Part shown: one piece after another, positions 1 to 64,000 of the stretch
Position numbering within the stretch: position 1 is the stretch's first letter
Layout of the letters: every line of letters begins with the position of its first letter
NCBI RefSeq assembly: GCF_019343455.1
Contig: NZ_CP049362.1
Coordinates: forward strand, 2,046,001 to 2,110,000
Direction: 5' to 3'
Length of the DNA: 64,000 bases
Origin: Alcaligenes ammonioxydans
Lineage (GTDB): Bacteria > Pseudomonadota > Gammaproteobacteria > Burkholderiales > Burkholderiaceae_B
The notes under the pieces: model-generated
The model's input: the letters and a program-made list of their open reading frames with translations, nothing else
Database searches by the model: none
Told to the model about the DNA's origin: nothing
Program-made: the position numbers and the translations under genes

Positions 1-37
1 CCTGATCCAGACCTGCCCGCCGTTGCAGGAAATCCAG

Positions 38-382
38 TTACAGGATTTCCTGCACCACTTCCAGGGGACGCGCCAGACGCGTCCCTTTTTCCGTCACCAC
101 AATGGGACGATTCAGCAAAATGGGGTTGGCTTCCAGGGCAGCGAGCAACTCCTCGTCGCTTAAATCCGGATTGTCCAGATTCAACTCGCTGTAAATCGCT
201 TCTTTGCTACGCATGGCCTCACGCACCGTCAGACCCGTGGCCGCAATCAGCGCTTTGAGTTCGCTGCGCGACAAGGGGGTTTTCAGGTATTCAATGATCT
301 CGGGCTCCCGTCCTTTTTCTCGCATCAGGACCAGGGCATTGCGCGAAGTGCTGCAGCGCGGATTATGATAGATTTTGCTCAT
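38..382 (-). CDS. arsC: ArsC-type arsenate reductase, glutaredoxin-coupled
   Basis: Reduces arsenate to arsenite in the cytoplasm, using glutathione and glutaredoxin; the family also includes uncharacterised YfgD-like members. The 114-residue protein begins with the active-site segment NPRCSTSR, with the nucleophile at Cys10. Arg58, Arg92 and Arg105 stand at the same relative offsets as the three arginines of plasmid R773 ArsC, so the catalytic set looks complete. There is no arsR, arsB or acr3 beside it. It is a lone gene divergent from the GST gene, with about 120 bp between them, so its role could be housekeeping. Family assignment is firm; actual use of arsenate is inferred. Confidence 0.9.
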   Translation of the reverse strand: MSKIYHNPRCSTSRNALVLMREKGREPEIIEYLKTPLSRSELKALIAATGLTVREAMRSKEAIYSELNLDNPDLSDEELLAALEANPILLNRPIVVTEKGTRLARPLEVVQEIL

Positions 383-504
383 AACAGTCTTTGACTTCCT
401 ATAAACCGTATTCAGGCAAACAATAGTAGCCCAGCGCTGCCGGCCCCGTCATCCGGCCTGCTTGCGGCAAACAGGCCCGCATCTTCATTCAGCCAGGAGA
501 ACCC

Positions 505-1203
505 ATGATCGACCTGTATTACTGGACCACTCCCAACGGACATAAAATCACGATGTTTCTGGAAGAGTCCGGTCTGCCTTACACCCTGTACCCCGTCAAT
601 ATTGCTCAGGGCGACCAGTTCAAACCCGAGTTCCTGCGTATCGCCCCCAATAATCGCATTCCCGCCATTGTCGACCACGCTCCGCAAGACGGCGGCGCGC
701 CCATCTCCTTGTTTGAGTCAGGCGCCATCTTGCAGTATCTGGCCGAAAAAACCGGACAATTCCTGTCCGCAGACTTGCGCATCCGCACCGAAACCTTGCA
801 GTGGCTCTACTGGCAAATGGCAGGGCTGGGCCCCATGGCCGGTCAGAACCATCATTTCAATGTGTATGCCCCGGTAAAAATCGAGTATGCGATAGATCGT
901 TATGTGCGTGAGACAGGTCGCCTCTATGGCGTGCTCAACAAGCATCTGGCGCAGCGCGACTTTATCGCCGGAGACTATTCCATTGCGGACATGGCCAGTT
1001 ACCCCTGGATTGTCTCGCATGAGCGCCAAGGCCAGAACCTGGACGACTTTCCCCATTTGAAGCGTTGGTTCCAGCGTATTGCCGAACGACCAGCTACGGG
1101 TCGTGCCTACGCACTGGTCGAGACAATCAACCCAGGCTCTCCCGTCCATGATGAGAAAGCCCGTCAAATCCTTTTTGGCCAAGACTCCAAAACCATTCGA
1201 TAG
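505..1203 (+). CDS. Glutathione S-transferase family protein, YfcG/YghU-like
   Basis: Probably a glutathione-dependent disulfide-bond oxidoreductase of the nu class. The N-terminal thioredoxin fold begins with the TPNGHK motif (Thr9, Asn11), which binds glutathione in E. coli YfcG and replaces the usual catalytic Tyr or Ser. The FESGAILQYL segment near residue 70 is the conserved gamma-glutamyl binding site. The C-terminal helical domain follows, for 232 residues in total. The ATG is preceded by AGGAGA at a normal distance. The next gene, a lipoprotein, starts 12 bp downstream, so the two may be co-transcribed. The substrate is unknown. Confidence 0.9.
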   Translation: MIDLYYWTTPNGHKITMFLEESGLPYTLYPVNIAQGDQFKPEFLRIAPNNRIPAIVDHAPQDGGAPISLFESGAILQYLAEKTGQFLSADLRIRTETLQWLYWQMAGLGPMAGQNHHFNVYAPVKIEYAIDRYVRETGRLYGVLNKHLAQRDFIAGDYSIADMASYPWIVSHERQGQNLDDFPHLKRWFQRIAERPATGRAYALVETINPGSPVHDEKARQILFGQDSKTIR

Positions 1204-1215
1204 GACTACGACTCC

Positions 1216-2010
1216 ATGACCTTACAGCGCCCTTATCAGCTGCTGCTTATTGGCCTGACAACCCTGGCTCTGTCGGCGTGCTCCAGCACGCCAAGCTCCA
1301 ATATTTCCCTGATCCCCACGCAAACCCAGGATCAGACGGAAAAAGACGGTGTCTTTACCCAATCCCTGAACTACAAGCACATCAAGCCTGGCTGTACCGG
1401 CGAATGCCCGCGCCTGGAAGTCAAATCCCTGATTTTCCCCGGTAATCCTGAGCTAACCGGGCTGGTCGATGAAAGCCTGGCACACATGACCGTCATCACC
1501 GACCGCCATCCCGGTTATCGTGGTTTGAAAGAGTTCGAGAACTACTACTGGGCCACGGCCAATCATCGCGATGAAGTTCATCTGTCAGCCCGTACGCGCT
1601 ACCGCAACCGCGATCTGACCGTTGTAGAGCTAAGTTCAGGCATTTACATGACCGGTGCCGCTCACGGTATTACGGCCACGCAGTTCATCAACTGGGACAA
1701 TCGCCTGAAAATGGCCCTGCCCCTGGATCGTATTATCGCCCCAGGCAAGATCAAACCTTTCCAGGAACTGGTACGTCAAGCCCATCAGAACTGGCTCTCC
1801 GGCCTGAGCGAAGCGCGCGAGGATCGCGCCGGCTGGGACAGAATGTGGCCTTTCCAGCCCGCTCAGAATATTGCGCTGACGGACCAGGGGCTGTTGGTGA
1901 AGTACAACCCCTATGAGATCGCCCCCTATTCCTTCGGTCAGCCTGAGTTCTTGCTGCCTTACTCCCAATTGAAAGGCATATTGCGCCCCGACTATCTGCC
2001 CGCCAACTAG
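1216..2010 (+). CDS. DUF3298/DUF4163-type lipoprotein
   Basis: A predicted lipoprotein of 264 residues. The signal peptide ends in the lipobox LSAC with the lipidated Cys at residue 22, followed by a Ser/Thr-rich linker. The mature part resembles the DUF4163 plus DUF3298 pair found in periplasmic proteins and in the C-terminus of RsiV-type anti-sigma factors. The run TGAAHG with downstream FINWD near residues 146-160 is typical of DUF3298. There are two Cys residues near positions 55-60 (GCTGEC). No sigma factor is adjacent, so an RsiV role is not supported. It follows the GST gene by 12 bp. Function unknown. Confidence 0.8.
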   Translation: MTLQRPYQLLLIGLTTLALSACSSTPSSNISLIPTQTQDQTEKDGVFTQSLNYKHIKPGCTGECPRLEVKSLIFPGNPELTGLVDESLAHMTVITDRHPGYRGLKEFENYYWATANHRDEVHLSARTRYRNRDLTVVELSSGIYMTGAAHGITATQFINWDNRLKMALPLDRIIAPGKIKPFQELVRQAHQNWLSGLSEAREDRAGWDRMWPFQPAQNIALTDQGLLVKYNPYEIAPYSFGQPEFLLPYSQLKGILRPDYLPAN

Positions 2011-2169
2011 CCAAACCGCTTGACTGAGCAGACAGGCGGCCTTCCTCTGGCTGCCTGTCCTAGCCCACACGCTGTTGCACGCTACCCCAAGCCCGGCATC
2101 GCTGCCCTGCCGATCCGAAACCCAGCCTGCTGCCAGCGCCCTGTTCCCTCTTTACCTGGTCCCGCCATC

Positions 2170-3009
2170 ATGTCTGATAATTTGTTCCGCTTTCACGACC
2201 TGTTTGCCCAATTGGGTTTGCCGAACTCACCTGAGGCGATTGCCCGCTTTCTGAACGAACACCGCCCCTTGCCCAACGACGTCCTGCTGGCGGATGCCCC
2301 TTTTTGGGATGCCTCCCAGGCGGATTTCATTCGGGAAAAACGCCTGCAGGATGCGCCCGAATGGATTCAGGTCATTGATCAACTCAGCGAAGCGCTGCGT
2401 GAGACCAGGGACGTCGTAAGTTCAGATAGGCCTTGTCGTGTGCTGGCCCTCTCTGGGAGCCTGCGCCAGGGCTCTTTCAATACCGCCTTGGCTCATGCAG
2501 CCCAAGCCCAGGCCCCTCAGGGCATGACGGTTGAAGTGGCAACCTTGCACGGCATCCCCCTGTATGACGGCGATCTCGAAAGCAGCAACGGCATTCCAGA
2601 GGCGGTACTGAGCTTGAAAGCAAAAATTCTGAATGCAGACGCGCTCCTTCTGGTCACCCCCGAATACAACAATGGCGTACCCGGCGTGTTCAAGAACGGC
2701 ATTGACTGGCTATCACGCACTGATAGGAACGCCATTTTCTCAGGACGTTTAACGGGGTTGGTCGGTGCCTCCATGGGGGGATTTGGCACGATTTCATCCC
2801 AGGCGGCCTGGCTGCCCACACTGAAAATGTTGGGTGTGTCCCTCTACAGCGGGGGCTCTTTGATGGTGTCTCGCGCACAGAACTCCTTTGACGCAGCGGG
2901 CACGTTACACGATGAGCACACCCTGAACCTGCTGAGCACGTATCTGCAGGGTTTCCACCGTTTTGTCCAGGCCTCCCAGCCAAGCAGAGCACATCAAACA
3001 AGCGCGTAA
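2170..3009 (+). CDS. DUF2789 domain fused to NADPH-dependent FMN reductase
   Basis: I take the ATG at 2170, giving 279 residues. The longer frame back to 2020 adds 50 Pro/Cys-rich residues with no family likeness. No good ribosome-binding site is visible before 2170. Residues 1-78 match the DUF2789 pattern: LFAQLGLP, a middle LADAPFW and a final VIDQLSEAL. Residues about 93-270 are a flavodoxin-like NADPH-dependent FMN (or quinone/chromate) reductase. They carry the phosphate-binding loop SGSLRQGSFN and the family signature PEYNNGVPG followed by KNGIDWLSR. DUF2789 is normally a small stand-alone protein of unknown function, so the fusion is unusual. A strong bidirectional terminator follows. 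Confidence 0.85.
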   Translation: MSDNLFRFHDLFAQLGLPNSPEAIARFLNEHRPLPNDVLLADAPFWDASQADFIREKRLQDAPEWIQVIDQLSEALRETRDVVSSDRPCRVLALSGSLRQGSFNTALAHAAQAQAPQGMTVEVATLHGIPLYDGDLESSNGIPEAVLSLKAKILNADALLLVTPEYNNGVPGVFKNGIDWLSRTDRNAIFSGRLTGLVGASMGGFGTISSQAAWLPTLKMLGVSLYSGGSLMVSRAQNSFDAAGTLHDEHTLNLLSTYLQGFHRFVQASQPSRAHQTSA

Positions 3010-3130
3010 CCGACACGGCCAGAAGTGCCGGGTGGCCTGATCGCTTTTACAAAGCAAATCGACACGCACAGGTACAACAGAAAACGGTGGGACCAGCACC
3101 AGCAAGCCTTACAAGTTCGCCGTCTCAGCA

Positions 3131-3158
3131 AAAAGGAGCCTTGAAGGCTCCTTTTTTA
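3131..3158. terminator. Bidirectional rho-independent terminator
   Basis: The stem AAAGGAGCC pairs with GGCTCCTTT around a TTGAA loop and is flanked by A and T runs on both sides. It lies between the convergent FMN reductase and ankyrin genes and can serve both. Confidence 0.85.
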
Positions 3159-3169
3159 TTGCCCAAGGC

Positions 3170-4066
3170 TTAAGGCTGAACGGGCTTGTCGAAACGATCC
3201 AGATCAAAGTAACGACTGGTACCACTGGAAGCGGCGGGAGCAGAACTTGTACTGTCCGCCGCAGGCGAAGCGGCAGGCTCGACCGTGACAGTCTGGACCC
3301 GATTAAGATCGGGCTGCTCCACGCGTTCGGGCACACCATAGGTCTGTACACTCTCTCCCGAAGATGATCCTGCGGGAGGAGGAGTCGAGCCGGCCTTGCG
3401 GGCAAGCGTCTGTTCGAGATAGGCGGCCAATTGATCGTGGTTGGCTGAACGCGCCCAGTCTGCAGCGCTCAAACCCTGGGCATTTTGCATGCCTGGGTCT
3501 GCACCGGCCGCCAATAACAGATCCACCACCGCACGTTTGCCCGATAAGGCCGCCATCATCAAGGGACTGGTACCGTCGGGTGCGGGCGCATTCACAATCG
3601 CTTTTTGCGACAGCAGGTAGCGTACCGTGTCTTCATGACCTTTAGAGGCTGCGTAGTGCAAGGGCGACCAACCCACTCGGTTCACTTGCCCTCCTCGTGC
3701 CTGCAAATCACGTAAACGGTCGGTTTCCCCCATCAGGGCCAGATACATCATGGGGGTTTCACGGGCCTCGTTCTCGATGTTCACATTGGTTTGGCGATTG
3801 GCCAGCAAGGTATCCACCACTTTCCAGGACTTGTTGCGGATCGCCAGCATCAAAGAGGGATTGCCCTTGGAGTCCACCGCATTAGGGTTCGCCCCTTTGA
3901 TGAATTCCTGCTCAATGATGTTGGGGCGATCATTTTCCAGCGCCAAATACCAGTTCCGGCTTTCCAACTCAGGCTCCTGCGCCTGCACAGAGGTGGACAT
4001 CAGCAGGGCCAGAGGCAGCATCATGGAAAGAACAGGCTTTCTTATTACTTTTTTATTAAAAATCAT
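3170..4066 (-). CDS. Periplasmic ankyrin-repeat protein
   Basis: The start at 4066 is chosen because AAGGAC stands 8 bp upstream and the resulting N-terminus is a clean signal peptide (positive MIFNKKVIRK, hydrophobic core, cleavage after VQAQ). The longer frame to 4216 adds a charged, AT-rich leader. The 298-residue product has about five ankyrin repeats between residues 45 and 220, with typical TPMMYLALMG, SPLHYAASKG and SPLMMAALSG turns. A low-complexity Pro/Ser-rich tail ends in a short Asp/Arg/Phe segment. Exported ankyrin proteins of this type are sometimes coupled to catalase, but no catalase gene is present here. The partner is unknown. Confidence 0.88.
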   Translation of the reverse strand: MIFNKKVIRKPVLSMMLPLALLMSTSVQAQEPELESRNWYLALENDRPNIIEQEFIKGANPNAVDSKGNPSLMLAIRNKSWKVVDTLLANRQTNVNIENEARETPMMYLALMGETDRLRDLQARGGQVNRVGWSPLHYAASKGHEDTVRYLLSQKAIVNAPAPDGTSPLMMAALSGKRAVVDLLLAAGADPGMQNAQGLSAADWARSANHDQLAAYLEQTLARKAGSTPPPAGSSSGESVQTYGVPERVEQPDLNRVQTVTVEPAASPAADSTSSAPAASSGTSRYFDLDRFDKPVQP

Positions 4067-4509
4067 TATCTTAAGTCCTTTTCTTAAGGTGCTTGATGAG
4101 GTATTGAAGCGGAAAAACAAGCTCTTTCGAATCTCAAGCCGTTCCCTCTTGGCAGTAGGTATTTTCTCAGAAAAAGGATCATATAAATCCGCTAAGAAAT
4201 TGATAATAAACAGCAATATAGTCTTAAAAATCTGGAAATACCTCAGACACTAAGCGCCCGTCAAAGACGTGCGTGGCTAGCATGACCGCGCTGCCTTGTT
4301 TGTCAATATCGCCGCCTATGCCTCCGACCGGAGCGAGGGCTTATCCGCGTTCACCCCATCCTGAAAACACAGGCACTACTTATTTAAAATCAATCACTTA
4401 GCCTGACTATTTGACACATTACCTAAGAATCAAAAGGCATCCCACATTCTGCTAGCTATGCTCTACTCAATCCCGCAGAGTAGTAAACGAATTTCTAATT
4501 CAGATTAAC
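4067..4509. other. AT-rich intergenic region
   Basis: 443 bp with no convincing gene, between the ankyrin gene and tatD, both on the minus strand. It is clearly richer in A and T than the surroundings, especially 4067-4250 and 4370-4510. It presumably carries the ankyrin gene promoter and the untranslated end of the tatD operon. I see no strong terminator hairpin. Confidence 0.6.
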
Positions 4510-5280
4510 TTAGAGCCGTACCTTATTGAATAATCTGAAAAAATTCTCTGTGCTGGCTTCTTCCACCTCCTTGACGGAAATACCCCGCAATTCTGCAATC
4601 TTCTCGGCCACATGAATGACCAGAGCAGGATTATTGGTTTTACCTCGATACGGAACTGGAGCCAGAAAGGGCGAATCGGTTTCAATCAGCAAGCGGTCCA
4701 GCGGCACCCGTTGCGCCACGTCTTGGAGCTGGGTGGCATTTTTGAAGGTGACGATGCCCGAGAAGGAAATGTAGAAATTCAGGTCCAGGGCCGCCTGCGC
4801 CACTTCCCAGGTTTCCGTAAAGCAATGCATGACGCCCCCCGCAAGCTGAGCCTGCTCCTGGCGCATGATCGCAATCGTGTCCTCACTGGCTGAACGCGTA
4901 TGAATAATCAAGGGCAGGCCCGATTCACGGCTGGCCCGTATATGGGTACGGAAGCGCTCGCGCTGCCACTCCAACGGCTCTTGCAAACGGTAGTAATCCA
5001 GGCCCGTCTCTCCGATAGCCACGACTTTCGGGTCCTGAGCCAGCGTCACCAGCTCCTGCACGGTGGGCTCGGTCACCTTTTCGTAGTCCGGATGTACACC
5101 GACCGAGGCAAACAAATGGGTATGCGGACGGACCAACTCCATCAAACCGGGCCAGTCGTCCATATCGACGCTGACCACTAGCGCACAGCCCACCTGGTTC
5201 TGACGCATCTTATCCAGAATGGCGTCCAGATTTTCAGCAAGTTCGGGAAAGTTAAGATGGCAATGCGAATCAACAAACAT
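4510..5280 (-). CDS. tatD: TatD-family metal-dependent DNase/hydrolase
   Basis: A TIM-barrel amidohydrolase-like nuclease (YcfH/TatD family) implicated in 3'-5' DNA processing and quality control. The start at 5280 gives 256 residues beginning directly with the metal-binding strand FVDSHCHLNF. Other metal ligands are in GETGLDYYR (about residue 92), IIHTRSASEDT and the late ETDSPFLAP. The upstream alternative at 5313 would overlap holB. It follows holB by 17 bp. The holB-tatD pair is widely conserved, usually with tmk and mltG, which supports co-transcription. Confidence 0.93.
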   Translation of the reverse strand: MFVDSHCHLNFPELAENLDAILDKMRQNQVGCALVVSVDMDDWPGLMELVRPHTHLFASVGVHPDYEKVTEPTVQELVTLAQDPKVVAIGETGLDYYRLQEPLEWQRERFRTHIRASRESGLPLIIHTRSASEDTIAIMRQEQAQLAGGVMHCFTETWEVAQAALDLNFYISFSGIVTFKNATQLQDVAQRVPLDRLLIETDSPFLAPVPYRGKTNNPALVIHVAEKIAELRGISVKEVEEASTENFFRLFNKVRL

Positions 5281-5297
5281 GATGAGAGGTACTTTTC

Positions 5298-6347
5298 TTA
5301 AACACGACGACATGCCTGGTGCAAGCGGTCCAAGGCATGATGAACCAACAATTTAGCATTGAGCGGATGATTGCCCAGCGCCTTTTGCTGAGCCAGCCAT
5401 TTGAGCGCTTCGGTAAGGGCCGCCGAATTGGCCTGAGCCGCCAGCGCATCAATCTGTTTTTGCAACGAGGGATAGTAACGCGCCGACTGGGCAAAACCAC
5501 TTAACTGAATATCAACGAACAAACGTTGCCAATGATCGACCCATTCCTGAACCGGAAGTTTTTCCAGCGTATCGGCCAGCGACAAGTCCGCTTCACGGCC
5601 AGCTTTCAAGACACCCTCGATCCAGGCACTGAGCCAGTCCGGACACGGCGCCTGCATCGCCTCACTGGCGCTGAACGCCTTTAAAGGAGCCCCCCCCCAG
5701 GCTGCCAACCAATCAGATGCGTGCTCTAGCCCCTGCTGCTGCAGCCATTGCACCGATTGCTGAGCATCCGGTACCGGCAAAGGCAAGCGGCGACAGCGTG
5801 AGACAAGCGTTGGCAGCAGTCGATCGGGGGCATCGGCCACCAGCAAAAAAACAGTACGATCGGCCGGTTCCTCCAACACCTTCAGCAAGGCATTGGCAGA
5901 CACCAGATTCAAGGCCTGAGCCGGATACACGACCGCGACGCGCCAGCCTCCCCGATGCGTGGCCGTATTGAACCAGTGCTGCAACTGTCGCAACTGCTCC
6001 ACCCGGATTTCCCGAGACGGATTTTTACGGGCTGCCGCGTCCTTGGCCAGATCGCCCTCCTGCATGTCGGGTCCCTGCTCCTCCAAGGCAATCGCATCAG
6101 GACGCAACAGACGCAAATCCGGGTGATTGCCCCCACGCACCCACTGACAGGCCTGACAGTGGCCGCAAGCCAGTCCCTGAACAGGCTGCTCGCACAATAA
6201 ACTGGCTCCAGCCGCCCGGGCGAACTGCGTCTTGCCGATACCGGGCAGACCATGGATCAGCCAGGCATGGGCAAAACGCTCTCGATTACCCAGCCAGGCC
6301 TGAGCCGTCTCGATTTGCCAGGGTAGAAAAGTCAAACTATCAGACAC
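5298..6347 (-). CDS. holB: DNA polymerase III subunit delta prime
   Basis: The stationary subunit of the clamp loader that opens the beta clamp at primer ends. The 349-residue protein has an AAA+ fold with the loop GLPGIGKT (residues 33-40). This loop is intact, unlike the degenerate P-loop of E. coli delta prime. A four-Cys zinc module follows (Cys52, Cys61, Cys64, Cys67). The SRC motif in LVSRCRRL supplies the arginine finger to its neighbour. The C-terminal helical domain forms the collar. In many proteobacteria tmk lies immediately upstream; here the upstream gene is an inverted dNMP kinase. Confidence 0.95.
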   Translation of the reverse strand: MSDSLTFLPWQIETAQAWLGNRERFAHAWLIHGLPGIGKTQFARAAGASLLCEQPVQGLACGHCQACQWVRGGNHPDLRLLRPDAIALEEQGPDMQEGDLAKDAAARKNPSREIRVEQLRQLQHWFNTATHRGGWRVAVVYPAQALNLVSANALLKVLEEPADRTVFLLVADAPDRLLPTLVSRCRRLPLPVPDAQQSVQWLQQQGLEHASDWLAAWGGAPLKAFSASEAMQAPCPDWLSAWIEGVLKAGREADLSLADTLEKLPVQEWVDHWQRLFVDIQLSGFAQSARYYPSLQKQIDALAAQANSAALTEALKWLAQQKALGNHPLNAKLLVHHALDRLHQACRRV

Positions 6348-6483
6348 CGTATTGCCTCAAGGTTGCACATCAACAGGCCTGATTCACGCCAGAAAGACAA
6401 GATGGTCTCCCTTGCCTGAACGGCTCAGCGCACATTGTAATATGAACCGGTAAAATGCCTGCTCCACTACCAAGGATGATGAA

Positions 6484-7293
6484 GTGAGCTTATTGATCGG
6501 GCTGGCCGCCAAAGCGCGTTCAGGCAAAGATACCGTGGCCAATCTTTTGCTGGCCCACTCCCCTTTACTGGCTGCCTATGCCTTGGCCGACCCTGTCAAA
6601 ATGGGCTGCGAGGTGCTGTTTGGCCTGAGTCCCGCCCAGGCCTGGACTGACGACAGCCTGAAAGAAGTCCCTATCGCGCTATGGCAGCGCTCCCCGCGGC
6701 AGTGCTTTCAGTTGCTGGGAACAGACTGGATGCGCGAACGCGATCCCGATCACTGGTTGCGCCGCGCCCAACATCTGCTGAAGTTCGGGCCAGGCGCCGC
6801 CCTGGTTCGCAAACCGCAGGACTATTCGGTCTGGGCCCTGGCTTTGCCCGCTCTTTACGGCTTGTCGGCCGAACAGTTGGACGGCGAGCAAGCCGACCGT
6901 GTGGACAGCTTTTGGGGACTCAGTCCACGTCAGGCCGTTGAACACCTGCGCAGCCGGGTCCTGTCGCAGTATCCCGACTTCGAGCAACGCCGTCAGGCCT
7001 TGCCCCTGCGTGCACCGAGCCACCAGCTACCGGATATGAGCCAGGCACGCTGCCTGCTGATTAAAGATATTCGCTACGAAAACGAAGCCGACTTCATCCG
7101 TCAAAATGGCGGGGAGATATGGCATATTGAACGCCCTGGCAACCCGGTCATCAGCCAGCACTCCTCGGAATGGGGGATCGCGCGTGCCCCGCAAGACTAC
7201 CTGATCCGAAACGATGCCGGCTTGCCAGAGCTGGCAAACAAGGTCCATGACCTCTGGCGCGGATTTACCCAGCGCCACGGCTTGCTGGCGTAA
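6484..7293 (+). CDS. Phage-type deoxynucleoside monophosphate kinase-like protein
   Basis: A P-loop kinase related to phage T4 gp1 dNMP kinase, predicted to phosphorylate dNMPs with ATP. The start is GTG at 6484 with AAGGA upstream; ATGs at 6476 and 6479 run into stops. The 269 residues carry the nucleotide loop ARSGKDT (11-17), the gp1-like LLGTDWMRE (77-85) and IKDIRYENEADF (193-204). A conserved end, HSSEWG then YLIRNDAGLPEL, resembles T4 gp1's ITEAGLP and VITNDGSLEEL. Residues about 124-167 look like a second, degenerate copy of 45-91. It lies between mltG and holB, where tmk usually is, but on the opposite strand. Assignment is by motif, not search. Confidence 0.78.
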   Translation: MSLLIGLAAKARSGKDTVANLLLAHSPLLAAYALADPVKMGCEVLFGLSPAQAWTDDSLKEVPIALWQRSPRQCFQLLGTDWMRERDPDHWLRRAQHLLKFGPGAALVRKPQDYSVWALALPALYGLSAEQLDGEQADRVDSFWGLSPRQAVEHLRSRVLSQYPDFEQRRQALPLRAPSHQLPDMSQARCLLIKDIRYENEADFIRQNGGEIWHIERPGNPVISQHSSEWGIARAPQDYLIRNDAGLPELANKVHDLWRGFTQRHGLLA

Positions 7294-7318
7294 GAGGCCG
7301 CCAGCTCGGCCCCGGTCG

Positions 7319-7366
7319 GACAGGATCTGCCATGGCCGGCCTTCCTTCATCGAGCGCCGGCCTGTC
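7319..7366. terminator. Possible hairpin between convergent genes
   Basis: GGCCGGC (7334-7340) is complementary to GCCGGCC (7356-7362), and an outer GACAGG/CCTGTC pair could compete with it. It sits between the dNMP kinase and mltG stop codons. There is no T-run, so a terminator role is only possible. Confidence 0.35.
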
Positions 7367-7379
7367 TTGCACTCTGGCG

Positions 7380-8387
7380 CTAACGCTTGAGAATGTACTT
7401 GGCCACGGCCCGGTTATGCGCCGCCAGATTGGCCGAGAACTCGCTGGTACCGTCACCCCGCGACACAAAATAGTAAAAATCGTGCTTTTCCGGATGCAAA
7501 GTCGCCAATAAGGAGGCCTTGCCCGGACTGGCGATCGGAGTGGGCGGCAGACCCGCACGAGTGTACGTGTTCCAGGGCGTATCGGTTGTCAAATCACGCT
7601 TGCGGATACGACCCTCATAGGCTGAACCCATTCCATAAATCACCGTCGGATCCGTCTGCAAAGGCATACCCACGCGCAAGCGGTTCATGAACACCCCCGC
7701 CACTCGCGCCCGATCCTGGCTGTGACCCGTCTCACGTTCCACAATGGAGGCCATGATCAGCGCCTCATAAGGCGTTTTCAACGGCAAATCAGGATCACGG
7801 TCGGCCCATAACTGCTCCAAGAGCTCCTGCTGGGCCAGAAAACCGCGTCGCAAGATATCCACGTCAGCCGTACCCGGAACAAAGACATAGGTATCGGGGT
7901 AAAACAAACCTTCGGGATGTCCGACTTCAACACCCAGGCGGCTTAACAAATCGGCATCGCTGACCTCGCCCAAGGTCTGTCGAACCTGCGGGTTGTTCGC
8001 CAGCGTGTCACGAATGCGCTGATAGGTCCACCCCTCCGGAATGGTCAGGCGGGTCTGCAGCATATTGCCGCTGGACATCCGCTCCATCACTGTCCAGGGG
8101 GTATCACCACGCACCGCCTCATAGGCGCCGGCCTGCAGCGAGGTATCCAGACCCGTCAGGCGCGCCATCCAGACGAAGGCGTCCTCCTGGATATCAATGC
8201 CAGCCTGCTGCATGCTGCGCGCAATCGCACGCGGCCCTGAACCGGCAGGGACCACATAATCAATGCGTTCAGCACTCATGTTCACGGGCAGCTTCTTGGC
8301 CCAATACCAGGCGCCACCCGCGAGAACACAGGCGGCAACCACCACAAGGCCCAACAGGGCAGAGAAGATTTTGACGTTTTTTTTCAT
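7380..8387 (-). CDS. mltG: Endolytic peptidoglycan transglycosylase MltG
   Basis: A membrane-anchored lytic transglycosylase that cuts nascent peptidoglycan and terminates glycan strands. The 335 residues begin with Lys-rich cytoplasmic residues and one transmembrane helix (about 8-28), followed by a LysM-like region and the YceG catalytic domain. The catalytic Glu is Glu217 in SIVERETG, equivalent to Glu218 of E. coli. The conserved stretch MPLQTDPTVIYG and the final KHDFYYFVSRGDG are present. It is divergent from ygfZ, as in many relatives. The expected downstream tmk is absent; the inverted dNMP kinase is there instead. Confidence 0.95.
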   Translation of the reverse strand: MKKNVKIFSALLGLVVVAACVLAGGAWYWAKKLPVNMSAERIDYVVPAGSGPRAIARSMQQAGIDIQEDAFVWMARLTGLDTSLQAGAYEAVRGDTPWTVMERMSSGNMLQTRLTIPEGWTYQRIRDTLANNPQVRQTLGEVSDADLLSRLGVEVGHPEGLFYPDTYVFVPGTADVDILRRGFLAQQELLEQLWADRDPDLPLKTPYEALIMASIVERETGHSQDRARVAGVFMNRLRVGMPLQTDPTVIYGMGSAYEGRIRKRDLTTDTPWNTYTRAGLPPTPIASPGKASLLATLHPEKHDFYYFVSRGDGTSEFSANLAAHNRAVAKYILKR

Positions 8388-8580
8388 GCGAGCGCTATTG
8401 TAAACAGAATGGGGCGGCCTGTTCTTGACGATGTGTCACAAGGCGGCATGGAAATGACGTGCGCCGATCGTCCCCTTAACACGCGAACACGCACATGCCC
8501 TGTTGTCAGCGGGGATATGAGTCTGGAACAGGCCCTACCCACGGTATGATTGATGTTTAAATTTATTCTTTCGCTCAGCC

Positions 8581-9513
8581 ATGACCGGAATGTCTGCCCC
8601 TCTCTCGTTCACCTTGCCCGATTTGTGCGTCCTCCAGTTTCAGGGAGCGGATGCCGTCCCCTTTCTTCATGCCCAAGTCAGCAATGACCTGGAGCATCTG
8701 GCTGCCGATCGTGCCTGTCTGGCCGCCTACTGCACCGCCAAAGGGCGCAGCCTGGCGACCCTGGTGCTCTGGCGCGAAGCGACCGACACCGTATTTGCTC
8801 TGGTGCGTCGTGATCTCAGCGAAGCGCTGATCAAGCGCCTGCGCATGTTCGTGCTGCGCAGCAAGGTCACCATCAGCCTGGCCGAGTTGCAGGTTTATGG
8901 TGTGGCCGATCAATCTGCCGCCCAAGCCGTCTGGAATTTGCAGCGCGAGGGTGGCGACACCCTGATTCAAGCCCCCGGCACGCTGGAGGGCATGAATCGG
9001 CACTGGCGGATTTCTTCGCAGCAAGATGCGAACGCGCAGGCTTCTGAAGGCCTTTGGGAAACAGCAGATATTTTGGCGGGCTTGCCCTGGATCAGCGCCG
9101 CTACGCAGGACCTGTTCATTCCCCAGACCCTGAACCTGGACCTGATCGACGGGATCAACTTCAAAAAAGGCTGTTATCCCGGCCAGGAGGTCGTGGCGCG
9201 CAGCCACTATCGGGGCACCATCAAGCGTCGCATGATGGCCGCCCGCACGGACCGGCTGGATGCGCCCCCTGCGGGCCAGGAAGCAGCAGACGTATTCTTA
9301 GTCCCGTCCGAGGGAGGGGCCGAGCCGATCGTTGCCGCCCGTATCATTAATCGTGCCTGGCAGGCCCAGCAGCAGCGTCTGTACGTCTTGATGGAAGTGG
9401 TACTGGCGGACCTGGAGCAAGGCCAGTTTCAACTGGAGCAAGGACAGGCACTGGAATTGCAGCCCCTGCCCTACGCTCTCCCAGAACTTAGCGCCTCTGA
9501 CGGTACAAATTAA
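8581..9513 (+). CDS. ygfZ: Folate-binding protein YgfZ
   Basis: A GcvT-like tetrahydrofolate-binding protein needed for assembly or repair of some iron-sulfur proteins. The 310-residue protein carries the diagnostic signature KGCYPGQE with Cys198, followed by RSHYRGTIKRR. The start at 8581 is used; an in-frame ATG at 8590 is an alternative. It is divergent from mltG across a gap of about 190 bp. Its 3' end overlaps the end of the convergent mmsB gene by 26 bp. Confidence 0.93.
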   Translation: MTGMSAPLSFTLPDLCVLQFQGADAVPFLHAQVSNDLEHLAADRACLAAYCTAKGRSLATLVLWREATDTVFALVRRDLSEALIKRLRMFVLRSKVTISLAELQVYGVADQSAAQAVWNLQREGGDTLIQAPGTLEGMNRHWRISSQQDANAQASEGLWETADILAGLPWISAATQDLFIPQTLNLDLIDGINFKKGCYPGQEVVARSHYRGTIKRRMMAARTDRLDAPPAGQEAADVFLVPSEGGAEPIVAARIINRAWQAQQQRLYVLMEVVLADLEQGQFQLEQGQALELQPLPYALPELSASDGTN

Positions 9514-10384
9514 GAATGCTGGAAAAATCCAGTCCGGCATTCTGACCCTGGGCCGCATGCAAGGCGAACAGGTTACGGGCCAGTTCGCCTAACGGCGTCG
9601 CGCTATTTTGGCTCACGGCGGCATCCGCAGCCAGACCCAGGTCCTTGAGCATCAGACCGGTGGCAAAGCCCCCCTGATAGTCACGCGAGGCCGGCACATC
9701 CGGCATGACACCGGGCCATGGGTTGTACAGTTCGGTGGCCCAGTTGCGCCCCGAGCTGCGCGCCATGATGGACGACAACACGGCAGGGTCCAGACCATGG
9801 GCAACGCCCAGCGCCAAGGCTTCAGCGGTACCCGCCATCAAAATTCCCAACAGCATATTGTTGCAAATCTTGGCAACCTGACCCGCACCGGCTTTACCGG
9901 CGTGGAAAATGTTCTTGCCCATCGCATCCAGATAAGGACGCGCCTTTTCCAGCGCCTGATCCTCACCCCCAACCATAAAGGTCAAGGTACCGGCAATTGC
10001 GCCACCCGTACCACCGGAGACAGGCGCATCCAGCATCAACAAGCCCAGCTTGGCTGCCTTGGTCGCCAGATCCTGGCTGGTTTGCGCATCAATCGTGCTG
10101 CAATCGACCAGCACCGTGCCCGGGGCCACCGCCTGCAGCAAGCCGTTCTCGCCCTCGTAAACCTGACGAACATGGCGACCAGCGGGCAGCATGGTAAAAA
10201 CCATCTGTGCCTCTTTGGCGATTTGCGCGGCTGACTCGCCCACCTGCGCCCCCGCCGCCTGCAATTCCTTCATGGCTTCCGCATTCAGGTCAAAGACTTT
10301 CAAACGATGACCGGCTTTGAGCAGATTCAGCGCCATGGGTTTGCCCATATGGCCCAGCCCGATAAATGCAATCGTGTTACTCAT
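9488..10384 (-). CDS. mmsB: 3-hydroxyisobutyrate dehydrogenase
   Basis: Oxidises 3-hydroxyisobutyrate to methylmalonate semialdehyde with NAD in valine breakdown. The 298 residues contain the dinucleotide-binding GLGHMGKPMALNL near the start, the substrate motif DAPVSGGTGGA near residue 120, and GAGQVAKICNN with the catalytic Lys near residue 170. The C-terminal KDLGLAAD helix is typical of the beta-hydroxyacid dehydrogenase family. It is the last gene of a three-gene operon with the hydrolase and acyl-CoA dehydrogenase, which supports this substrate over other family members. Confidence 0.92.
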   Translation of the reverse strand: MSNTIAFIGLGHMGKPMALNLLKAGHRLKVFDLNAEAMKELQAAGAQVGESAAQIAKEAQMVFTMLPAGRHVRQVYEGENGLLQAVAPGTVLVDCSTIDAQTSQDLATKAAKLGLLMLDAPVSGGTGGAIAGTLTFMVGGEDQALEKARPYLDAMGKNIFHAGKAGAGQVAKICNNMLLGILMAGTAEALALGVAHGLDPAVLSSIMARSSGRNWATELYNPWPGVMPDVPASRDYQGGFATGLMLKDLGLAADAAVSQNSATPLGELARNLFALHAAQGQNAGLDFSSILNLYRQRR

Positions 10385-10442
10385 TTTGTCTCCTCGTCAT
10401 TATGAAAACGGCGCCGTCAGGCGCCGCAGCGGTCTGCCTGAA

Positions 10443-11570
10443 TTACAGGTCAGCCAAGGGATGAGTCCTGTCTGCAGGCCACGCCGGAACAAAAAAGCGT
10501 TCCACCCAGCGGGCATCGGCCTGTTCCAGCGACGCCGGATTCCAGCGTGGCTGTTTGTCCTTGTCAATCAGCAGTGCGCGTATGCCTTCCTGGAAATCGC
10601 CTTGCACGCCACACTGGAGCGAGACGATGTATTCCAGACGGAAAACATCGGCCAAGGACAGGTGGTGCACGCGCTCCAGTAGCTCAAAGGACAAGCGAGC
10701 CGAACCAGGAGCCCCTTTGGCGAAGGTTTGTGCAGCACGCGACAGCCAGGGGTCGGCACTATCCTGCCACTGCTGCAGAGCCTGTGTCATGCGTTCAAAT
10801 TCACGGCTGGCGCAGACATCACGCAGCATGGCGTAATTTTGCTCCAGTGGGCCGCTATCGGGGCGAGCGCCCTCTGCCAGAGTGCGCAGGACCTGATGCA
10901 GGCTGCTGTCACGAGCAGCGCGTTCATCAGACCAATCCGTGGCTTGCAGGGCCTTGAGCAAGGCGTCGAAATGCGCTCGTGGCAAGTACGCATCCGCCAA
11001 GCCCAGGAACAGGCAGTCCGAGGCGTTGATTTGCGCGCCGCTCAGGGCCAGGAAATGGCCGATCCCCGCAGGCAGATGCGACAGCATCCAGGTACCGCCC
11101 ACATCCGGGAACAGACCAATGGAGATCTCGGGCATGGCAAAACGCGTGGTATCTGTCACCACACGATGGCTGGCGCCGTTGAACAGGCCCACGCCCCCAC
11201 CCATCACGATACCGTCACCCCAGCACAAAATCGGCTTGGGGAAGGTATGGATCAGATAGTCCAGGCGGTACTCCACATCGAAAAATTCGCGGGCGTACTC
11301 ATTATTCCAGGCCGAGCCCCCCTGGTTCTTTTGCATCGAGGCGTACAGCGAATGCAGATCGCCCCCTGCGCACAGCGCCTTTTCTCCGGCACCGCGCAAG
11401 ACGATCATGGCAATACTGGCGTCCTGCGCCCATTCCTGAAACTGCTTGAACAGCAGCTGGCACATTTCCAGATTAAGTCCATTCAGGGCTTGCGGGCGGT
11501 TCAGCGTAGCAACACCGATCGCCTTCCCGTTCTGGCCGGGCAGCCGATCAAACAAAACAGAATCCGTCAT
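10443..11570 (-). CDS. 3-hydroxyisobutyryl-CoA hydrolase (crotonase family)
   Basis: Releases CoA from 3-hydroxyisobutyryl-CoA, the valine-pathway step before MmsB. The 375-residue crotonase-fold protein has the oxyanion-hole segments CAGGDLHSLY (about residues 67-76) and GIVMGGGVGL (about 119-128). The active-site run PEISIGLFPDVGG has the Glu and Asp expected for the hydrolase rather than a hydratase. A long C-terminal extension also fits HIBYL-CoA hydrolases. Its start overlaps the stop of the acyl-CoA dehydrogenase by ATGA, indicating translational coupling. Confidence 0.88.
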   Translation of the reverse strand: MTDSVLFDRLPGQNGKAIGVATLNRPQALNGLNLEMCQLLFKQFQEWAQDASIAMIVLRGAGEKALCAGGDLHSLYASMQKNQGGSAWNNEYAREFFDVEYRLDYLIHTFPKPILCWGDGIVMGGGVGLFNGASHRVVTDTTRFAMPEISIGLFPDVGGTWMLSHLPAGIGHFLALSGAQINASDCLFLGLADAYLPRAHFDALLKALQATDWSDERAARDSSLHQVLRTLAEGARPDSGPLEQNYAMLRDVCASREFERMTQALQQWQDSADPWLSRAAQTFAKGAPGSARLSFELLERVHHLSLADVFRLEYIVSLQCGVQGDFQEGIRALLIDKDKQPRWNPASLEQADARWVERFFVPAWPADRTHPLADL

Positions 11571-12715
11571 CGAATATCAGCTCCAAGATCAATGATTTGT
11601 CGTGCAATGATGACACGCATGATCTCGTTGGTGCCTTCCAGTATCTGGTGCACCCGCGTATCGCGCACCAGACGCTCGACAGGATAATCCTTCAGGTAAC
11701 CATAACCGCCAAACAGCTGTTGCGCATCCACGCAGGCCTGAAAACCCAGATCGGTGGCCATACGTTTGGCCATGGCGCAGTAGGTACTGGCCTGGCTGCT
11801 ACCGGCGTCCAGATGAGAGGCCGCCAGCCGCACCATTTGGCGGGCAGCCACAACGCTGGTCAGGATATCGGACAATTTGAACTGCAGCGCCTGAAACTGA
11901 TCCAGCGGCTTGCCGAACTGGCGGCGCTCCTGCATATACTGACGGGCCGCATCATAAGCGCCTTGGGCGGCGCCTACCGAGCAGCAGGCGATATTGATGC
12001 GCCCACCGTCCAGGCCCTTCATGGCCAGTTTGAAGCCCTCGCCTTCCTGGCCCAGCAGGGCCGAGGCAGGAACGCGCACGCGCTCAAAGGTAATGCCGCG
12101 CGTGGACTGACTGTTCCAGCCCATTTTCAGTTCTTTGCGACCATAGGTAATACCCGCCGCATCCGCAGGAACCACAAAAGCCGAAATGCCTTTGGGACCG
12201 TCGCCTCCGGTACGGGCCATCACCACCAGCACATCGGTATCGCCCGCTCCGGAAATAAAGGCCTTGCTGCCACTGATCAGATAGTCATTGCCGTCACGCT
12301 CGGCACGGGTACGCAGCGACGCCGCATCCGAACCCGAACCAGGCTCTGTCAAGCAATATGAGCCCAGTTTCTGTCCGCTGCTGAGCAGTTCGCCCCATTG
12401 GGACTTGACCTCATCCGTGCCCCAGGTGCCAACCATCCAGGTCACCATATTGTGGATCGTCAGAAATGCCGTGGTCGAGGGATCAACCGCCGCCATTTCC
12501 TCAAACACCAGGCTGGACTCCAGACGCCCCAGCCCCAGGCCGCCGATGGACTCCGGAGCATACAAGCCGCAAAAACCCAATTCACCCGCTTTACGGAAGG
12601 CCTCGATCGGGAAAATCTGTTCCTCGTCCCAATGCGCCGCATGGGGTGCCAGCTCACCTTGCGCAAACTCGCGAGCCGCTTGCGCAAACGCGTTCTGATC
12701 GTCTGTCAGTATCAT
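11567..12715 (-). CDS. Isobutyryl-CoA dehydrogenase (acyl-CoA dehydrogenase family)
   Basis: An FAD enzyme that oxidises isobutyryl-CoA to methacrylyl-CoA, inferred from the operon. The start at 12715 has AAGGAG six bases upstream and gives 382 residues; the frame runs back to 12781 without support. Visible family motifs are YCLTEPGSGSDA for FAD and substrate binding, the QLFGGYGYLKDYPVERLVRD helix and the late ILEGTNEI. The last contains the catalytic Glu position used by short-chain acyl-CoA dehydrogenases. It is the first gene of the valine cluster. No mmsA or enoyl-CoA hydratase gene is adjacent. A short-chain or 2-methylbutyryl substrate remains possible. Confidence 0.87.
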   Translation of the reverse strand: MILTDDQNAFAQAAREFAQGELAPHAAHWDEEQIFPIEAFRKAGELGFCGLYAPESIGGLGLGRLESSLVFEEMAAVDPSTTAFLTIHNMVTWMVGTWGTDEVKSQWGELLSSGQKLGSYCLTEPGSGSDAASLRTRAERDGNDYLISGSKAFISGAGDTDVLVVMARTGGDGPKGISAFVVPADAAGITYGRKELKMGWNSQSTRGITFERVRVPASALLGQEGEGFKLAMKGLDGGRINIACCSVGAAQGAYDAARQYMQERRQFGKPLDQFQALQFKLSDILTSVVAARQMVRLAASHLDAGSSQASTYCAMAKRMATDLGFQACVDAQQLFGGYGYLKDYPVERLVRDTRVHQILEGTNEIMRVIIARQIIDLGADIR

Positions 12716-12864
12716 GTCCGTCTCCTTATTTTTACCCACCATAATGCGAGCTGCCCCCTTTAGTTGTCGTGCTGATGACAATCAGCCGTTTCATAGGGGG
12801 CAGTGCAAGGCAGGAGGCGACAGTCTAGCCGAAAGTAGCGGCCTGACGCGCAGGCGCAGAAGAA

Positions 12865-13218
12865 CTAGGCGCGGACGGGCTTGCGGCGGGGTCGGGCAGC
12901 AGCGCGAGCCGCCAGCTTGTGCGCATAGCGACGGCGGCGGGAGTCCATGGGGTCAAAGACCAGTTCACGGTAGATCTCAACGCGATCCTGATCACGCAAC
13001 ACCTGATCGAGCTGACAGCGCTGGCCATAGACGCCGACCTTCAAGCCCTCCAGGCCCGACGCCTCATCCAGGGGCGGCAAGCCACATTCACGCAATCCTT
13101 GCGCAATACCGGCCTGTAGCAAAGCGTCACGCACACAACTGCCAGCCGGCAGGCGCAAGGCGGCTTTCCAGACCTGGGCCTGGGTTGCCACCACAACGCT
13201 AACGGATAATTCAGTCAC
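12865..13218 (-). CDS. rnfH: RnfH-family ubiquitin-like protein
   Basis: A small beta-grasp protein of the UPF0125/RnfH family with unsettled function, nearly always next to ratA. I use GTG at 13218 with AGAGGTG just upstream, giving 117 residues. This start lies inside the end of ratA (8 bp overlap), so the two are coupled. Visible features are the start SVSVVV, the GLKVGVYGQ strand and the DQVLRDQDRVEIYREL segment that defines the fold. A strongly basic tail follows (DSRRRRYAHKL and later RPRRKP). Confidence 0.88.
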   Translation of the reverse strand: MTELSVSVVVATQAQVWKAALRLPAGSCVRDALLQAGIAQGLRECGLPPLDEASGLEGLKVGVYGQRCQLDQVLRDQDRVEIYRELVFDPMDSRRRRYAHKLAARAAARPRRKPVRA

Positions 13219-13645
13219 CGTACACCTCTTGTGCGCGACGGGTGAAGGAGTCGATGAAACTGTTGGCAACACGGTTGAAAATGGGACCGACCACCATCTC
13301 CAGGGCGCGACTTGAAAATTCGTACTCCATGGTGAACACGATCTTGCACCCGTCTTCCCCCAAGGGCGTAAACTGCCAGTCCCCCGTCAGGGCAGAAAAC
13401 GGCCCTTTGACCAGGCGCAGCACAATGCGGTTAGGATAGTCGTGTTCGTTACGGGTGGTGAAGGTCTGGCGAATACCCGCGATGCTGATGGTGACTGAGG
13501 CTTCCATCCCCTTTTCGTCGCGCTGGCTGACACTGGCGCCACCACACCAAGGCATGAACTCAGGGTATTTTTCCACCTCTGCAACCAGGTCAAACATCTG
13601 TTCGCAGCTATAAGGAAGAAGGACGGAGCGTTTTACTGTATGCAT
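13211..13645 (-). CDS. ratA: RatA/Coq10-type START-domain protein
   Basis: A polyketide cyclase/START-fold protein related to Coq10, which binds ubiquinone. The E. coli homologue was described as the ribosome association toxin RatA, but a role in respiratory quinone handling is equally plausible. At 144 residues it is full length, with the opening VKRSVLLPYSCEQMFDLV and the middle YPEFMPWCGG. The long C-terminal helix PIFNRVANSFIDSFTRRA is also present. It is divergent from smpB, the standard arrangement, and upstream of rnfH. Confidence 0.92.
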   Translation of the reverse strand: MHTVKRSVLLPYSCEQMFDLVAEVEKYPEFMPWCGGASVSQRDEKGMEASVTISIAGIRQTFTTRNEHDYPNRIVLRLVKGPFSALTGDWQFTPLGEDGCKIVFTMEYEFSSRALEMVVGPIFNRVANSFIDSFTRRAQEVYGD

Positions 13646-13704
13646 CAGGTCTGGTTAATAGATAGAATGTTCTGATTTTACAATCTATGGTTGGCAATTA
13701 ATTC

Positions 13705-14169
13705 ATGAGTATTGTTGATAATCGCAAGGCTACCCACGAATACTTTATCGAAGAGCGCTTTGAGGCCGGTCTGGTCCTGGAAGGCTGGGAGGTCAAGGCG
13801 ATCCGGGCTGGGCATGTCCAGCTCAAAGAAAGCTATGTCATCGTGCGCGAGGGCGAGTTGTTTATTTTGGGCATGCACGTCAGTGCCTTGCCCACCGCCT
13901 CAACCCATATCCGGCCCGACGCGACTCGTACCCGTAAACTGCTACTCAAAGCCGAGGAGATCAGTAAACTGATCGGCAAGGTTGAGCAGCGCGGTTACGC
14001 CCTGGTTCCCCTGAACCTCCACTACAAGAAAGGTCGTATCAAGCTGGACTTCGGTCTGGGGCGCGGTAAAAAACTGCACGATAAACGTGATGTCTCCCGC
14101 GACAAAGACTGGAAGCGCGAACAAGAACGCTTGATGAAACACGACACCCGCCGTAAGACAAATGAATAA
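13705..14169 (+). CDS. smpB: SsrA-binding protein SmpB
   Basis: Binds tmRNA and delivers it to stalled ribosomes for trans-translation. The 154-residue protein shows the family's [20 protein letters not shown] start, the [16 protein letters not shown] strand and the basic C-terminal tail [20 protein letters not shown]. That tail occupies the mRNA channel. It is divergent from ratA with 59 bp between them. A rho-independent terminator follows at once. No ssrA gene is in the window. Confidence 0.97.
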
Positions 14170-14193
14170 AACGGGCTGAAAAGCCCGTTTTGT
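14168..14193 (+). terminator. Rho-independent terminator of smpB
   Basis: ACGGGCT pairs with AGCCCGT around a GAAA loop, with flanking A and T tracts. It begins at the smpB stop codon and could also terminate ndh from the other side. Confidence 0.88.
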
Positions 14194-14201
14194 TCTAAAT
14201 C

Positions 14202-15512
14202 TCAATGTAATTTAACACGAGGGGCGGCCCGTTTGCTGAGCAAGCGGCCCAAAGCCAGGGTTGCGGTACGTGCAAACCCCAAAATCGCCATGTAATGCAT
14301 CAGGTGCAGGCTCATGTACATGATGCGCGCCAGCAGCCCTTCCACAAACCAGCTTTTGCCGGACAGCACCCCCATCAGGCTGCCGACACCGCGACTGTGG
14401 CCCACCGATACCAGCGAACCATAATCCTTGTAAACAAAGGGCGCTTCATCAACCGGCCTGCCCTGAATGCGTGCCGCCAGCCGTTTGCGCAAATAGCTGG
14501 CCTGCTGGTGAGCGACCTGGGCACGGGCAGGCAAAAACTGACCCTCTTTGTCCCATGGCACCTGTGCGCAGTCTCCCAAGGCCCAGATGTAAGGGTCCGG
14601 CGTGGCCAGGCAGGCATCGAGCACCAGTTGATTGATTCGGTTAACGGGCAGACCGAACTGCGCCAAAAAGGCGGGGGCTTCAATTCCAGCCGCCCAGACG
14701 CAGAGATCATTGGGATATTGCCCCCCTTGCGCGTCCTCAATGTAATCAGCGGCCACTCGGCTGACCCTGACCGAGGTACGCACGGCCACGCCACGCTGCG
14801 CCAGCAAACTTTGCGCGGTGGCAGACAGTTTGGGCGGCAAGGCTGAAAGAATACGATCGGCACCTTCCAACAGGGTAATGCACACCTCGCGGTCAGAACT
14901 GCTGCCTGGAATACTGTAAATACTCAAATCCGCACGAGCCTCGAGCAGCTCAGCGGCCAGTTCCACCCCGGTTGCCCCGCCCCCCACAATATTGATATAG
15001 AGTGGCGCCCCCGGTTCTCGCTGCGCGCGACGGGTCACACTGATCAGTTCATTGAGCAACTTCAAACGAAAACGCTCGGCCTGATGTGTCGAGTCCAGCG
15101 CCAGCGCATGCTCATGGGTGCCCGGCGTATTGAAAAAATTCGATTTGCTACCCACAGCCATCACCAAGGTGCCGTAGCTCAGCCTACGCTCGGGAAAGAC
15201 CTCGTCATGATCGGGCCCCAGAACCGGGGCCAGCGTGATCGTGCGTCGGGCACGGTCTATGCCGGTCATCTCACCTTGAATAAAGGTAAAGCCACAATCG
15301 CGCGCCAGCATGAAATACGACAGGCCCTCGCGATGAATATCCAAGGTGCCCGCAGCAACCTCATGCAAGGACGGCTTCCAGATATGGTCGCTGTCTTTAT
15401 CGACCAAAAAGATATGCTGGCGCCCGAACTGACGCCCCAGCTTGGCGGCCAGCTCCAGCCCACCTGCCCCACCCCCAACGATTACCACTTGATACGGCTG
15501 CGTAGTAGACAT
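14202..15512 (-). CDS. ndh: Type II NADH:quinone oxidoreductase
   Basis: A single-subunit, non-proton-pumping NADH dehydrogenase that feeds electrons to the quinone pool at the inner membrane. The start at 15512 has AAGGAG upstream and leaves the FAD loop VVIVGGGAGGLELA near the N-terminus, giving 436 residues. The second Rossmann loop NIVGGGATGVELAAEL binds NADH. The motifs VWAAGIEAP and WALGDCAQ are typical of the family. The C-terminus from about residue 375 contains amphipathic, basic helices suited to peripheral membrane attachment. It is divergent from the TetR regulator. Confidence 0.92.
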   Translation of the reverse strand: MSTTQPYQVVIVGGGAGGLELAAKLGRQFGRQHIFLVDKDSDHIWKPSLHEVAAGTLDIHREGLSYFMLARDCGFTFIQGEMTGIDRARRTITLAPVLGPDHDEVFPERRLSYGTLVMAVGSKSNFFNTPGTHEHALALDSTHQAERFRLKLLNELISVTRRAQREPGAPLYINIVGGGATGVELAAELLEARADLSIYSIPGSSSDREVCITLLEGADRILSALPPKLSATAQSLLAQRGVAVRTSVRVSRVAADYIEDAQGGQYPNDLCVWAAGIEAPAFLAQFGLPVNRINQLVLDACLATPDPYIWALGDCAQVPWDKEGQFLPARAQVAHQQASYLRKRLAARIQGRPVDEAPFVYKDYGSLVSVGHSRGVGSLMGVLSGKSWFVEGLLARIMYMSLHLMHYMAILGFARTATLALGRLLSKRAAPRVKLH

Positions 15513-15854
15513 CCAAAACTCCTTGGGACTTACCTCAAGCAAAGAGAGTATCAGAACCGTCGCCTTATACTTTAAATCAAAACAGATAAGGACTATAGCG
15601 ATACGCAAACACGATCTGGGTCACTCAGCCAGACGAGCTTGTGGACCGCCAAGGACCCGTGCTGTTTTTAGAGGCCTGAATGGGTAGCAGATCAAAGACT
15701 GACGCAAAGAAATACGTCTTTGCGTGGTGCATGGCGTAAAATCGGGACGTTAGTCTTGCCTTCCCTTAACGATCGAAATAGGGCAGCAGCACAACAGCCA
15801 TTGATACGGTATGATGCTGACTTTGTCCTGTTCACTTCCTTTCTGCCTGCCACT
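15513..15854. other. Divergent intergenic region between ndh and the TetR gene
   Basis: 342 bp with no convincing gene. It contains a perfect 24 bp palindrome at 15702-15725 (annotated separately) and presumably the promoters of both flanking genes. Confidence 0.6.
15702..15725. promoter_or_regulatory. Perfect palindrome, candidate TetR operator
   Basis: The arms ACGCAAAGA and TCTTTGCGT are perfectly complementary across a 6 bp spacer. The site is about 130 bp upstream of a TetR-family gene and about 190 bp upstream of ndh, a typical place for an autoregulatory operator. It has no T-run and both flanking genes read away from it, so a terminator is less likely. Confidence 0.5.
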
Positions 15855-16496
15855 ATGCATGACGATGTTCCCCGAAAATCCCAACGTGCGACTCGAAAGG
15901 GGCGCGAACGCCGCGACAAAATCCTGGAAGTCGCTTCCGAGGTTTTTCGTGAGAATGGTTTTGAGGCTACGTCCATGTCCCAAATCGCCGCATTGGCAGG
16001 CGGTTCCAAGGGCACGCTCTACAATTACTTCCCCTCCAAAGAAGACCTCTTGCTGGCTGTCCTGCTGACGGGAGCCCAGAGATTTACCGAGCAGGTCCTG
16101 ACCAAGCTGGACTATGAAGGTGATATTCGCGAGGAGTTGCGGCGTTTCCTGCTTCCCATGTTGAGCAACCTGTACTCGAAGCAAACGGCTCAACTGCTAC
16201 GTATTGTGGTTTCGGTAGGTGGCCATAGCGATATTGGCAAGCGCTTCATGGACATGCTGGACGACCAGATCTGGGATGGTGTGAAGCGTTTTTTTGCCCG
16301 CCACATCGAGCGCGGCACCCTGCGCAAGCTGGACCCGACCTTAATGGTGGAACACTTTCGCTGCCTGAGTGAAAGCGAGATTGTGCTGCTGCTCATGGGA
16401 GCCATGGAGCCCTGGAGCGAAGAACGCATTCAAAACGAAACCGAACACATTCTGGATATGTTCCTACACGTTTATCAGCTTGACCCAGCCAGTTAA
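15855..16496 (+). CDS. TetR/AcrR-family transcriptional regulator
   Basis: A one-component repressor with 213 residues from the ATG at 15855; the frame extends upstream to 15720 without family likeness. The N-terminal helix-turn-helix spans about residues 15-60 (ILEVASEVFRENGFEATSM, then GGSKGTLYNYFPSKEDLL). The C-terminal ligand domain resembles the AefR/TetR_C_7 type. A perfect palindrome upstream could be its own operator. It is divergent from ndh, so it may regulate that gene. The ligand cannot be read from sequence. Confidence 0.9.
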   Translation: MHDDVPRKSQRATRKGRERRDKILEVASEVFRENGFEATSMSQIAALAGGSKGTLYNYFPSKEDLLLAVLLTGAQRFTEQVLTKLDYEGDIREELRRFLLPMLSNLYSKQTAQLLRIVVSVGGHSDIGKRFMDMLDDQIWDGVKRFFARHIERGTLRKLDPTLMVEHFRCLSESEIVLLLMGAMEPWSEERIQNETEHILDMFLHVYQLDPAS

Positions 16497-16526
16497 GACA
16501 CTGGCTTCCTGGAAACCTACCCGACT

Positions 16527-16551
16527 ACGCTGCGCCGCCCGCAGCGTCTTT
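16527..16551 (+). terminator. Possible terminator of the TetR gene
   Basis: The 8 bp stem ACGCTGCG/CGCAGCGT with a 5 nt loop, 30 bp after the stop codon, is followed only by CTTT. The weak T-run makes this tentative. Confidence 0.4.
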
Positions 16552-16827
16552 GCGCCGCCAACCCGGCACACGCACCCCACACACCGAGCCCGCCCTCTGC
16601 GCGAAGGCAGCCTAGCAAAGGGGCTTACACCCCTCCTTCCCTCTACCCTGTCCGATCGATAAGGAACTGCCCCTCCTAGGCCTGACCGTGTCCGTGTTCG
16701 CGAACGGTGCGTTGAAAAACCGTAGCGGCCTACAGAGACGTTTCGCAATATCGAAGGAGCGGCTAAGGCAAAAGCAAAGTCACTCACAGGGATTGAACCG
16801 CCAGCAAGATAACCCTGCCCCCAGATG

Positions 16828-16870
16828 CAACAACACCCCGGCCTGCCTATTGCACACCGGGGTGTTGTTG
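16828..16870 (-). terminator. Long perfect hairpin downstream of ppsA
   Basis: The arms CAACAACACCCCGG and CCGGGGTGTTGTTG match perfectly over 14 bp with a 15 nt loop, 62 bp past the ppsA stop codon. The T-run is poor, so it may be a 3'-end stabilising or processing hairpin rather than a classical intrinsic terminator. Confidence 0.55.
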
Positions 16871-16932
16871 TGGCGCTTAGTCACTGGCTTCCGCCAGCAC
16901 CCTGCCAGGCAGACGCTGGCAGGAATCAGGAC

Positions 16933-19299
16933 TTAAGCCTTGGCCAGACGCTGCCAGGTGTCCACAACCGTGTCAGGGTTCAGCGACAGCGAAATAATGC
17001 CCTCTTCGCTCAGCCACTTGGCCAGATCAGGATGGTCGCTGGGGCCTTGGCCGCAAATACCAACGTATTTGTTCTGGGCCAGACATGCCTTGATGGCACG
17101 GCTCAGCATGAACTTCACCGCCTCGTCGCGCTCGTCGAAGTCGGCAGCCAGCAGTTCCATACCGGAGTCGCGATCCAGACCCAAAGTCAACTGAGTCATA
17201 TCGTTGGAACCGATGGAGAATCCGTCAAAGTATTGCAGGAACTTGTCGGCCAAAATGGCGTTGGAAGGTACTTCGCACATCATGATCAGGCGCAGGCCGT
17301 TTTCGCCACGAGCCAGACCGTGGGAAGCCAGCAGATCAACCACACGCTCTGCCTGACCCAGGGTACGCACAAATGGCACCATGATCTCGACGTTGGTCAG
17401 ACCCATTTCGTCACGCACTTTCTTCAGGGCTTCGCATTCCATCTTGAAGCATTCTGCGAAGTCTTCGGACAGGTAGCGAGCCACACCGCGGAAGCCCAGC
17501 ATGGGATTCTCTTCCTCGGGCTCGTAGCGCGAACCACCCACCAGCTTGCGGTATTCGTTGGACTTGAAGTCCGACAAACGCACAATGACGGGCTTGGGGT
17601 AGAAGGAAGCGGCCAGGGTCGCGATACCTTCAGCCAGTTTCTCCACGAAGAAAGCACGTGGGCTGGCGTAGCCACGAGCAGCCGATTCCACCGCCTTTTT
17701 CAGGTCGCTATCCACATTGGGATAGTCCAGAACCGCCTTGGGGTGAATGGCGATGTTGTTGTTGATGATGAATTCCAGACGAGCCAGACCCACACCATCG
17801 TTGGGGATTTGCGAGAAGTCGAAAGCCAGTTGTGGGTTACCCACGTTCATCATGATTTTCAGACCGATCTCGGGCATCTGGCCCCAGCTGACTTCTTCGA
17901 TCTCGGTTTCCAGCAGACCGTCGTAAATACGGCCTTCGTCGCCTTCCGCACACGACACCGTCACTTCCTGACCTTCTTTCAGCACGTCGGTGGCGTTGTT
18001 GCAACCGACCACGGCGGGGATGCCCAGTTCGCGAGCAATAATCGCAGCGTGGCAGGTACGGCCGCCACGGTTGGTGACAATAGCCGACGCCAGCTTCATG
18101 ATGGGTTCCCAGTTGGGGTCCGTCATGTCAGTCACCAGCACGTCGCCGGGTTTGACCAGATCCATCTCGGAGGCGTCAGCCACGATGCGGACTTTACCCG
18201 AGCCGATCTTCTGGCCAATGGCGCGGCCAGTGACCAGCACCTCGCCCGTGGCTTTCAGGCGGTAACGCTCTTGCACATCGTTGCTGCCTTGCTGGGACTT
18301 CACAGTCTCGGGACGGGCTTGCAGGATGTAGATCTTGCCATCGATGCCATCACGGCCCCACTCAATGTCCATAGGACGCTGGTAGTGTTTTTCAATGATG
18401 GTGGCGTAACGGGCCAGTTCGATCACTTCTTCGTCGCTCAGGGAGTAACGATTGCGCTCGGACACAGGTACGTCCACGGTACGCACAGCGTGATCGGTGG
18501 TACGACTTTCGTCAAATTCCATCTTGATCAGCTTGGAGCCGATACGGCGGCTGATGATGGGGTAGTGACCGGAAGCCAGGGTTGGCTTGTACACGTAGAA
18601 CTCGTCCGGATTGACCGAACCTTGAACCACGGTTTCGCCCAGACCATAGGAGGAGGTCAGGAAAACGACGTCCTTGAAGCCCGATTCGGTGTCCAGGGTG
18701 AACATCACACCGGCGCTGCCCTTGTCCGAGCGCACCATACGCTGAATACCCGCGGACAGCGCTACTTCAGCGTGAGCGTAGCCCTTGTGGACACGGTAGG
18801 AAATAGCGCGGTCGTTGTACAGGGAAGCAAACACGTGATGAATCTTGCTCAACACCTCGTCGATGCCCACCACGTTCAGGTAGGTTTCCTGCTGACCGGC
18901 AAAGGAAGCATCAGGCAAGTCTTCGGCGGTGGCGGACGAACGCACGGCAAAGGAACCCTTGCCGTCAGCGTCCAGCTCGGCAAACGCCTCACGTACGGCT
19001 TTTTCAAACTCGGCCGGGAACGGCGTGTCGATGATCCACTGACGGATTTCGGCACCGGCCGCAGCCAGTTCACGAACGTCGTCGGCATCCAAAGCGTCCA
19101 GACGCTGCTGAATGCGCTTGTCCAGATCGTTGTTTTTCAGGAAAACGCGGAATGCTTCGGCTGTGGTGGCAAAACCACCTGGCACGCGCACACCGGCATC
19201 GGCCAGTTGGCTGATCATTTCACCCAGCGAGGCGTTTTTACCGCCTACTGTGTCGACGTCCGTCATGCGGAGCTTGTCGAAACCAATTACGTAAGACAT
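16933..19299 (-). CDS. ppsA: Phosphoenolpyruvate synthase
   Basis: Makes phosphoenolpyruvate from pyruvate and ATP for gluconeogenesis in the cytoplasm. The 788-residue protein is near the E. coli length (792). It has an N-terminal ATP-grasp domain ([11 protein letters not shown], later [20 protein letters not shown]) and a central swivelling domain with the phosphorylated His417 in [11 protein letters not shown]-terminal PEP/pyruvate TIM barrel includes [20 protein letters not shown] and the late Cys in GICGQGPSD. The Thr before His417 is the residue phosphorylated by PpsR. It is divergent from ppsR, with a long inverted repeat in the shared promoter region. Confidence 0.97.
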
Positions 19300-19327
19300 A
19301 AGTCACCTTGAATAGAAAAAAAAGCGT

Positions 19328-19384
19328 GTTTGCTTAAGACAGGGACCGTCACAGCGGTGTCTGTGCAATCTGTCTTAAGCAAAC
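19328..19384. promoter_or_regulatory. 15 bp perfect inverted repeat between ppsA and ppsR
   Basis: The arms GTTTGCTTAAGACAG (19328-19342) and CTGTCTTAAGCAAAC (19370-19384) are perfectly complementary across a 27 bp spacer. It lies in the shared promoter region of the divergent ppsA and ppsR genes, starting 29 bp from the ppsA start codon. It could be a pair of operator half-sites or a leader hairpin of ppsA. It does not resemble the E. coli Cra operator. Confidence 0.6.
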
Positions 19385-19468
19385 CTGCCTTTCCATACCC
19401 CGATTCGACCGGTAAATGGTAATCTTGCAAATTGTACCGTTTCCCGAGCTTTGTGCACGACTTATTCC

Positions 19469-20302
19469 ATGTCTTCTTCTCCTATTGAGCGTACCGTCTT
19501 TGTCGTTTCCGACAGCACGGGCATTACCGCCGAAACTTTCAGCAACTCCGTCCTGTCGCAATTCGCTCAATTCGAATTTCAGGCCGTCCGGATTCCCTTC
19601 ATCGACACCATCGAGAAAGCCCAGTCTGTCGCAGACCGCATCAATCAGTGTGCCCAGGACCAGGGTCAGCAGCCCCTGGTGTTCAGCACCTTGGTCGACC
19701 CCAAGATGGCCCACATCATTGGCGCGGCCAACTGCACTTTCCTGGATTTGTTTGGTGCCTTTGTACGACACATTGAGCGTGCTCTGGGCGTGAAATCCAG
19801 CCGTTCCGTAGGCCGTTCGCACTCGGGCGGCATGTCCAAGCGCTATAACAGCCGCATTGAAGCCATCAACTTCAGCCTGGCCCACGACGATGGCCAGTAT
19901 GTGAATGGCCTGGAACAAGCCGATGTGATTCTGGTGGGCGTGTCACGCTGCGGCAAAACCCCGACCAGCTTGTACTTGGCCATGCAGTACGCTGTCAAGG
20001 CCGCCAATTACCCGCTGATTCCGGAAGACTTTCAGCGCGGCACCCTGCCAGCCACCCTGGCCCCCTACCGAAAAAAGATCTTTGGTTTATCCATTCATCC
20101 GGACCGCCTGTCCGAAGTGCGCAATGAACGTCGTCCCGACAGCAAGTACGCCTCGATTGAGCAGTGCCGCATGGAAGTCGCCGAGGCAGAACGCCTGATG
20201 CGCATGGAAGGCATCCCCTGGTTGTCGACCACGACCAAATCGATTGAGGAAATCTCCACCAAGATTCTGGATGATGTCGGTTTGGACCGCCGTTCTTACT
20301 GA
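19469..20302 (+). CDS. ppsR: PEP synthase regulatory protein (kinase/pyrophosphorylase)
   Basis: A DUF299-family bifunctional enzyme. It inactivates PpsA by ADP-dependent phosphorylation of the Thr next to the catalytic His and reactivates it by phosphate-dependent dephosphorylation. I use the ATG at 19469 (277 residues), which starts directly with the conserved FVVSDSTGITAET segment; the ATG at 19451 adds six residues. The P-loop GVSRCGKTPTSLYLA lies near residue 155. HSGGMSKRYNSRIEAINF is another family block. The divergent arrangement with ppsA directly supports the function. Confidence 0.96.
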   Translation: MSSSPIERTVFVVSDSTGITAETFSNSVLSQFAQFEFQAVRIPFIDTIEKAQSVADRINQCAQDQGQQPLVFSTLVDPKMAHIIGAANCTFLDLFGAFVRHIERALGVKSSRSVGRSHSGGMSKRYNSRIEAINFSLAHDDGQYVNGLEQADVILVGVSRCGKTPTSLYLAMQYAVKAANYPLIPEDFQRGTLPATLAPYRKKIFGLSIHPDRLSEVRNERRPDSKYASIEQCRMEVAEAERLMRMEGIPWLSTTTKSIEEISTKILDDVGLDRRSY

Positions 20303-20358
20303 AGTCGACGCCAGCGTTTGCCCGCAGTGCAACAAAGCGGAGCGGCAATGAGCGTAAG

Positions 20359-20396
20359 GCCTGAGTCGGTGTTTCACCGAACTCGGGCTTTTTTTA
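20359..20396 (+). terminator. Rho-independent terminator of ppsR
   Basis: A GC-rich stem (GCCTGAGTCGGTG against CACCGAACTCGGGC, with one mismatch) with a TTT loop is followed by seven T residues, 57 bp after the ppsR stop codon. Confidence 0.88.
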
Positions 20397-20690
20397 TTTA
20401 ACCCTTCTCCGGCCCACGTATCCCGCAGCACCAGCCGTATGTACGGCAGAATGTACCTCCCTGATCTGCCTTCGCCCCGGCTCTCAGGCGCGAGCATGCC
20501 CATCACGCTGGACGGCAGAGTCATCACCGCTTGTTTAGCCCCTCAAGACACGCCGCACGCGACATCGTCAAGGTCGTGGAGAGGGGGATTGCAAGGCTGT
20601 CTGTCCGACCCGTGCCACGACAAATTCAGCCCACGTCTTGCCCAGGCCACGCAAGGAGCATGCCGCTGCCACCCACCCACAGCAGCGCTA
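20397..20690. other. Intergenic region between ppsR and the RNA methyltransferase gene
   Basis: About 290 bp between convergent genes after the ppsR terminator. Open frames here are extensions of shadows with no family likeness, and I see no RNA gene. It holds the untranslated 3' end of the long rpsB-to-methyltransferase operon. Confidence 0.55.
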
Positions 20691-21473
20691 TTACTTTCTA
20701 TGCTGGCGACGCTGTTCGTACAAACACAGCGCCGTGGCAATGGCCACATTCAGGGACTCCACCCCGGGCGCCTGGGGGATGAACAAACGCTGGCTGGCTT
20801 TAGCCAGCAAAGCAGGACTGACGCCCTGCCCCTCGTTGCCAAACACCCATATTGCGTGTGCAGGCAAGGCAGATTCATACAGGTCTTGAGTGTCAGGCCC
20901 CAGAGAGGTCACCAAAACCGGCAAGCCGGCTTTCTCAAGCAGTTCCAGGCCCTCGACCTGCTCATGAATCTGAATAGAAAAATGCGCGCCTTGTGCGCTA
21001 CGCAGCACCTTCTGGGACCAGACACTGGCGCAGCCCGGCGTCAAGTAGACCGCCTCCATGCCCACCGCCACGGCGGTTCGCAGTACGGTGCCCACATTGC
21101 CGGGGTCCTGCACCTGATCGAGCAAGACTGCACTTCCAGCAGGCGCTGTCCACGCCTGCCCGCGCGGCACACGCACAATAAAGCCGACGCCTTGCCCCTG
21201 GCCTACCTGGGACACCGCATTCATCAGCGTGGCATTGAACGTCACACTGAGATGACCCGGTAAAAAACGAGCCAGTTCCAACAGCTCGTCCGAATGGCGA
21301 TCCATTTCAAACACCGCCAGTTCCGGCAAGCCACGGCGCTCCAGCCACATCTGGCAGAGATGGATGCCTTCCAACCAAATCAGCTGATCGCCCCCATCCA
21401 GCTCGCGTTTGTCGTGAGCCAGGCGCTGCACTCGTTTGAAAAGCGCATTATCTTTGGATTCAATCAGCCTCAT
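20691..21473 (-). CDS. TrmH/SpoU-family RNA 2'-O-methyltransferase
   Basis: A SPOUT-class S-adenosylmethionine-dependent methyltransferase acting on rRNA or tRNA ribose. The ATG at 21473 gives 260 residues; a TTG at 21482 would add three. An N-terminal substrate-binding domain is followed by the knotted domain with motif 1 DQVQDPGNVGTVLRTA and motif 2 WVFGNEGQGVS. Motif 3 is IPQAPGVESLNVAIATAL, near the C-terminus. It is the last gene of the long minus-strand operon, 10 bp after rnhB. The exact target cannot be told from sequence; RlmB or TsnR-like are both possible. Confidence 0.88.
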   Translation of the reverse strand: MRLIESKDNALFKRVQRLAHDKRELDGGDQLIWLEGIHLCQMWLERRGLPELAVFEMDRHSDELLELARFLPGHLSVTFNATLMNAVSQVGQGQGVGFIVRVPRGQAWTAPAGSAVLLDQVQDPGNVGTVLRTAVAVGMEAVYLTPGCASVWSQKVLRSAQGAHFSIQIHEQVEGLELLEKAGLPVLVTSLGPDTQDLYESALPAHAIWVFGNEGQGVSPALLAKASQRLFIPQAPGVESLNVAIATALCLYEQRRQHRK

Positions 21474-21483
21474 TTTCTTCAAC

Positions 21484-22089
21484 TTACCTAACTAGAGATG
21501 CGCGTACCGGCGCGAAACTTCGACGATGCTCGGGACACGGCCCGTGCTGGGACAAACGTTGCAGATGAAAGGCCGTCCCATAGCCTTTGTGCTGGTCAAA
21601 ACCGTATTCGGGATAGTCTCGGTGCAATTCCAGACAGACTGCATCCCGCGCTGTTTTCGCCAAAATTGATGCAGCCGCAATGGCAGCATGGCTGGCGTCA
21701 CCTTTGATGATGGCTTCTGCCGGGCAACACAGGCCAGTGGGAATGCGATTGCCGTCCACCAAGGCCTGTTCGGGTTTGACACTCAGGCCATTGCAGGCTC
21801 GCTGCATCGCCAACATGGCCGCGTGCAAGATATTGATGTCGTCAATTTCCGCCACACTAGCGCTGGCAATTTCCCAGGCCAACGCCCTTTCCTTGATCAA
21901 CACCGCCAAGGCTTCACGCCGTTTGGCGGTCAGCTTTTTGGAATCATTCAGGCCTTCAATGGGATTGCTCGGGTCCAGAATCACGGCAGCGGCAAAGACG
22001 GGACCTGCCAGAGGGCCACGCCCTGCCTCATCCAGCCCCGCCACCAAACCCGCCGAGGCATTACTGACTAATAAATCCAGCTGCTTCAT
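21484..22089 (-). CDS. rnhB: Ribonuclease HII
   Basis: Removes ribonucleotides and RNA primers from RNA-DNA hybrids. I start at 22089, where ATGA overlaps the lpxB stop, giving 201 residues; the frame back to 22218 lies inside lpxB and has no family likeness. The active-site block [19 protein letters not shown] supplies the first Asp-Glu pair. [11 protein letters not shown] and the middle ALVDGNRIP supply further conserved residues. The lpxB-rnhB order is widely conserved. Confidence 0.95.
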
Positions 22090-23348
22090 GCACGCGCCAT
22101 ATTCACAATGACCTCGGCCGCCAACGCGGGCGTATCCCGACGCAAGGTCAAATGCATTTCGGTAAAGACTTGCTCGATATGTGCCACATAGCTCTGATCG
22201 CTCAAGGCTTTCCAGCACTCTTGCGCCAGCTTCCTGGGCTCGGCGTCTTCTTGCAGCAGTTCAGGTACGACAAAATCCCGAGCCAGCACATTAGGCAAAC
22301 CCACCCAAGGCACATAAGGCCGGTCCTGACCAGACTTCCACCGTATGATGCGCTCCATCATGGGGCTGAGCACATATGAAATAACCATAGGCCGCTTGTA
22401 CAAGGCGGTTTCCAGACTGGCAGTACCACTGGCCACCAGCACAGCGTCACTGGCTTCCATCACCGTCCAGGCGGGTGGACGAACCACGCCTTCCGAATCA
22501 GGCTGACGAATACCGGCTGTATTGGCATCAATAATGTGCAAGTTACGGACGGGGTGTTGGGCCAGTGCTTCCTCAAATTCCTGACGGCGCTTAGGATTGA
22601 CCATGGGCACCAGAATCATCAAATCCGGCTCCTGGTCCTGCAAGATCTGCACCGCCTGCAAAAAACGGGGTGACAGCATCTTGACCTCGGAAGACCGGCT
22701 GCCAGGCAAGACGCCCAATATACGCCCTGTCTCGGGCAAGCCCAGCCGCCGACGCGCGTCGGCCTTGTCCGGCTGCAAGGGAATATTCGCCGCCAGGGGG
22801 TGACCCACATAGGTCACGGGAATGCCTTCCTTCTCGTAGATCTCGGTCTCGAAAGGAAACAGCACCAACATGTGAGACACGGCTTCGCGGATTTTATGGA
22901 TGCGCTCATAGCGCCAGGCCCAGATGGAGGGCCCCACAAAATGCACCGTTGGAACCCCGGCCTGACGCAGACGATGTTCCAGACGCAAGTTGAAGTCGGG
23001 GGCATCGATGCCTACAAACACATCAGGGCGTTGCCGCAACCACTGATTGCGCATGCCCAGGTAGGTAGAAACCAGCCCGGGAATGCGTTTCAGCGCCTCG
23101 ACATAACCGAATACCGTCAAGGCATCCATGGGATAAAACTGATGAAATTGCTGCGCCGCCATTTCGGGTCCGCCTATGCCCTCTACCCGCAAGTCGGGAT
23201 GGCCTTGGCGCAAGCCTTGAATGATACGAGCCGCCAGCAAATCGCCAGAGGGCTCACCCGCCACCATCCCAATGCGCAAATCCTGCTTGACCCCTGTCTG
23301 CCCCGACCCGCCTGAACGTGCCGCTACTGGGCTGGAGGCGCTGCTCAT
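22086..23348 (-). CDS. lpxB: Lipid-A-disaccharide synthase
   Basis: A membrane-associated glycosyltransferase (family GT19) that joins UDP-diacylglucosamine and lipid X to form the lipid A disaccharide. The ATG at 23348 overlaps the lpxA stop (ATGA) and gives 420 residues, about 25 more than E. coli because of a Ser/Gly-rich N-terminal extension. The conserved [17 protein letters not shown] block starts near residue 27. [24 protein letters not shown] and the donor-site run [19 protein letters not shown] are visible. Confidence 0.96.
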
Positions 23349-24133
23349 GGTCGGCAAATACCCCGACTGGAATCGTTCAGAAAATCGATCATGACCTGAA
23401 CCGCTGCCCGGCAGTCGGGCTGCGCCTGCTGCAAGGCCTGCATCTGCTCAACGGCCTGCTCGACGGTCAATTTACGACGGTACAGCAGCTTGTAGCTTTC
23501 CTTGACCGCCGAAATAGCGTCGGCAGAAAAGTGACGACGACCCAGGCCTTCGCTATTGACACCGACTGGACGGAATGGATCACCTGCACCGATCACGTAA
23601 GGAGGAATGTCCTGACGGACCGAGCTGGTGCCACCAATCATGCTGTGCGCACCGATGCGACCGAACTGATGCACGGCGGTCAAGCCGCCCAGAATGGCCC
23701 AGTCGCCAATATGCACATGGCCGCCCAACTGAACACTATTGGCAATAATCGTATGACTGCCGATCTGGCAATCGTGCGCAATATGGGTGTAGGCCATGAT
23801 CCAGTTGTCGTTGCCAACACGGGTCACTCCCACATCCTGCACCGTGCCGGTGTTAATGGTGACGTATTCACGAACCATATTGCCATCGCCGATTTCCAGA
23901 CGAGTGGGTTCCCCGGCGTACTTCTTGTCCTGCGGCATGCCCCCGATGGAGCAGAAACGGTAGAAATGGTTGTTGCGACCGATCGTGGTCACGCCATCTA
24001 TCACGCAGTGCGGGCCTACTTTGGTGCCCGCCCCTATCGTGACATTGGGCCCAATGATGCTGTAGGGCCCGACCTCGACATCATCGGCAAGCTGAGCGCC
24101 CGCTTCGATAATGGCCGTTTCATGAATACGCAT
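23345..24133 (-). CDS. lpxA: Acyl-ACP:UDP-N-acetylglucosamine O-acyltransferase
   Basis: The first enzyme of lipid A synthesis, which transfers a 3-hydroxyacyl chain to UDP-GlcNAc. The 262-residue protein is a left-handed beta helix built from hexapeptide repeats, beginning IHETAIIEAGAQLADDVEVG. The catalytic His is in the segment MAYTHIAHDCQIG near residue 125. The C-terminal helical domain follows from about residue 190. It sits 3 bp after fabZ and overlaps lpxB by 4 bp, the standard lpxD-fabZ-lpxA-lpxB order. Confidence 0.97.
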   Translation of the reverse strand: MRIHETAIIEAGAQLADDVEVGPYSIIGPNVTIGAGTKVGPHCVIDGVTTIGRNNHFYRFCSIGGMPQDKKYAGEPTRLEIGDGNMVREYVTINTGTVQDVGVTRVGNDNWIMAYTHIAHDCQIGSHTIIANSVQLGGHVHIGDWAILGGLTAVHQFGRIGAHSMIGGTSSVRQDIPPYVIGAGDPFRPVGVNSEGLGRRHFSADAISAVKESYKLLYRRKLTVEQAVEQMQALQQAQPDCRAAVQVMIDFLNDSSRGICRP

Positions 24134-24136
24134 AAA

Positions 24137-24592
24137 CTATTCTTCCAATTGTCGGATAGCACACATGATTTTGGCTTCGGCGACCACTTGGCCGTCCACC
24201 AATGCGCGACCCGTGTACTTGCACAACGCGCGGCTGATGCGGTCAGCCGTCACTTCCAGGCGCAGTTGATCGCCCGGCATCACGGGTTTGCGAAAACGCG
24301 CACCATCCACGCCGACCAGATAGTAAGCCAGCTTGTTGTCCACTTTCGCGTACGGATCTTCAGGATCAGTAAACGAGAACAAGGCGGCGGCCTGGGCCAT
24401 GGCTTCAATGATCAAGACCCCAGGCATAACCGGCATGTGCGGAAAGTGGCCAGTAAAAAAGGGTTCATTCATCGACACGTTCTTGATGGCGACGATGCTC
24501 TTGCCAGGCACCAGTTCCAAAACGCGATCCACCAGCAACATCGGGTAACGATGAGGAAGGCGATCCATAATTTGTCGAATGTCGAGTTCCAT
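24137..24592 (-). CDS. fabZ: 3-hydroxyacyl-ACP dehydratase FabZ
   Basis: Dehydrates 3-hydroxyacyl-ACP in fatty-acid elongation and competes with LpxA for the same substrate. At 151 residues it has the hot-dog fold with [17 protein letters not shown] near the start. The catalytic His is in [20 protein letters not shown], with the catalytic Glu at the end of that run. It lies 12 bp after lpxD and 3 bp before lpxA. Confidence 0.97.
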
Positions 24593-24604
24593 GTCCTGTC
24601 CTGC

Positions 24605-25735
24605 TTAATTTTTATTGATATGTTCAGATGATTCATTTGCTCCATCCGCCTGCTGCCGTTCCAAGGAACGCAGGCGACGGCGCAAACCGCTCAATTGCCC
24701 CAGCACGGCAGCATTTTTCTGCCAGTCCTGATGCCCCGCAAAGGGATAAACTCCGGTGTAACGTCCGGGCTGGCTGATGCTGGAAGTAACGGCGGTACCG
24801 CCCGAGATGTGCACATCATCACCCAAGACCAGATGCCCGGACAGCATGGCCGCCCCGGCAATCGTGCACCGCGCCCCGATCCGGGTTGAGCCGGCCACCC
24901 CCACACAGGCCGCCATGGCCGTATGTTCACCGACCTGCACGTTGTGCCCGATCATGATCTGATTGTCCAGCTTGACCCCATTGGCCAGCACCGTATCGTC
25001 CAACGCTCCTCGGTCCACCGTGGTGTTGGCTCCGATTTCAACATCGTCACCAATCCGCACGTGACCGATCTGCGCAATCTTGGCCCAGGCGCCCTGACCC
25101 TTGACGGGGTCCGGAGCAAAACCAAAGCCGTCTGCACCAAGCACCACACCCGAATGCAAAATGGCGCGATCACCAATATGCACCTCGTGATACAGGGTCA
25201 CGCGCGCATGCAGCAAACAGTCCTGCCCCAAGGTAGAGCCTGCGCCGATCACGCAATGCGCACCCAAGCGGGTGCCCCGTCCGATCTTGACGCCTGCCTC
25301 CACCACACAAAATGGACCGATCGACACACCATCGCCCAATGCAGCACTGGGATCAATCACAGCGCTGGGGTGAATACCCGTGGGCAACTGAGCCATCCGC
25401 ACTTGATCAAAACGCTGTGCGAGCAGCGCATACATCAAATACGGCTGAGAGCACAGAACCGGGATAAAGGAGGGCTCAACGTCCAGACCTTCGTAGACTT
25501 GCGGCGTCAAAATCACCACCGCGGCGGCAGTCTGCTGCAGCAGATCCTGCATCTTGGGATTGGATAGAAAGCTGATTTCTTCCGGGCCCGCAGAAAGCAA
25601 AGAGCCTAGGCCCCGAATCCGGGGCATAGGCTCTTTCACGCCTTCTGGCAGCTTGCAATCCAGTCCGGTCTTGTTGATGGCGTCTATAAGTTCAGACAGC
25701 TGTACAGCCTGATCAACGTTCAGCAATACCGGCAT
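24605..25735 (-). CDS. lpxD: UDP-3-O-acylglucosamine N-acyltransferase
   Basis: Adds the second hydroxyacyl chain, to the 2-amino group, in lipid A synthesis. The 376 residues comprise an N-terminal uridine-binding domain (about 1-110) and a left-handed beta helix of hexapeptide repeats. The catalytic His lies in the segment KLDNQIMIGHNVQVGEHT near residue 250. A C-terminal helix ends in a variable Asn/Glu-rich tail. It is 6 bp downstream of skp. Confidence 0.96.
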   Translation of the reverse strand: MPVLLNVDQAVQLSELIDAINKTGLDCKLPEGVKEPMPRIRGLGSLLSAGPEEISFLSNPKMQDLLQQTAAAVVILTPQVYEGLDVEPSFIPVLCSQPYLMYALLAQRFDQVRMAQLPTGIHPSAVIDPSAALGDGVSIGPFCVVEAGVKIGRGTRLGAHCVIGAGSTLGQDCLLHARVTLYHEVHIGDRAILHSGVVLGADGFGFAPDPVKGQGAWAKIAQIGHVRIGDDVEIGANTTVDRGALDDTVLANGVKLDNQIMIGHNVQVGEHTAMAACVGVAGSTRIGARCTIAGAAMLSGHLVLGDDVHISGGTAVTSSISQPGRYTGVYPFAGHQDWQKNAAVLGQLSGLRRRLRSLERQQADGANESSEHINKN

Positions 25736-25741
25736 AGTGCA

Positions 25742-26296
25742 TCAACCGCCCAATGCTTTCAGAACTTCCTCGGTGATGTCCACACGTGGGCTAACCGTTA
25801 CGGCGTCCTGAATGATCAGGTCGTAGCCCTGGGAGTCAGCAATACGTTTGATGGCGGCATCAGCCTGCTCAACAATGGCCGAGAATTCTTCGTTGCGGCG
25901 ACGATTGAAGTCTTCCTGGAACTCGCGGCGTTTGCGCTGCAGGTCGGAATCCAGATCAGCCAGCTGGCGCTGACGCTTGACGCGATCAGACTCGGACAGC
26001 ACAGGAGCGTCCTTGTCGAATTTCTGAGCTTGCGAACGCAGGTTGTTGGCCATGCGCTCCAGCTCTTCGTCACGGCGCTTGAATTCTGCCTCGATCTTGG
26101 TCTGGGCCGCTTTGGCTGGCTTGGAGTCGCGCAAAATGCGCTCTGTGCTGACAAAACCGATTTTTGTCTGTGCCTGAACAACAGGTGCAGCGGTCATGGC
26201 GCCAACACCCAGCGCGGCAGCCAGAACGAGCGCTTTATTGCCACGCGACAAGCTGCGGGCGATGTTTGTAAGTTTTAATGCGATGTTTGACTTCAT
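25742..26296 (-). CDS. skp: Periplasmic chaperone OmpH/Skp
   Basis: A trimeric holdase that carries unfolded outer-membrane proteins through the periplasm to BamA. The ATG at 26296 has AAGGTAG upstream and gives 184 residues. A signal peptide of about 40 residues ends at AAPVVQAQ, and KIGFVSTERILRDS begins the body. The central part is a long charged coiled coil (RRDEELERMANNLRSQAQKF onward) that forms the tentacles. It lies 61 bp after bamA, the usual order. Confidence 0.95.
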   Translation of the reverse strand: MKSNIALKLTNIARSLSRGNKALVLAAALGVGAMTAAPVVQAQTKIGFVSTERILRDSKPAKAAQTKIEAEFKRRDEELERMANNLRSQAQKFDKDAPVLSESDRVKRQRQLADLDSDLQRKRREFQEDFNRRRNEEFSAIVEQADAAIKRIADSQGYDLIIQDAVTVSPRVDITEEVLKALGG

Positions 26297-26357
26297 GAAA
26301 AATCTACCTTGCAAATTAGGCTGCAGAATAGTGCAATTGTGCCACTAAACACGAACA

Positions 26358-28700
26358 TCAGAAAGCGGTACCAATCTGGAACTGGAAGGCTTGTTTATCG
26401 TCGCCTTCCTTGGCGCGCAAGGCGCGACCGTAGGACAGTTGCAAAGGACCCAGCGGGGATTCCCACGACAAGCCCAGACCGGCGGCGTACTTCCAGCCGC
26501 AGGGATCTTCAGATCGACGATCAGGGCGACCCATTGCACAACCACCGCTCGTGTTGTCGACCTTGCCAGCATCGGCAAAAACGAACCAACGCAAGGTGCG
26601 GTCACGTGATGCGCCTGGGAACGGCAGGTACAGCTGGGCATTGGCCACCATACGGCGCGAACCACCCAGATAGTCACCGGTCAGGGTGTCTCGTGGGCCC
26701 AGGGAAGCACCCTCGTAACCACGTACCGAACCGATACCACCGGCGTAAACGTTCTTGATAACCGGGAAAGTCTTGCTGCCAATGCTGCGACCATAGTCAA
26801 TCGCTCCATTCAAGGCCAGCGTGTATGCGCGACCCAATGGAATGTAGTGCTGATGGCTGGCGCGCAGCATGTAGTAGCGCAAATCCAGCGTACCCATATC
26901 GGCCGACAAGCTGGTCAGGCTTCCCTTCTTGGGAGCAATCGCGCTGTCACGGGTATCTTTGGACCAACCCAGATTGAAAATGAAGGTGTTGGTACGCTCA
27001 CCATACTCCTGCACATAATCCTGGTAGGCAAGCGGAGTGTACTGAGGGCTCAGACGCGATAGTTTGTTCTGCTCGAAATTGACGCCCATGAAAATACGGT
27101 CGTATTCCGAGATGGGCACACCAAAGTTCAAACCGGCACCGATGGCGGTGTTCTGGTAGTCGCCCCAGCCGTCATTGGACTGGTAGGGCGTGGTACGACG
27201 ATAGTAAATCGAGGTCGTTTTACTGATGCCGTCTGTTGTCCAATACGGATTGGTATGGCTGATTACCGCTGTGCGGTTCACCTTGCTGGTATTGACCTGC
27301 AAGGACAAGCTATTGCCACTACCGAAAATATTGTCCTGGCTGATCCCGGCCGAGAGCATCAGCTTATCGGTGGAGCCATACCCGACACCCAGGTTGACCA
27401 GACCCGTGGGTTTTTCCTTGACGTCCACCTGGACGTCCACCTGATCCGGCGAGCCGGGCACAGGCTTGGTATTGACATCCACTTCATTGAAGTAGCCCAG
27501 ACGATCCACGCGATCACGGGAGAACTTGATGGCGTCCGAATCGTACCAGGCAGCCTCCTGCTGACGCATCTCTCGGCGCACGACCTCGTCACGCGTGCGG
27601 ACGTTGCCGCCCACCTCGATACGGCGCACATACACGCGACGGCCCGGATCAACATAGAAGGTCAGGTCAGCCGTATGATTTTCGCGATCCAGGACCGGAT
27701 TGGGGTTGGCGTTGGCGAACGCATAGCCCAGGCCACCCAGGTATTCGGTAATGGCTTTCACCGTACCGCTGGTTTTCTCCGAGGAGAACACCTCCCCCTC
27801 TTTTTGCTGAACCAGTGGTTGAATCTGATCATCCAGACCCAGCAAGTCACCGGCCAGCTTCACGCTGCTCAGCGTGTACGGCTTGCCTTCATGAATCGTC
27901 AGGGTGATGTAAATGTCTTTGCGATCGGGCGAAATCGACACCTGAGGCGGCTCGGCGGAATACTCCAGAAAGCCTCGATTCAGGTAGTAGGAACGGATGC
28001 GTTCCATGTCACCTTCCAGCTTCTCGCGGGAATACTTGTCGGTGCCCGTGTACCAGGTCATCATGCCCGAGGTGGTCAGCTCCATCTGGTCGAGCAAATC
28101 GCTTTGCGAGAACGCCTCGGTACCGACAATGCGAATTTCCTTGATCTTGGCCAGACCGCCTTCAAAGATGTCAAAGCTGACGCCGACACGGTTACGCGGC
28201 AACGGCGTGATGATAGGGGTAATTTCCACCCCGTACTTGCCCTTGGACAAGTACTGCTGTTTCAGCTCAAACTCGGCCCGTTCCAGCATGGAACGGTCAA
28301 AAACCCGCCCTTCTCCAAAGCCTACCTGAGCCAGGGAGTTGGTAATATTCTTGGCATCGAACTCGCGCATGCCGTTAAAAGATATGGAGGCGATGGTTGG
28401 GCGCTCTTTGACATTGACGATCAGCACATTGGTGCCCGTGTCAATTTGCACATCACTAAAAAAGCCTGTGGCGTACAGACGCTGAATGGCATCTGCGGCC
28501 TGCTCTTCCGAGAAGGACTCACCAACCTTGACAGGCAAAGACGCGAACACGGCGCCGGGATCGACCCGCTGGATACCGTTGACTTGAATATCGCGCACGA
28601 CAAACGGTGCAAATGCATTCGCCAAGGCGGGAGCAAGCAAACTTGCCACCAATACGGGCAGAACACGCAACGCAAAAGTAGGTTTCCGGCTAAACGACAT
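26358..28700 (-). CDS. bamA: Outer membrane protein assembly factor BamA
   Basis: The core of the BAM complex, which folds and inserts beta-barrel proteins into the outer membrane. I take the ATG at 28700, which opens a standard signal peptide ending ALANAF; upstream codons lack family likeness. The 780-residue protein has five POTRA domains (about 25-425), starting FVVRDIQVNGIQRV. A 16-strand barrel follows, with the loop-6 motif GGIGSVRGYEGASLGPRD near residue 665. The last residue is Phe, the beta-signal end expected of an outer-membrane barrel. It sits between rseP and skp. Confidence 0.97.
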   Translation of the reverse strand: MSFSRKPTFALRVLPVLVASLLAPALANAFAPFVVRDIQVNGIQRVDPGAVFASLPVKVGESFSEEQAADAIQRLYATGFFSDVQIDTGTNVLIVNVKERPTIASISFNGMREFDAKNITNSLAQVGFGEGRVFDRSMLERAEFELKQQYLSKGKYGVEITPIITPLPRNRVGVSFDIFEGGLAKIKEIRIVGTEAFSQSDLLDQMELTTSGMMTWYTGTDKYSREKLEGDMERIRSYYLNRGFLEYSAEPPQVSISPDRKDIYITLTIHEGKPYTLSSVKLAGDLLGLDDQIQPLVQQKEGEVFSSEKTSGTVKAITEYLGGLGYAFANANPNPVLDRENHTADLTFYVDPGRRVYVRRIEVGGNVRTRDEVVRREMRQQEAAWYDSDAIKFSRDRVDRLGYFNEVDVNTKPVPGSPDQVDVQVDVKEKPTGLVNLGVGYGSTDKLMLSAGISQDNIFGSGNSLSLQVNTSKVNRTAVISHTNPYWTTDGISKTTSIYYRRTTPYQSNDGWGDYQNTAIGAGLNFGVPISEYDRIFMGVNFEQNKLSRLSPQYTPLAYQDYVQEYGERTNTFIFNLGWSKDTRDSAIAPKKGSLTSLSADMGTLDLRYYMLRASHQHYIPLGRAYTLALNGAIDYGRSIGSKTFPVIKNVYAGGIGSVRGYEGASLGPRDTLTGDYLGGSRRMVANAQLYLPFPGASRDRTLRWFVFADAGKVDNTSGGCAMGRPDRRSEDPCGWKYAAGLGLSWESPLGPLQLSYGRALRAKEGDDKQAFQFQIGTAF

Positions 28701-28752
28701 CCTGGACAATCCTTGGTCGGTCAAATGGTTGGAAATTGTATGCCACCCGCTC

Positions 28753-30075
28753 TCAACTGAAAAGGCGGGTGATGTCATTAAAAAAAGCAATACTCATCAG
28801 TACGGCCAACAAGGCCAAACCCAGGCGCTGACCCAGCAGCATCATGCGCTCCGAAGCGGGCTTGCCGCGTACGGCTTCGATGGCATAGTACAGTAGATGC
28901 CCACCATCCAGCATAGGTACGGGCAATAAATTCAGTAAACCAATGCTAATACTGATCAGCGCCAGGAAATTCAGGTAGGCGATCAAGCCTATTCTGGCGG
29001 TCTGACCCGCATAATCGGCAATAGTAACCGGCCCGCTGACATTCCGTACAGAGACTTCCCCGGTAATCATGCGCCCAATCATCTTCAAAGAGAACCAGAA
29101 TGTCTGAGCCGTACGGGTAAATCCGCGCTCCACGCTCTCGATAGGGCCATAACGTACCAGTGTCATGGGCATGTCTGCCGCCACCTGCGCACCAATGCGT
29201 CCCAGCCCTTGCGAATCGCTCGCGGGCGTGACCAGCAAACGCTCAAGCTCACCCGCACGCAGTACATCCAGCTCCAGGGTCTGGCCGGCCGATTGTTGCA
29301 CTTTTTGGACAAACGGGGTGATGCCGGGCTCGGCCAGATCACCCAGGCGGACGATGACATCCCCTTCTTTCAGCCCGCCCTGCTCGGCCGCACTTTCCTT
29401 GAACACTTCCTGCACAATCGAACGAGCCGGACGCAGAACCAGGCCTGCCTGGGCCATCAGGTCCTGTCCATCCGGCAAAATCTCGCCGGCCGGCAAAGTC
29501 AGGTAACGATTTTGTTCCCGCCCCAGTTGGTCTTTCACCCCCACTTCCAGCTCGCCGCCGGAAGACAAGGCATCCATGAATGCCCAACGCGCCTGCAACC
29601 AGGAATCAACAGGCTTGCCATCGACCGACACCAAACGGTCTCCCGCCTGAAAGCCGGCCTGTGCAGCAGGCGTCCCTGCAGGCACGGGGCCGATTTGCGC
29701 AATGGGCTCTTGCGTGCCCAACAAACCGACCACGGCGTAGATCACCACGGCCAGGATCAGGTTCGCCAGGGGACCGGCCAGCACAATGGCGGCCCGCTGA
29801 CGCAAGGGTTTGTGATTGAAGGATTCGTTGATCTGCGCCTGCGTCGCGTGAGCAGGTGGATCGTTCTGCATGGCCACATAGCCACCTAAGGGCAGCGCCG
29901 ATACGGCCCATTCAGTGCCGTTCCTGTCGAAACGACGGTACAACACCTTGCCAAAACCAATAGAAAAGCGCTCGACACGGACTCCACAACGACGAGCCAC
30001 CCAGTAATGACCCAGCTCGTGAAAGGTCACCAGCACGCCCAGGGCCACCAGGAAAGCCAGAACGGTGAAGAGCAT
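28753..30075 (-). CDS. rseP: Site-2 metalloprotease RseP
   Basis: An inner-membrane zinc protease that cuts anti-sigma factors within the membrane during envelope stress and removes remnant signal peptides. The ATG at 30075 has AGGAA upstream, giving 440 residues. The first transmembrane helix contains the zinc motif FHELGH (residues 18-23). Two PDZ domains span about residues 115-300, and the third zinc ligand is in NLLPVPMLDGGHLL. Four transmembrane helices are evident. It lies 11 bp after dxr and upstream of bamA. Confidence 0.96.
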   Translation of the reverse strand: MLFTVLAFLVALGVLVTFHELGHYWVARRCGVRVERFSIGFGKVLYRRFDRNGTEWAVSALPLGGYVAMQNDPPAHATQAQINESFNHKPLRQRAAIVLAGPLANLILAVVIYAVVGLLGTQEPIAQIGPVPAGTPAAQAGFQAGDRLVSVDGKPVDSWLQARWAFMDALSSGGELEVGVKDQLGREQNRYLTLPAGEILPDGQDLMAQAGLVLRPARSIVQEVFKESAAEQGGLKEGDVIVRLGDLAEPGITPFVQKVQQSAGQTLELDVLRAGELERLLVTPASDSQGLGRIGAQVAADMPMTLVRYGPIESVERGFTRTAQTFWFSLKMIGRMITGEVSVRNVSGPVTIADYAGQTARIGLIAYLNFLALISISIGLLNLLPVPMLDGGHLLYYAIEAVRGKPASERMMLLGQRLGLALLAVLMSIAFFNDITRLFS

Positions 30076-30086
30076 GTTAATTCCTG

Positions 30087-31289
30087 TTAAATACGCGCTG
30101 AAAATCGACAATAGTCCAGCGCCAGTGACCGTGTCTCGCTATCCAGTGCCAGAACCCCATCCAGGGCATCCAAAGCCTGACTGGCCCGGCCATTGAGCTT
30201 GTCCAGACAGTGCTCGATCACTGCCGGAATTTGAGTATAGCCAATCTGTCTTTCCAGGAAACGGTCCACGGCAATTTCATTGGCCGCATTCAGGGTCACA
30301 CAGGCGGCTTGACTGTCGCGCAAGGCCTCATACGCCAGCTTCAAGCAGGGAAAACGTTGAAAATCGGGCTGTTCAAAGTCCAGGCGTCCCATCGTGGCCA
30401 GATCGAGCAGACCCACGCCACTGTACAAGCGCTCCGGAAAGCCCAGACCATAGGCAATCGCCGTACGCATATCAGGCTGCCCCAACTGCGCCATGACGGA
30501 ACCGTCTATATACTCGACCATGGAGTGAATCACGCTTTGCGGATGCACCACCACATCAATCTGGTCAACGGGCACAGAAAACAGCCAATGCGCCTCGATG
30601 ACCTCCAGACCCTTGTTGAGCATGGTGGCCGAATCCACCGAAATCTTGCGACCCATGCTCCAGTTGGGATGAGCACATGCCTGCTCCGGTGTAACCGTCT
30701 CCAGCTCAGAGAGTGCGCGCGAGCGAAAGGGCCCACCCGAAGCCGTCACCAACAAACGACGCAAGCCGGCAACCGGCTGGCCAGGCTCGGCAGGCAGTTC
30801 GCCCGCCAGACATTGGTAAATGGCACTGTGCTCGGAGTCGATGGGCATCAACTGTGCCCCGCCCTCTTGCACAGCTTGCATGAAAATACGTCCCGCGGCG
30901 ACCAAGGCCTCTTTATTAGCCAGCAATACCCGCTTACCGGCACGCGCGGCGGCCAAGGCCGAAGGCAAACCAGCCGCGCCAATAATGGCCGCCATGACGG
31001 TAGTTACCTGGGGGTCGGCAGCCGTGTCGGCCAGCGCCTGTGCGCCTACCCGGATTTCCGGCAAAGCACCACCCTGCCATGCATCCAGAAAACGGCTGCG
31101 AGCCGCCTCGTCCGGCACCAGAACAACGCGAGCCGCACTGTCCTGAGCCTGTTGGGCGAGCAGCTCCATGCGACTATGGCCACTCAAGGCATATACCGCC
31201 ATCCGATCAGGATGACGAGCAATCACATCAAGTGTGCTGACACCAATAGAGCCAGTGGCCCCTAACACACATACTTGCTGGAAACTCAT
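30087..31289 (-). CDS. dxr: 1-deoxy-D-xylulose-5-phosphate reductoisomerase
   Basis: Converts DXP to methylerythritol 4-phosphate with NADPH, the committed step of the non-mevalonate isoprenoid pathway. The 400 residues start with the Rossmann loop [16 protein letters not shown]. The active-site blocks [26 protein letters not shown] (metal-binding Asp and Glu) and ASGGPFR are all visible. Downstream blocks include [21 protein letters not shown]. It is placed between cdsA and rseP. Confidence 0.97.
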
Positions 31290-31329
31290 GAGTTCTTCCT
31301 TGACGCATACTCGTCCAAGTCACACCGGA

Positions 31330-32184
31330 CTAAAAGAGCCACGCCCCACTTAACAACAAGGCCACAGGAGCAACCGGCAACAAGGCATCGATACGATCGT
31401 ATACGCCACCATGGCCAGGCAACAATTGGCTGGAATCCTTGACTGCAGCACGGCGCTTGAGCAAAGACTCGAACAAGTCACCCACGATGGAAAGGGCGGC
31501 CAGGGCAACACCCAATACCGCCGTGGCCACCCAGCCCCAGCGCTGCATCACATCAGCACCAAAACTCCCGGGCCAATTGGCGCTGATCAGCATCCAGGCG
31601 GAAGCGGCAACCATACCACCCACTGCCCCGGCCCAGGTCTTGCCGGGACTGACACGCGGAGCCAGCTTGGCTTTGCCAAAGGCACGGCCCGCAAAGTAAG
31701 CGGCGATGTCCGCCACCCAGATCAGGACCAATAGGGAGAGCACATAGACCATGCCCTGCGTATGCAGAAACAAATACAGACTGGCCCAGGCGACCAGGGG
31801 CGCCAGTACGCCCATCACACTGAGCAAAACACCTTGAGCACGTTGTGTGGCCTGACCTTGCAGCACCAGCCCAGTGGCACCCACCACCCACAAGGCCGCC
31901 ATTATTGGTACAAGCCCCCGGTACACCAGGTCAGCAGCCTGCCCCTGCGGACCGGTTTCATACCAGTACACACTGAGCCACAGCATCAGGGCACCATTGA
32001 GCAAGGCCAGCGGCCAGGCCCAGCGCTGCTGCGCCTGAGACAGGCTCAAACGCTCCCACTCCCAGCAGGCCAAGGTGCTCATCAGCACAAAAATCGCCAG
32101 CAAAGGCCAGCGTAAGGGAGCGAGCATGGCCGCGCCCAGAATGACCAGCAGGGCCAGGGCGGTAATGACTCGTTGTTTCAACAT
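31330..32184 (-). CDS. cdsA: Phosphatidate cytidylyltransferase
   Basis: An integral membrane enzyme making CDP-diacylglycerol from phosphatidate and CTP, the branch point of phospholipid synthesis. The 284 residues form seven or eight hydrophobic helices. The family signature near the C-terminus is visible in KDSSQLLPGHGGVYDRIDAL. An earlier conserved block is RVSPGKTWAGAVGG. It lies 13 bp after uppS. Confidence 0.96.
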   Translation of the reverse strand: MLKQRVITALALLVILGAAMLAPLRWPLLAIFVLMSTLACWEWERLSLSQAQQRWAWPLALLNGALMLWLSVYWYETGPQGQAADLVYRGLVPIMAALWVVGATGLVLQGQATQRAQGVLLSVMGVLAPLVAWASLYLFLHTQGMVYVLSLLVLIWVADIAAYFAGRAFGKAKLAPRVSPGKTWAGAVGGMVAASAWMLISANWPGSFGADVMQRWGWVATAVLGVALAALSIVGDLFESLLKRRAAVKDSSQLLPGHGGVYDRIDALLPVAPVALLLSGAWLF

Positions 32185-32197
32185 AGACTAGGCTCCG

Positions 32198-32965
32198 TCA
32201 AGGCGCGAGGGTACCCTGCACCTGGGCACTGGTGCGCCCAAAGCGCCGCTCGCGCCCACGATACCACTCAAAGGCCTGTTCAAGCTGCGCCCGGTCAAAA
32301 TCCGGCCAGTACACGTCTGTGAAATACAGCTCGGTATAGGCCATCTGCCAGATCAGAAAATTCGAAATACGGCGCTCGCCCCCCGTGCGGATAAACAGAT
32401 CCGGCTCAGGAGCGTAGGACATCGCCAGGTAGGGACTGAACAGGGCCTCATCCAGTTGTTCGGGATGATCGACCAGCTGGGGATTGGCAGCCAATGCTTT
32501 TTGCGTCGCCTGCAAAATATCCCAACGACCGCCGTAGTTGGCGGCAATCGTCAAATGTAAGGTGTCGTTATCGCGAGTCTGCTCTTGAGCGTCGGCAATC
32601 AGGCCGCGCAACTCTTCACTAAACGCAGACAATTCGCCAATAACATGAAGTCGGACGCCGTTTTTTTTCAGTGTTGCCACTTCTTTTTGCAGCATCTTGA
32701 CAAACAGGCCCATCAACAGGGACACCTCTTCCGCAGGGCGTCGCCAGTTTTCGGAACTGAACGCAAACAGGGTCAGATAGCGCACGCCAAGCTCGCCACA
32801 GGCTTCAACAACACGCCGGACAGTTTGCACACCCCGCAAGTGCCCTGCCGTGCGAGGCAACAGACGACGGGTCGCCCATCGTCCATTGCCGTCCATGACA
32901 ATCGCCAGGTGGCCAGGAACCTGACCGTGTTCCGGAATCGTTTGGGTAGAACTGAATGAAATCAC
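32198..32965 (-). CDS. uppS: Undecaprenyl diphosphate synthase
   Basis: A cis-prenyltransferase that makes the C55 carrier lipid precursor for peptidoglycan and O-antigen synthesis. The 255-residue protein shows the active-site segment [14 protein letters not shown] with the catalytic Asp near residue 25. Later blocks include [22 protein letters not shown] and [18 protein letters not shown]. It is in the standard frr-uppS-cdsA order. Confidence 0.97.
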
Positions 32966-32987
32966 CTAGCCACCTGTGCAAAAGCCG

Positions 32988-33548
32988 TTAGACCGTCATG
33001 ATCTCGGCTTCTTTCTGGGCGATCAACTTGTCGACCTCGGCAACATACTTGTCGGTCAGCTTCTGGACCTCGTCCTGGGCACGACGTTCCTCGTCCTCGG
33101 AGATTTCCTTGTCCTTGACTTGCTTTTTGAGCGTGTCATTGGCATCACGGCGCAGATTACGGATGGCGACCTTGGCATCTTCACCTTCGCTACGCACCAC
33201 TTTGGCCAGATCGCGACGACGCTCTTCGGTCAAGGCAGGCATGGGAACACGAATGCTCTCGCCCATGGAAATCGGGTTCAATCCCAGGTCGCTGTCGCGA
33301 ATGGCTTTTTCAATCGGGCCGGCCATATGCTTTTCCCACACTTGCACATTCAGCGTGCGGGCATCCACCACCGTGATATTGCCCACCTGGCTGACGGGAA
33401 CCATAGAGCCGTAGTACTCCACTTGCACGTGATCCAGCAAGCCCGCAGTGGCGCGGCCTGTGCGGATCTTGGCCAGGCCCGTCTTGAGAGACTCGATGGA
33501 CTTGCCCATACGATTGTCGGTCGATGCTTTGATCTCGGAAAGACTCAT
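32988..33548 (-). CDS. frr: Ribosome recycling factor
   Basis: Splits post-termination ribosomes together with EF-G. The 186 residues match the usual 185, with the three-helix bundle and the conserved [20 protein letters not shown] and [19 protein letters not shown] segments. The C-terminal [20 protein letters not shown] helix is also present. It is 19 bp downstream of pyrH and 22 bp upstream of uppS. Confidence 0.98.
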
Positions 33549-33567
33549 GGACTAAATTCCTATAACT

Positions 33568-34377
<810 letters not shown>

Positions 34378-35256
34378 TTAGGCTTGGCCGGCAGCGGCTG
34401 CTACCTCAGCGGCAAAATCCTCAACACGCTTCTCAATGCCTTCACCCACTACGTACAGGGTAAAGCCAGCGATCGATGCTTTTTTCTCGTCCAGCATTTG
34501 CTGCACGCTTTGCTTGTCGTTCTTGACGAAAGGCTGGCTCAGCAGCGTCACTTCCTTCAGGAACTTGGCTACAGCGCCATCGACCATCTTGGTAACGATA
34601 TCGGCAGGCTTGCCGGATTCAGCTGCTTTCTGAGCTGCCACAGAGCGCTCAGCTTCGATTTCGGCAGCGTCAACACCCGACGCGTCCATGGCTTTGGGGC
34701 GAGTTGCCGCGATGTGCATGGCCAGATCCTTGCCCACTTCTTCGTCGCCACCGGCGAAATCCACCAGCACGCCGATCTTGCCACCGTGAACGTAGCTGGC
34801 CAGCTGACCAGCTGTTTCGTAGCGTTGGAAGCGACGGATCGAGATGTTCTCACCGATTTTGCCCACCAGAGCGGCGCGCACGGTTTCAACGTTGCTGTCA
34901 GCCAGTGGCAATTCAGCCAGAGCGGCCAGATCAGCAGGATTATTCTTGGCAACCAACTGAGCGATATCGTTGATAAAGCCGATGAAATCATCGTTCTTGG
35001 CGACAAAGTCCGTTTCGCAGTTCACTTCAACCACGGAACCGGTCTTGCCATCTTCAGCGATGTAGACCGACACCAGGCCTTCAGCGGTAACGCGGGTAGC
35101 TGCCTTGCTTGCCTTGCTGCCCAGCTTCACGCGCAGGATTTCTTCAGCACGAGCCATATCGCCGTCGGCTTCAGTCAGTGCTTTTTTGCATTCCATCATG
35201 GGCGCGTCGGTTTTCTCGCGCAATTCTTTAACCATCGATGCGGTGATTTGAGCCAC
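34378..35256 (-). CDS. tsf: Translation elongation factor Ts
   Basis: Exchanges GDP for GTP on EF-Tu. I start at GTG 35256, preceded by GGAG eight bases away, giving 292 residues that begin [20 protein letters not shown]; the ATG at 35331 has no family support. The EF-Tu-contacting [10 protein letters not shown] block is near residue 80. GRFQRYE-type contacts appear as [10 protein letters not shown] near residue 140. It follows rpsB, with hairpins in the gap. Confidence 0.97.
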
Positions 35257-35281
35257 GGTTTTCTCCAATTCTGTAGAACGT

Positions 35282-35300
35282 GCCCCGGCCAAGCCGGGGC
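35282..35300 (-). terminator. GC hairpin just upstream of tsf
   Basis: GCCCCGGC and GCCGGGGC pair perfectly around a 3 nt loop, 26 bp before the tsf start codon. The position fits an attenuator that sets the rpsB to tsf ratio. Confidence 0.55.
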
Positions 35301-35320
35301 GATACGAAAGGTCACTGTAA

Positions 35321-35357
35321 CTGCCTGCCATGACAACTTATGGCGTCTGACAGGCAG
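35321..35357 (-). terminator. Hairpin just downstream of rpsB
   Basis: The outer arms CTGCCTG and CAGGCAG enclose a nested GCCAT/ATGGC pair. It lies 12 bp after the rpsB stop codon. Together with the second hairpin before tsf it is a candidate partial terminator. Confidence 0.5.
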
Positions 35358-35368
35358 CCGTGAGCCTG

Positions 35369-36118
35369 TTACTCCTGAGAGTCAGCCTGAACTTCAACGA
35401 ACTCTTCGTCAGCGGCAATTTCTTCAACCAGACCGTTCAGGTTCTGCTCGCGGCCAGCCAGCACGGCGTCAGCCATGCCACGGGCGTACAGAGCGATTGC
35501 CTTGGCCGAGTCATCGTTACCAGGAATCACGTAATCCAGACCTTCTGGGGAGTGGTTGGTATCAACCACGGCCACAACGGGGATACCCAGCGTGCGGGCT
35601 TCAGCCACGGCAATCTTGTGGTAGCCGACGTCGATCACGAACAGGGCGTCAGGCAGGTTGTTCATGTCCTTGATACCGCCGATGGCCTTGTTCAGCTTTT
35701 CCAGTTCGCGTTCGAACATCAAGGCTTCTTTCTTGCTCATGGTTTCCAGACGGCCTTCAGCCATCTGACCTTCCATTTCTTTCAGACGCTTGATGGAAGT
35801 CTTGACCGTTTTGAAGTTGGTCATCATGCCACCCAACCAGCGGCTGTCAACGTAAGGCATACCGCAACGCTCGGCCTCAGCAGCCACCAGTTCGCGAGCA
35901 GCACGCTTGGTGCCTACGAACAGCACGTTGCCGCCACGAGCGGCCAGTTGACGCAAGAATTTGGTTGCTTCTTCGTACTGAACAACCGTTTTTTCCAGGT
36001 TGATGATGTGGATGTTGTTACGCTGACCGAAGATGAACGGAGCCATCTTGGGATTCCAGTAACGAGTTTGGTGGCCAAAGTGCACACCGGCTTCCAGCAT
36101 TTCACGCATCAAAGACAT
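35369..36118 (-). CDS. rpsB: 30S ribosomal protein S2
   Basis: A small-subunit protein bound near the platform with S1. The ATG at 36118 has GGAG upstream and gives 249 residues opening [20 protein letters not shown]; upstream codons to 36208 are leader. Conserved blocks include [28 protein letters not shown] and the late [20 protein letters not shown]. It is the first gene of the long minus-strand operon. In relatives rpsB is autoregulated by S2 through its leader; the leader here has not been folded. Confidence 0.98.
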
Positions 36119-36669
36119 AAAGTTCTCCAAGGGTTTGGTCTTGTAACTGCCCGGTATCCGGTAAGGGCCGCAGCCTAGGCTGCATTCCAGACACCCCGAG
36201 ACGGGCAATCACGCGATTTACAACTTAAAACATAAAAACGCAGCCCAACATGGGCATACGCCTGCACTACAACGGATTTGCACCTTGTAACGGACCACAC
36301 GTCCGCCACCCAGACCCAAATCTGTAACTTTTCTGGCCACCGCCTGCATACAGCACCGGGTTTGCAGGTGTATCCTAGAGGATTGCCTAGCCAGCACCGC
36401 CCGAACAAGAACCGGGCGTTGCCCAAGTTGCTCTTGCAAGGCCTGGCAACGCTGGCTGACCATATATTCGTTGTGAATCATGCCTGTGCTACACAACACG
36501 CTTCTTTTTAAAACAGCAGCACGTTTATCTCAGTTCCGGCTAGTCCGGGCAGACTGGATAAAGCCTGAGTTTGATCCAAGCACTTGTCCGGCCGTATTTT
36601 CCTGGTCCTGCCAGCGTCTACAAGCCAGCAAGCCTGAAGGATCAACCTGTGGCCCGCTTTGCCTGGCGG

Positions 36670-36756
36670 CTGTTGCTTGGCACCCGTTGCCGGGTAAGCT
36701 GTTGTTTGCAAGCCCTGTTGTTGCACGCCGTTGTTTGAAACCCGTTGTTCGGGCTC
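36670..36756. repeat. Degenerate tandem repeats with GTTG core
   Basis: Six imperfect units related to CCGTTGTTTG follow one another. Their GTTG cores start at 36673, 36687, 36702, 36718, 36731 and 36745, a spacing of 13-16 bp. No function is known to me. Confidence 0.5.
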
Positions 36757-36863
36757 CCTTCCGGCTCTTCTTTAAGCCACTTATTCGGATTAACCAAACC
36801 GTCCGAATGAGCCAAAGCGGGGCTAAACCGACCCAGCGCACAACTGCAAAATTCACAAAAGCC

Positions 36864-36869
36864 TATAAT
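36864..36869 (+). promoter_or_regulatory. Candidate -10 element of the map promoter
   Basis: A perfect TATAAT stands 34 bp before the map start codon in an AT-rich stretch. The matching -35 region is weak (around 36841). Confidence 0.5.
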
Positions 36870-36903
36870 TCTACTATTTTTCAATAGACCTGTTCAAGTT
36901 GCT

Positions 36904-37707
<804 letters not shown>

Positions 37708-37710
37708 ACC

Positions 37711-40275
37711 ATGTCTTTCCTGGCCCAGCTTCGCGACAGAATTGCTGGCCGCCGGGCTCGGGCCTACGAGCGCTTCAGACAGGATCTGCATTGCGACCGC
37801 TTGCTCAAGAGCCTGTGCAGGATTTGCGATCAGGGCCTGCGTGAGTTGCTGGAGCATTATCCCCTGCCCCGCCAGGCCAGCCTCGCGGCTCTGGGCGGGT
37901 ATGGGCGCGGCGAACTGTACCCGCATTCGGACGTAGACCTGCTGATCCTCCTGCAGCGCGAACCTAATGCGCAGGATATTGATCGCATTCAGGCTCTGGT
38001 TGCCGCTCTGTGGGACATCGGGCTGGCACCCAGCCACAATGTGGCCACGCCCGCCCAATGTCTGGAACAGGCCAGCCAGGACATCACAACGGAAACCGCC
38101 TTGCTGGAGAGTCGCTGGCTGGCGGGTTCATCACTCCTGCTGCGCCACGCCCAACGGCAGCTACAAAGCCAGATGGACCCGCAGGCCTTCTTCTTGGCCA
38201 AGCAGGCCGAGCAGCAGCAACGTCATGCCCATCTGCAGGACACCCCCTATTCGCTGGAGCCCAATTGCAAAGAGTCTCCAGGTGCCCTGCGCGATTTGCA
38301 GGTACTGCTGTGGATGGCCCGGGCCGCCGGCTTGGGACGCACTTGGGCGGCTGTGGCCCAGTCAGAATTACTGACCGAATCCGAACTGAACGCCCTGCAA
38401 CGCGTCGAGCAAGCCTTCAAGCGCCTGCGCATTGAGCTTCATCTGTTAACGGGCCGCGCCGAAGACAGGCTGCTGTTTGATCTTCAGCCGCGTCTGGCAG
38501 AAATCTACGGTTTCCAGCCCACCGCCACCCGCCGCGCCAGTGAATTGCTGATGCAGCGCTACTACTGGGCCGCCAAAATTGTCAGCCAGCTCAATCTGAT
38601 CCTGATGCGCAGCATTGAGGAACATTTATTTCCGCAAACCGATCAGGACCCGATCATTCTGGACAGCCAGTTCCAGATTCATCACGGCCAGCTTGAGCTG
38701 CGCCAGCCCGACGGCTTCGAGCAGGACCCGTCGCTGATCTTTGTGGCCATGCTGCATTTGCAGCAGCAGCCCAATCTGCGCGGCCTGAAGGCCGACACCT
38801 TGCGGGCCCTGTGGCATGCACGGCGGCTGATCGACGCCAAGTTTCGGGCCGAGCCCAAAAATCGACGCCTGTTTCTGGAGATCCTGCAACAGAACAAGGG
38901 GATTGTGCATACCCTGCGGCTGATGAATCTACTGAATCTGCTTCCCCGCTACCTGCCGGTTTTCCGGCGCGTGGTCGGACAAATGCAGCATGACCTCTTT
39001 CACGCCTACACCGTGGACGAGCACACGCTGAAGGTCATACGCAATCTGCGCCGCTTCACCATGGCCGAGCACAGCGAAGAGTTGTCCATGGCCAATCAGT
39101 TGATGAGCGGCTTTGACCGTCATTGGCTGCTCTACATTGCCGCCCTGTTCCATGACATCGCCAAAGGCCGTGGTGGCAATCACTCCGAACTGGGCGCACA
39201 GGACGCACTGGCGTTTTGCCTGGATCACAATCTGATACCCATGGACGCGGAACTGGTGGTGTTTCTGGTGCGGGAACATCTGACCATGTCTCAGGTCGCC
39301 CAGAAACGCGATCTGAGCGACCCGAATGTCATCTTCCAGTTCCTGCAGACCGTGGGAACGGAACGACGCCTGACCGCGCTGTACCTGCTGACCGTCGCCG
39401 ACATCCGCGCCACCAGTCCGACCGTCTGGAACTCCTGGAAAGGCAAACTGCTGGAGGACCTGTACAACCTGACGCTGGCAGCGCTGGGGAGACAGGCTAA
39501 GGACGGGGTTTCCGTCCTGGATCAGCGCAAGCGCGATGCCGCAGGGGAAATCCGTCTGGCGGGCTTGCTGGACGAGGCTCGCGAGGAATTCTGGCAGTGG
39601 CTGGACAAACCCTATTTCCTGCGCCACGACGCCAGCGAAATCGCCTGGCATACCATTCAGCTCTACCACCAGTCGCACAGCCAGACGCCCATTGTGCGCA
39701 TACGGCCGGCCGGACAAACCGACGCCCTGCAAGTGCTGGTCTATACCAAGGATGCCAGCCGCCTGTTTCTGCGCATCTGTCGCTACTTTGACAGCCAGTC
39801 CGTCAGCATCCAGGATGCCCGTATCTACACCACCCGGCATGGGTGGGCGCTGGACAGCTTTGTTGTCATGCTGCCCGCCTACGACCATGCGCTGCGACGC
39901 GACCCGTTGCTGATCGAAACCGAGCTCTGTCAGGCACTGGAGCAGGAAGTGCCGCCCTCAGAGCCAGCTCATGACCCCTACCGCGACATTCGTTCTCGCC
40001 GGGCCCGTGTGTTTCCTATCCAGCCTACCGTGGACCTGCGTCAGGACGAGCAGGGACAAGACTGGATTTTGACGCTTAGCGCCACGGACCGGCGCGGTTT
40101 GTTGTACAGTCTCGCCCAGGTATTCGAGCGCCACGACGTACGTCTGCGCTCGGCCAAGGTCATGACCTTGGGTGATCGCGTCGAAGACGTCTTTATCCTC
40201 AGTGGCGCCGCCCTCGAACACAACCGTCATCAATTGCGCCTGGAGCGCGATGTCCGTTTAGCCCTTTCTCAATAA
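37711..40275 (+). CDS. glnD: PII uridylyltransferase/uridylyl-removing enzyme GlnD
   Basis: The nitrogen sensor that uridylylates PII when glutamine is low and removes UMP when it is high. The 854 residues comprise a nucleotidyltransferase domain with GGYGRGELYPHSDVDLLIL near residue 60. A central HD domain (LFHDIAKGRGGNHSELGAQD, about residue 480) carries the removing activity, and two C-terminal ACT domains (about 675-760 and 785-854) sense glutamine. It begins 3 bp after map and is likely co-transcribed. All catalytic segments look intact. Confidence 0.96.
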   Translation: MSFLAQLRDRIAGRRARAYERFRQDLHCDRLLKSLCRICDQGLRELLEHYPLPRQASLAALGGYGRGELYPHSDVDLLILLQREPNAQDIDRIQALVAALWDIGLAPSHNVATPAQCLEQASQDITTETALLESRWLAGSSLLLRHAQRQLQSQMDPQAFFLAKQAEQQQRHAHLQDTPYSLEPNCKESPGALRDLQVLLWMARAAGLGRTWAAVAQSELLTESELNALQRVEQAFKRLRIELHLLTGRAEDRLLFDLQPRLAEIYGFQPTATRRASELLMQRYYWAAKIVSQLNLILMRSIEEHLFPQTDQDPIILDSQFQIHHGQLELRQPDGFEQDPSLIFVAMLHLQQQPNLRGLKADTLRALWHARRLIDAKFRAEPKNRRLFLEILQQNKGIVHTLRLMNLLNLLPRYLPVFRRVVGQMQHDLFHAYTVDEHTLKVIRNLRRFTMAEHSEELSMANQLMSGFDRHWLLYIAALFHDIAKGRGGNHSELGAQDALAFCLDHNLIPMDAELVVFLVREHLTMSQVAQKRDLSDPNVIFQFLQTVGTERRLTALYLLTVADIRATSPTVWNSWKGKLLEDLYNLTLAALGRQAKDGVSVLDQRKRDAAGEIRLAGLLDEAREEFWQWLDKPYFLRHDASEIAWHTIQLYHQSHSQTPIVRIRPAGQTDALQVLVYTKDASRLFLRICRYFDSQSVSIQDARIYTTRHGWALDSFVVMLPAYDHALRRDPLLIETELCQALEQEVPPSEPAHDPYRDIRSRRARVFPIQPTVDLRQDEQGQDWILTLSATDRRGLLYSLAQVFERHDVRLRSAKVMTLGDRVEDVFILSGAALEHNRHQLRLERDVRLALSQ

Positions 40276-40289
40276 GCCCGCCCCCTTTA

Positions 40290-41003
40290 ATGGAACTCTC
40301 CTCCGTATTCGCCGATGTCAGCCGCAGCTTCCTGTTTGCATTGGCCACGCTCTTGCCCATGCTCAACCCGCCTGCGGCCGCTCCTATTTTTCTGACGCTG
40401 ACCGAAGGCGCCAGCGTGCCCGATCGTGCCCGCCTGGCCAAAAAAGTGGCCGTCAACATCTTCATCATGCTGGCCATTGCAATGGTCGCTGGCAATATCG
40501 TGCTGAACTTTTTTGGCATTTCCCTGCCTATCATTCGCATTGGCGGGGGCCTGCTGGTGATCGGCACCGCCTGGCGCCTGATCAATGCCTCGGACTTTGA
40601 CGCGGCCCATGCCCAGAACATGGCCGAGTCCTATTCCTGGGAGCAGATTCGCTCCAAAGCCTTCTATCCACTGACTTTTCCCATGCTGTGCGGCCCTGGC
40701 TCGCTATCGGCGGCGCTCACGGTCGGCGCGACCTTGCACGACAACTCGGTCACCGGCACCATGAGCAAGCTCGCGGGGGCCTTACCGGCGATTGCCGCAG
40801 CCAGCGTCATCGTGTTTCTGGCCCTGCGCTTTGCCTCCCAGTTTTTATACAAACTGGGTAAAAATGGCACGGCTGTCGTGATGCGTCTATCCGCCTTCAT
40901 CCTGTTGTGCCTGGGCGTGCAGATTACCTGGGCCGGTTTCCATGAACTTTTCCTGGGTTTGCTGCACGAAGCATCTACCTTCCATTCTTTAAATGCATCT
41001 TGA
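40290..41003 (+). CDS. MarC-family integral membrane protein
   Basis: A six-helix inner-membrane protein of the MarC/YhgN family. An early link to multiple antibiotic resistance was not confirmed, so the function is unknown. At 237 residues it has the family's LLPMLNPPAAAPIFLTLTEG opening and the middle GPGSLSAALTVGA after a LTFPMLCG loop. It starts 14 bp after glnD. Its end overlaps the first possible dsbB start by 11 bp, suggesting coupling. Confidence 0.9.
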   Translation: MELSSVFADVSRSFLFALATLLPMLNPPAAAPIFLTLTEGASVPDRARLAKKVAVNIFIMLAIAMVAGNIVLNFFGISLPIIRIGGGLLVIGTAWRLINASDFDAAHAQNMAESYSWEQIRSKAFYPLTFPMLCGPGSLSAALTVGATLHDNSVTGTMSKLAGALPAIAAASVIVFLALRFASQFLYKLGKNGTAVVMRLSAFILLCLGVQITWAGFHELFLGLLHEASTFHSLNAS

Positions 41004-41508
41004 TACCATGGCCGCCTCTTTCCGCCAGTCCGCTGCACCCTTTTATCTGATTGCCCTGCTCGCCTTCGCAGGTGTGGGTATCGCCCTGCTATCGCAGCAC
41101 GTCTTTAGCATCCCGCCTTGCGCATGGTGCGTACTGCAACGTCTGATTTTCATTGTGCTGGGTCTATGTAGCCTGGTGGCCGGCGTCCTGCGTCAGCTCG
41201 GCCATTCGGGCAGCTCCACCTTGTTCAGCCTGCTAGGGTTGGCGACGAGCGTGGGCGGTATGCTGGCGGCCTGGTATCAGGCTTCGGTCGCACAGCATTT
41301 ATTCAGCTGCGACCAGACCTTTGCGGACCGCTTCATCACCCAGTCCGGCCTGGAAAGCAGCCTGCCCTGGCTGTTTGGCATTTACGCCTCCTGCATGGAT
41401 GCCCGTCAAGACCTGCTGGGCATTGAATATGCCTACTGGAGCCTGGGACTGTTTGTGCTATTGGGGCTGGGCTTGCTGCTGACCCTGCTCACGCGACGCC
41501 GTGCTTGA
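40993..41508 (+). CDS. dsbB: Disulfide bond formation protein B
   Basis: An inner-membrane enzyme that reoxidises DsbA and passes electrons to quinone. The 171 residues form four transmembrane helices. The first periplasmic loop holds the redox pair in PPCAWC (Cys43, Cys46) and the second loop the pair in LFSCDQTF and IYASCMD. The conserved quinone-site Arg follows in VLQRLIF. An internal ATG at 41008 is an alternative start. A strong terminator follows. Confidence 0.93.
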   Translation: MHLDTMAASFRQSAAPFYLIALLAFAGVGIALLSQHVFSIPPCAWCVLQRLIFIVLGLCSLVAGVLRQLGHSGSSTLFSLLGLATSVGGMLAAWYQASVAQHLFSCDQTFADRFITQSGLESSLPWLFGIYASCMDARQDLLGIEYAYWSLGLFVLLGLGLLLTLLTRRRA

Positions 41509-41525
41509 TACAGCCAGCCCTCCTG

Positions 41526-41557
41526 AAAAGCCCTGCAGTCTTGCAGGGCTTTTTTTC
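41526..41557 (+). terminator. Rho-independent terminator of dsbB
   Basis: AAAAGCCCTGCA pairs with TGCAGGGCTTTT around a GTCT loop and is followed by a T-run. It lies 17 bp after the dsbB stop codon. Confidence 0.93.
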
Positions 41558-41856
41558 AAAGCGCATTGCCCTTGACACAAGCACAGCAAAGCACAGCCCA
41601 GTTCAGCTCTACGCACCACGGCTACGGTGTCAATCGGCACATCGGGTGGATAACCGTAGCACTCCTATGAACGCGCAAAGTGCTGCGCTCGATTCCATAC
41701 CCCTGTCAGAGCCTAGCAATCCCCAAAAGCGAAAACAGGCCTATTAGGGGCCCGTGACGCCAAGCACATGACACCAAGCCAAAGAAGCAGGCGCACTACT
41801 GGCGAACAAGAAAAATTTACATCACCCTACACGCAAGGCATCCGGAACAGGGAATA
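41558..41856. other. Intergenic region between the dsbB and purF terminators
   Basis: About 300 bp between two convergent transcription units, bounded by two strong terminators. I see no gene, RNA or repeat in it. Confidence 0.6.
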
Positions 41857-41885
41857 GAAAAAGCCCGCTTTAGAGCGGGCTTTTC
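41857..41885 (-). terminator. Rho-independent terminator of purF
   Basis: AAAAGCCCGCT pairs with AGCGGGCTTTT around a TTAG loop with A and T flanks, 21 bp past the purF stop codon. Confidence 0.93.
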
Positions 41886-41905
41886 TCCAACGAGCGGGCA
41901 TCCGC

Positions 41906-43390
41906 TTAATCGGTCACATCCGGAACATCACGGCCACTTTTACGACCTTCCGCCAACAGATTCAAATATGCCTCATCCACATCGCCAGTTACGTAGTCGC
42001 CACTAAAGCAGGAAGACTCAAATCCAGCAAAGCGGGGATTCAGATCACGCAGTGATTGCTCCAGGTCGTGCAGGTCCTGATAGACCAGTCCGTCCACCCC
42101 AATTTCCTTGGCAACCTGGTCCACATCGCGACCAGTGGCGATCAGCTCAGAAACCGTAGGCATATCAATGCCGTAAACGTTCGGGAAGCGAACCGGTGGC
42201 GCGGCCGACGCAAAAAACACCTTGTTTGCACCCGCGGCACGGGCCATATCCACGATCTGACGGCTGGTTGTGCCACGCACGATGGAGTCATCCACCAACA
42301 GCACATTCTTGCCACGGAACTCCATGGGAATGGCGCTCAGTTTCTGACGCACCGACTTCTTGCGCACTTCCTGACCGGGCATGATGAAGGTACGGCCCAC
42401 GTAACGGTTTTTGATAAACCCTTCGCGGTAGTTCAGGTTCAAGTGAGCCGCCAACTGCATGGCCGATGGACGGGCCGAGTCAGGGATAGGCATGACGACA
42501 TCAATATCGGCCAGACGCAGGTTCTTGGCGACATTCTCGGCCAGGTACTCACCCATTAACAAGCGGGCGTCATAAACCGATACGCCGTCGACCGTGGAGT
42601 CAGGACGAGCAAAATACACGTATTCAAAGACACAGGGATTCAGGCGTGGGTTCTCGGCGCACTGACGGCTGCTGAGATTACCGTCCAGATCCACGATGAT
42701 GGCCTCGCCGGGCTCCACATCACGGACGAGCTCGAAACCGCAACCCGTCAGGGCTACGGACTCGGAGGCGATCATCCATTCTTCACCCTTCGGGGTCACG
42801 TTGCGACCCAGGCACAAGGGACGAATCCCGTTCGGGTCACGAAAGGCAACCAGACCGAAGTTCGCGATTTGCGACACCACCGCATAGGCGCCCCGGGCAC
42901 GACGATGCACGGCAGCCACGGCCTCAAACACTTCGTCCTGAGAGAGTTCAGGGCCGGTAGCGGCACGCTGCAACTCGTGCGCATACACATTCAGCAGAAC
43001 CTCGGAGTCCGAGTTGGTGTTGATGTGGCGACGATCAATGGTGAACAGTTCTTCACGCAGCTCACGCCAATTGGTCAGATTGCCGTTATGCACAAAGCTC
43101 AGACCAAAGGGGGCGTTCACGTAAAAAGGTTGCGCCTCCTCCACGCTCTGGCTGGAGCCGGCCGTGGGGTAGCGCACATGGCCAATACCACTATTGCCGG
43201 GCAAGGAGCGCATGTTGCGAGTACGGAATACGTCCCGCACCAGGCCAAATGCCTTGTGCATGCTGAAGAACTGGTCGTGCCAGGTCGCCAGCCCCGCGGC
43301 ATCCTGCCCACGGTGCTGCAGCAAGAGCAAACTGTCATAGATCAACTGATTTACAGGGCTGCGCGCAACAACCCCTACAACTCCACACAT
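41906..43390 (-). CDS. purF: Amidophosphoribosyltransferase
   Basis: The first committed enzyme of purine synthesis, replacing the pyrophosphate of PRPP with glutamine-derived ammonia. The 494-residue protein begins Met-Cys-Gly-Val-Val; Cys2 becomes the N-terminal nucleophile of the glutaminase domain. The PRPP-binding loop is [18 protein letters not shown] near residue 365. The sequence is of the E. coli type, without a long propeptide. It is the last gene of the folC-SPOR-cvpA-purF series. Confidence 0.97.
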
Positions 43391-43413
43391 GATTGGTTCC
43401 CGTTAGTGTGTTC

Positions 43414-43902
43414 TCAATAAGGTAGCCATTCTGCCAAAGACGGCGGCAGCATGGCCTTAATCGACTGCACCGCGCGGATTGCAGGTTCAGCCAGCTTGGC
43501 CTGCTCCCACCACGGCTCTTTAGGTAAATCGGTATGCCCGGCCAGGATGACCAATATCAGCACCAGCAGCACGCCACGGGCCACGCCAAACAGGCCGCCC
43601 AAACCATGGTCGGCAGGCGTCAGCCCCGTTTGCTCGATCAAGCTGGCCAGCAGCATGTTCAACAGCCCCACCAGCAGCAAGACCATAAAAAAAACGGCTC
43701 CGTAAGCCAAAGCCGTACGTAATAAGCCGTTTTCTACCCAGACTTGTATCCAGCCTGATGTGCGTGGCCCCCACCAGATTGCGGCCATGAAAGCCAGCAA
43801 ATAGGCGCTGAGCGAAAGCACTTCCTTGATCAATCCGCGTATCAGGCCCAGCAGGCCTGACACACCCACAATCCCAAGGACGATATAGTCGAAGCTGCTC
43901 AC
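43414..43902 (-). CDS. cvpA: CvpA-family membrane protein
   Basis: A small inner-membrane protein named for colicin V production, now linked to envelope integrity; the exact role is unsettled. The 162 residues carry four transmembrane helices, beginning FDYIVLGIVGVSGLLGLIRG, with LIKEVLSL and the DHGLGGLFGVARG loop typical of the family. It overlaps the SPOR protein stop codon by ATGA and lies 23 bp upstream of purF, the conserved cvpA-purF pair. Confidence 0.93.
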   Translation of the reverse strand: MSSFDYIVLGIVGVSGLLGLIRGLIKEVLSLSAYLLAFMAAIWWGPRTSGWIQVWVENGLLRTALAYGAVFFMVLLLVGLLNMLLASLIEQTGLTPADHGLGGLFGVARGVLLVLILVILAGHTDLPKEPWWEQAKLAEPAIRAVQSIKAMLPPSLAEWLPY

Positions 43903-44729
43903 TTAGCCGAGATAAAACTGTTCTCGTAACCGAGCGAACGCAAGCGCGCCTGGGCCGCCTGAGCCGCTTCGCGCGTAGGGAATGGCCCCACGCGCAAACG
44001 ATAGGTTGGTTTGCCACCGCTTTGCGCTGTCTCCACATAGGCATTGGTCACACCGGCCGATACCAGTTGATCACGGCGCGACTGGGCATCGTTCTGATTG
44101 GAGTAGGCGACAATCTGCAAAATGAAGTTGCCTTGTTGCGCGGCCGGTTTAGCGGCAGGCGCAGGCTTGTTGGGTACACGCCCCTCCAGCAGAGCCAAGG
44201 CATACGAACCATCATCCGTACGACCGTTTTGAGCCGGGGCGGGAGCTGGCTTGGGTTTTTCAACAGGCTTGGGTTTTTCCACGGGCTTGACGGGCTCTGG
44301 AGGGCTAGTCTCAGGCGCTGGTACAGCAGGCGTGCCAGTCTGGGCCGGATCGGTTTGCAAGCCGGGATCGACCACGGCCAGTCCACCATCGCTACTGGTA
44401 GCAGGGTCGGCGACCAAGGGTTCGTCGGGCTGCTCAATCACCGGGGTGGGCGTGTTTTCCTGCACCACCAGCTCGCCAGGGCGAGTCTGCGTCGTACCCT
44501 GCCCTGCGGGCTGAGTAATCGGGCCCAGCGCCAGCGACTGTTCCGGCTCGGGCGGAGTTTTGTCAGCAGTCAGCATGGGCACCAGCACCACCACGGCCAG
44601 CACCAGCGCCAGCGCACCGATCAGACGGCGACGAGCCCGTCCACGCAGTTCCGATAATTGTGAATCGCTGGAAGCACTGGAGCGGCGACCCGACGATGAG
44701 GAAGTATCGTTACGTGAAAATAAACCCAT
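43899..44729 (-). CDS. SPOR-domain membrane protein (DedD-like)
   Basis: A bitopic inner-membrane protein, probably recruited to the septum by binding denuded peptidoglycan. The 276 residues have a cytoplasmic Ser/Arg-rich start and one transmembrane helix at about 34-54 (LIGALALVLAVVVLVPML). A Pro/Glu/Lys-rich periplasmic linker with PVEKPKP repeats follows. The C-terminal SPOR domain covers about 200-275 (FILQIVAYSNQNDAQSRRDQ, then YRLRVGPF). The folC-dedD-cvpA-purF order matches E. coli. Confidence 0.9.
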   Translation of the reverse strand: MGLFSRNDTSSSSGRRSSASSDSQLSELRGRARRRLIGALALVLAVVVLVPMLTADKTPPEPEQSLALGPITQPAGQGTTQTRPGELVVQENTPTPVIEQPDEPLVADPATSSDGGLAVVDPGLQTDPAQTGTPAVPAPETSPPEPVKPVEKPKPVEKPKPAPAPAQNGRTDDGSYALALLEGRVPNKPAPAAKPAAQQGNFILQIVAYSNQNDAQSRRDQLVSAGVTNAYVETAQSGGKPTYRLRVGPFPTREAAQAAQARLRSLGYENSFISAK

Positions 44730-44767
44730 GAGCCCTAGACCTATGAAATAAGCAGTCTTGCCGATAA

Positions 44768-46159
44768 TCAGGAAGATGTGCGCTCGTTTGCGGCTTCAAG
44801 AATCGGCCCTACTGTCGCAAACGAGCCAAACACGACAATTCTATCATTGTCACCGGCCTCTTTTAATGCCGCCTCGTAAGCGAGCCGGGGACTGTTGTAA
44901 CTGGATACGACCGCTGACGCTTTACTGACCGAAGCACGCGCAACAGGGCGCACACCGGGTCGATGCCCGCTGCTTTCCGCTTCAGGTGCCAACACATCAG
45001 CAGGCATCTGATCGCTGGCCAGAACGGTACGCACATGCTCCGCCAACTCGTGACCCGACAGGCTGCGCGGCCCTTCCAGGCTGGCGCACATCCAGTGGTC
45101 AATACGGCTTGCCAGACGTGCGATGACGCCATCCACATCCTTGTCCTTGTACATACCCACAACGGCAATTGTCTTGGGGTAAGGAGGCATATTGTCCAGG
45201 TTCTGCGCCAGAGCGGCAGCAGCATGCGGATTATGCGCCACATCGAAAATGACACAAGGCTGACCTGGCTGAATCTGGAAACGTCCCGGCATATGCGCAC
45301 GCAGCAAGCCCGCACGCACCGCCTGGGCAGGGACGGCCAAACGAGGATGCAAGGACTCCAGCGCCGCCAGGGCGGCAGATGCATTGAGCAGCTGATTGGC
45401 GCCACGCAGGGCCGGATAGGCCAAGGCAGCCCGTCGTTGACTACGCCCGCCATACGCCCATTGCTGGCGGTCGCCGGAGTAGTTGAAATCCTTGCCAAAC
45501 AACCAGAGTTCGGCGCCAATCTCCTGGGCGTAATCCAGCATGGTCTGTGGTGGCAGTGGATCGGCGCAAATGGCGGGACGACCGGGACGGAAAATATGGG
45601 CTTTTTCCCAAGCCACCTGCTCGCGGGTATTGCCCAGGTATTCTGCGTGATCAATATCAATGCTGGTAATGATCGAACAGTCGGCATCCACGATATTGAC
45701 GGCGTCCAAACGCCCGCCCAGACCGACTTCCAGCACCGCCACGTCCACACGCTGCTCCTGGAACAGCATCAAGGCAGCCAGCGTGGAAAACTCAAAATAG
45801 GTGAGCGTCAGATCACCACGGGCTTCGTTGATACGAGCGAACTGCGCCGTGATCTGCGCGTCCTCCGCCATCTCGCCATTTAAGCGGATGCGCTCGTTAT
45901 AACGCACCAGATGCGGGGAGGCGTACACCCCTACTTTGTAGGCCGCGGCCAGCAGAATCGCTTCCAGCATGGCACAGGTCGACCCTTTACCATTGGTACC
46001 ACCCACGGTGATGACCACACCATCCAATTTGATGTTCAGACGTTGGGCAACCTCGCGAATCCGGCCCAGACCCAGGTCGATGGTCGACGGATGCAAGGTT
46101 TCCAAATAGGACAGCCAATCGCTTAGCGAAGAGTCGGCTTTCAGAACAGGATGAGTCAT
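44768..46159 (-). CDS. folC: Folylpolyglutamate/dihydrofolate synthase
   Basis: Adds Glu to dihydropteroate and lengthens the poly-Glu tail of folates. The ATG at 46159 gives 463 residues; a TTG at 46171 is an alternative. The Mur-ligase-type P-loop is TVGGTNGKGSTCAMLEAIL near residue 53. Other blocks are YFEFSTLAALMLF, VLEVGLGGRLDAVN and FDVAHNPHAAAALAQNL. It heads the block with the SPOR protein, cvpA and purF. accD, often its upstream partner, is not present; the pdh operon lies upstream instead. Confidence 0.95.
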   Translation of the reverse strand: MTHPVLKADSSLSDWLSYLETLHPSTIDLGLGRIREVAQRLNIKLDGVVITVGGTNGKGSTCAMLEAILLAAAYKVGVYASPHLVRYNERIRLNGEMAEDAQITAQFARINEARGDLTLTYFEFSTLAALMLFQEQRVDVAVLEVGLGGRLDAVNIVDADCSIITSIDIDHAEYLGNTREQVAWEKAHIFRPGRPAICADPLPPQTMLDYAQEIGAELWLFGKDFNYSGDRQQWAYGGRSQRRAALAYPALRGANQLLNASAALAALESLHPRLAVPAQAVRAGLLRAHMPGRFQIQPGQPCVIFDVAHNPHAAAALAQNLDNMPPYPKTIAVVGMYKDKDVDGVIARLASRIDHWMCASLEGPRSLSGHELAEHVRTVLASDQMPADVLAPEAESSGHRPGVRPVARASVSKASAVVSSYNSPRLAYEAALKEAGDNDRIVVFGSFATVGPILEAANERTSS

Positions 46160-46179
46160 GGACAACACCAATTACAAAA

Positions 46180-46216
46180 TAAAAACGGCAGGCGCTGATG
46201 ATAGCACCTGCCGTGA
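46180..46216 (-). terminator. Rho-independent terminator of the pdh operon
   Basis: On the minus strand ACGGCAGGTGCT pairs with AGCGCCTGCCGT (one G-T type mismatch) around a short loop, followed by TTTTTATTTT. It lies 37 bp after the lpdA stop codon and ends about 20 bp before folC. Confidence 0.85.
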
Positions 46217-46251
46217 GCCAATACGCCTTAACTATCAGGCGAATACTGGTA

Positions 46252-48024
46252 TTACTTGCGACGTGTTGGCGGCAAGTCCGTGCACGTCCCTTCAGCGACG
46301 GCCGCAGCCTTGCTGACCGACTCGCACAAGGTGGGGTGCGGGTGAATGGATTTGGCCAGATCGACCGGGTCCACCCCCATTTCGATGGCCAGCACCAGCT
46401 CACCGATCAGCTCGCCTGCATTGGTACCGACAATGCCGCCACCCACGATACGGTGGGTTTCCGCATCGAACAGAACCTTGGTAAAGCCTTCATCGCGGTT
46501 GTTGGCAATGGCACGACCAGACGCAGCCCAGGGGAACACGCCCTTCTCGACCTTGATACCGTCTTTTTTCGCCTGATCTTCGGTCAGACCCACCCAGGCG
46601 ATTTCCGGATCGGTGTAGGCCACCGAAGGAATCACACGAGCATCAAAGAAGGATTTCTCGCCGGCGATGACTTCAGCGGCCACGTGCGCTTCGTGCTCGG
46701 CCTTGTGTGCCAGCATGGGCTGCCCCACGATATCGCCAATGGCGTAGATATGTGGCACGTTGGTACGCTGTTGCTTGTCAACCGGAATGAAGCCACGGTC
46801 GGTGACGTGTACGCCCGCTTTCTCAGCACCAATTTTCTTGCCATTGGGCGAGCGGCCCACGGCTTGCAGAACCAGATCGTAACGCTGCGGCTCGGCTGGC
46901 GCATTCTTGCCTTCAAATGTCACCCAGATGCCATCATCACGAGCTTCGGCAGCCACCGTGCTGGTTTCCAGCATCATGTGGTCGAAGCGGTGCTTGTTCA
47001 TCTTCTCCCACACCTTGACCACGTCGCGGTCTGCGCCCGGCATCAGGCCAGTCTGCATTTCCACCACGTCCAGGCGTGCGCCCAGCGCCGAGTACACCGT
47101 ACCCATTTCCAGACCGATGATGCCACCACCCACGATCAGCATGCGCTTGGGCACAGACTTCAGTTCCAGCGCGCCGGTGGAGTCCACTACGCGTGGATCG
47201 TCGGGCAGGAACGGCAGTTTTACCGACTGGCTACCGGCCGCAATAATGGCCGAAGCGAACTTGATCACTTTCTTGGTGCCGTCGTTGGCGGTCACTTCGA
47301 TGTGATTGGGGTCCAGGAACTGGCCGTTACCGACCACAACCTGCACCTTGCGGCCCTTGGCCATACCGGCCAGACCACCGGTCAGCTTGCCGATCACCTT
47401 GTTCTTGTAGTCGCGCAGCGCGTCGATGTCGATTTGCGCTTCACCGAACTTGATGCCGTGTGTTGCCAGGGACTTGGCTTCCTCGTAGACCGCTACGGTA
47501 TGCAGCAAGGCCTTGGAAGGAATACAACCCACGTTCAGACACACACCACCCAGGGTGCTGTAGCGTTCGACCAGAGCCACTTTCAGGCCCAGGTCAGCGG
47601 CACGGAAAGCCGCGTTGTAACCGCCCGGGCCCGCGCCCAGAACGACCACATCCACGGAATCATCCGCAGCACCCTGATGGCTGGCAGCCTGCGGAGCAGG
47701 TGCCGCGGCCGGAGCGGCAGCGGCAGGAGCCGCTGCTTTAGGTGTTTCCTGTTTGGCGGGTGCTGCAGCGGGGGCCGCCTGGCCCTCCGCTACTTCGATC
47801 TTGGCAATGGCCGACCCCTGGGAGACCTTGTCACCCACTTTGACCAGCAATTCCTTGATCACCCCTGCCTGAGCGGCAGGAATTTCCATGGAGGCCTTGT
47901 CGGACTCCACGGTGATCAGGCTTTGCTCGACTTCGACCGTATCACCGACCTGCACCAGCACTTCGATAACATCCACCTCGCCGGAGTCACCGATATCCGG
48001 GACCGTCAGATCAATCAGACTCAT
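46252..48024 (-). CDS. lpdA: Dihydrolipoyl dehydrogenase with N-terminal lipoyl domain (E3 of pyruvate dehydrogenase)
   Basis: Reoxidises lipoyl groups of the pyruvate dehydrogenase complex with NAD. The 590 residues carry an N-terminal lipoyl domain (1-78) with the lipoylated Lys in [10 protein letters not shown]. An Ala/Pro-rich linker follows, then the flavoprotein from about residue 125: [20 protein letters not shown], then the redox disulfide in [17 protein letters not shown]. The C-terminal His-Glu pair is in [13 protein letters not shown] lipoyl domain on E3 is known in betaproteobacteria and Neisseria. AAGGAG precedes the start, 9 bp after aceF. Confidence 0.96.
47885..47931 (-). repeat. 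Lipoyl-domain DNA repeat, copy in lpdA
   Basis: The segment coding for the lipoylated hairpin is nearly identical in DNA to copies at 49232-49280 and 49577-49623 in aceF. See findings. Confidence 0.85.
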
Positions 48025-48033
48025 GACAACTCC

Positions 48034-49719
48034 TTACAATGCGATGCGACGGAAGTCAGCCAGCATCGTTGCCAGGAAGGCATTGAAACGGGCGGCAGAG
48101 GCACCATCAATAACACGGTGGTCGTAGGACAGGGACAGCGGCAACATCAAGCGTGGCTCGAACTCCTTGCCATTCCAGACTGGCTGTATGGAGGAGCGCG
48201 ACAGACCCAGAATGGCCACTTCTGGCGCATTGATGATGGGTGTGAAGTCCGTGCCGCCAATACCGCCCAGCGAAGAAATGGTGAAGCAACCGCCCTGCAT
48301 CTGAGCTGCGCTCAACTTGCCGTCACGGGCCGCGGCGGCCAGTTCGCCTGTTTCACGCGCGATATCCAGAATGCCTTTCTTGTCGGCATCACGGATGACA
48401 GGCACAACCAGACCGTTAGGCGTATCAGCGGCAAAGCCGATGTGGTAGTACTGCTTGAGCACCAGATTGTCGCCGTCCAGCGACGCATTGAACTCGGGGA
48501 ATTTCTTCAGGGCAGCCACGGCAGCCTTGATGACGAAAGCCAGCATGGTGACGCGAGCGCCGGACTTCTTGTATTCCTCGTTCAGCTCTTTGCGCAACGC
48601 TTCCAGCGACGTGATGTCAGCCAGATCGTTATTGGTGACATGCGGAATCATGACCCAGTTGCGATGCAGGTTGGCACCCGAGATTTTCTTGATGCGCGAC
48701 AGGGCTTGGGTTTCGACAGGACCAAATTTGGCAAAGTCCACCTTGGGCCAGGCCAACACGTCCAGACCACCGACCTGGGCAGCAGTACCGGCAGCGGTAA
48801 CCGGAGCGGCACCGCCCGCCATGACCTGCTTGACAAAGCCGCGCACGTCGTCCGCCGTAATCCGGCCTTTGTCGCCGGAGCCATGGACCTTGGCCAGATC
48901 CACGCCCAGTTCGCGAGCGAACTTGCGAACGCTGGGCGACGCATGGGGAAGATTGCGCAAGGAAACTTCGGCATCCGCAAACGCTGCAGTAGGCGAAACA
49001 CGCTCTGGGGCGGGAGCACCCGCACCCACCACCACCGAAGAGCTGGCAGCAGAAGCTGCTGCAGCGGGTGCCGCTTCGGCCTTGGGAGCGGGGGCGGCCT
49101 CGGCTTTGGCTGGCGCAGGCGCTGCGGCGTTACCTTGCACCGTCAACTCCAGGATGTCGCTGCCCTGGCTGACCTTGTCACCCAGCTTGACCTTGATGGC
49201 GGTCACCACGCCAGCGTGGGAAGACGGCACTTCCATGGAGGCCTTGTCCGACTCCACGGTAATCAGGCTTTGATCCACCTCAACGGTGTCACCCACCTGC
49301 ACCATGATTTCAATGACGTCCACATCGCGAGCGTCGCCGATATCAGGAACCTGCACGGTCACTTGCTGCTCGTCACCGGCGGGAGCTGCCGCGGCAGCGG
49401 CAGGCGCCGCTTCAGCTTGAGCAGCAGGAACAGCGTCGGCCTTGGCAGGCTCAGCGGCAGGCGCGGCCTGCGCGCCTTCGGCGGCTTCCAGTTCCAGAAC
49501 CAGACTGCCTTCCTTAACCTTGTCGCCCAGCTTGACCTTGATCGACTTGACCACGCCCGCGTCGGACGAGGGAATCTCCATGGAAGCCTTGTCGGACTCC
49601 ACGGTAATCAGGCTTTGCTCGACCTCGATGGTCTCGCCTTCCTTGACCAGGATTTCGATCACTTCGACTGCGTCGTCAGCACCGATATCCGGGATTTTGA
49701 CTTGAATGATATTGCTCAT
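48034..49719 (-). CDS. aceF: Dihydrolipoyllysine acetyltransferase (E2 of pyruvate dehydrogenase)
   Basis: The core of the pyruvate dehydrogenase complex, which moves the acetyl group from lipoyl-Lys to CoA. The 561 residues contain two lipoyl domains (about 1-78 and 120-197), each with ESDKASME around the modified Lys. Ala/Pro-rich linkers follow, then a peripheral-subunit-binding domain near 255-295 (SPSVRKFARELGVDLAKVHG) and the catalytic domain. The active-site motif LSYDHRVIDGASAARF is near the end. aceE lies 11 bp upstream. Confidence 0.97.
   Translation of the reverse strand: MSNIIQVKIPDIGADDAVEVIEILVKEGETIEVEQSLITVESDKASMEIPSSDAGVVKSIKVKLGDKVKEGSLVLELEAAEGAQAAPAAEPAKADAVPAAQAEAAPAAAAAAPAGDEQQVTVQVPDIGDARDVDVIEIMVQVGDTVEVDQSLITVESDKASMEVPSSHAGVVTAIKVKLGDKVSQGSDILELTVQGNAAAPAPAKAEAAPAPKAEAAPAAAASAASSSVVVGAGAPAPERVSPTAAFADAEVSLRNLPHASPSVRKFARELGVDLAKVHGSGDKGRITADDVRGFVKQVMAGGAAPVTAAGTAAQVGGLDVLAWPKVDFAKFGPVETQALSRIKKISGANLHRNWVMIPHVTNNDLADITSLEALRKELNEEYKKSGARVTMLAFVIKAAVAALKKFPEFNASLDGDNLVLKQYYHIGFAADTPNGLVVPVIRDADKKGILDIARETGELAAAARDGKLSAAQMQGGCFTISSLGGIGGTDFTPIINAPEVAILGLSRSSIQPVWNGKEFEPRLMLPLSLSYDHRVIDGASAARFNAFLATMLADFRRIAL
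49232..49280 (-). repeat. Lipoyl-domain DNA repeat, aceF domain 2
   Basis: Nearly identical to the copies at 47885-47931 and 49577-49623; codes for the lipoyl-Lys hairpin of the second domain. Confidence 0.85.
49577..49623 (-). repeat. Lipoyl-domain DNA repeat, aceF domain 1
   Basis: Nearly identical to the copies at 47885-47931 and 49232-49280; codes for the lipoyl-Lys hairpin of the first domain. Confidence 0.85.
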
Positions 49720-49730
49720 GGTTCAGTCCC

Positions 49731-52439
49731 TTATGCGTGCTGCGGGTTGGCCTTGGAAGGATTGATGCCGTACTTGGCAATGGCCTCGGACGCTTTGCTG
49801 AACGGAACCTTGCCCTCTTCAGCCAGTGCGCGCAACGCGGCCAACACCACAAAGTGACGGTCAACCTCAAAGTGCTCACGCAGCTTGAAGCGGTAGTCGG
49901 AACGACCGAAACCATCGGTACCCAGCACCTTGAAGGTACGATCTTTGGGCACGAAAGGACGAATCTGGTCGCCAAAAGCCTTGACGTAGTCGGTCGAGAC
50001 CACGATAGGGCCATCGGTTTTGGCCAGTTGGGCCGTCACGTACGGTACGGGCAGGTCCTTGCCTTCAGGGTTGAGCAAAGCTTCACGCTCGCAGTCCAGA
50101 CCATTGCGGCGCAATTCGGTAAAGCTGGTCACGCTCCACACATCAGAGCCAATGCCCCAGTCTTTTTCCAGCAGCTCTTGTGCTGCAATCACTTCACGCA
50201 AAATCGTGCCCGAACCCATCAGCTGAACGCGCAGCTTGGCGTCCTCAGCGACCGATTTGAATTTGTACATGCCACGCAGGATGCCTTCTTCGTCACCCTC
50301 GACCAGACCGGGCTGGGCGTAGTTCTCGTTCATCAAGGTGACGTAGTAGTACACGTCTTCCTGATCCTGAACCATGCGCTTCAGACCGTGCTGCATGATC
50401 ACCGCCACTTCGTGCGCGAAGGTCGGGTCGTAAGACACGCAGTTGGGAATCAGCGAGGACTGAATATGGCTGTGGCCATCTTCGTGCTGCAGACCTTCGC
50501 CATTCAACGTGGTGCGACCGGCGGTACCGCCCAGCACGAAACCACGGGCTTTCATATCACCCGCTGCCCAGGCCAGATCGCCAAAGCGCTGGAAGCCGAA
50601 CATCGAGTAGTAGATGAAGAACGGGATCATGATGCGGTTGTTGTTGGAGTACGACGTGGCAGCCGCAATCCAGGAGCTGAATGCACCCTGCTCGTTAATC
50701 CCTTCCTGCAACAACTGACCATTGGCCGTTTCGCGGTAGTACATGACCTGATCTTTATCGACCGGGGTGTACTTCTGGCCTTCCGGCGCATAAATGCCGA
50801 TTTGACGGAACAGACCTTCCATACCAAAGGTACGCGATTCGTCAGCCAGGATGGGCACCGCACGCGGACCGACCTGCTTGTCGCGCAGCAAGGTATTCAG
50901 GAAACGGACAAATGCTTGCGTCGTGGAGATCTCACGGCCTTCGGCGGTGGGCTCCAGCATAGGTTTGAACGCCTCCAGGGTCGGCACGGTCAACTGTTCA
51001 TCAGCCTTGGTGCGACGCTTGGGCAGGTAGCCGCCCAATGCCTTGCGACGAGCGTGCAAATACTGCATTTCAGGCGAGTCGTCAGCAGGCTTGAAGTACG
51101 GCAGTTCTTCGAGCTTGTCATCGGGTACCGGAATATTGAAACGGTCGCGGAACTCGCGCACAGCGTCCAGATCCAGGCTCTTTTGCTGGTGCGAAGGGTT
51201 CTTGGCCTGGCCAACGTGGCCCATGCCATAGCCCTTGATCGTCTTGGCCAGAATAACGGTAGGCTGACCTTCGTGCTTGGTGGCAGCGTCAAACGCCGCA
51301 TACACCTTGTGAGGATCATGACCGCCGCGGTTCAGACGCCAGATGTCCTCATCGCTCATGCGGCTGACCATCTCCAGCAGCTTAGGATGCTTGCCAAAGA
51401 AGTGCTCACGAACATAGGCACCGTCGTTGGCTTTGTACGCCTGGTACTCGCCGTCCACGGTTTCTTCCATGACCTTGCGCAAGATGCCTTCCTTGTCGCG
51501 CGCCAGCAATGGATCCCAGTAACCGCCCCAGATCAGCTTGAGCACGTTCCAGCCAGCGCCCCGGAAGGTCCCTTCCAGTTCCTGGATGATCTTGCCGTTG
51601 CCACGCACAGGGCCGTCCAGTCGCTGCAGGTTGCAGTTCACGATGAAAATCAGGTTGTCCAGCTTTTCACGGGCAGCCAGACCAATCGCACCCAGGGATT
51701 CAGGTTCGTCCATCTCGCCGTCGCCCAGGAACACCCAGACTTTACGGCCACTGGTATCGGCAATGCCGCGGGCATGCAGATACTTCAGGAAACGGGCCTG
51801 GTAAATGGCCATCAATGGGCCCAGACCCATGGATACCGTGGGGAACTGCCAGAATTCGGGCATCAACTTGGGATGCGGGTAAGACGGCAAGCCTTTGCCG
51901 TCCACTTCCTGACGGAAGTTGTTCAACTGATCTTCGCTAATCCGGCCTTCCATGAAAGCGCGGGCGTAGATACCGGGCGAGGAATGGCCCTGGAAAAACA
52001 CCATGTCGCCGCCGTGATCTTCGGTCTCGGCGTGCCAGAAATGGTTCTGACCGCAACCAATCATGGTCGCCAAGGAGGCAAAGGACGCAATGTGACCGCC
52101 CAGACCACCCCCATCAGGAGGGGTTTCGCGGTTGGCACGCACCACCATGGCCATGGCGTTCCAGCGAATGTAGGAACGAATGCGCTCTTCCAGAGCGAGG
52201 TTGCCAGGGTGCGCAGGTTCCAGACCGGGAGGAATCGTGTTCACATACGCCGTGTTGGGCGAGAACGGAATATGGGCGCCAGAACGACGGGCCAGATCAA
52301 TCAGCTTTTCAATAAGCTCGTGAGCGCGGGCCGGGCCTTCACGGTCCACCACCGCTTCCAGGGCGTCAAGCCACTCTTTTGTTTCTAGGGCCTGGTCTTG
52401 ACTGACCTGAGCCGAACTATTGTCTTGGGTTGAGGACAT
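49731..52439 (-). CDS. aceE: Pyruvate dehydrogenase E1 component (homodimeric)
   Basis: The thiamine diphosphate enzyme that decarboxylates pyruvate and acetylates the lipoyl groups of AceF. The ATG at 52439 has GGAG upstream and gives 902 residues, in line with E. coli (887). The thiamine motif runs from GDGEMDEPES to IFIVNCNLQRLDG near residues 230-265. The active-site FFQGHSSPGIYARAFMEGR and HTLNGEGLQHEDGHS-like GRTTLNGEGLQHEDGHSHI are also seen. It is the first gene of the pdh operon, divergent from a two-component system across a palindrome-rich gap. Confidence 0.97.
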   Translation of the reverse strand: MSSTQDNSSAQVSQDQALETKEWLDALEAVVDREGPARAHELIEKLIDLARRSGAHIPFSPNTAYVNTIPPGLEPAHPGNLALEERIRSYIRWNAMAMVVRANRETPPDGGGLGGHIASFASLATMIGCGQNHFWHAETEDHGGDMVFFQGHSSPGIYARAFMEGRISEDQLNNFRQEVDGKGLPSYPHPKLMPEFWQFPTVSMGLGPLMAIYQARFLKYLHARGIADTSGRKVWVFLGDGEMDEPESLGAIGLAAREKLDNLIFIVNCNLQRLDGPVRGNGKIIQELEGTFRGAGWNVLKLIWGGYWDPLLARDKEGILRKVMEETVDGEYQAYKANDGAYVREHFFGKHPKLLEMVSRMSDEDIWRLNRGGHDPHKVYAAFDAATKHEGQPTVILAKTIKGYGMGHVGQAKNPSHQQKSLDLDAVREFRDRFNIPVPDDKLEELPYFKPADDSPEMQYLHARRKALGGYLPKRRTKADEQLTVPTLEAFKPMLEPTAEGREISTTQAFVRFLNTLLRDKQVGPRAVPILADESRTFGMEGLFRQIGIYAPEGQKYTPVDKDQVMYYRETANGQLLQEGINEQGAFSSWIAAATSYSNNNRIMIPFFIYYSMFGFQRFGDLAWAAGDMKARGFVLGGTAGRTTLNGEGLQHEDGHSHIQSSLIPNCVSYDPTFAHEVAVIMQHGLKRMVQDQEDVYYYVTLMNENYAQPGLVEGDEEGILRGMYKFKSVAEDAKLRVQLMGSGTILREVIAAQELLEKDWGIGSDVWSVTSFTELRRNGLDCEREALLNPEGKDLPVPYVTAQLAKTDGPIVVSTDYVKAFGDQIRPFVPKDRTFKVLGTDGFGRSDYRFKLREHFEVDRHFVVLAALRALAEEGKVPFSKASEAIAKYGINPSKANPQHA

Positions 52440-52579
52440 ATAGTGTCTCCATATATGTGGTAGTAGTCCGGTCTTGCTCGACGCTGAGCCGCCCATCTCC
52501 TGAGAAGTAAAGCGATCCTGACCGAAGCGGGTATTGCGGACTGTGAGCGTTCAAGGCGGGGTACGCCTGCACCAACCCA

Positions 52580-52599
52580 TTCTAGGAAAGAACCTAGAA
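52580..52599. promoter_or_regulatory. Perfect 7 bp-arm palindrome upstream of aceE
   Basis: TTCTAGG and CCTAGAA are perfectly complementary across a 6 bp spacer, in the region shared by aceE and the sensor kinase gene. It is a candidate binding site for a dimeric regulator. Confidence 0.45.
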
Positions 52600-52612
52600 A
52601 CGCTCAAGCAAA

Positions 52613-52649
52613 ATTTCATTTTATGGTATGTGTTTTCATAATACGAAAT
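52613..52649. promoter_or_regulatory. Imperfect 13 bp-arm palindrome upstream of the sensor kinase
   Basis: ATTTCATTTTATG and CATAATACGAAAT are complementary at 11 of 13 positions across an 11 bp centre. It is AT-rich and lies 58 bp before the sensor kinase start codon, so it overlaps the likely promoter zone. Confidence 0.4.
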
Positions 52650-52706
52650 ATCACTAAAAAAAATAGCCCTACATTACAATTCAGCCATACTTCTTTTCGT
52701 GCAGTT

Positions 52707-54464
52707 ATGGCCACTCATCCTAAAAAGTCTCTGATCCCTTCAACCTTCTACGATCAGGCCAAGCAGAACCGGCGTGGATTCTATTGGCTGACGCCGGTTG
52801 TCGTGCTGTTTCTTTACCTCTGTGTCATGGGGGTATTTCTCTGGCTGCAACGTCTGCAAAACGACAGCGTCATGTTTGTGACCATCGATCAGGAAACGCG
52901 CCAGCAGCGTTTGATGATGGTGATTCTGGCCCTGTCATTGGTCATTGTGGTCAGCCTGCTGGCCTTGTGGCGCTATACCCGCTTTCGAACCCACGCCGAG
53001 GCCGCCCAGACAGCCGAGACCGGGTTTCGACGCGCCATGGAAAATTCCATGTCCACGGGGATGCGCGTCTTTGACATGCAAGGCCGCATTGCCTATGTCA
53101 ACCCTGCGTTTTGCAGAATGATTGGCTGGAACGAGGCCGATCTGGTCGGTCGCACCGCCCCTTTCCCCTACTGGTTGCCCGGTCGTCATCAGCAGCACCA
53201 GGAAACGCTGGATTTGCTCTTGTCCGGACGAACCCCCAGCAGCGGACTGGAAGTGGAAGCCCAGCGACGGGACGGATCGCGTTTTACCGCCCGCATGTAC
53301 GTCTCGCCTTTGCGCGCCCCCAACGGAGAGCAGATCGGCTGGATGACTTCCATGACCGACATTACCGAACCCAAACGTATCCGTGAAGCCCTGACCGCCG
53401 CTCACGAACGCTTCATGACCGTACTGGAGGGTCTGGATGATGCCATTTCCGTGGTCGCCGATACCTCCGAGGGCCTGGAGCTGCTGTTTGCCAATCGCAC
53501 TTATCGACGCTTCTTTGGCGCCCAGTCCAACGGCCATGCCGAACTGCTGGGAGGGCGTCTCGGTCGCTTCACGGACGAGACCGTGGAAATTTATTCTGAA
53601 TCAGCGGCCCGCTGGTTCGAGGTCCACCATCGTATGCTGGCCTGGACCGATGGCCGCCGTGTGCGTTTGCAAGTGGCACGCGATATTACCGACCGACGCA
53701 AACACGAAGAGGCTTCGCGCATTCAACAGGAAAAAGTTCAGCTGACCAGCCGTCTGACCACGATGGGCGAGATGGCCTCCTCGCTGGCCCACGAATTGAA
53801 TCAGCCGCTGACAGCCATCAACAACTACAGCATGGGCGCGGTTGCCATGCTCAAGTCAGGCCGCTACCAGCCCGAGACCTTGCTGGCTGCCTTGGAAAAA
53901 GCGGCCCAGCAGGCCGAACGGGCCGGCAAGATCATCAGCCGCATCCGCGAGTTCGTCAAACGCAGTGAGCCGCGTCGCACGCGCGTCAAAGTCATGCGCA
54001 TTGTGGAAAATGCCGTGGGCTTTGCAGAAATTGACGCCCGCAAACGCCAGATCGAAATCGAACTGAGCATCCCCGATCCCGTTCCAGACGTCATTGCCGA
54101 CCCCATTCTCATAGAACAGGTATTATTGAACCTGCTCAAAAATGGGATCGAAGCCATGGAACACAGCGAGCATCATGTGCTTCAATTGGTGATTACCCAA
54201 CAAGAATCGCTTTTGGAGATGGCCGTCATCGACCGTGGTCATGGCCTGAAAGATCCCGAGCGCCTCTTTGAACCGTTTTACAGTACCAAGTCCGAAGGCC
54301 TTGGGATGGGCCTGAACATCTGCCGCACAATTATTGAATCGCATCACGGCCGCCTGTGGGCAGTCGGCAATCCCGAGGGTGGAACGATCTTTCGTTTCAG
54401 TCTACCTTGTGCAGCGCCCGATGTAGCGGACACCCTTGATAACAAACTGGAGATACCCGAATGA
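52707..54464 (+). CDS. PAS-domain sensor histidine kinase, FixL/DctB-like
   Basis: A membrane-bound sensor of a two-component system. From the ATG at 52707 (585 residues) there are transmembrane helices at about 24-47 and 71-89 with a very short periplasmic loop. Two PAS-like regions follow (about 105-224 and 234-330), then a HisKA helix with the phosphorylated His362 in SSLAHELNQPLTAINNYS. The ATPase domain has N-box LNLLKNGIEAM and G-box EGLGMGLNICRTII. The signal is not evident; the tiny periplasmic loop suggests sensing by the cytoplasmic PAS domains or in the membrane. The response regulator gene overlaps its end by ATGA. Confidence 0.9.
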   Translation: MATHPKKSLIPSTFYDQAKQNRRGFYWLTPVVVLFLYLCVMGVFLWLQRLQNDSVMFVTIDQETRQQRLMMVILALSLVIVVSLLALWRYTRFRTHAEAAQTAETGFRRAMENSMSTGMRVFDMQGRIAYVNPAFCRMIGWNEADLVGRTAPFPYWLPGRHQQHQETLDLLLSGRTPSSGLEVEAQRRDGSRFTARMYVSPLRAPNGEQIGWMTSMTDITEPKRIREALTAAHERFMTVLEGLDDAISVVADTSEGLELLFANRTYRRFFGAQSNGHAELLGGRLGRFTDETVEIYSESAARWFEVHHRMLAWTDGRRVRLQVARDITDRRKHEEASRIQQEKVQLTSRLTTMGEMASSLAHELNQPLTAINNYSMGAVAMLKSGRYQPETLLAALEKAAQQAERAGKIISRIREFVKRSEPRRTRVKVMRIVENAVGFAEIDARKRQIEIELSIPDPVPDVIADPILIEQVLLNLLKNGIEAMEHSEHHVLQLVITQQESLLEMAVIDRGHGLKDPERLFEPFYSTKSEGLGMGLNICRTIIESHHGRLWAVGNPEGGTIFRFSLPCAAPDVADTLDNKLEIPE

Positions 54465-55084
54465 CCAGCCCGCAAATGCCATGCACCATCTACGTAGTCG
54501 ATGACGACGAAGCCGTACGGGACTCCTTGCGCTGGCTACTGGAAGCCAACGGCTACCGGGTCCGCTGCTTTGCATCGGGCGAAGAGTTTCTGGGTGCGTA
54601 CGACCCGGCCCAGGTGGCCGTGCTGATCGTGGACGTGCGCATGCCCGGCATGAGCGGCCTGGAGCTCCAGGAAGCGCTGATTGCCCGCAAATCCACTATC
54701 CCGATCGTGTTCATTACCGGTCACGGTGATGTCCCCATGGCCGTGAGCACCATGAAGAAAGGCGCGGTCGACTTTCTGGAAAAACCCTTTAACGAAGCCG
54801 ATCTGCGCACCATCGTAAGCCGCATGATTGAACAGGCTACCGCTCGCGCCTCTCAGGCGCAGGCGCAAAAAGATCAACAAGAAGTCCTGGGCCGCCTGAC
54901 AGCGCGCGAGCAACAAGTGCTGGAGCGCATTGTTGCCGGTCGCCTGAACAAGCAAATTGCCGGGGACTTGAACATCAGCATTAAAACTGTCGAAGCGCAT
55001 CGCGCCAATATCATGGAAAAACTGGAAGTCACTACGGTTGCCGACCTCATGAAAATCGCCCTCACCAAGTCCGAGGACGTGTAA
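54461..55084 (+). CDS. FixJ-family response regulator
   Basis: The DNA-binding partner of the preceding kinase. The 207 residues comprise a receiver domain with the acidic pocket VVDDDEAV and phosphorylated Asp58 in IVDVRMPGMSG. ITGHGDVPMAV and the conserved Lys in FLEKPF complete it. A LuxR-type helix-turn-helix near 140-200 follows (LTAREQQVLERIVAGRLNKQIA, split here as LTAREQQVLERIVAGR then LNKQIAGDL). folD starts on the base after its stop codon, so the two are co-transcribed. The divergent pdh operon is a plausible target. Confidence 0.93.
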   Translation: MTSPQMPCTIYVVDDDEAVRDSLRWLLEANGYRVRCFASGEEFLGAYDPAQVAVLIVDVRMPGMSGLELQEALIARKSTIPIVFITGHGDVPMAVSTMKKGAVDFLEKPFNEADLRTIVSRMIEQATARASQAQAQKDQQEVLGRLTAREQQVLERIVAGRLNKQIAGDLNISIKTVEAHRANIMEKLEVTTVADLMKIALTKSEDV

Positions 55085-55948
55085 ATGAGTGCTCGTATTA
55101 TTGATGGAAAAAAGCTGTCCACCGCCATCAAGGCGGACGTTGCAGAACGTGTTGCCAAACTCAAGCAGACTCACGGCATCCAGGCAGGCCTGACCGTGGT
55201 GCTGGTCGGGGAAGATCCCGCCTCGCAAGTCTATGTGCGCAACAAGGGCCTGGCATGTGAAGCCGCCGGCCTGAAGTCCGACATCATCCGCCTGCCTGCA
55301 GATACCAGCGAAACGGAACTGCTCGCACTGATTAAGCGCCTGAATCAGGACAGCTCGGTACACGGCATTTTGGTCCAGTTGCCCCTGCCCGCCCATCTGG
55401 ACGAGCATAAAGTGATCGAAACCATTGCTCCCCACAAGGACGTGGACGGCTTTCACGTCAGCAACGCGGGCATGCTCATGACCGGCAAACCTCTGTTTGC
55501 TCCCTGCACGCCCTATGGCGTGATGAAAATGCTGGAGTCGGAACACGTGGCCTTGCGCGGTGCGGAAGCCGTCGTTGTTGGCGCCAGCAATATCGTGGGC
55601 AAACCCATGGCCATGCTCTTGCTGGCGGCGGGCGCTACGGTCACCCTGTGCAACTCCAAGACACGTGATCTGGCCGCTCAGACCCGCCGCGCCGATGTGC
55701 TGGTCGCGGCTGTAGGCCGCCCCGGCATCATTACCGGTGATATGGTCAAGCCCGGTGCCGTGGTGATCGACGTGGGCATCAACCGCGGTCCCGACGGCAA
55801 GCTGTGCGGTGACGTGGACTTTGCCAGTGCCAGCGAAGTGGCCTCGGCCATTACGCCCGTGCCCGGTGGCGTCGGCCCCATGACCATTGCCATGCTGCTG
55901 GTCAACACCTTGGAAGCGGCCGAACGCTCGGCCACCATCAGTCTTTAA
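55085..55948 (+). CDS. folD: Bifunctional methylenetetrahydrofolate dehydrogenase/cyclohydrolase
   Basis: Interconverts 5,10-methylene- and 10-formyl-tetrahydrofolate with NADP, supplying one-carbon units. The 287 residues include the substrate block [15 protein letters not shown] with the catalytic Lys near residue 56, then [19 protein letters not shown]. The NADP loop is [17 protein letters not shown] near residue 165, and the C-terminal run is [15 protein letters not shown]. It directly abuts the response regulator gene. Confidence 0.97.
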
Positions 55949-55963
55949 TTTATTCAACGGTTT

Positions 55964-58036
55964 ATGACGACAAATCCCTTACTGGTTCCTATCGACAGCC
56001 TTATTGACTATCCCGCCATCCAGCCCGAACACATCGAGCAGGCGGTGGACCAACTTCTGGCCCTGGCCCGCCAAGCCGTAGAGACAGTCTCCAACGACGA
56101 TAGCGAACCCAGCTGGGACAACATCGTCGAGCCCATCACGGATGCCACCGAGACCTTGTATCGCGCCTGGTCGGTAGCCGGTCACCTGAATTCGGTTATC
56201 AACACGCCTGAACTGCGGGCCGTCTACAACCAGTGCCTGCCGCGCATGAGCGAGTTCTCGACCTGGGTGGGCTTGAACCGACCTTTATTTCTACGCTATC
56301 AGGCCCTGGCAGACAGCCCGGCCTTTGCGGCCCTGACACCTCAGCGCCAACGCATCATTACCCTGGCCCTGCGCGATTTCCGCCTGAGCGGCGTACAACT
56401 GGAAGGTCAGGCTCGTGAGGACTACGCCCGCATTTCCGAGGAACTGGCGCAAACCTCGCAGCAGTTCTCCGAGCACGTACTGGATGCCATTGATCAGTGG
56501 CATTACCTGGTCACCGATCAGGCTGAGCTGGACGGCATCCCGGACGATGTGCTGGCCGCAGCCCAACGCGCCGCTCAAGAGAACGATCAGCAAGGCTGGC
56601 GTCTGACACTGAAAATGCCGTGTTACCTGCCCGTCATGCAGTACGCCCGCAATCAGGCCTTGCGCGAGCGGATGTACCGGGCCTACACCACCATTGCCTC
56701 CGATCAGGGGGATGCGCAATTCGATAACTCCCAGGCCATCGAAACCCTGCTGAGGCTGCGTGCTCAGGAAGCCAGCCTGCTCGGTTTTGCCAGCTACGCC
56801 CATATGCGTCTGGAAACCCGCATGGCCGACACTCCCGAACAGGTGATGGGCTTTTTGCGCGACCTGGCGGCCAAAGCACGCCCCTACGCGCGTCAAGATC
56901 TGGACGAGTTGCAGGCCTTTGCCCAGAAAGAGCTGGGTCTGGACAATCTGCAAGCCTGGGATGTCCCCTTTTGCTCTGAGCGCCTGCGTGAACAGCGCTA
57001 CGCCTACTCGGAAGATGAGGTCAAACAGTACTTTACCGAGCCTGCTGTTCTCAACGGCCTGTTCAAGGTCATTCAGCGCCTGTTTGATGTGACCTTGCGC
57101 GCCAGCGACGTCCCCGTATGGCATCCTGCCGTGCGTCCATTTGAAGTTCTTGCCTCGGATGGCAAAACCTTGGGCTACCTGTATATGGACCTGCACGCCC
57201 GTCAAGGCAAACAAGGGGGGGCCTGGGTCGATAGCGAACGCAGTCGCCGCCGCCTGGGTGAGCAACTGTGTCTGCCGATCGCCTATCTGGTGTGCAATTT
57301 TGCCGAACCCCAGGCAGGTCGCCCGGCCCTGCTGACGCATGATGATGTAATCACCCTGTTTCACGAGTCGGGCCACGCCTTGCATGCCTTGCTCTCACGC
57401 GTGGACGATCCAGCAGCGTCGGCCTTCTCCACCGTGGAATGGGACGCCATCGAACTGCCTTCGCAGTTTATGGAAAACTTTTGTTGGGAGTGGCCTGTCG
57501 TCCAGATGCTGACCGCCCACGTGGAAACGGGCGAGCATCTGCCGCGCGCGCTCTACAACAAGCTCAATCAAGCCCGCAACTTCCAAAGCGGCATGCAAAT
57601 GGTGCGTCAGCTCGAGTTTTCCCTGTTCGACATGTTGATCCATTCGCGCGACAGCGGTCTGGACATCGATGCCGTCATGGAGATTCTGGATCAGGTACGT
57701 CAGGAAGTGGCCGTGCTGTTTCCGCCAGAGTGGCACCGCTTCCCGCATCAGTTCTCGCACTTGTTTGCGGGTGGCTATGGCGCGGGTTACTACAGTTACA
57801 AATGGGCCGAAGTCCTGTCTGCCGATGCCTACTCGGCCTTTGAGGAAAAAGCCTATACCCATTCGGATGGGGCGCGTGATACCCTCGATAGCAATACCGG
57901 CCATCGCTTCTGGCGCGAGATTTTGTCCGTGGGGGGCGAGCGTCCCGCTGCCGACTCCTTCCGTGCTTTCCGAGGTCGAGACCCTTCCATCACCGCCCTG
58001 CTCCGTCACAGCGGGCTCACACCCGAGCCCGCCTAA
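55964..58036 (+). CDS. prlC: Oligopeptidase A (M3 zinc metallopeptidase)
   Basis: A cytoplasmic peptidase that degrades signal peptides and other short peptides. The 690-residue protein is near the E. coli length (680). The zinc motif is HESGH with His467, Glu468 and His471; the third ligand follows in the EWDAIELPSQFMENF segment. FAGGYGAGYYSYKWAEVLS near residue 605 is the usual substrate-contacting loop. It lies 15 bp after folD and 15 bp before sco1, suggesting an operon. Confidence 0.95.
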   Translation: MTTNPLLVPIDSLIDYPAIQPEHIEQAVDQLLALARQAVETVSNDDSEPSWDNIVEPITDATETLYRAWSVAGHLNSVINTPELRAVYNQCLPRMSEFSTWVGLNRPLFLRYQALADSPAFAALTPQRQRIITLALRDFRLSGVQLEGQAREDYARISEELAQTSQQFSEHVLDAIDQWHYLVTDQAELDGIPDDVLAAAQRAAQENDQQGWRLTLKMPCYLPVMQYARNQALRERMYRAYTTIASDQGDAQFDNSQAIETLLRLRAQEASLLGFASYAHMRLETRMADTPEQVMGFLRDLAAKARPYARQDLDELQAFAQKELGLDNLQAWDVPFCSERLREQRYAYSEDEVKQYFTEPAVLNGLFKVIQRLFDVTLRASDVPVWHPAVRPFEVLASDGKTLGYLYMDLHARQGKQGGAWVDSERSRRRLGEQLCLPIAYLVCNFAEPQAGRPALLTHDDVITLFHESGHALHALLSRVDDPAASAFSTVEWDAIELPSQFMENFCWEWPVVQMLTAHVETGEHLPRALYNKLNQARNFQSGMQMVRQLEFSLFDMLIHSRDSGLDIDAVMEILDQVRQEVAVLFPPEWHRFPHQFSHLFAGGYGAGYYSYKWAEVLSADAYSAFEEKAYTHSDGARDTLDSNTGHRFWREILSVGGERPAADSFRAFRGRDPSITALLRHSGLTPEPA

Positions 58037-58051
58037 ACCCAGAGGACGCTC

Positions 58052-58678
58052 ATGACAGCCAGCCGGATGCGGCCCAGCCCAGTAAACCCCATTCTTGTCT
58101 TGTTTAAGCAATATGGTCTGACACTAGCGCTGAGCTTGCTCCTGCTTGGCAGCGCGACTGCTGCCAATCTGCATCCCGTACGGGGCTTCCTGCCCGATCT
58201 GCGCTTTTCCCTACAAGCCGCTGGTCCCAAAACACTCACTCAGGATGACTTCAAAGATAAAGTCGTCATGATGTTTTTTGGTTATGCCAGTTGCCCCGAT
58301 GTCTGTCCCACTACCCTGGCCCAGTTAGGTGCCGTCATGGACGCTCTGGGAGACAAGGCTGAGCAGGTGCGCATCCTATTTGTCAGCGTGGACCCGCACC
58401 GCGACACCCCGGATGCACTGGCCCGCTACGTGGCCGCCTTTGATGGCAAGCACACGACGGGACTGACCGGTTCAGAAAAGCAGATTGCAGACCTCGCCCG
58501 GCGTTATCGGGTGGCATACCAGATCGAAAAACCAGACCCCAAGGCGCCGGAGAACTACGAAGTCTCGCACAGCCGTGGCGTATATATCTTCGATCAGCAA
58601 GGCAGGGCGCGCTATCTGGCACCGGATACGGAGTCGGTACAGGTTCTGGCAGAGGGTGTGCGAAGTCTGCTACCTTGA
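58052..58678 (+). CDS. SCO1/SenC copper chaperone
   Basis: A membrane-anchored thioredoxin-like protein that helps load copper into the CuA site of cytochrome c oxidase. The 208 residues have an N-terminal hydrophobic anchor at about 21-38. The copper ligands are Cys81 and Cys85 in YASCPDVCPTTL and the conserved His173 in EVSHSRG; VSVDPHRDTPDAL is the other family block. No oxidase genes are adjacent. It follows prlC by 15 bp, and a terminator lies directly after its stop codon. Confidence 0.94.
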   Translation: MTASRMRPSPVNPILVLFKQYGLTLALSLLLLGSATAANLHPVRGFLPDLRFSLQAAGPKTLTQDDFKDKVVMMFFGYASCPDVCPTTLAQLGAVMDALGDKAEQVRILFVSVDPHRDTPDALARYVAAFDGKHTTGLTGSEKQIADLARRYRVAYQIEKPDPKAPENYEVSHSRGVYIFDQQGRARYLAPDTESVQVLAEGVRSLLP

Positions 58679-58708
58679 AAAAGCCCCCTTCAAGAGGGGG
58701 CTTCGTCT
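58679..58708 (+). terminator. Rho-independent terminator of the sco gene
   Basis: AAGCCCCCT pairs with AGGGGGCTT around a TCAAG loop immediately after the stop codon. The T-run is interrupted (CTTCGTCTTT). Confidence 0.8.
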
Positions 58709-58817
58709 TTCTGGCGATTCCACTACGGGCACGACCTGGTGAACAAACGCAGACATGCCCACGCTCTCTGCCTGACAGGCCGGCAAACCACTGCTGGCCG
58801 ACCCGCCAACCCCTGAG

Positions 58818-60203
58818 TTATTGGCCTCGCAACGCAGACTGTGCCTGGCGCAAGGCTGTACGCAAGCCCTCTTCCAGTACGGGATGATAGAAAGGCATGG
58901 CCAGCATCTGGTCCAGCGTCAGCCCCATCTGCAATGACCAGGCTAATAAATGGGCAATATGCTCTGCTTGAGGCCCCACCATCTCAGCCCCAAGAAATGC
59001 CCCGTCCTGGTCTGCATACACATGCAGCAAGCCACGGTTGACCAGCATGACCCGCGCCCGTCCCTGATTACCAAAGTTCACACTACCGGTCACGGCCCCT
59101 TGCGGAAGTGATTTAAAGGGAGTCCCCACCACGGCCACCTGCGGATCGCTGAATACGACCGCCATACGGGCCCGGCGAGCCATCGGCTCGTCCTGCCCCT
59201 CGCTCAGGGCCTGCAAAGCCGCCAGGCGACCATCGTCAGCCGCTTCATGCAGGATAGGTGCACGCTGGTTGACATCACCCGCAAGGTAAATAGAGGTTCC
59301 TTTGATCTGCAGGCTGGTCATGTCATAGACCACCCGGCCTTTGTCGTCCCATTGCGCAGGCGTATTTTCCAGGCCCAGATCATCCAGTTGAGGACGGCGG
59401 CCGGCCGCTCCCAATACATAATCATAATCTTCGACACGTTCCTGACCGTCCACCTTCAGATGCACCCGTGCCTTGCCATTGACCACTTCGCTACCCAGCA
59501 CGGTCACGTCCGCGCGGATATCGAGCTCCTGACTGAAAATAGCCCGCCCAGCCTCGCGCACTGTCGGATCGGACAGTCCCGCCAGACTCTGACTGCGGTT
59601 GATGATCGATACATTAACGCCCAGCCGAGCCAGAGCCTGCCCCAGCTCCAATCCGATCACGCCCGTCCCTACTACCAGCACACTGCGCGGCAAATCAGTC
59701 CAATCAAAAACGTCCTCGTTACTGATCAGCAAGGCGCCCAAAGGCTCCAGCTCTTTCGGGCGCACTGGCGTGGAACCCGTAGCGACAATCACACTCCCTG
59801 CCGTGATGCGGGTGTGCTCATCCACCTGCAGCACGTGCTCCGACAAGAAACGGGCGTGGCCGCGTATCTTGTCCTTCTCATCAAAGCCGTTCACATCCTC
59901 CACTACAAAACCCACAAAACGGTCACGCTCGCGACGCACGCGATCCATTACCTCTTTTCCATCGATACGGATTGCGCCATCCACATGAACCCCAAAAGGC
60001 GCGGTGTGACGAGCATGATGGGCGGCATCCGCAGCCGCAATCAGCAGTTTGGAGGGCATGCAGCCAACCCGGGCACACATCGTGCCATACGGGCCAGACT
60101 CGATCATCAGCACTCGTTTACCAGATCGTTTAGCCGTACGATACGCTGTCATGCCCGCTGTTCCCGCTCCGATCACGGCAACATCACACTGAATTTCCTT
60201 CAT
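58818..60203 (-). CDS. Dihydrolipoyl dehydrogenase-like pyridine nucleotide-disulfide oxidoreductase
   Basis: A class I flavoprotein disulfide reductase of 461 residues, without a lipoyl domain. FAD loop VIGAGTAGMTAYRTAKRSG is followed by the redox pair Cys43/Cys48 in TMCARVGCMPSK. The second loop VVGTGVIGLELGQAL binds NAD(P), and the C-terminal FYHPVLEEGL has the His-Glu dyad of the lipoamide/mercuric reductase group. It lacks the N-terminal metal domain and C-terminal Cys pair of MerA. It is not linked to an E1/E2 operon and is divergent from a CueR-like regulator. The true substrate is open. Confidence 0.88.
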   Translation of the reverse strand: MKEIQCDVAVIGAGTAGMTAYRTAKRSGKRVLMIESGPYGTMCARVGCMPSKLLIAAADAAHHARHTAPFGVHVDGAIRIDGKEVMDRVRRERDRFVGFVVEDVNGFDEKDKIRGHARFLSEHVLQVDEHTRITAGSVIVATGSTPVRPKELEPLGALLISNEDVFDWTDLPRSVLVVGTGVIGLELGQALARLGVNVSIINRSQSLAGLSDPTVREAGRAIFSQELDIRADVTVLGSEVVNGKARVHLKVDGQERVEDYDYVLGAAGRRPQLDDLGLENTPAQWDDKGRVVYDMTSLQIKGTSIYLAGDVNQRAPILHEAADDGRLAALQALSEGQDEPMARRARMAVVFSDPQVAVVGTPFKSLPQGAVTGSVNFGNQGRARVMLVNRGLLHVYADQDGAFLGAEMVGPQAEHIAHLLAWSLQMGLTLDQMLAMPFYHPVLEEGLRTALRQAQSALRGQ

Positions 60204-60264
60204 AAACCGCTCCTTGAGTGTGTAACAAGGCTATCAGGGGCCAGATGACCGGTCTGACAGCCCG

Positions 60265-60281
60265 TTCTACAATGTGCAGAA
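60265..60281. promoter_or_regulatory. Imperfect palindrome between the flavoprotein and cueR-like genes
   Basis: TTCTACA and TGCAGAA match at six of seven positions across a 3 bp centre. It lies midway between the two divergent start codons and is a candidate MerR-family operator. A matching 19 bp-spacer promoter was not clearly identified. Confidence 0.35.
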
Positions 60282-60332
60282 TTGAACCGTTTAATCATAA
60301 CGCAGTCCTTTTGCACTGCCAGAGGAAAGCCC

Positions 60333-60794
60333 ATGCTGATTAGTGAAGCGGCCCGCGTCACCGGCCTGACACCCAAGATGATCCGGCACTATGAGGATCT
60401 GGGCCTGGTAAATAGTGTCCGTGCTCCGAACGGCTATCGTATCTATCAGGCTCAGGACCTGGACACCTTGCACTTTATCGTCCGCGCCAAAGAACTGGGT
60501 TTTAATCTGGCCGATATTCAACAACTGACCAGTCTATGGCGCAATCAGCAGCGCCCCAGCTCTGAGGTCAAGCAGTTGGCTCAAGCCCATATTCAGGACC
60601 TGGAAAGCCGGGCGGCCTTGCTGCTGGATATGGCTGCCAAACTGCGTGTCCTGGCCGAGCAATGTCAGGGCGACCAGCATCCCGACTGTCCGATCCTGGA
60701 TGGGCTGGAGGGCGGCTGTTGTCACCCGAGTACGCCAGATAAGACTGCCGTGCCGCCCCGAAGTAATCGTGCATCCGCTGCAGGCCCGCTTTGA
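60333..60794 (+). CDS. MerR-family regulator, CueR-like (Cu(I)/Ag(I)-responsive)
   Basis: A metal-sensing activator that twists promoters with long spacers. The ATG at 60333 has AGAGGAAAG upstream; a start at 60282 is less likely. The 153 residues have the winged helix with LISEAARVTGLTPKMIRHYE at the start, then the long dimerisation helix. The metal loop has Cys111 and Cys119 (spacing of eight, as Cys112/Cys120 of E. coli CueR), followed by a Cys-Cys-His end at 129-131. A 20-residue Pro/Ser tail extends beyond the usual end. No copA is adjacent. Confidence 0.88.
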   Translation: MLISEAARVTGLTPKMIRHYEDLGLVNSVRAPNGYRIYQAQDLDTLHFIVRAKELGFNLADIQQLTSLWRNQQRPSSEVKQLAQAHIQDLESRAALLLDMAAKLRVLAEQCQGDQHPDCPILDGLEGGCCHPSTPDKTAVPPRSNRASAAGPL

Positions 60795-60906
60795 GACATC
60801 GGCCCCGGCGGGTGGTAAGCGGCTTCCCCCAAGCCGATCTACGCCGCTGAAAAAGCGCGGACTCTGACCGCTTGTGCCGACTTGCCACCTTCACCCGCAC
60901 AAACAC

Positions 60907-60945
60907 AAAAAAGCCTGAGCTCAAGGAGAGCTCAGGCTTTTTGCT
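60907..60945 (+). terminator. Rho-independent terminator
   Basis: AAAAAGCCTGAGCTC pairs with GAGCTCAGGCTTTTT around a 5 nt loop, with A and T runs on either side. It lies between the cueR-like and nitroreductase genes and can act in both directions. Confidence 0.92.
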
Positions 60946-60988
60946 TCTTGTGTCTTGGATGGGCTGCTCAGCCGCACCGACTTCAGGC

Positions 60989-61558
60989 TCAGGCCGCGCG
61001 CCACTCCGTCACAAACTGCTGCGGCTCGGGACGTTGCGCAGGACCTAGCGTGTGAATGGGCGTACCCACCGACACAAAGCCCAGGAACTGATAATCCAGG
61101 GAGTCAAAGCCCAAGGCTTCAGGAACTTCCTCACCGTAGGTCCCCAGGCCCGTGCTCCAGAACGCTCCAAAACCCAGTTGGTGAGCCGCATGCAGCATAT
61201 TGCTAACCGCAGCACCCGTTGCCAGAACACGCTCCAGCTCAGGAATTTTTTCCTCGCCATGATCGATGTGGCTAGCCACGGCAATCAGCAAAGGGACTTT
61301 TGCCAACCAGGCACGTACGCTGGCCGCCTTCTGCTCGGTCAAGGGTGTGCCCGCGCGTTCGTTAGCCGCAATCGCCAACTCGCCCAAAGCCTGTACATTT
61401 TCACCACGAATCAGGCAAAAGCGCCAGGGCTGCAAACGGCCATGATCGGGAGCGCAAACGGCAGCGCGCAAAATCAGGTCTAACTCCTGTTCGCTCGGGC
61501 CGGGGCCTTGCACCAGCTTGATGGAACGTCGGGACAACAAGGAATCAATGGTACTCAT
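60989..61558 (-). CDS. Nitroreductase-family protein, YdjA-like
   Basis: A small FMN-dependent NAD(P)H oxidoreductase. The ATG at 61558 gives 189 residues, beginning at the family motif LLSRRSIK, which binds the FMN phosphate; the frame upstream to 61675 runs into pdxJ. The middle run APDHGRLQPWRF is characteristic of the compact YdjA subgroup, and the late LGFGAFWSTG completes the flavin site. It lies 50 bp downstream of pdxJ. The physiological substrate is unknown. Confidence 0.9.
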   Translation of the reverse strand: MSTIDSLLSRRSIKLVQGPGPSEQELDLILRAAVCAPDHGRLQPWRFCLIRGENVQALGELAIAANERAGTPLTEQKAASVRAWLAKVPLLIAVASHIDHGEEKIPELERVLATGAAVSNMLHAAHQLGFGAFWSTGLGTYGEEVPEALGFDSLDYQFLGFVSVGTPIHTLGPAQRPEPQQFVTEWRAA

Positions 61559-61608
61559 AGTGCTTCCAGAATCAGTAAAGAATGCCCTGCCCGGCTGGCA
61601 GGGCTCGG

Positions 61609-62346
61609 TCAGGCGTGAGCAGGAGCGCCCGCTTGTACCAGCAAGGCTTTCATGTCGCGCACGGCTTTTTCCCAACCATCAAAGACAGCCTGCGCAACAA
61701 TGGCGTGACCAATATTGAGCTCAGCCAGACCTGGTAACGCCGCGATGGCCTGGACATTGCCGTAATGCAGGCCATGACCCGCATTCACACGCAAACCTTG
61801 CGAGACGCCTTGCGCGATACCCGCACGAATGCGTTCCAGCTCGCTGGCAGCCTGCTCGGGCGTTTGAGCATCCGCATAGGCGCCGGTATGCAGCTCGATC
61901 ACCGTGGCGCCCACTTGACTGGCAGCACGAATTTGCGCGGGATCAGCGTCAATGAAAAGCGAAACACGGATGCCCGCAGCCTGCAACTGCTCAACCGCTG
62001 CCCTGACCTGATCCAGATGCCCCAGTACATCCAGCCCCCCTTCGGTGGTCAGTTCGGCTCGGTGCTCGGGAACCAGGCAGACATCATCCGGCTTGATACG
62101 GCAAGCGATGTCCAGCATTTCGGTAGTGATGGCGCACTCCAGATTCATCCGGGTGCGCAACACAGGGCGCAGGGCCTCGACATCGGCATCCTGAATATGA
62201 CGCCGATCTTCACGCAGGTGTAAGGTAATCAGGTCCGCTCCGGCTTCTTCTGCTCGCAAAGCGGCCTGAATAGGATCAGGGTAGGTGGTCAGACGCTGCT
62301 GGCGCAGCGTTGCCACATGATCGATATTGACGCCCAGTTCTAACAT
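61609..62346 (-). CDS. pdxJ: Pyridoxine 5'-phosphate synthase
   Basis: Condenses 1-deoxyxylulose 5-phosphate with 3-amino-1-hydroxyacetone 1-phosphate to form the vitamin B6 ring. The 245-residue TIM barrel begins [17 protein letters not shown]. It has the catalytic [15 protein letters not shown] segment near residue 45, VCLVPEHR near residue 95 and the phosphate loop [11 protein letters not shown] near residue 193. acpS, its partner in E. coli, is not adjacent; a nitroreductase follows instead. Confidence 0.97.
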
Positions 62347-62401
62347 TCCCCAAGGACCTCCGTAGTTTCAGGGATGAATGACCAGACACATTATCGCCTG
62401 T

Positions 62402-63865
62402 TTACTCCGGTGCTGTCCCGGCTGCCTGGATCTTTGTGTCAGGCTGGACGGTTTCGGCAGACCATCCACCGCCCAAGGCCTTATACAACTCCACCCGGTT
62501 CATCAGCGAGGCCAGACCCGTCTGGATATAAGCCTGACGGGTTCCATACAGGCTGACTTCGGCCGTTTGCACCTGCAAAAAGCTGTCTATCCCCACCTCG
62601 TAGCGCAATTTGGCCAGACGCAAGGTCTCGCTGGCAGCCTGATCGACTTCCTGCAAGGCATCAATCTGCTGCCCATAGGTCGCCTCGCCCGCCAGTGCAT
62701 CGGCCACCTCACGGAACGCATCCTGAATGGTTTTCTCGTACTGGCTGATCGCAATATCACGACGCGCCTGGGCCAGATCCAGATTGGCCCAGGTGCTGCC
62801 CGAGAGCAAGGGCATGGTAATTTGCGGCTGGAACTGCCAGTACCGGTTGTCTGAGCTGAACAAACCACCCAGCTCCGGGCTCATGAAGCCTAACAAACCG
62901 GTCAGACTCAAACGCGGGAAAAAAGCCGCGCGCGCCGCACCAATGCTGTAGTTCGAACCGCGCAGCACGTGCTCGGCGGCCAGAATGTCAGGACGACGCT
63001 CCAGCAACTGCGCCGGCAAGCCCACCGGCAAACGGGGCATCAACTGCGCACGGGTGAAGGGCAAGCCAGCGGGCAGATCATCCGGGATCTCACCACCCAG
63101 CAGGACTTGCAAGGCATTCAAAGCACGTTGACGATCGCGTTCGACCGCCTGCATATCGGACCGCACAGTGTTGTATTGCACCTTGGCCTGATTCAGGTCC
63201 AAAGCAGACACCGTGCCGGCATCGTAGGAGGACTGCACCAAACGCAAAGTCTCTTGACGACTGCGCAAGGTGTTGCTCATCAAGGCATGCAGCTCTTCAG
63301 CCGTGCGTACCTTGAAGTAGGCCTCCGCCGTTCCCGCCACCAGCGCGATATGGGCCGTGCGTTGGGCCTGCTCAGTCGCAAAATACTGTTCGCGAGCGGC
63401 ACGGGCCAGATCACGCACACGACCGAAAAAGTCCAGCTCAAACGCAGTGATGCCCACTCCAGCCTGGAACGTGCGGGTCACCGGAGCCGAGGTCGGGCCA
63501 GCAGGACGCAGCTCTGCGGGCGTGTGAGTGGCCTGCTGAGCTGCCTGAACGCCAATGCTGGGCAGTTGATCGCTGCGCGCCACGCCATATTGGGCGCGCG
63601 CCTCTTCGATACGTTGAGTCGCAATGCGCAAGTCGCGGTTGTTCTCCAGAGCGCGCTCAATCAGGACATGCAAGCGTGGATCGGTGAAGAACTCACGCCA
63701 GCCCAGATCGGCGGCCTGCACCGCCTCCGTCTGGCCCTGCTGGGCCAGGGGAAACTGAGCGGGCACCGGCGCCGCCGGACGCTCATACTTTGGCGCCAAG
63801 GAGCATGCCGACAAGGCAAAGGCTACAGCCAGCACCAGGGGACTACGTAAAAACATGCTAGACAT
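62402..63865 (-). CDS. RND efflux outer-membrane lipoprotein, NodT/OprM family
   Basis: The TolC-like channel of a tripartite drug or solvent efflux pump. The 487 residues start with a signal peptide and lipobox LSAC (lipidated Cys21), followed by SLAPKYERP, typical of the OprM/CmeC group. Two long helical repeats follow, with the duplicated beta strands (TAFELDFFGRVRDLARAA and MPLLSGSTWANLDLAQARRD). The start ATG shares one base with the stop of the upstream pump gene (TGATG). ATG at 63856 is an alternative. Confidence 0.92.
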   Translation of the reverse strand: MSSMFLRSPLVLAVAFALSACSLAPKYERPAAPVPAQFPLAQQGQTEAVQAADLGWREFFTDPRLHVLIERALENNRDLRIATQRIEEARAQYGVARSDQLPSIGVQAAQQATHTPAELRPAGPTSAPVTRTFQAGVGITAFELDFFGRVRDLARAAREQYFATEQAQRTAHIALVAGTAEAYFKVRTAEELHALMSNTLRSRQETLRLVQSSYDAGTVSALDLNQAKVQYNTVRSDMQAVERDRQRALNALQVLLGGEIPDDLPAGLPFTRAQLMPRLPVGLPAQLLERRPDILAAEHVLRGSNYSIGAARAAFFPRLSLTGLLGFMSPELGGLFSSDNRYWQFQPQITMPLLSGSTWANLDLAQARRDIAISQYEKTIQDAFREVADALAGEATYGQQIDALQEVDQAASETLRLAKLRYEVGIDSFLQVQTAEVSLYGTRQAYIQTGLASLMNRVELYKALGGGWSAETVQPDTKIQAAGTAPE

Positions 63866-64000
63866 CAGTGCTGTCCTCCTTGCGAACCGGGCTGCTGCGC
63901 AGCTTGCTTGGCCAGTTCTTCCTCGTGCAGTTTGGCGGCTTCGCCAAACAAGCGAGGCTTGGTTTTAAAGAGCTTGAGGATAACGACGAAGAAGGTCGGC
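63865..64000 (-). CDS. RND efflux pump permease, C-terminal fragment (cut by the window edge)
   Basis: The minus-strand frame entering from the window end reads PTFFVVILKLFKTKPRLFGE and continues into an acidic, Gln-rich tail that ends in Gly-Gly-Gln-His before TGA at 63867-63865. The FFVVI-KLFK end of the last transmembrane helix is typical of AcrB/MexB-type proteins, and the position just before an OprM-family gene supports this. Only about 45 residues are in the window. Confidence 0.8.
   Translation of the reverse strand, partial: PTFFVVILKLFKTKPRLFGEAAKLHEEELAKQAAQQPGSQGGQH

Follow-up and report, generated by a model that had tools for sequence, protein, structure and literature searches.

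A T4 gp1-type deoxynucleoside monophosphate kinase gene in the tmk slot of Alcaligenes genomes and its probable origin from a tmk-splitting island

Thymidylate kinase (Tmk) is, to our knowledge, close to universal. It is a drug target, and in E. coli its gene lies in an mltG-tmk-holB run. In P. putida KT2440, the island-borne deoxynucleoside monophosphate kinase (dNMPK) PP_1964 was shown to be the sole essential thymidylate kinase (Wirth, Rohr, Danchin, Nikel, mBio 2023, PMC10653934). According to that paper, PP_1964 tolerated inactivation only in the presence of E. coli tmk, it complements a tmk-dependent E. coli strain, and the paralogue PP_3363 is dispensable. The same text reports tmk-splitting islands in Pseudomonas, Halomonas, Acinetobacter and Psychrobacter, as well as standalone homologues that adjoin holB, with no tmk, in P. 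granuli DSM 18079, A. faecalis JQ135 and M. lacus LW14. Two histories were offered and the choice between them was left open: the standalone gene is a remnant after loss of the island, or it is an ancestral form that was captured later.

The core finding reported here was already published in 2023; both the phenomenon and the genus are in print (PMC10653934). The Alcaligenes locus resembles that of P. putida in having a T4 gp1-type dNMPK by holB and no intact Tmk; however, PP_1964 lies within a 65-kb island that keeps both tmk halves, whereas in Alcaligenes the kinase gene stands alone. The standalone dNMPKs of JQ135, DSM 18079 and Methylomicrobium lacus LW14 are, as in Alcaligenes, located by holB with no tmk and no mobile genes nearby. 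The paper names single strains, while we cover 10/10 genomes of the genus, the window coming from another Alcaligenes. We also add a rule linking the dNMPK subtype to tmk in 36/36 genomes, an island scar in Pseudomonas, and signs that displacement took place two or more times in the family. A search by title or abstract, with subscription papers mostly outside its reach, found no other relevant paper.

The window is a stretch of 64,000 nucleotides of Alcaligenes ammonioxydans (NZ_CP049362.1), whose genome consists of one contig of 3,774,827 bases with a completeness of 100. The following features are considered:

4510..5313, - strand: TatD family nuclease gene (TIGR00010, 291.5 bits, cut-off 206)
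5298..6347, - strand: holB, DNA polymerase III delta' (TIGR00678, 204 bits, cut-off 180.6)
6431..6459, no strand: conserved intergenic block, 26/29 columns invariant in 9 Alcaligenes genomes
6472..6476, + strand: putative ribosome-binding site AAGGA, 7 nt before the GTG, identical in 9/9 aligned genomes
6484..7293, + strand: dNMPK gene of the long subtype, 269 aa, GTG start, occupying the tmk slot
6517..6534, + strand: P-loop codons RSGKDT (residues 12-17), invariant in 23 sequences and at least 90% conserved in 46
7066..7086, + strand: DIRYENE motif (residues 195-201), containing D195, R197 and E201
7380..8387, - strand: mltG, endolytic transglycosylase (TIGR00247, 280.2 bits, cut-off 103.4)

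The original prediction described a run of mltG, holB and tatD from which tmk was missing, with an inverted gene resembling T4 gp1 in the gap and reading toward mltG. All of this was borne out. The three neighbours scored over their cut-offs and lie on the - strand, while the dNMPK gene lies on the + strand and points at mltG. In a Pfam profile search, the open reading frame matched PF21448 (DNMK) with 70.5 bits (cut-off 27.1, E 2.1e-19), a score that places it in the T4 gp1-type family. Further matches were to the PHROG 139 family of deoxynucleoside monophosphate kinases (E 5.6e-40) and, among PDB entries, to T4 gp1 itself (1DEK, E 1.6e-8). A Pfam scan at E<=10 returned only DNMK and a sub-threshold P-mevalo_kinase match, with no PF02223 (Thymidylate_kin), and an NCBIfam scan at E<=0.001 gave zero matches and so no TIGR00041. 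In a structure comparison with VIA-align, the model showed the gp1 fold and was nearest to T4 gp1; a canonical Tmk structure was absent among the best 50 matches listed, which in itself excludes nothing. The window gene is a gene for a T4 gp1-type dNMPK.

For the active site, we compared the P-loop and eight further positions, using the T4 residues given in PMC10653934. The RSGKDT P-loop aligns with T4 gp1 residues 11-16. Window residues K39, D195, R197, E201, R217, H226, E229 and N243 are invariant in 23 sequences and match T4 K37, D175, R177, E181, R197, H206, E209 and N223, so that the P-loop and the substrate positions are both shared. D195, R197 and E201 align with T4 D175, R177 and E181, which are substrate residues in Table 2 of the same paper. 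The Pseudomonas dNMPKs in our alignment are, as far as known, ones other than PP_1964. Over structurally aligned residues the window protein and T4 gp1 share 28% identity; in the middle of the protein (about residues 50-190) there is scarcely any sequence alignment. By analogy with the P. putida homologue, the Alcaligenes enzyme would act as a dTMP kinase, making dTDP and perhaps other dNDPs. Upstream of the gene, the block at 6431..6459 may, judging from its conservation, be a candidate promoter region for the dNMPK gene and perhaps for holB too; a strict sigma-70 consensus scan found none.

The dNMPK gene was found in 10/10 Alcaligenes genomes with one copy each (two profile segments of one frame). 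It lies inverted between holB and mltG in the 9/9 further genomes of group g1 (Alcaligenes), hence in 10/10 with the window included, and in 2/2 genomes of group g24 (Parapusillimonas-type); judging by named records, g1 comprises strains such as Alcaligenes sp. SORT26, A. faecalis, A. pakistanensis and A. endophyticus, and g24 is represented by P. granuli LMG 24012 and Alcaligenaceae bacterium CAII-53. The window protein is 85% identical to the dNMPK of A. faecalis AU14. None of the Alcaligenes genes has an internal stop, and dN/dS (Nei-Gojobori) ranged from 0.061 to 0.159 over 36 pairs of 9 Alcaligenes genomes, with dS near saturation in the deeper pairs and A. endophyticus (L067) excluded because of its distance. 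These values indicate strong purifying selection on the gene. In a class sample of 369 genomes, dNMPK was present in 8, including the window's own. Since the dNMPK family is also carried by phages, one could imagine a recent prophage gene that landed by chance in the tmk gap and is not conserved. The chance of this is negligible: the same spot with the same core flanks in 10/10 genomes of the genus and a dN/dS of about 0.1 refute it, and the 11 viral dNMPKs that we extracted are proteins of 188-201 aa outside the long subtype.

The genome of the window contains no match to PF02223, and none was found at E<=0.001 in any of the 10 Alcaligenes genomes, the window's own included. The same search detected Tmk in 13/14 control genomes and is thus sensitive, not perfect; as one control was missed, a very divergent Tmk could in principle escape it. 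With TIGR00041 at E<=10, 0/10 Alcaligenes genomes had a match over the cut-off among the matches listed, which were weak and partial and mostly covered the P-loop region (best 20.3 bits, profile 6-38). A custom Tmk profile built from seven proteins, five from the family and two from Pseudomonas, gave in the 12 dNMPK genomes of the family sample a best listed match of E 7.9e-4 over profile positions 2-57 only. Its values of 2.5e-112 and 1.4e-95 on G010 and G063 show only that the search works, because both genomes contribute rows to the profile. The thymidylate synthase gene thyA is present in 10/10 Alcaligenes genomes, indicating that dTMP is presumably made, and the cytidylate kinase gene cmk is present in 10/10 as well.

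The original prediction had left it between displacement of the cellular enzyme by a phage-derived one and insertion beside a tmk that was relocated or lost. Relocation is rejected, as three profile searches revealed no canonical Tmk in any of the 10 genomes. Displacement with loss of tmk is supported by the same absence, by thyA in 10/10, and by a dNMPK gene that is single-copy, in place and under purifying selection. We are therefore highly confident that the dNMPK is a functional replacement of Tmk, which probably arose via a decayed tmk-splitting island. A genus relying on a phage-type enzyme would escape metabolic reconstruction and, perhaps, Tmk inhibitors.

Gene order across the family agrees with this. 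In 26/27 comparison loci from 26 other genera, picked by their Tmk match, tmk is flanked by mltG and holB, with the same strand used throughout, confirming that the run is conserved in relatives; in the exception (L221), tmk adjoins mltG and a holB match is absent. Among 250 genomes sampled from the family, Tmk was found in 233. The 17 others are the 10 of g1, the 2 of g24 and 5 assemblies of 250-580 contigs (G085, G152, G158, G174, G178), in which neither Tmk nor dNMPK was found and the custom Tmk profile was negative too. An assembly gap is the likely cause in these five; G158 consists of 550 contigs with a completeness of 99, and G174 of 410 contigs with a completeness of 94.

A scan of one genome per species (84,980 species) gave 37 dNMPK loci, 32 of the long subtype (L095-L126) and 5 short or partial (L127-L131). 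Six of the 32 are of the Alcaligenes or Parapusillimonas type, and the other 26 come from Pseudomonas, Psychrobacter, Acinetobacter, Glaciecola, Kangiellaceae, Methyloprofundus and other gammaproteobacteria. The C-terminal half of tmk adjoins the dNMPK gene in 21 of these 26, the five without it being L103, L106, L108, L110 and L126. Recombinase-type island genes follow the dNMPK gene in 17/26; the nine others are the same five, L117 with none in a full flank, and L114, L115 and L120 with flanks that are too short. Wherever holB was matched, the dNMPK gene adjoins it in the same orientation as in Alcaligenes.

In five islands with both ends read, tmk is interrupted within the codons for its conserved DRFTD motif. 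At most loci the holB-side end reads, in order, tmk half, TTGTTTTCGG-like sequence, GTAAAC, a TATAAT-like box, a second GTAAAC and the dNMPK gene, with variant sites in a few loci. As related dNMPKs lie on islands that insert into tmk itself, these islands suggest the route of displacement. The Alcaligenes ancestor probably took up an island like those of today's Pseudomonas, Psychrobacter and Acinetobacter. Such an island would integrate at the DRFTD codons, destroy tmk and bring its own dNMPK gene at the end facing holB; subsequent loss of everything else, the two tmk halves included, would have left alone a dNMPK that had presumably become indispensable.

Of 32 genomes searched via the named loci (those of L105 and L122 were not among the 32), 27 contained a long dNMPK. 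At E<=0.001, both Tmk halves were found as separate matches in 17 of these, the C half alone in 1 and neither in 9, one of which (L115) has a C-half relic seen by tblastn. In five one-contig cases, the distance measured between the halves was 12.6 to 66 kb. No intact canonical Tmk was found in any of the 27. Together with the 12 family-sample genomes, and with three genomes overlapping (apparently identical to assemblies G007, G032 and G066), this makes 0/36 distinct long-dNMPK genomes with an intact canonical tmk, several of them being drafts or MAGs.

The short dNMPK subtype, by comparison, occurs with an intact-looking Tmk in 21/23 genomes (11/11 + 7/7 + 3/5). In the 11/11, matches were at about E 1e-44 or better, with the span listed for 8; the two exceptions of the 23 are MAGs with partial matches. 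These eleven are the genomes of the family sample, outside g1 and g24, that hold both dNMPK and Tmk, and their dNMPKs are divergent (20-41% identity in pieces). Eight of ten proteins from seven of those loci match PHROG families: two dNMPK, four PHROG 210 (function unknown), one anti-repressor and one DNA methyltransferase. Taken together, we consider it rather probable both that a long dNMPK signals the lack of an intact canonical tmk, the short one accompanying an intact-looking tmk, and that the long form serves as a portable spare for the gene its island destroys, making insertion survivable at once and the host dependent afterwards. As reported in PMC10653934, P. parafulva NS96 keeps its tmk intact and also carries an unannotated stretch with 44% identity to PP_1964, indicating that a dNMPK of this kind does not always accompany loss of tmk.

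A PF02223 match that is weak (22-48 bits) but covers much of the profile was present in 12/27 long-dNMPK genomes. Such proteins are perhaps like PP_3363. Along with weak P-loop matches in every genome, and with a dTMP kinase activity that is assigned to the Alcaligenes dNMPK by homology, they could be taken to mean that the dNMPK only salvages or balances dNMPs and that another enzyme, such as an NMP kinase of broad specificity or some unknown P-loop kinase, phosphorylates dTMP. We regard this as very improbable, because PF02223 detected nothing in any of the 10 Alcaligenes genomes at E<=0.001, the dNMPK gene sits in the tmk slot in all of them, and in P. putida PP_3363 is dispensable and PP_1964 is not (PMC10653934).

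The standalone loci bear on how the gene came to stand alone. An island-end DNA profile was made from 13 of 18 loci tried, the other loci not fitting the simple pattern, and run on 12 gap stretches adjoining standalone dNMPK genes. L126 (Pseudomonas UBA4617), which has a standalone dNMPK gene, neither tmk half and 7.7 kb between dNMPK and mltG, matched it with E 1.7e-13. The matches of L106 and L108 (P. fuscovaginae) were weak (6.4e-4 and 0.026), and that of L099 (P. granuli) covered part of the model (0.012). At E<=10, nothing was found in the five Alcaligenes stretches (window, L066, L071, L074, L098), L101, L103 and L110. The gap of L106 measures about 950 bp and contains a broken rtcB-like gene, and in L110 (P. 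cremoricolorata) the dNMPK gene ends about 25 bases from mltG. We read this series as island decay down to the kinase. The broken rtcB-like (RNA ligase) gene lies beside the dNMPK gene in both P. fuscovaginae strains (L106:8008-8685, L108:9541-10451).

Alcaligenes shares with the islands the dNMPK gene in the tmk slot, the loss of tmk and the orientation. It has neither recombinases nor tmk halves nor an island end, the last being present in L126 and weakly in L106 and L108: no tmk relic was detected in the Alcaligenes gaps at E<=0.05 (the rows of L088 and L093, which were holB and mltG matches, being disregarded), and no recombinase gene was found beside the Alcaligenes or Parapusillimonas dNMPK. 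This clean locus, with only the partial match in P. granuli, is what would be expected if the standalone dNMPK were ancestral, that is, if recombination with no island involved had put it in the place of tmk in beta-proteobacteria and islands had captured it later, the second scenario of Wirth et al. 2023 (PMC10653934). In a midpoint-rooted dNMPK tree, Alcaligenes also forms one side of the root. When the tree is rooted on the short dNMPKs, however, Alcaligenes is nested in the long subtype. In addition, the standalone gene shares position and orientation with the island gene, the Pseudomonas loci L106, L108, L126 and L110 are interspersed with island-borne genes in the tree, and a scar of the island end survives in L126 and, more faintly, in L106 and L108. 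We consider the ancestral form unlikely. The scar and the separate displacements described below favour the remnant scenario, even though Alcaligenes itself has no scar, and so bear on the question left open in 2023 (PMC10653934).

In a tree of 7 neighbouring core proteins (37/39 rows, two rows with fewer than four genes excluded), g1 and g24 lie apart. Forcing them together was rejected (AU p = 0.00097; 32 rows, five long-branched rows dropped). This separation points to two or more displacements within the family, barring a transfer of the whole locus from one lineage to another. In the dNMPK tree, Alcaligenes forms one group (97-99, starred). For a single dNMPK clade of Alcaligenes and Parapusillimonas, the AU p depended on the long rows L100 and P0028 (0.013 if included, 0.38 if excluded); for this test P0014, a further Alcaligenes row, was removed, and P0022, P0024, P0034, short dNMPKs and near-duplicates were dropped. 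The join of the Alcaligenes clade to L100 may reflect long-branch attraction, which makes the nearest element-borne relative unsure. The five other standalone genes (L103, L106, L108, L110, L126) required 4 label changes on the dNMPK tree, 3 of them forced by starred branches, and 2 changes with 1 forced on a second dNMPK tree with fewer labels. Jointly with the portable-spare reading, we find it reasonably likely that repeated island decay irreversibly swapped a core enzyme in Alcaligenes, in Parapusillimonas and, separately, in P. fuscovaginae, P. cremoricolorata and Pseudomonas UBA4617. The loci would then be a natural record of a mobile element handing an essential core function to its host, in stages: an island with both tmk halves, then an island without them, then the kinase alone.

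Some further observations were made at these loci. The Tmk in the slot of L223 and L236 (G028, G063; g20) and of L232 (G115; g29) is divergent, with 36-39% identity to the g36 Tmk, most other loci being at 51-72%; this suggests another kind of tmk replacement at the locus. The 1.5-kb gap beside the dNMPK gene of strain CAII-53 was considered as an island relic and rejected, as it contains an IS200/IS605-type TnpB gene between holB and dNMPK (L101:6622-7860, - strand); in its relative P. granuli (L099) the holB-dNMPK gap is only 136 bp.

In the islands, the block after the dNMPK gene encodes a 727-aa protein, a tyrosine recombinase, a 357-aa protein and a second tyrosine recombinase (L202:9573-13862, L102:8870-15725). 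A group II intron splitting the 615-aa island recombinase gene was rejected, as Rfam gave no intron match at gathering score in six loci and the gap in L102 holds another ORF of 727 aa. In P. protegens FD6, the first two genes of the block appear to be fused into one 615-aa gene.
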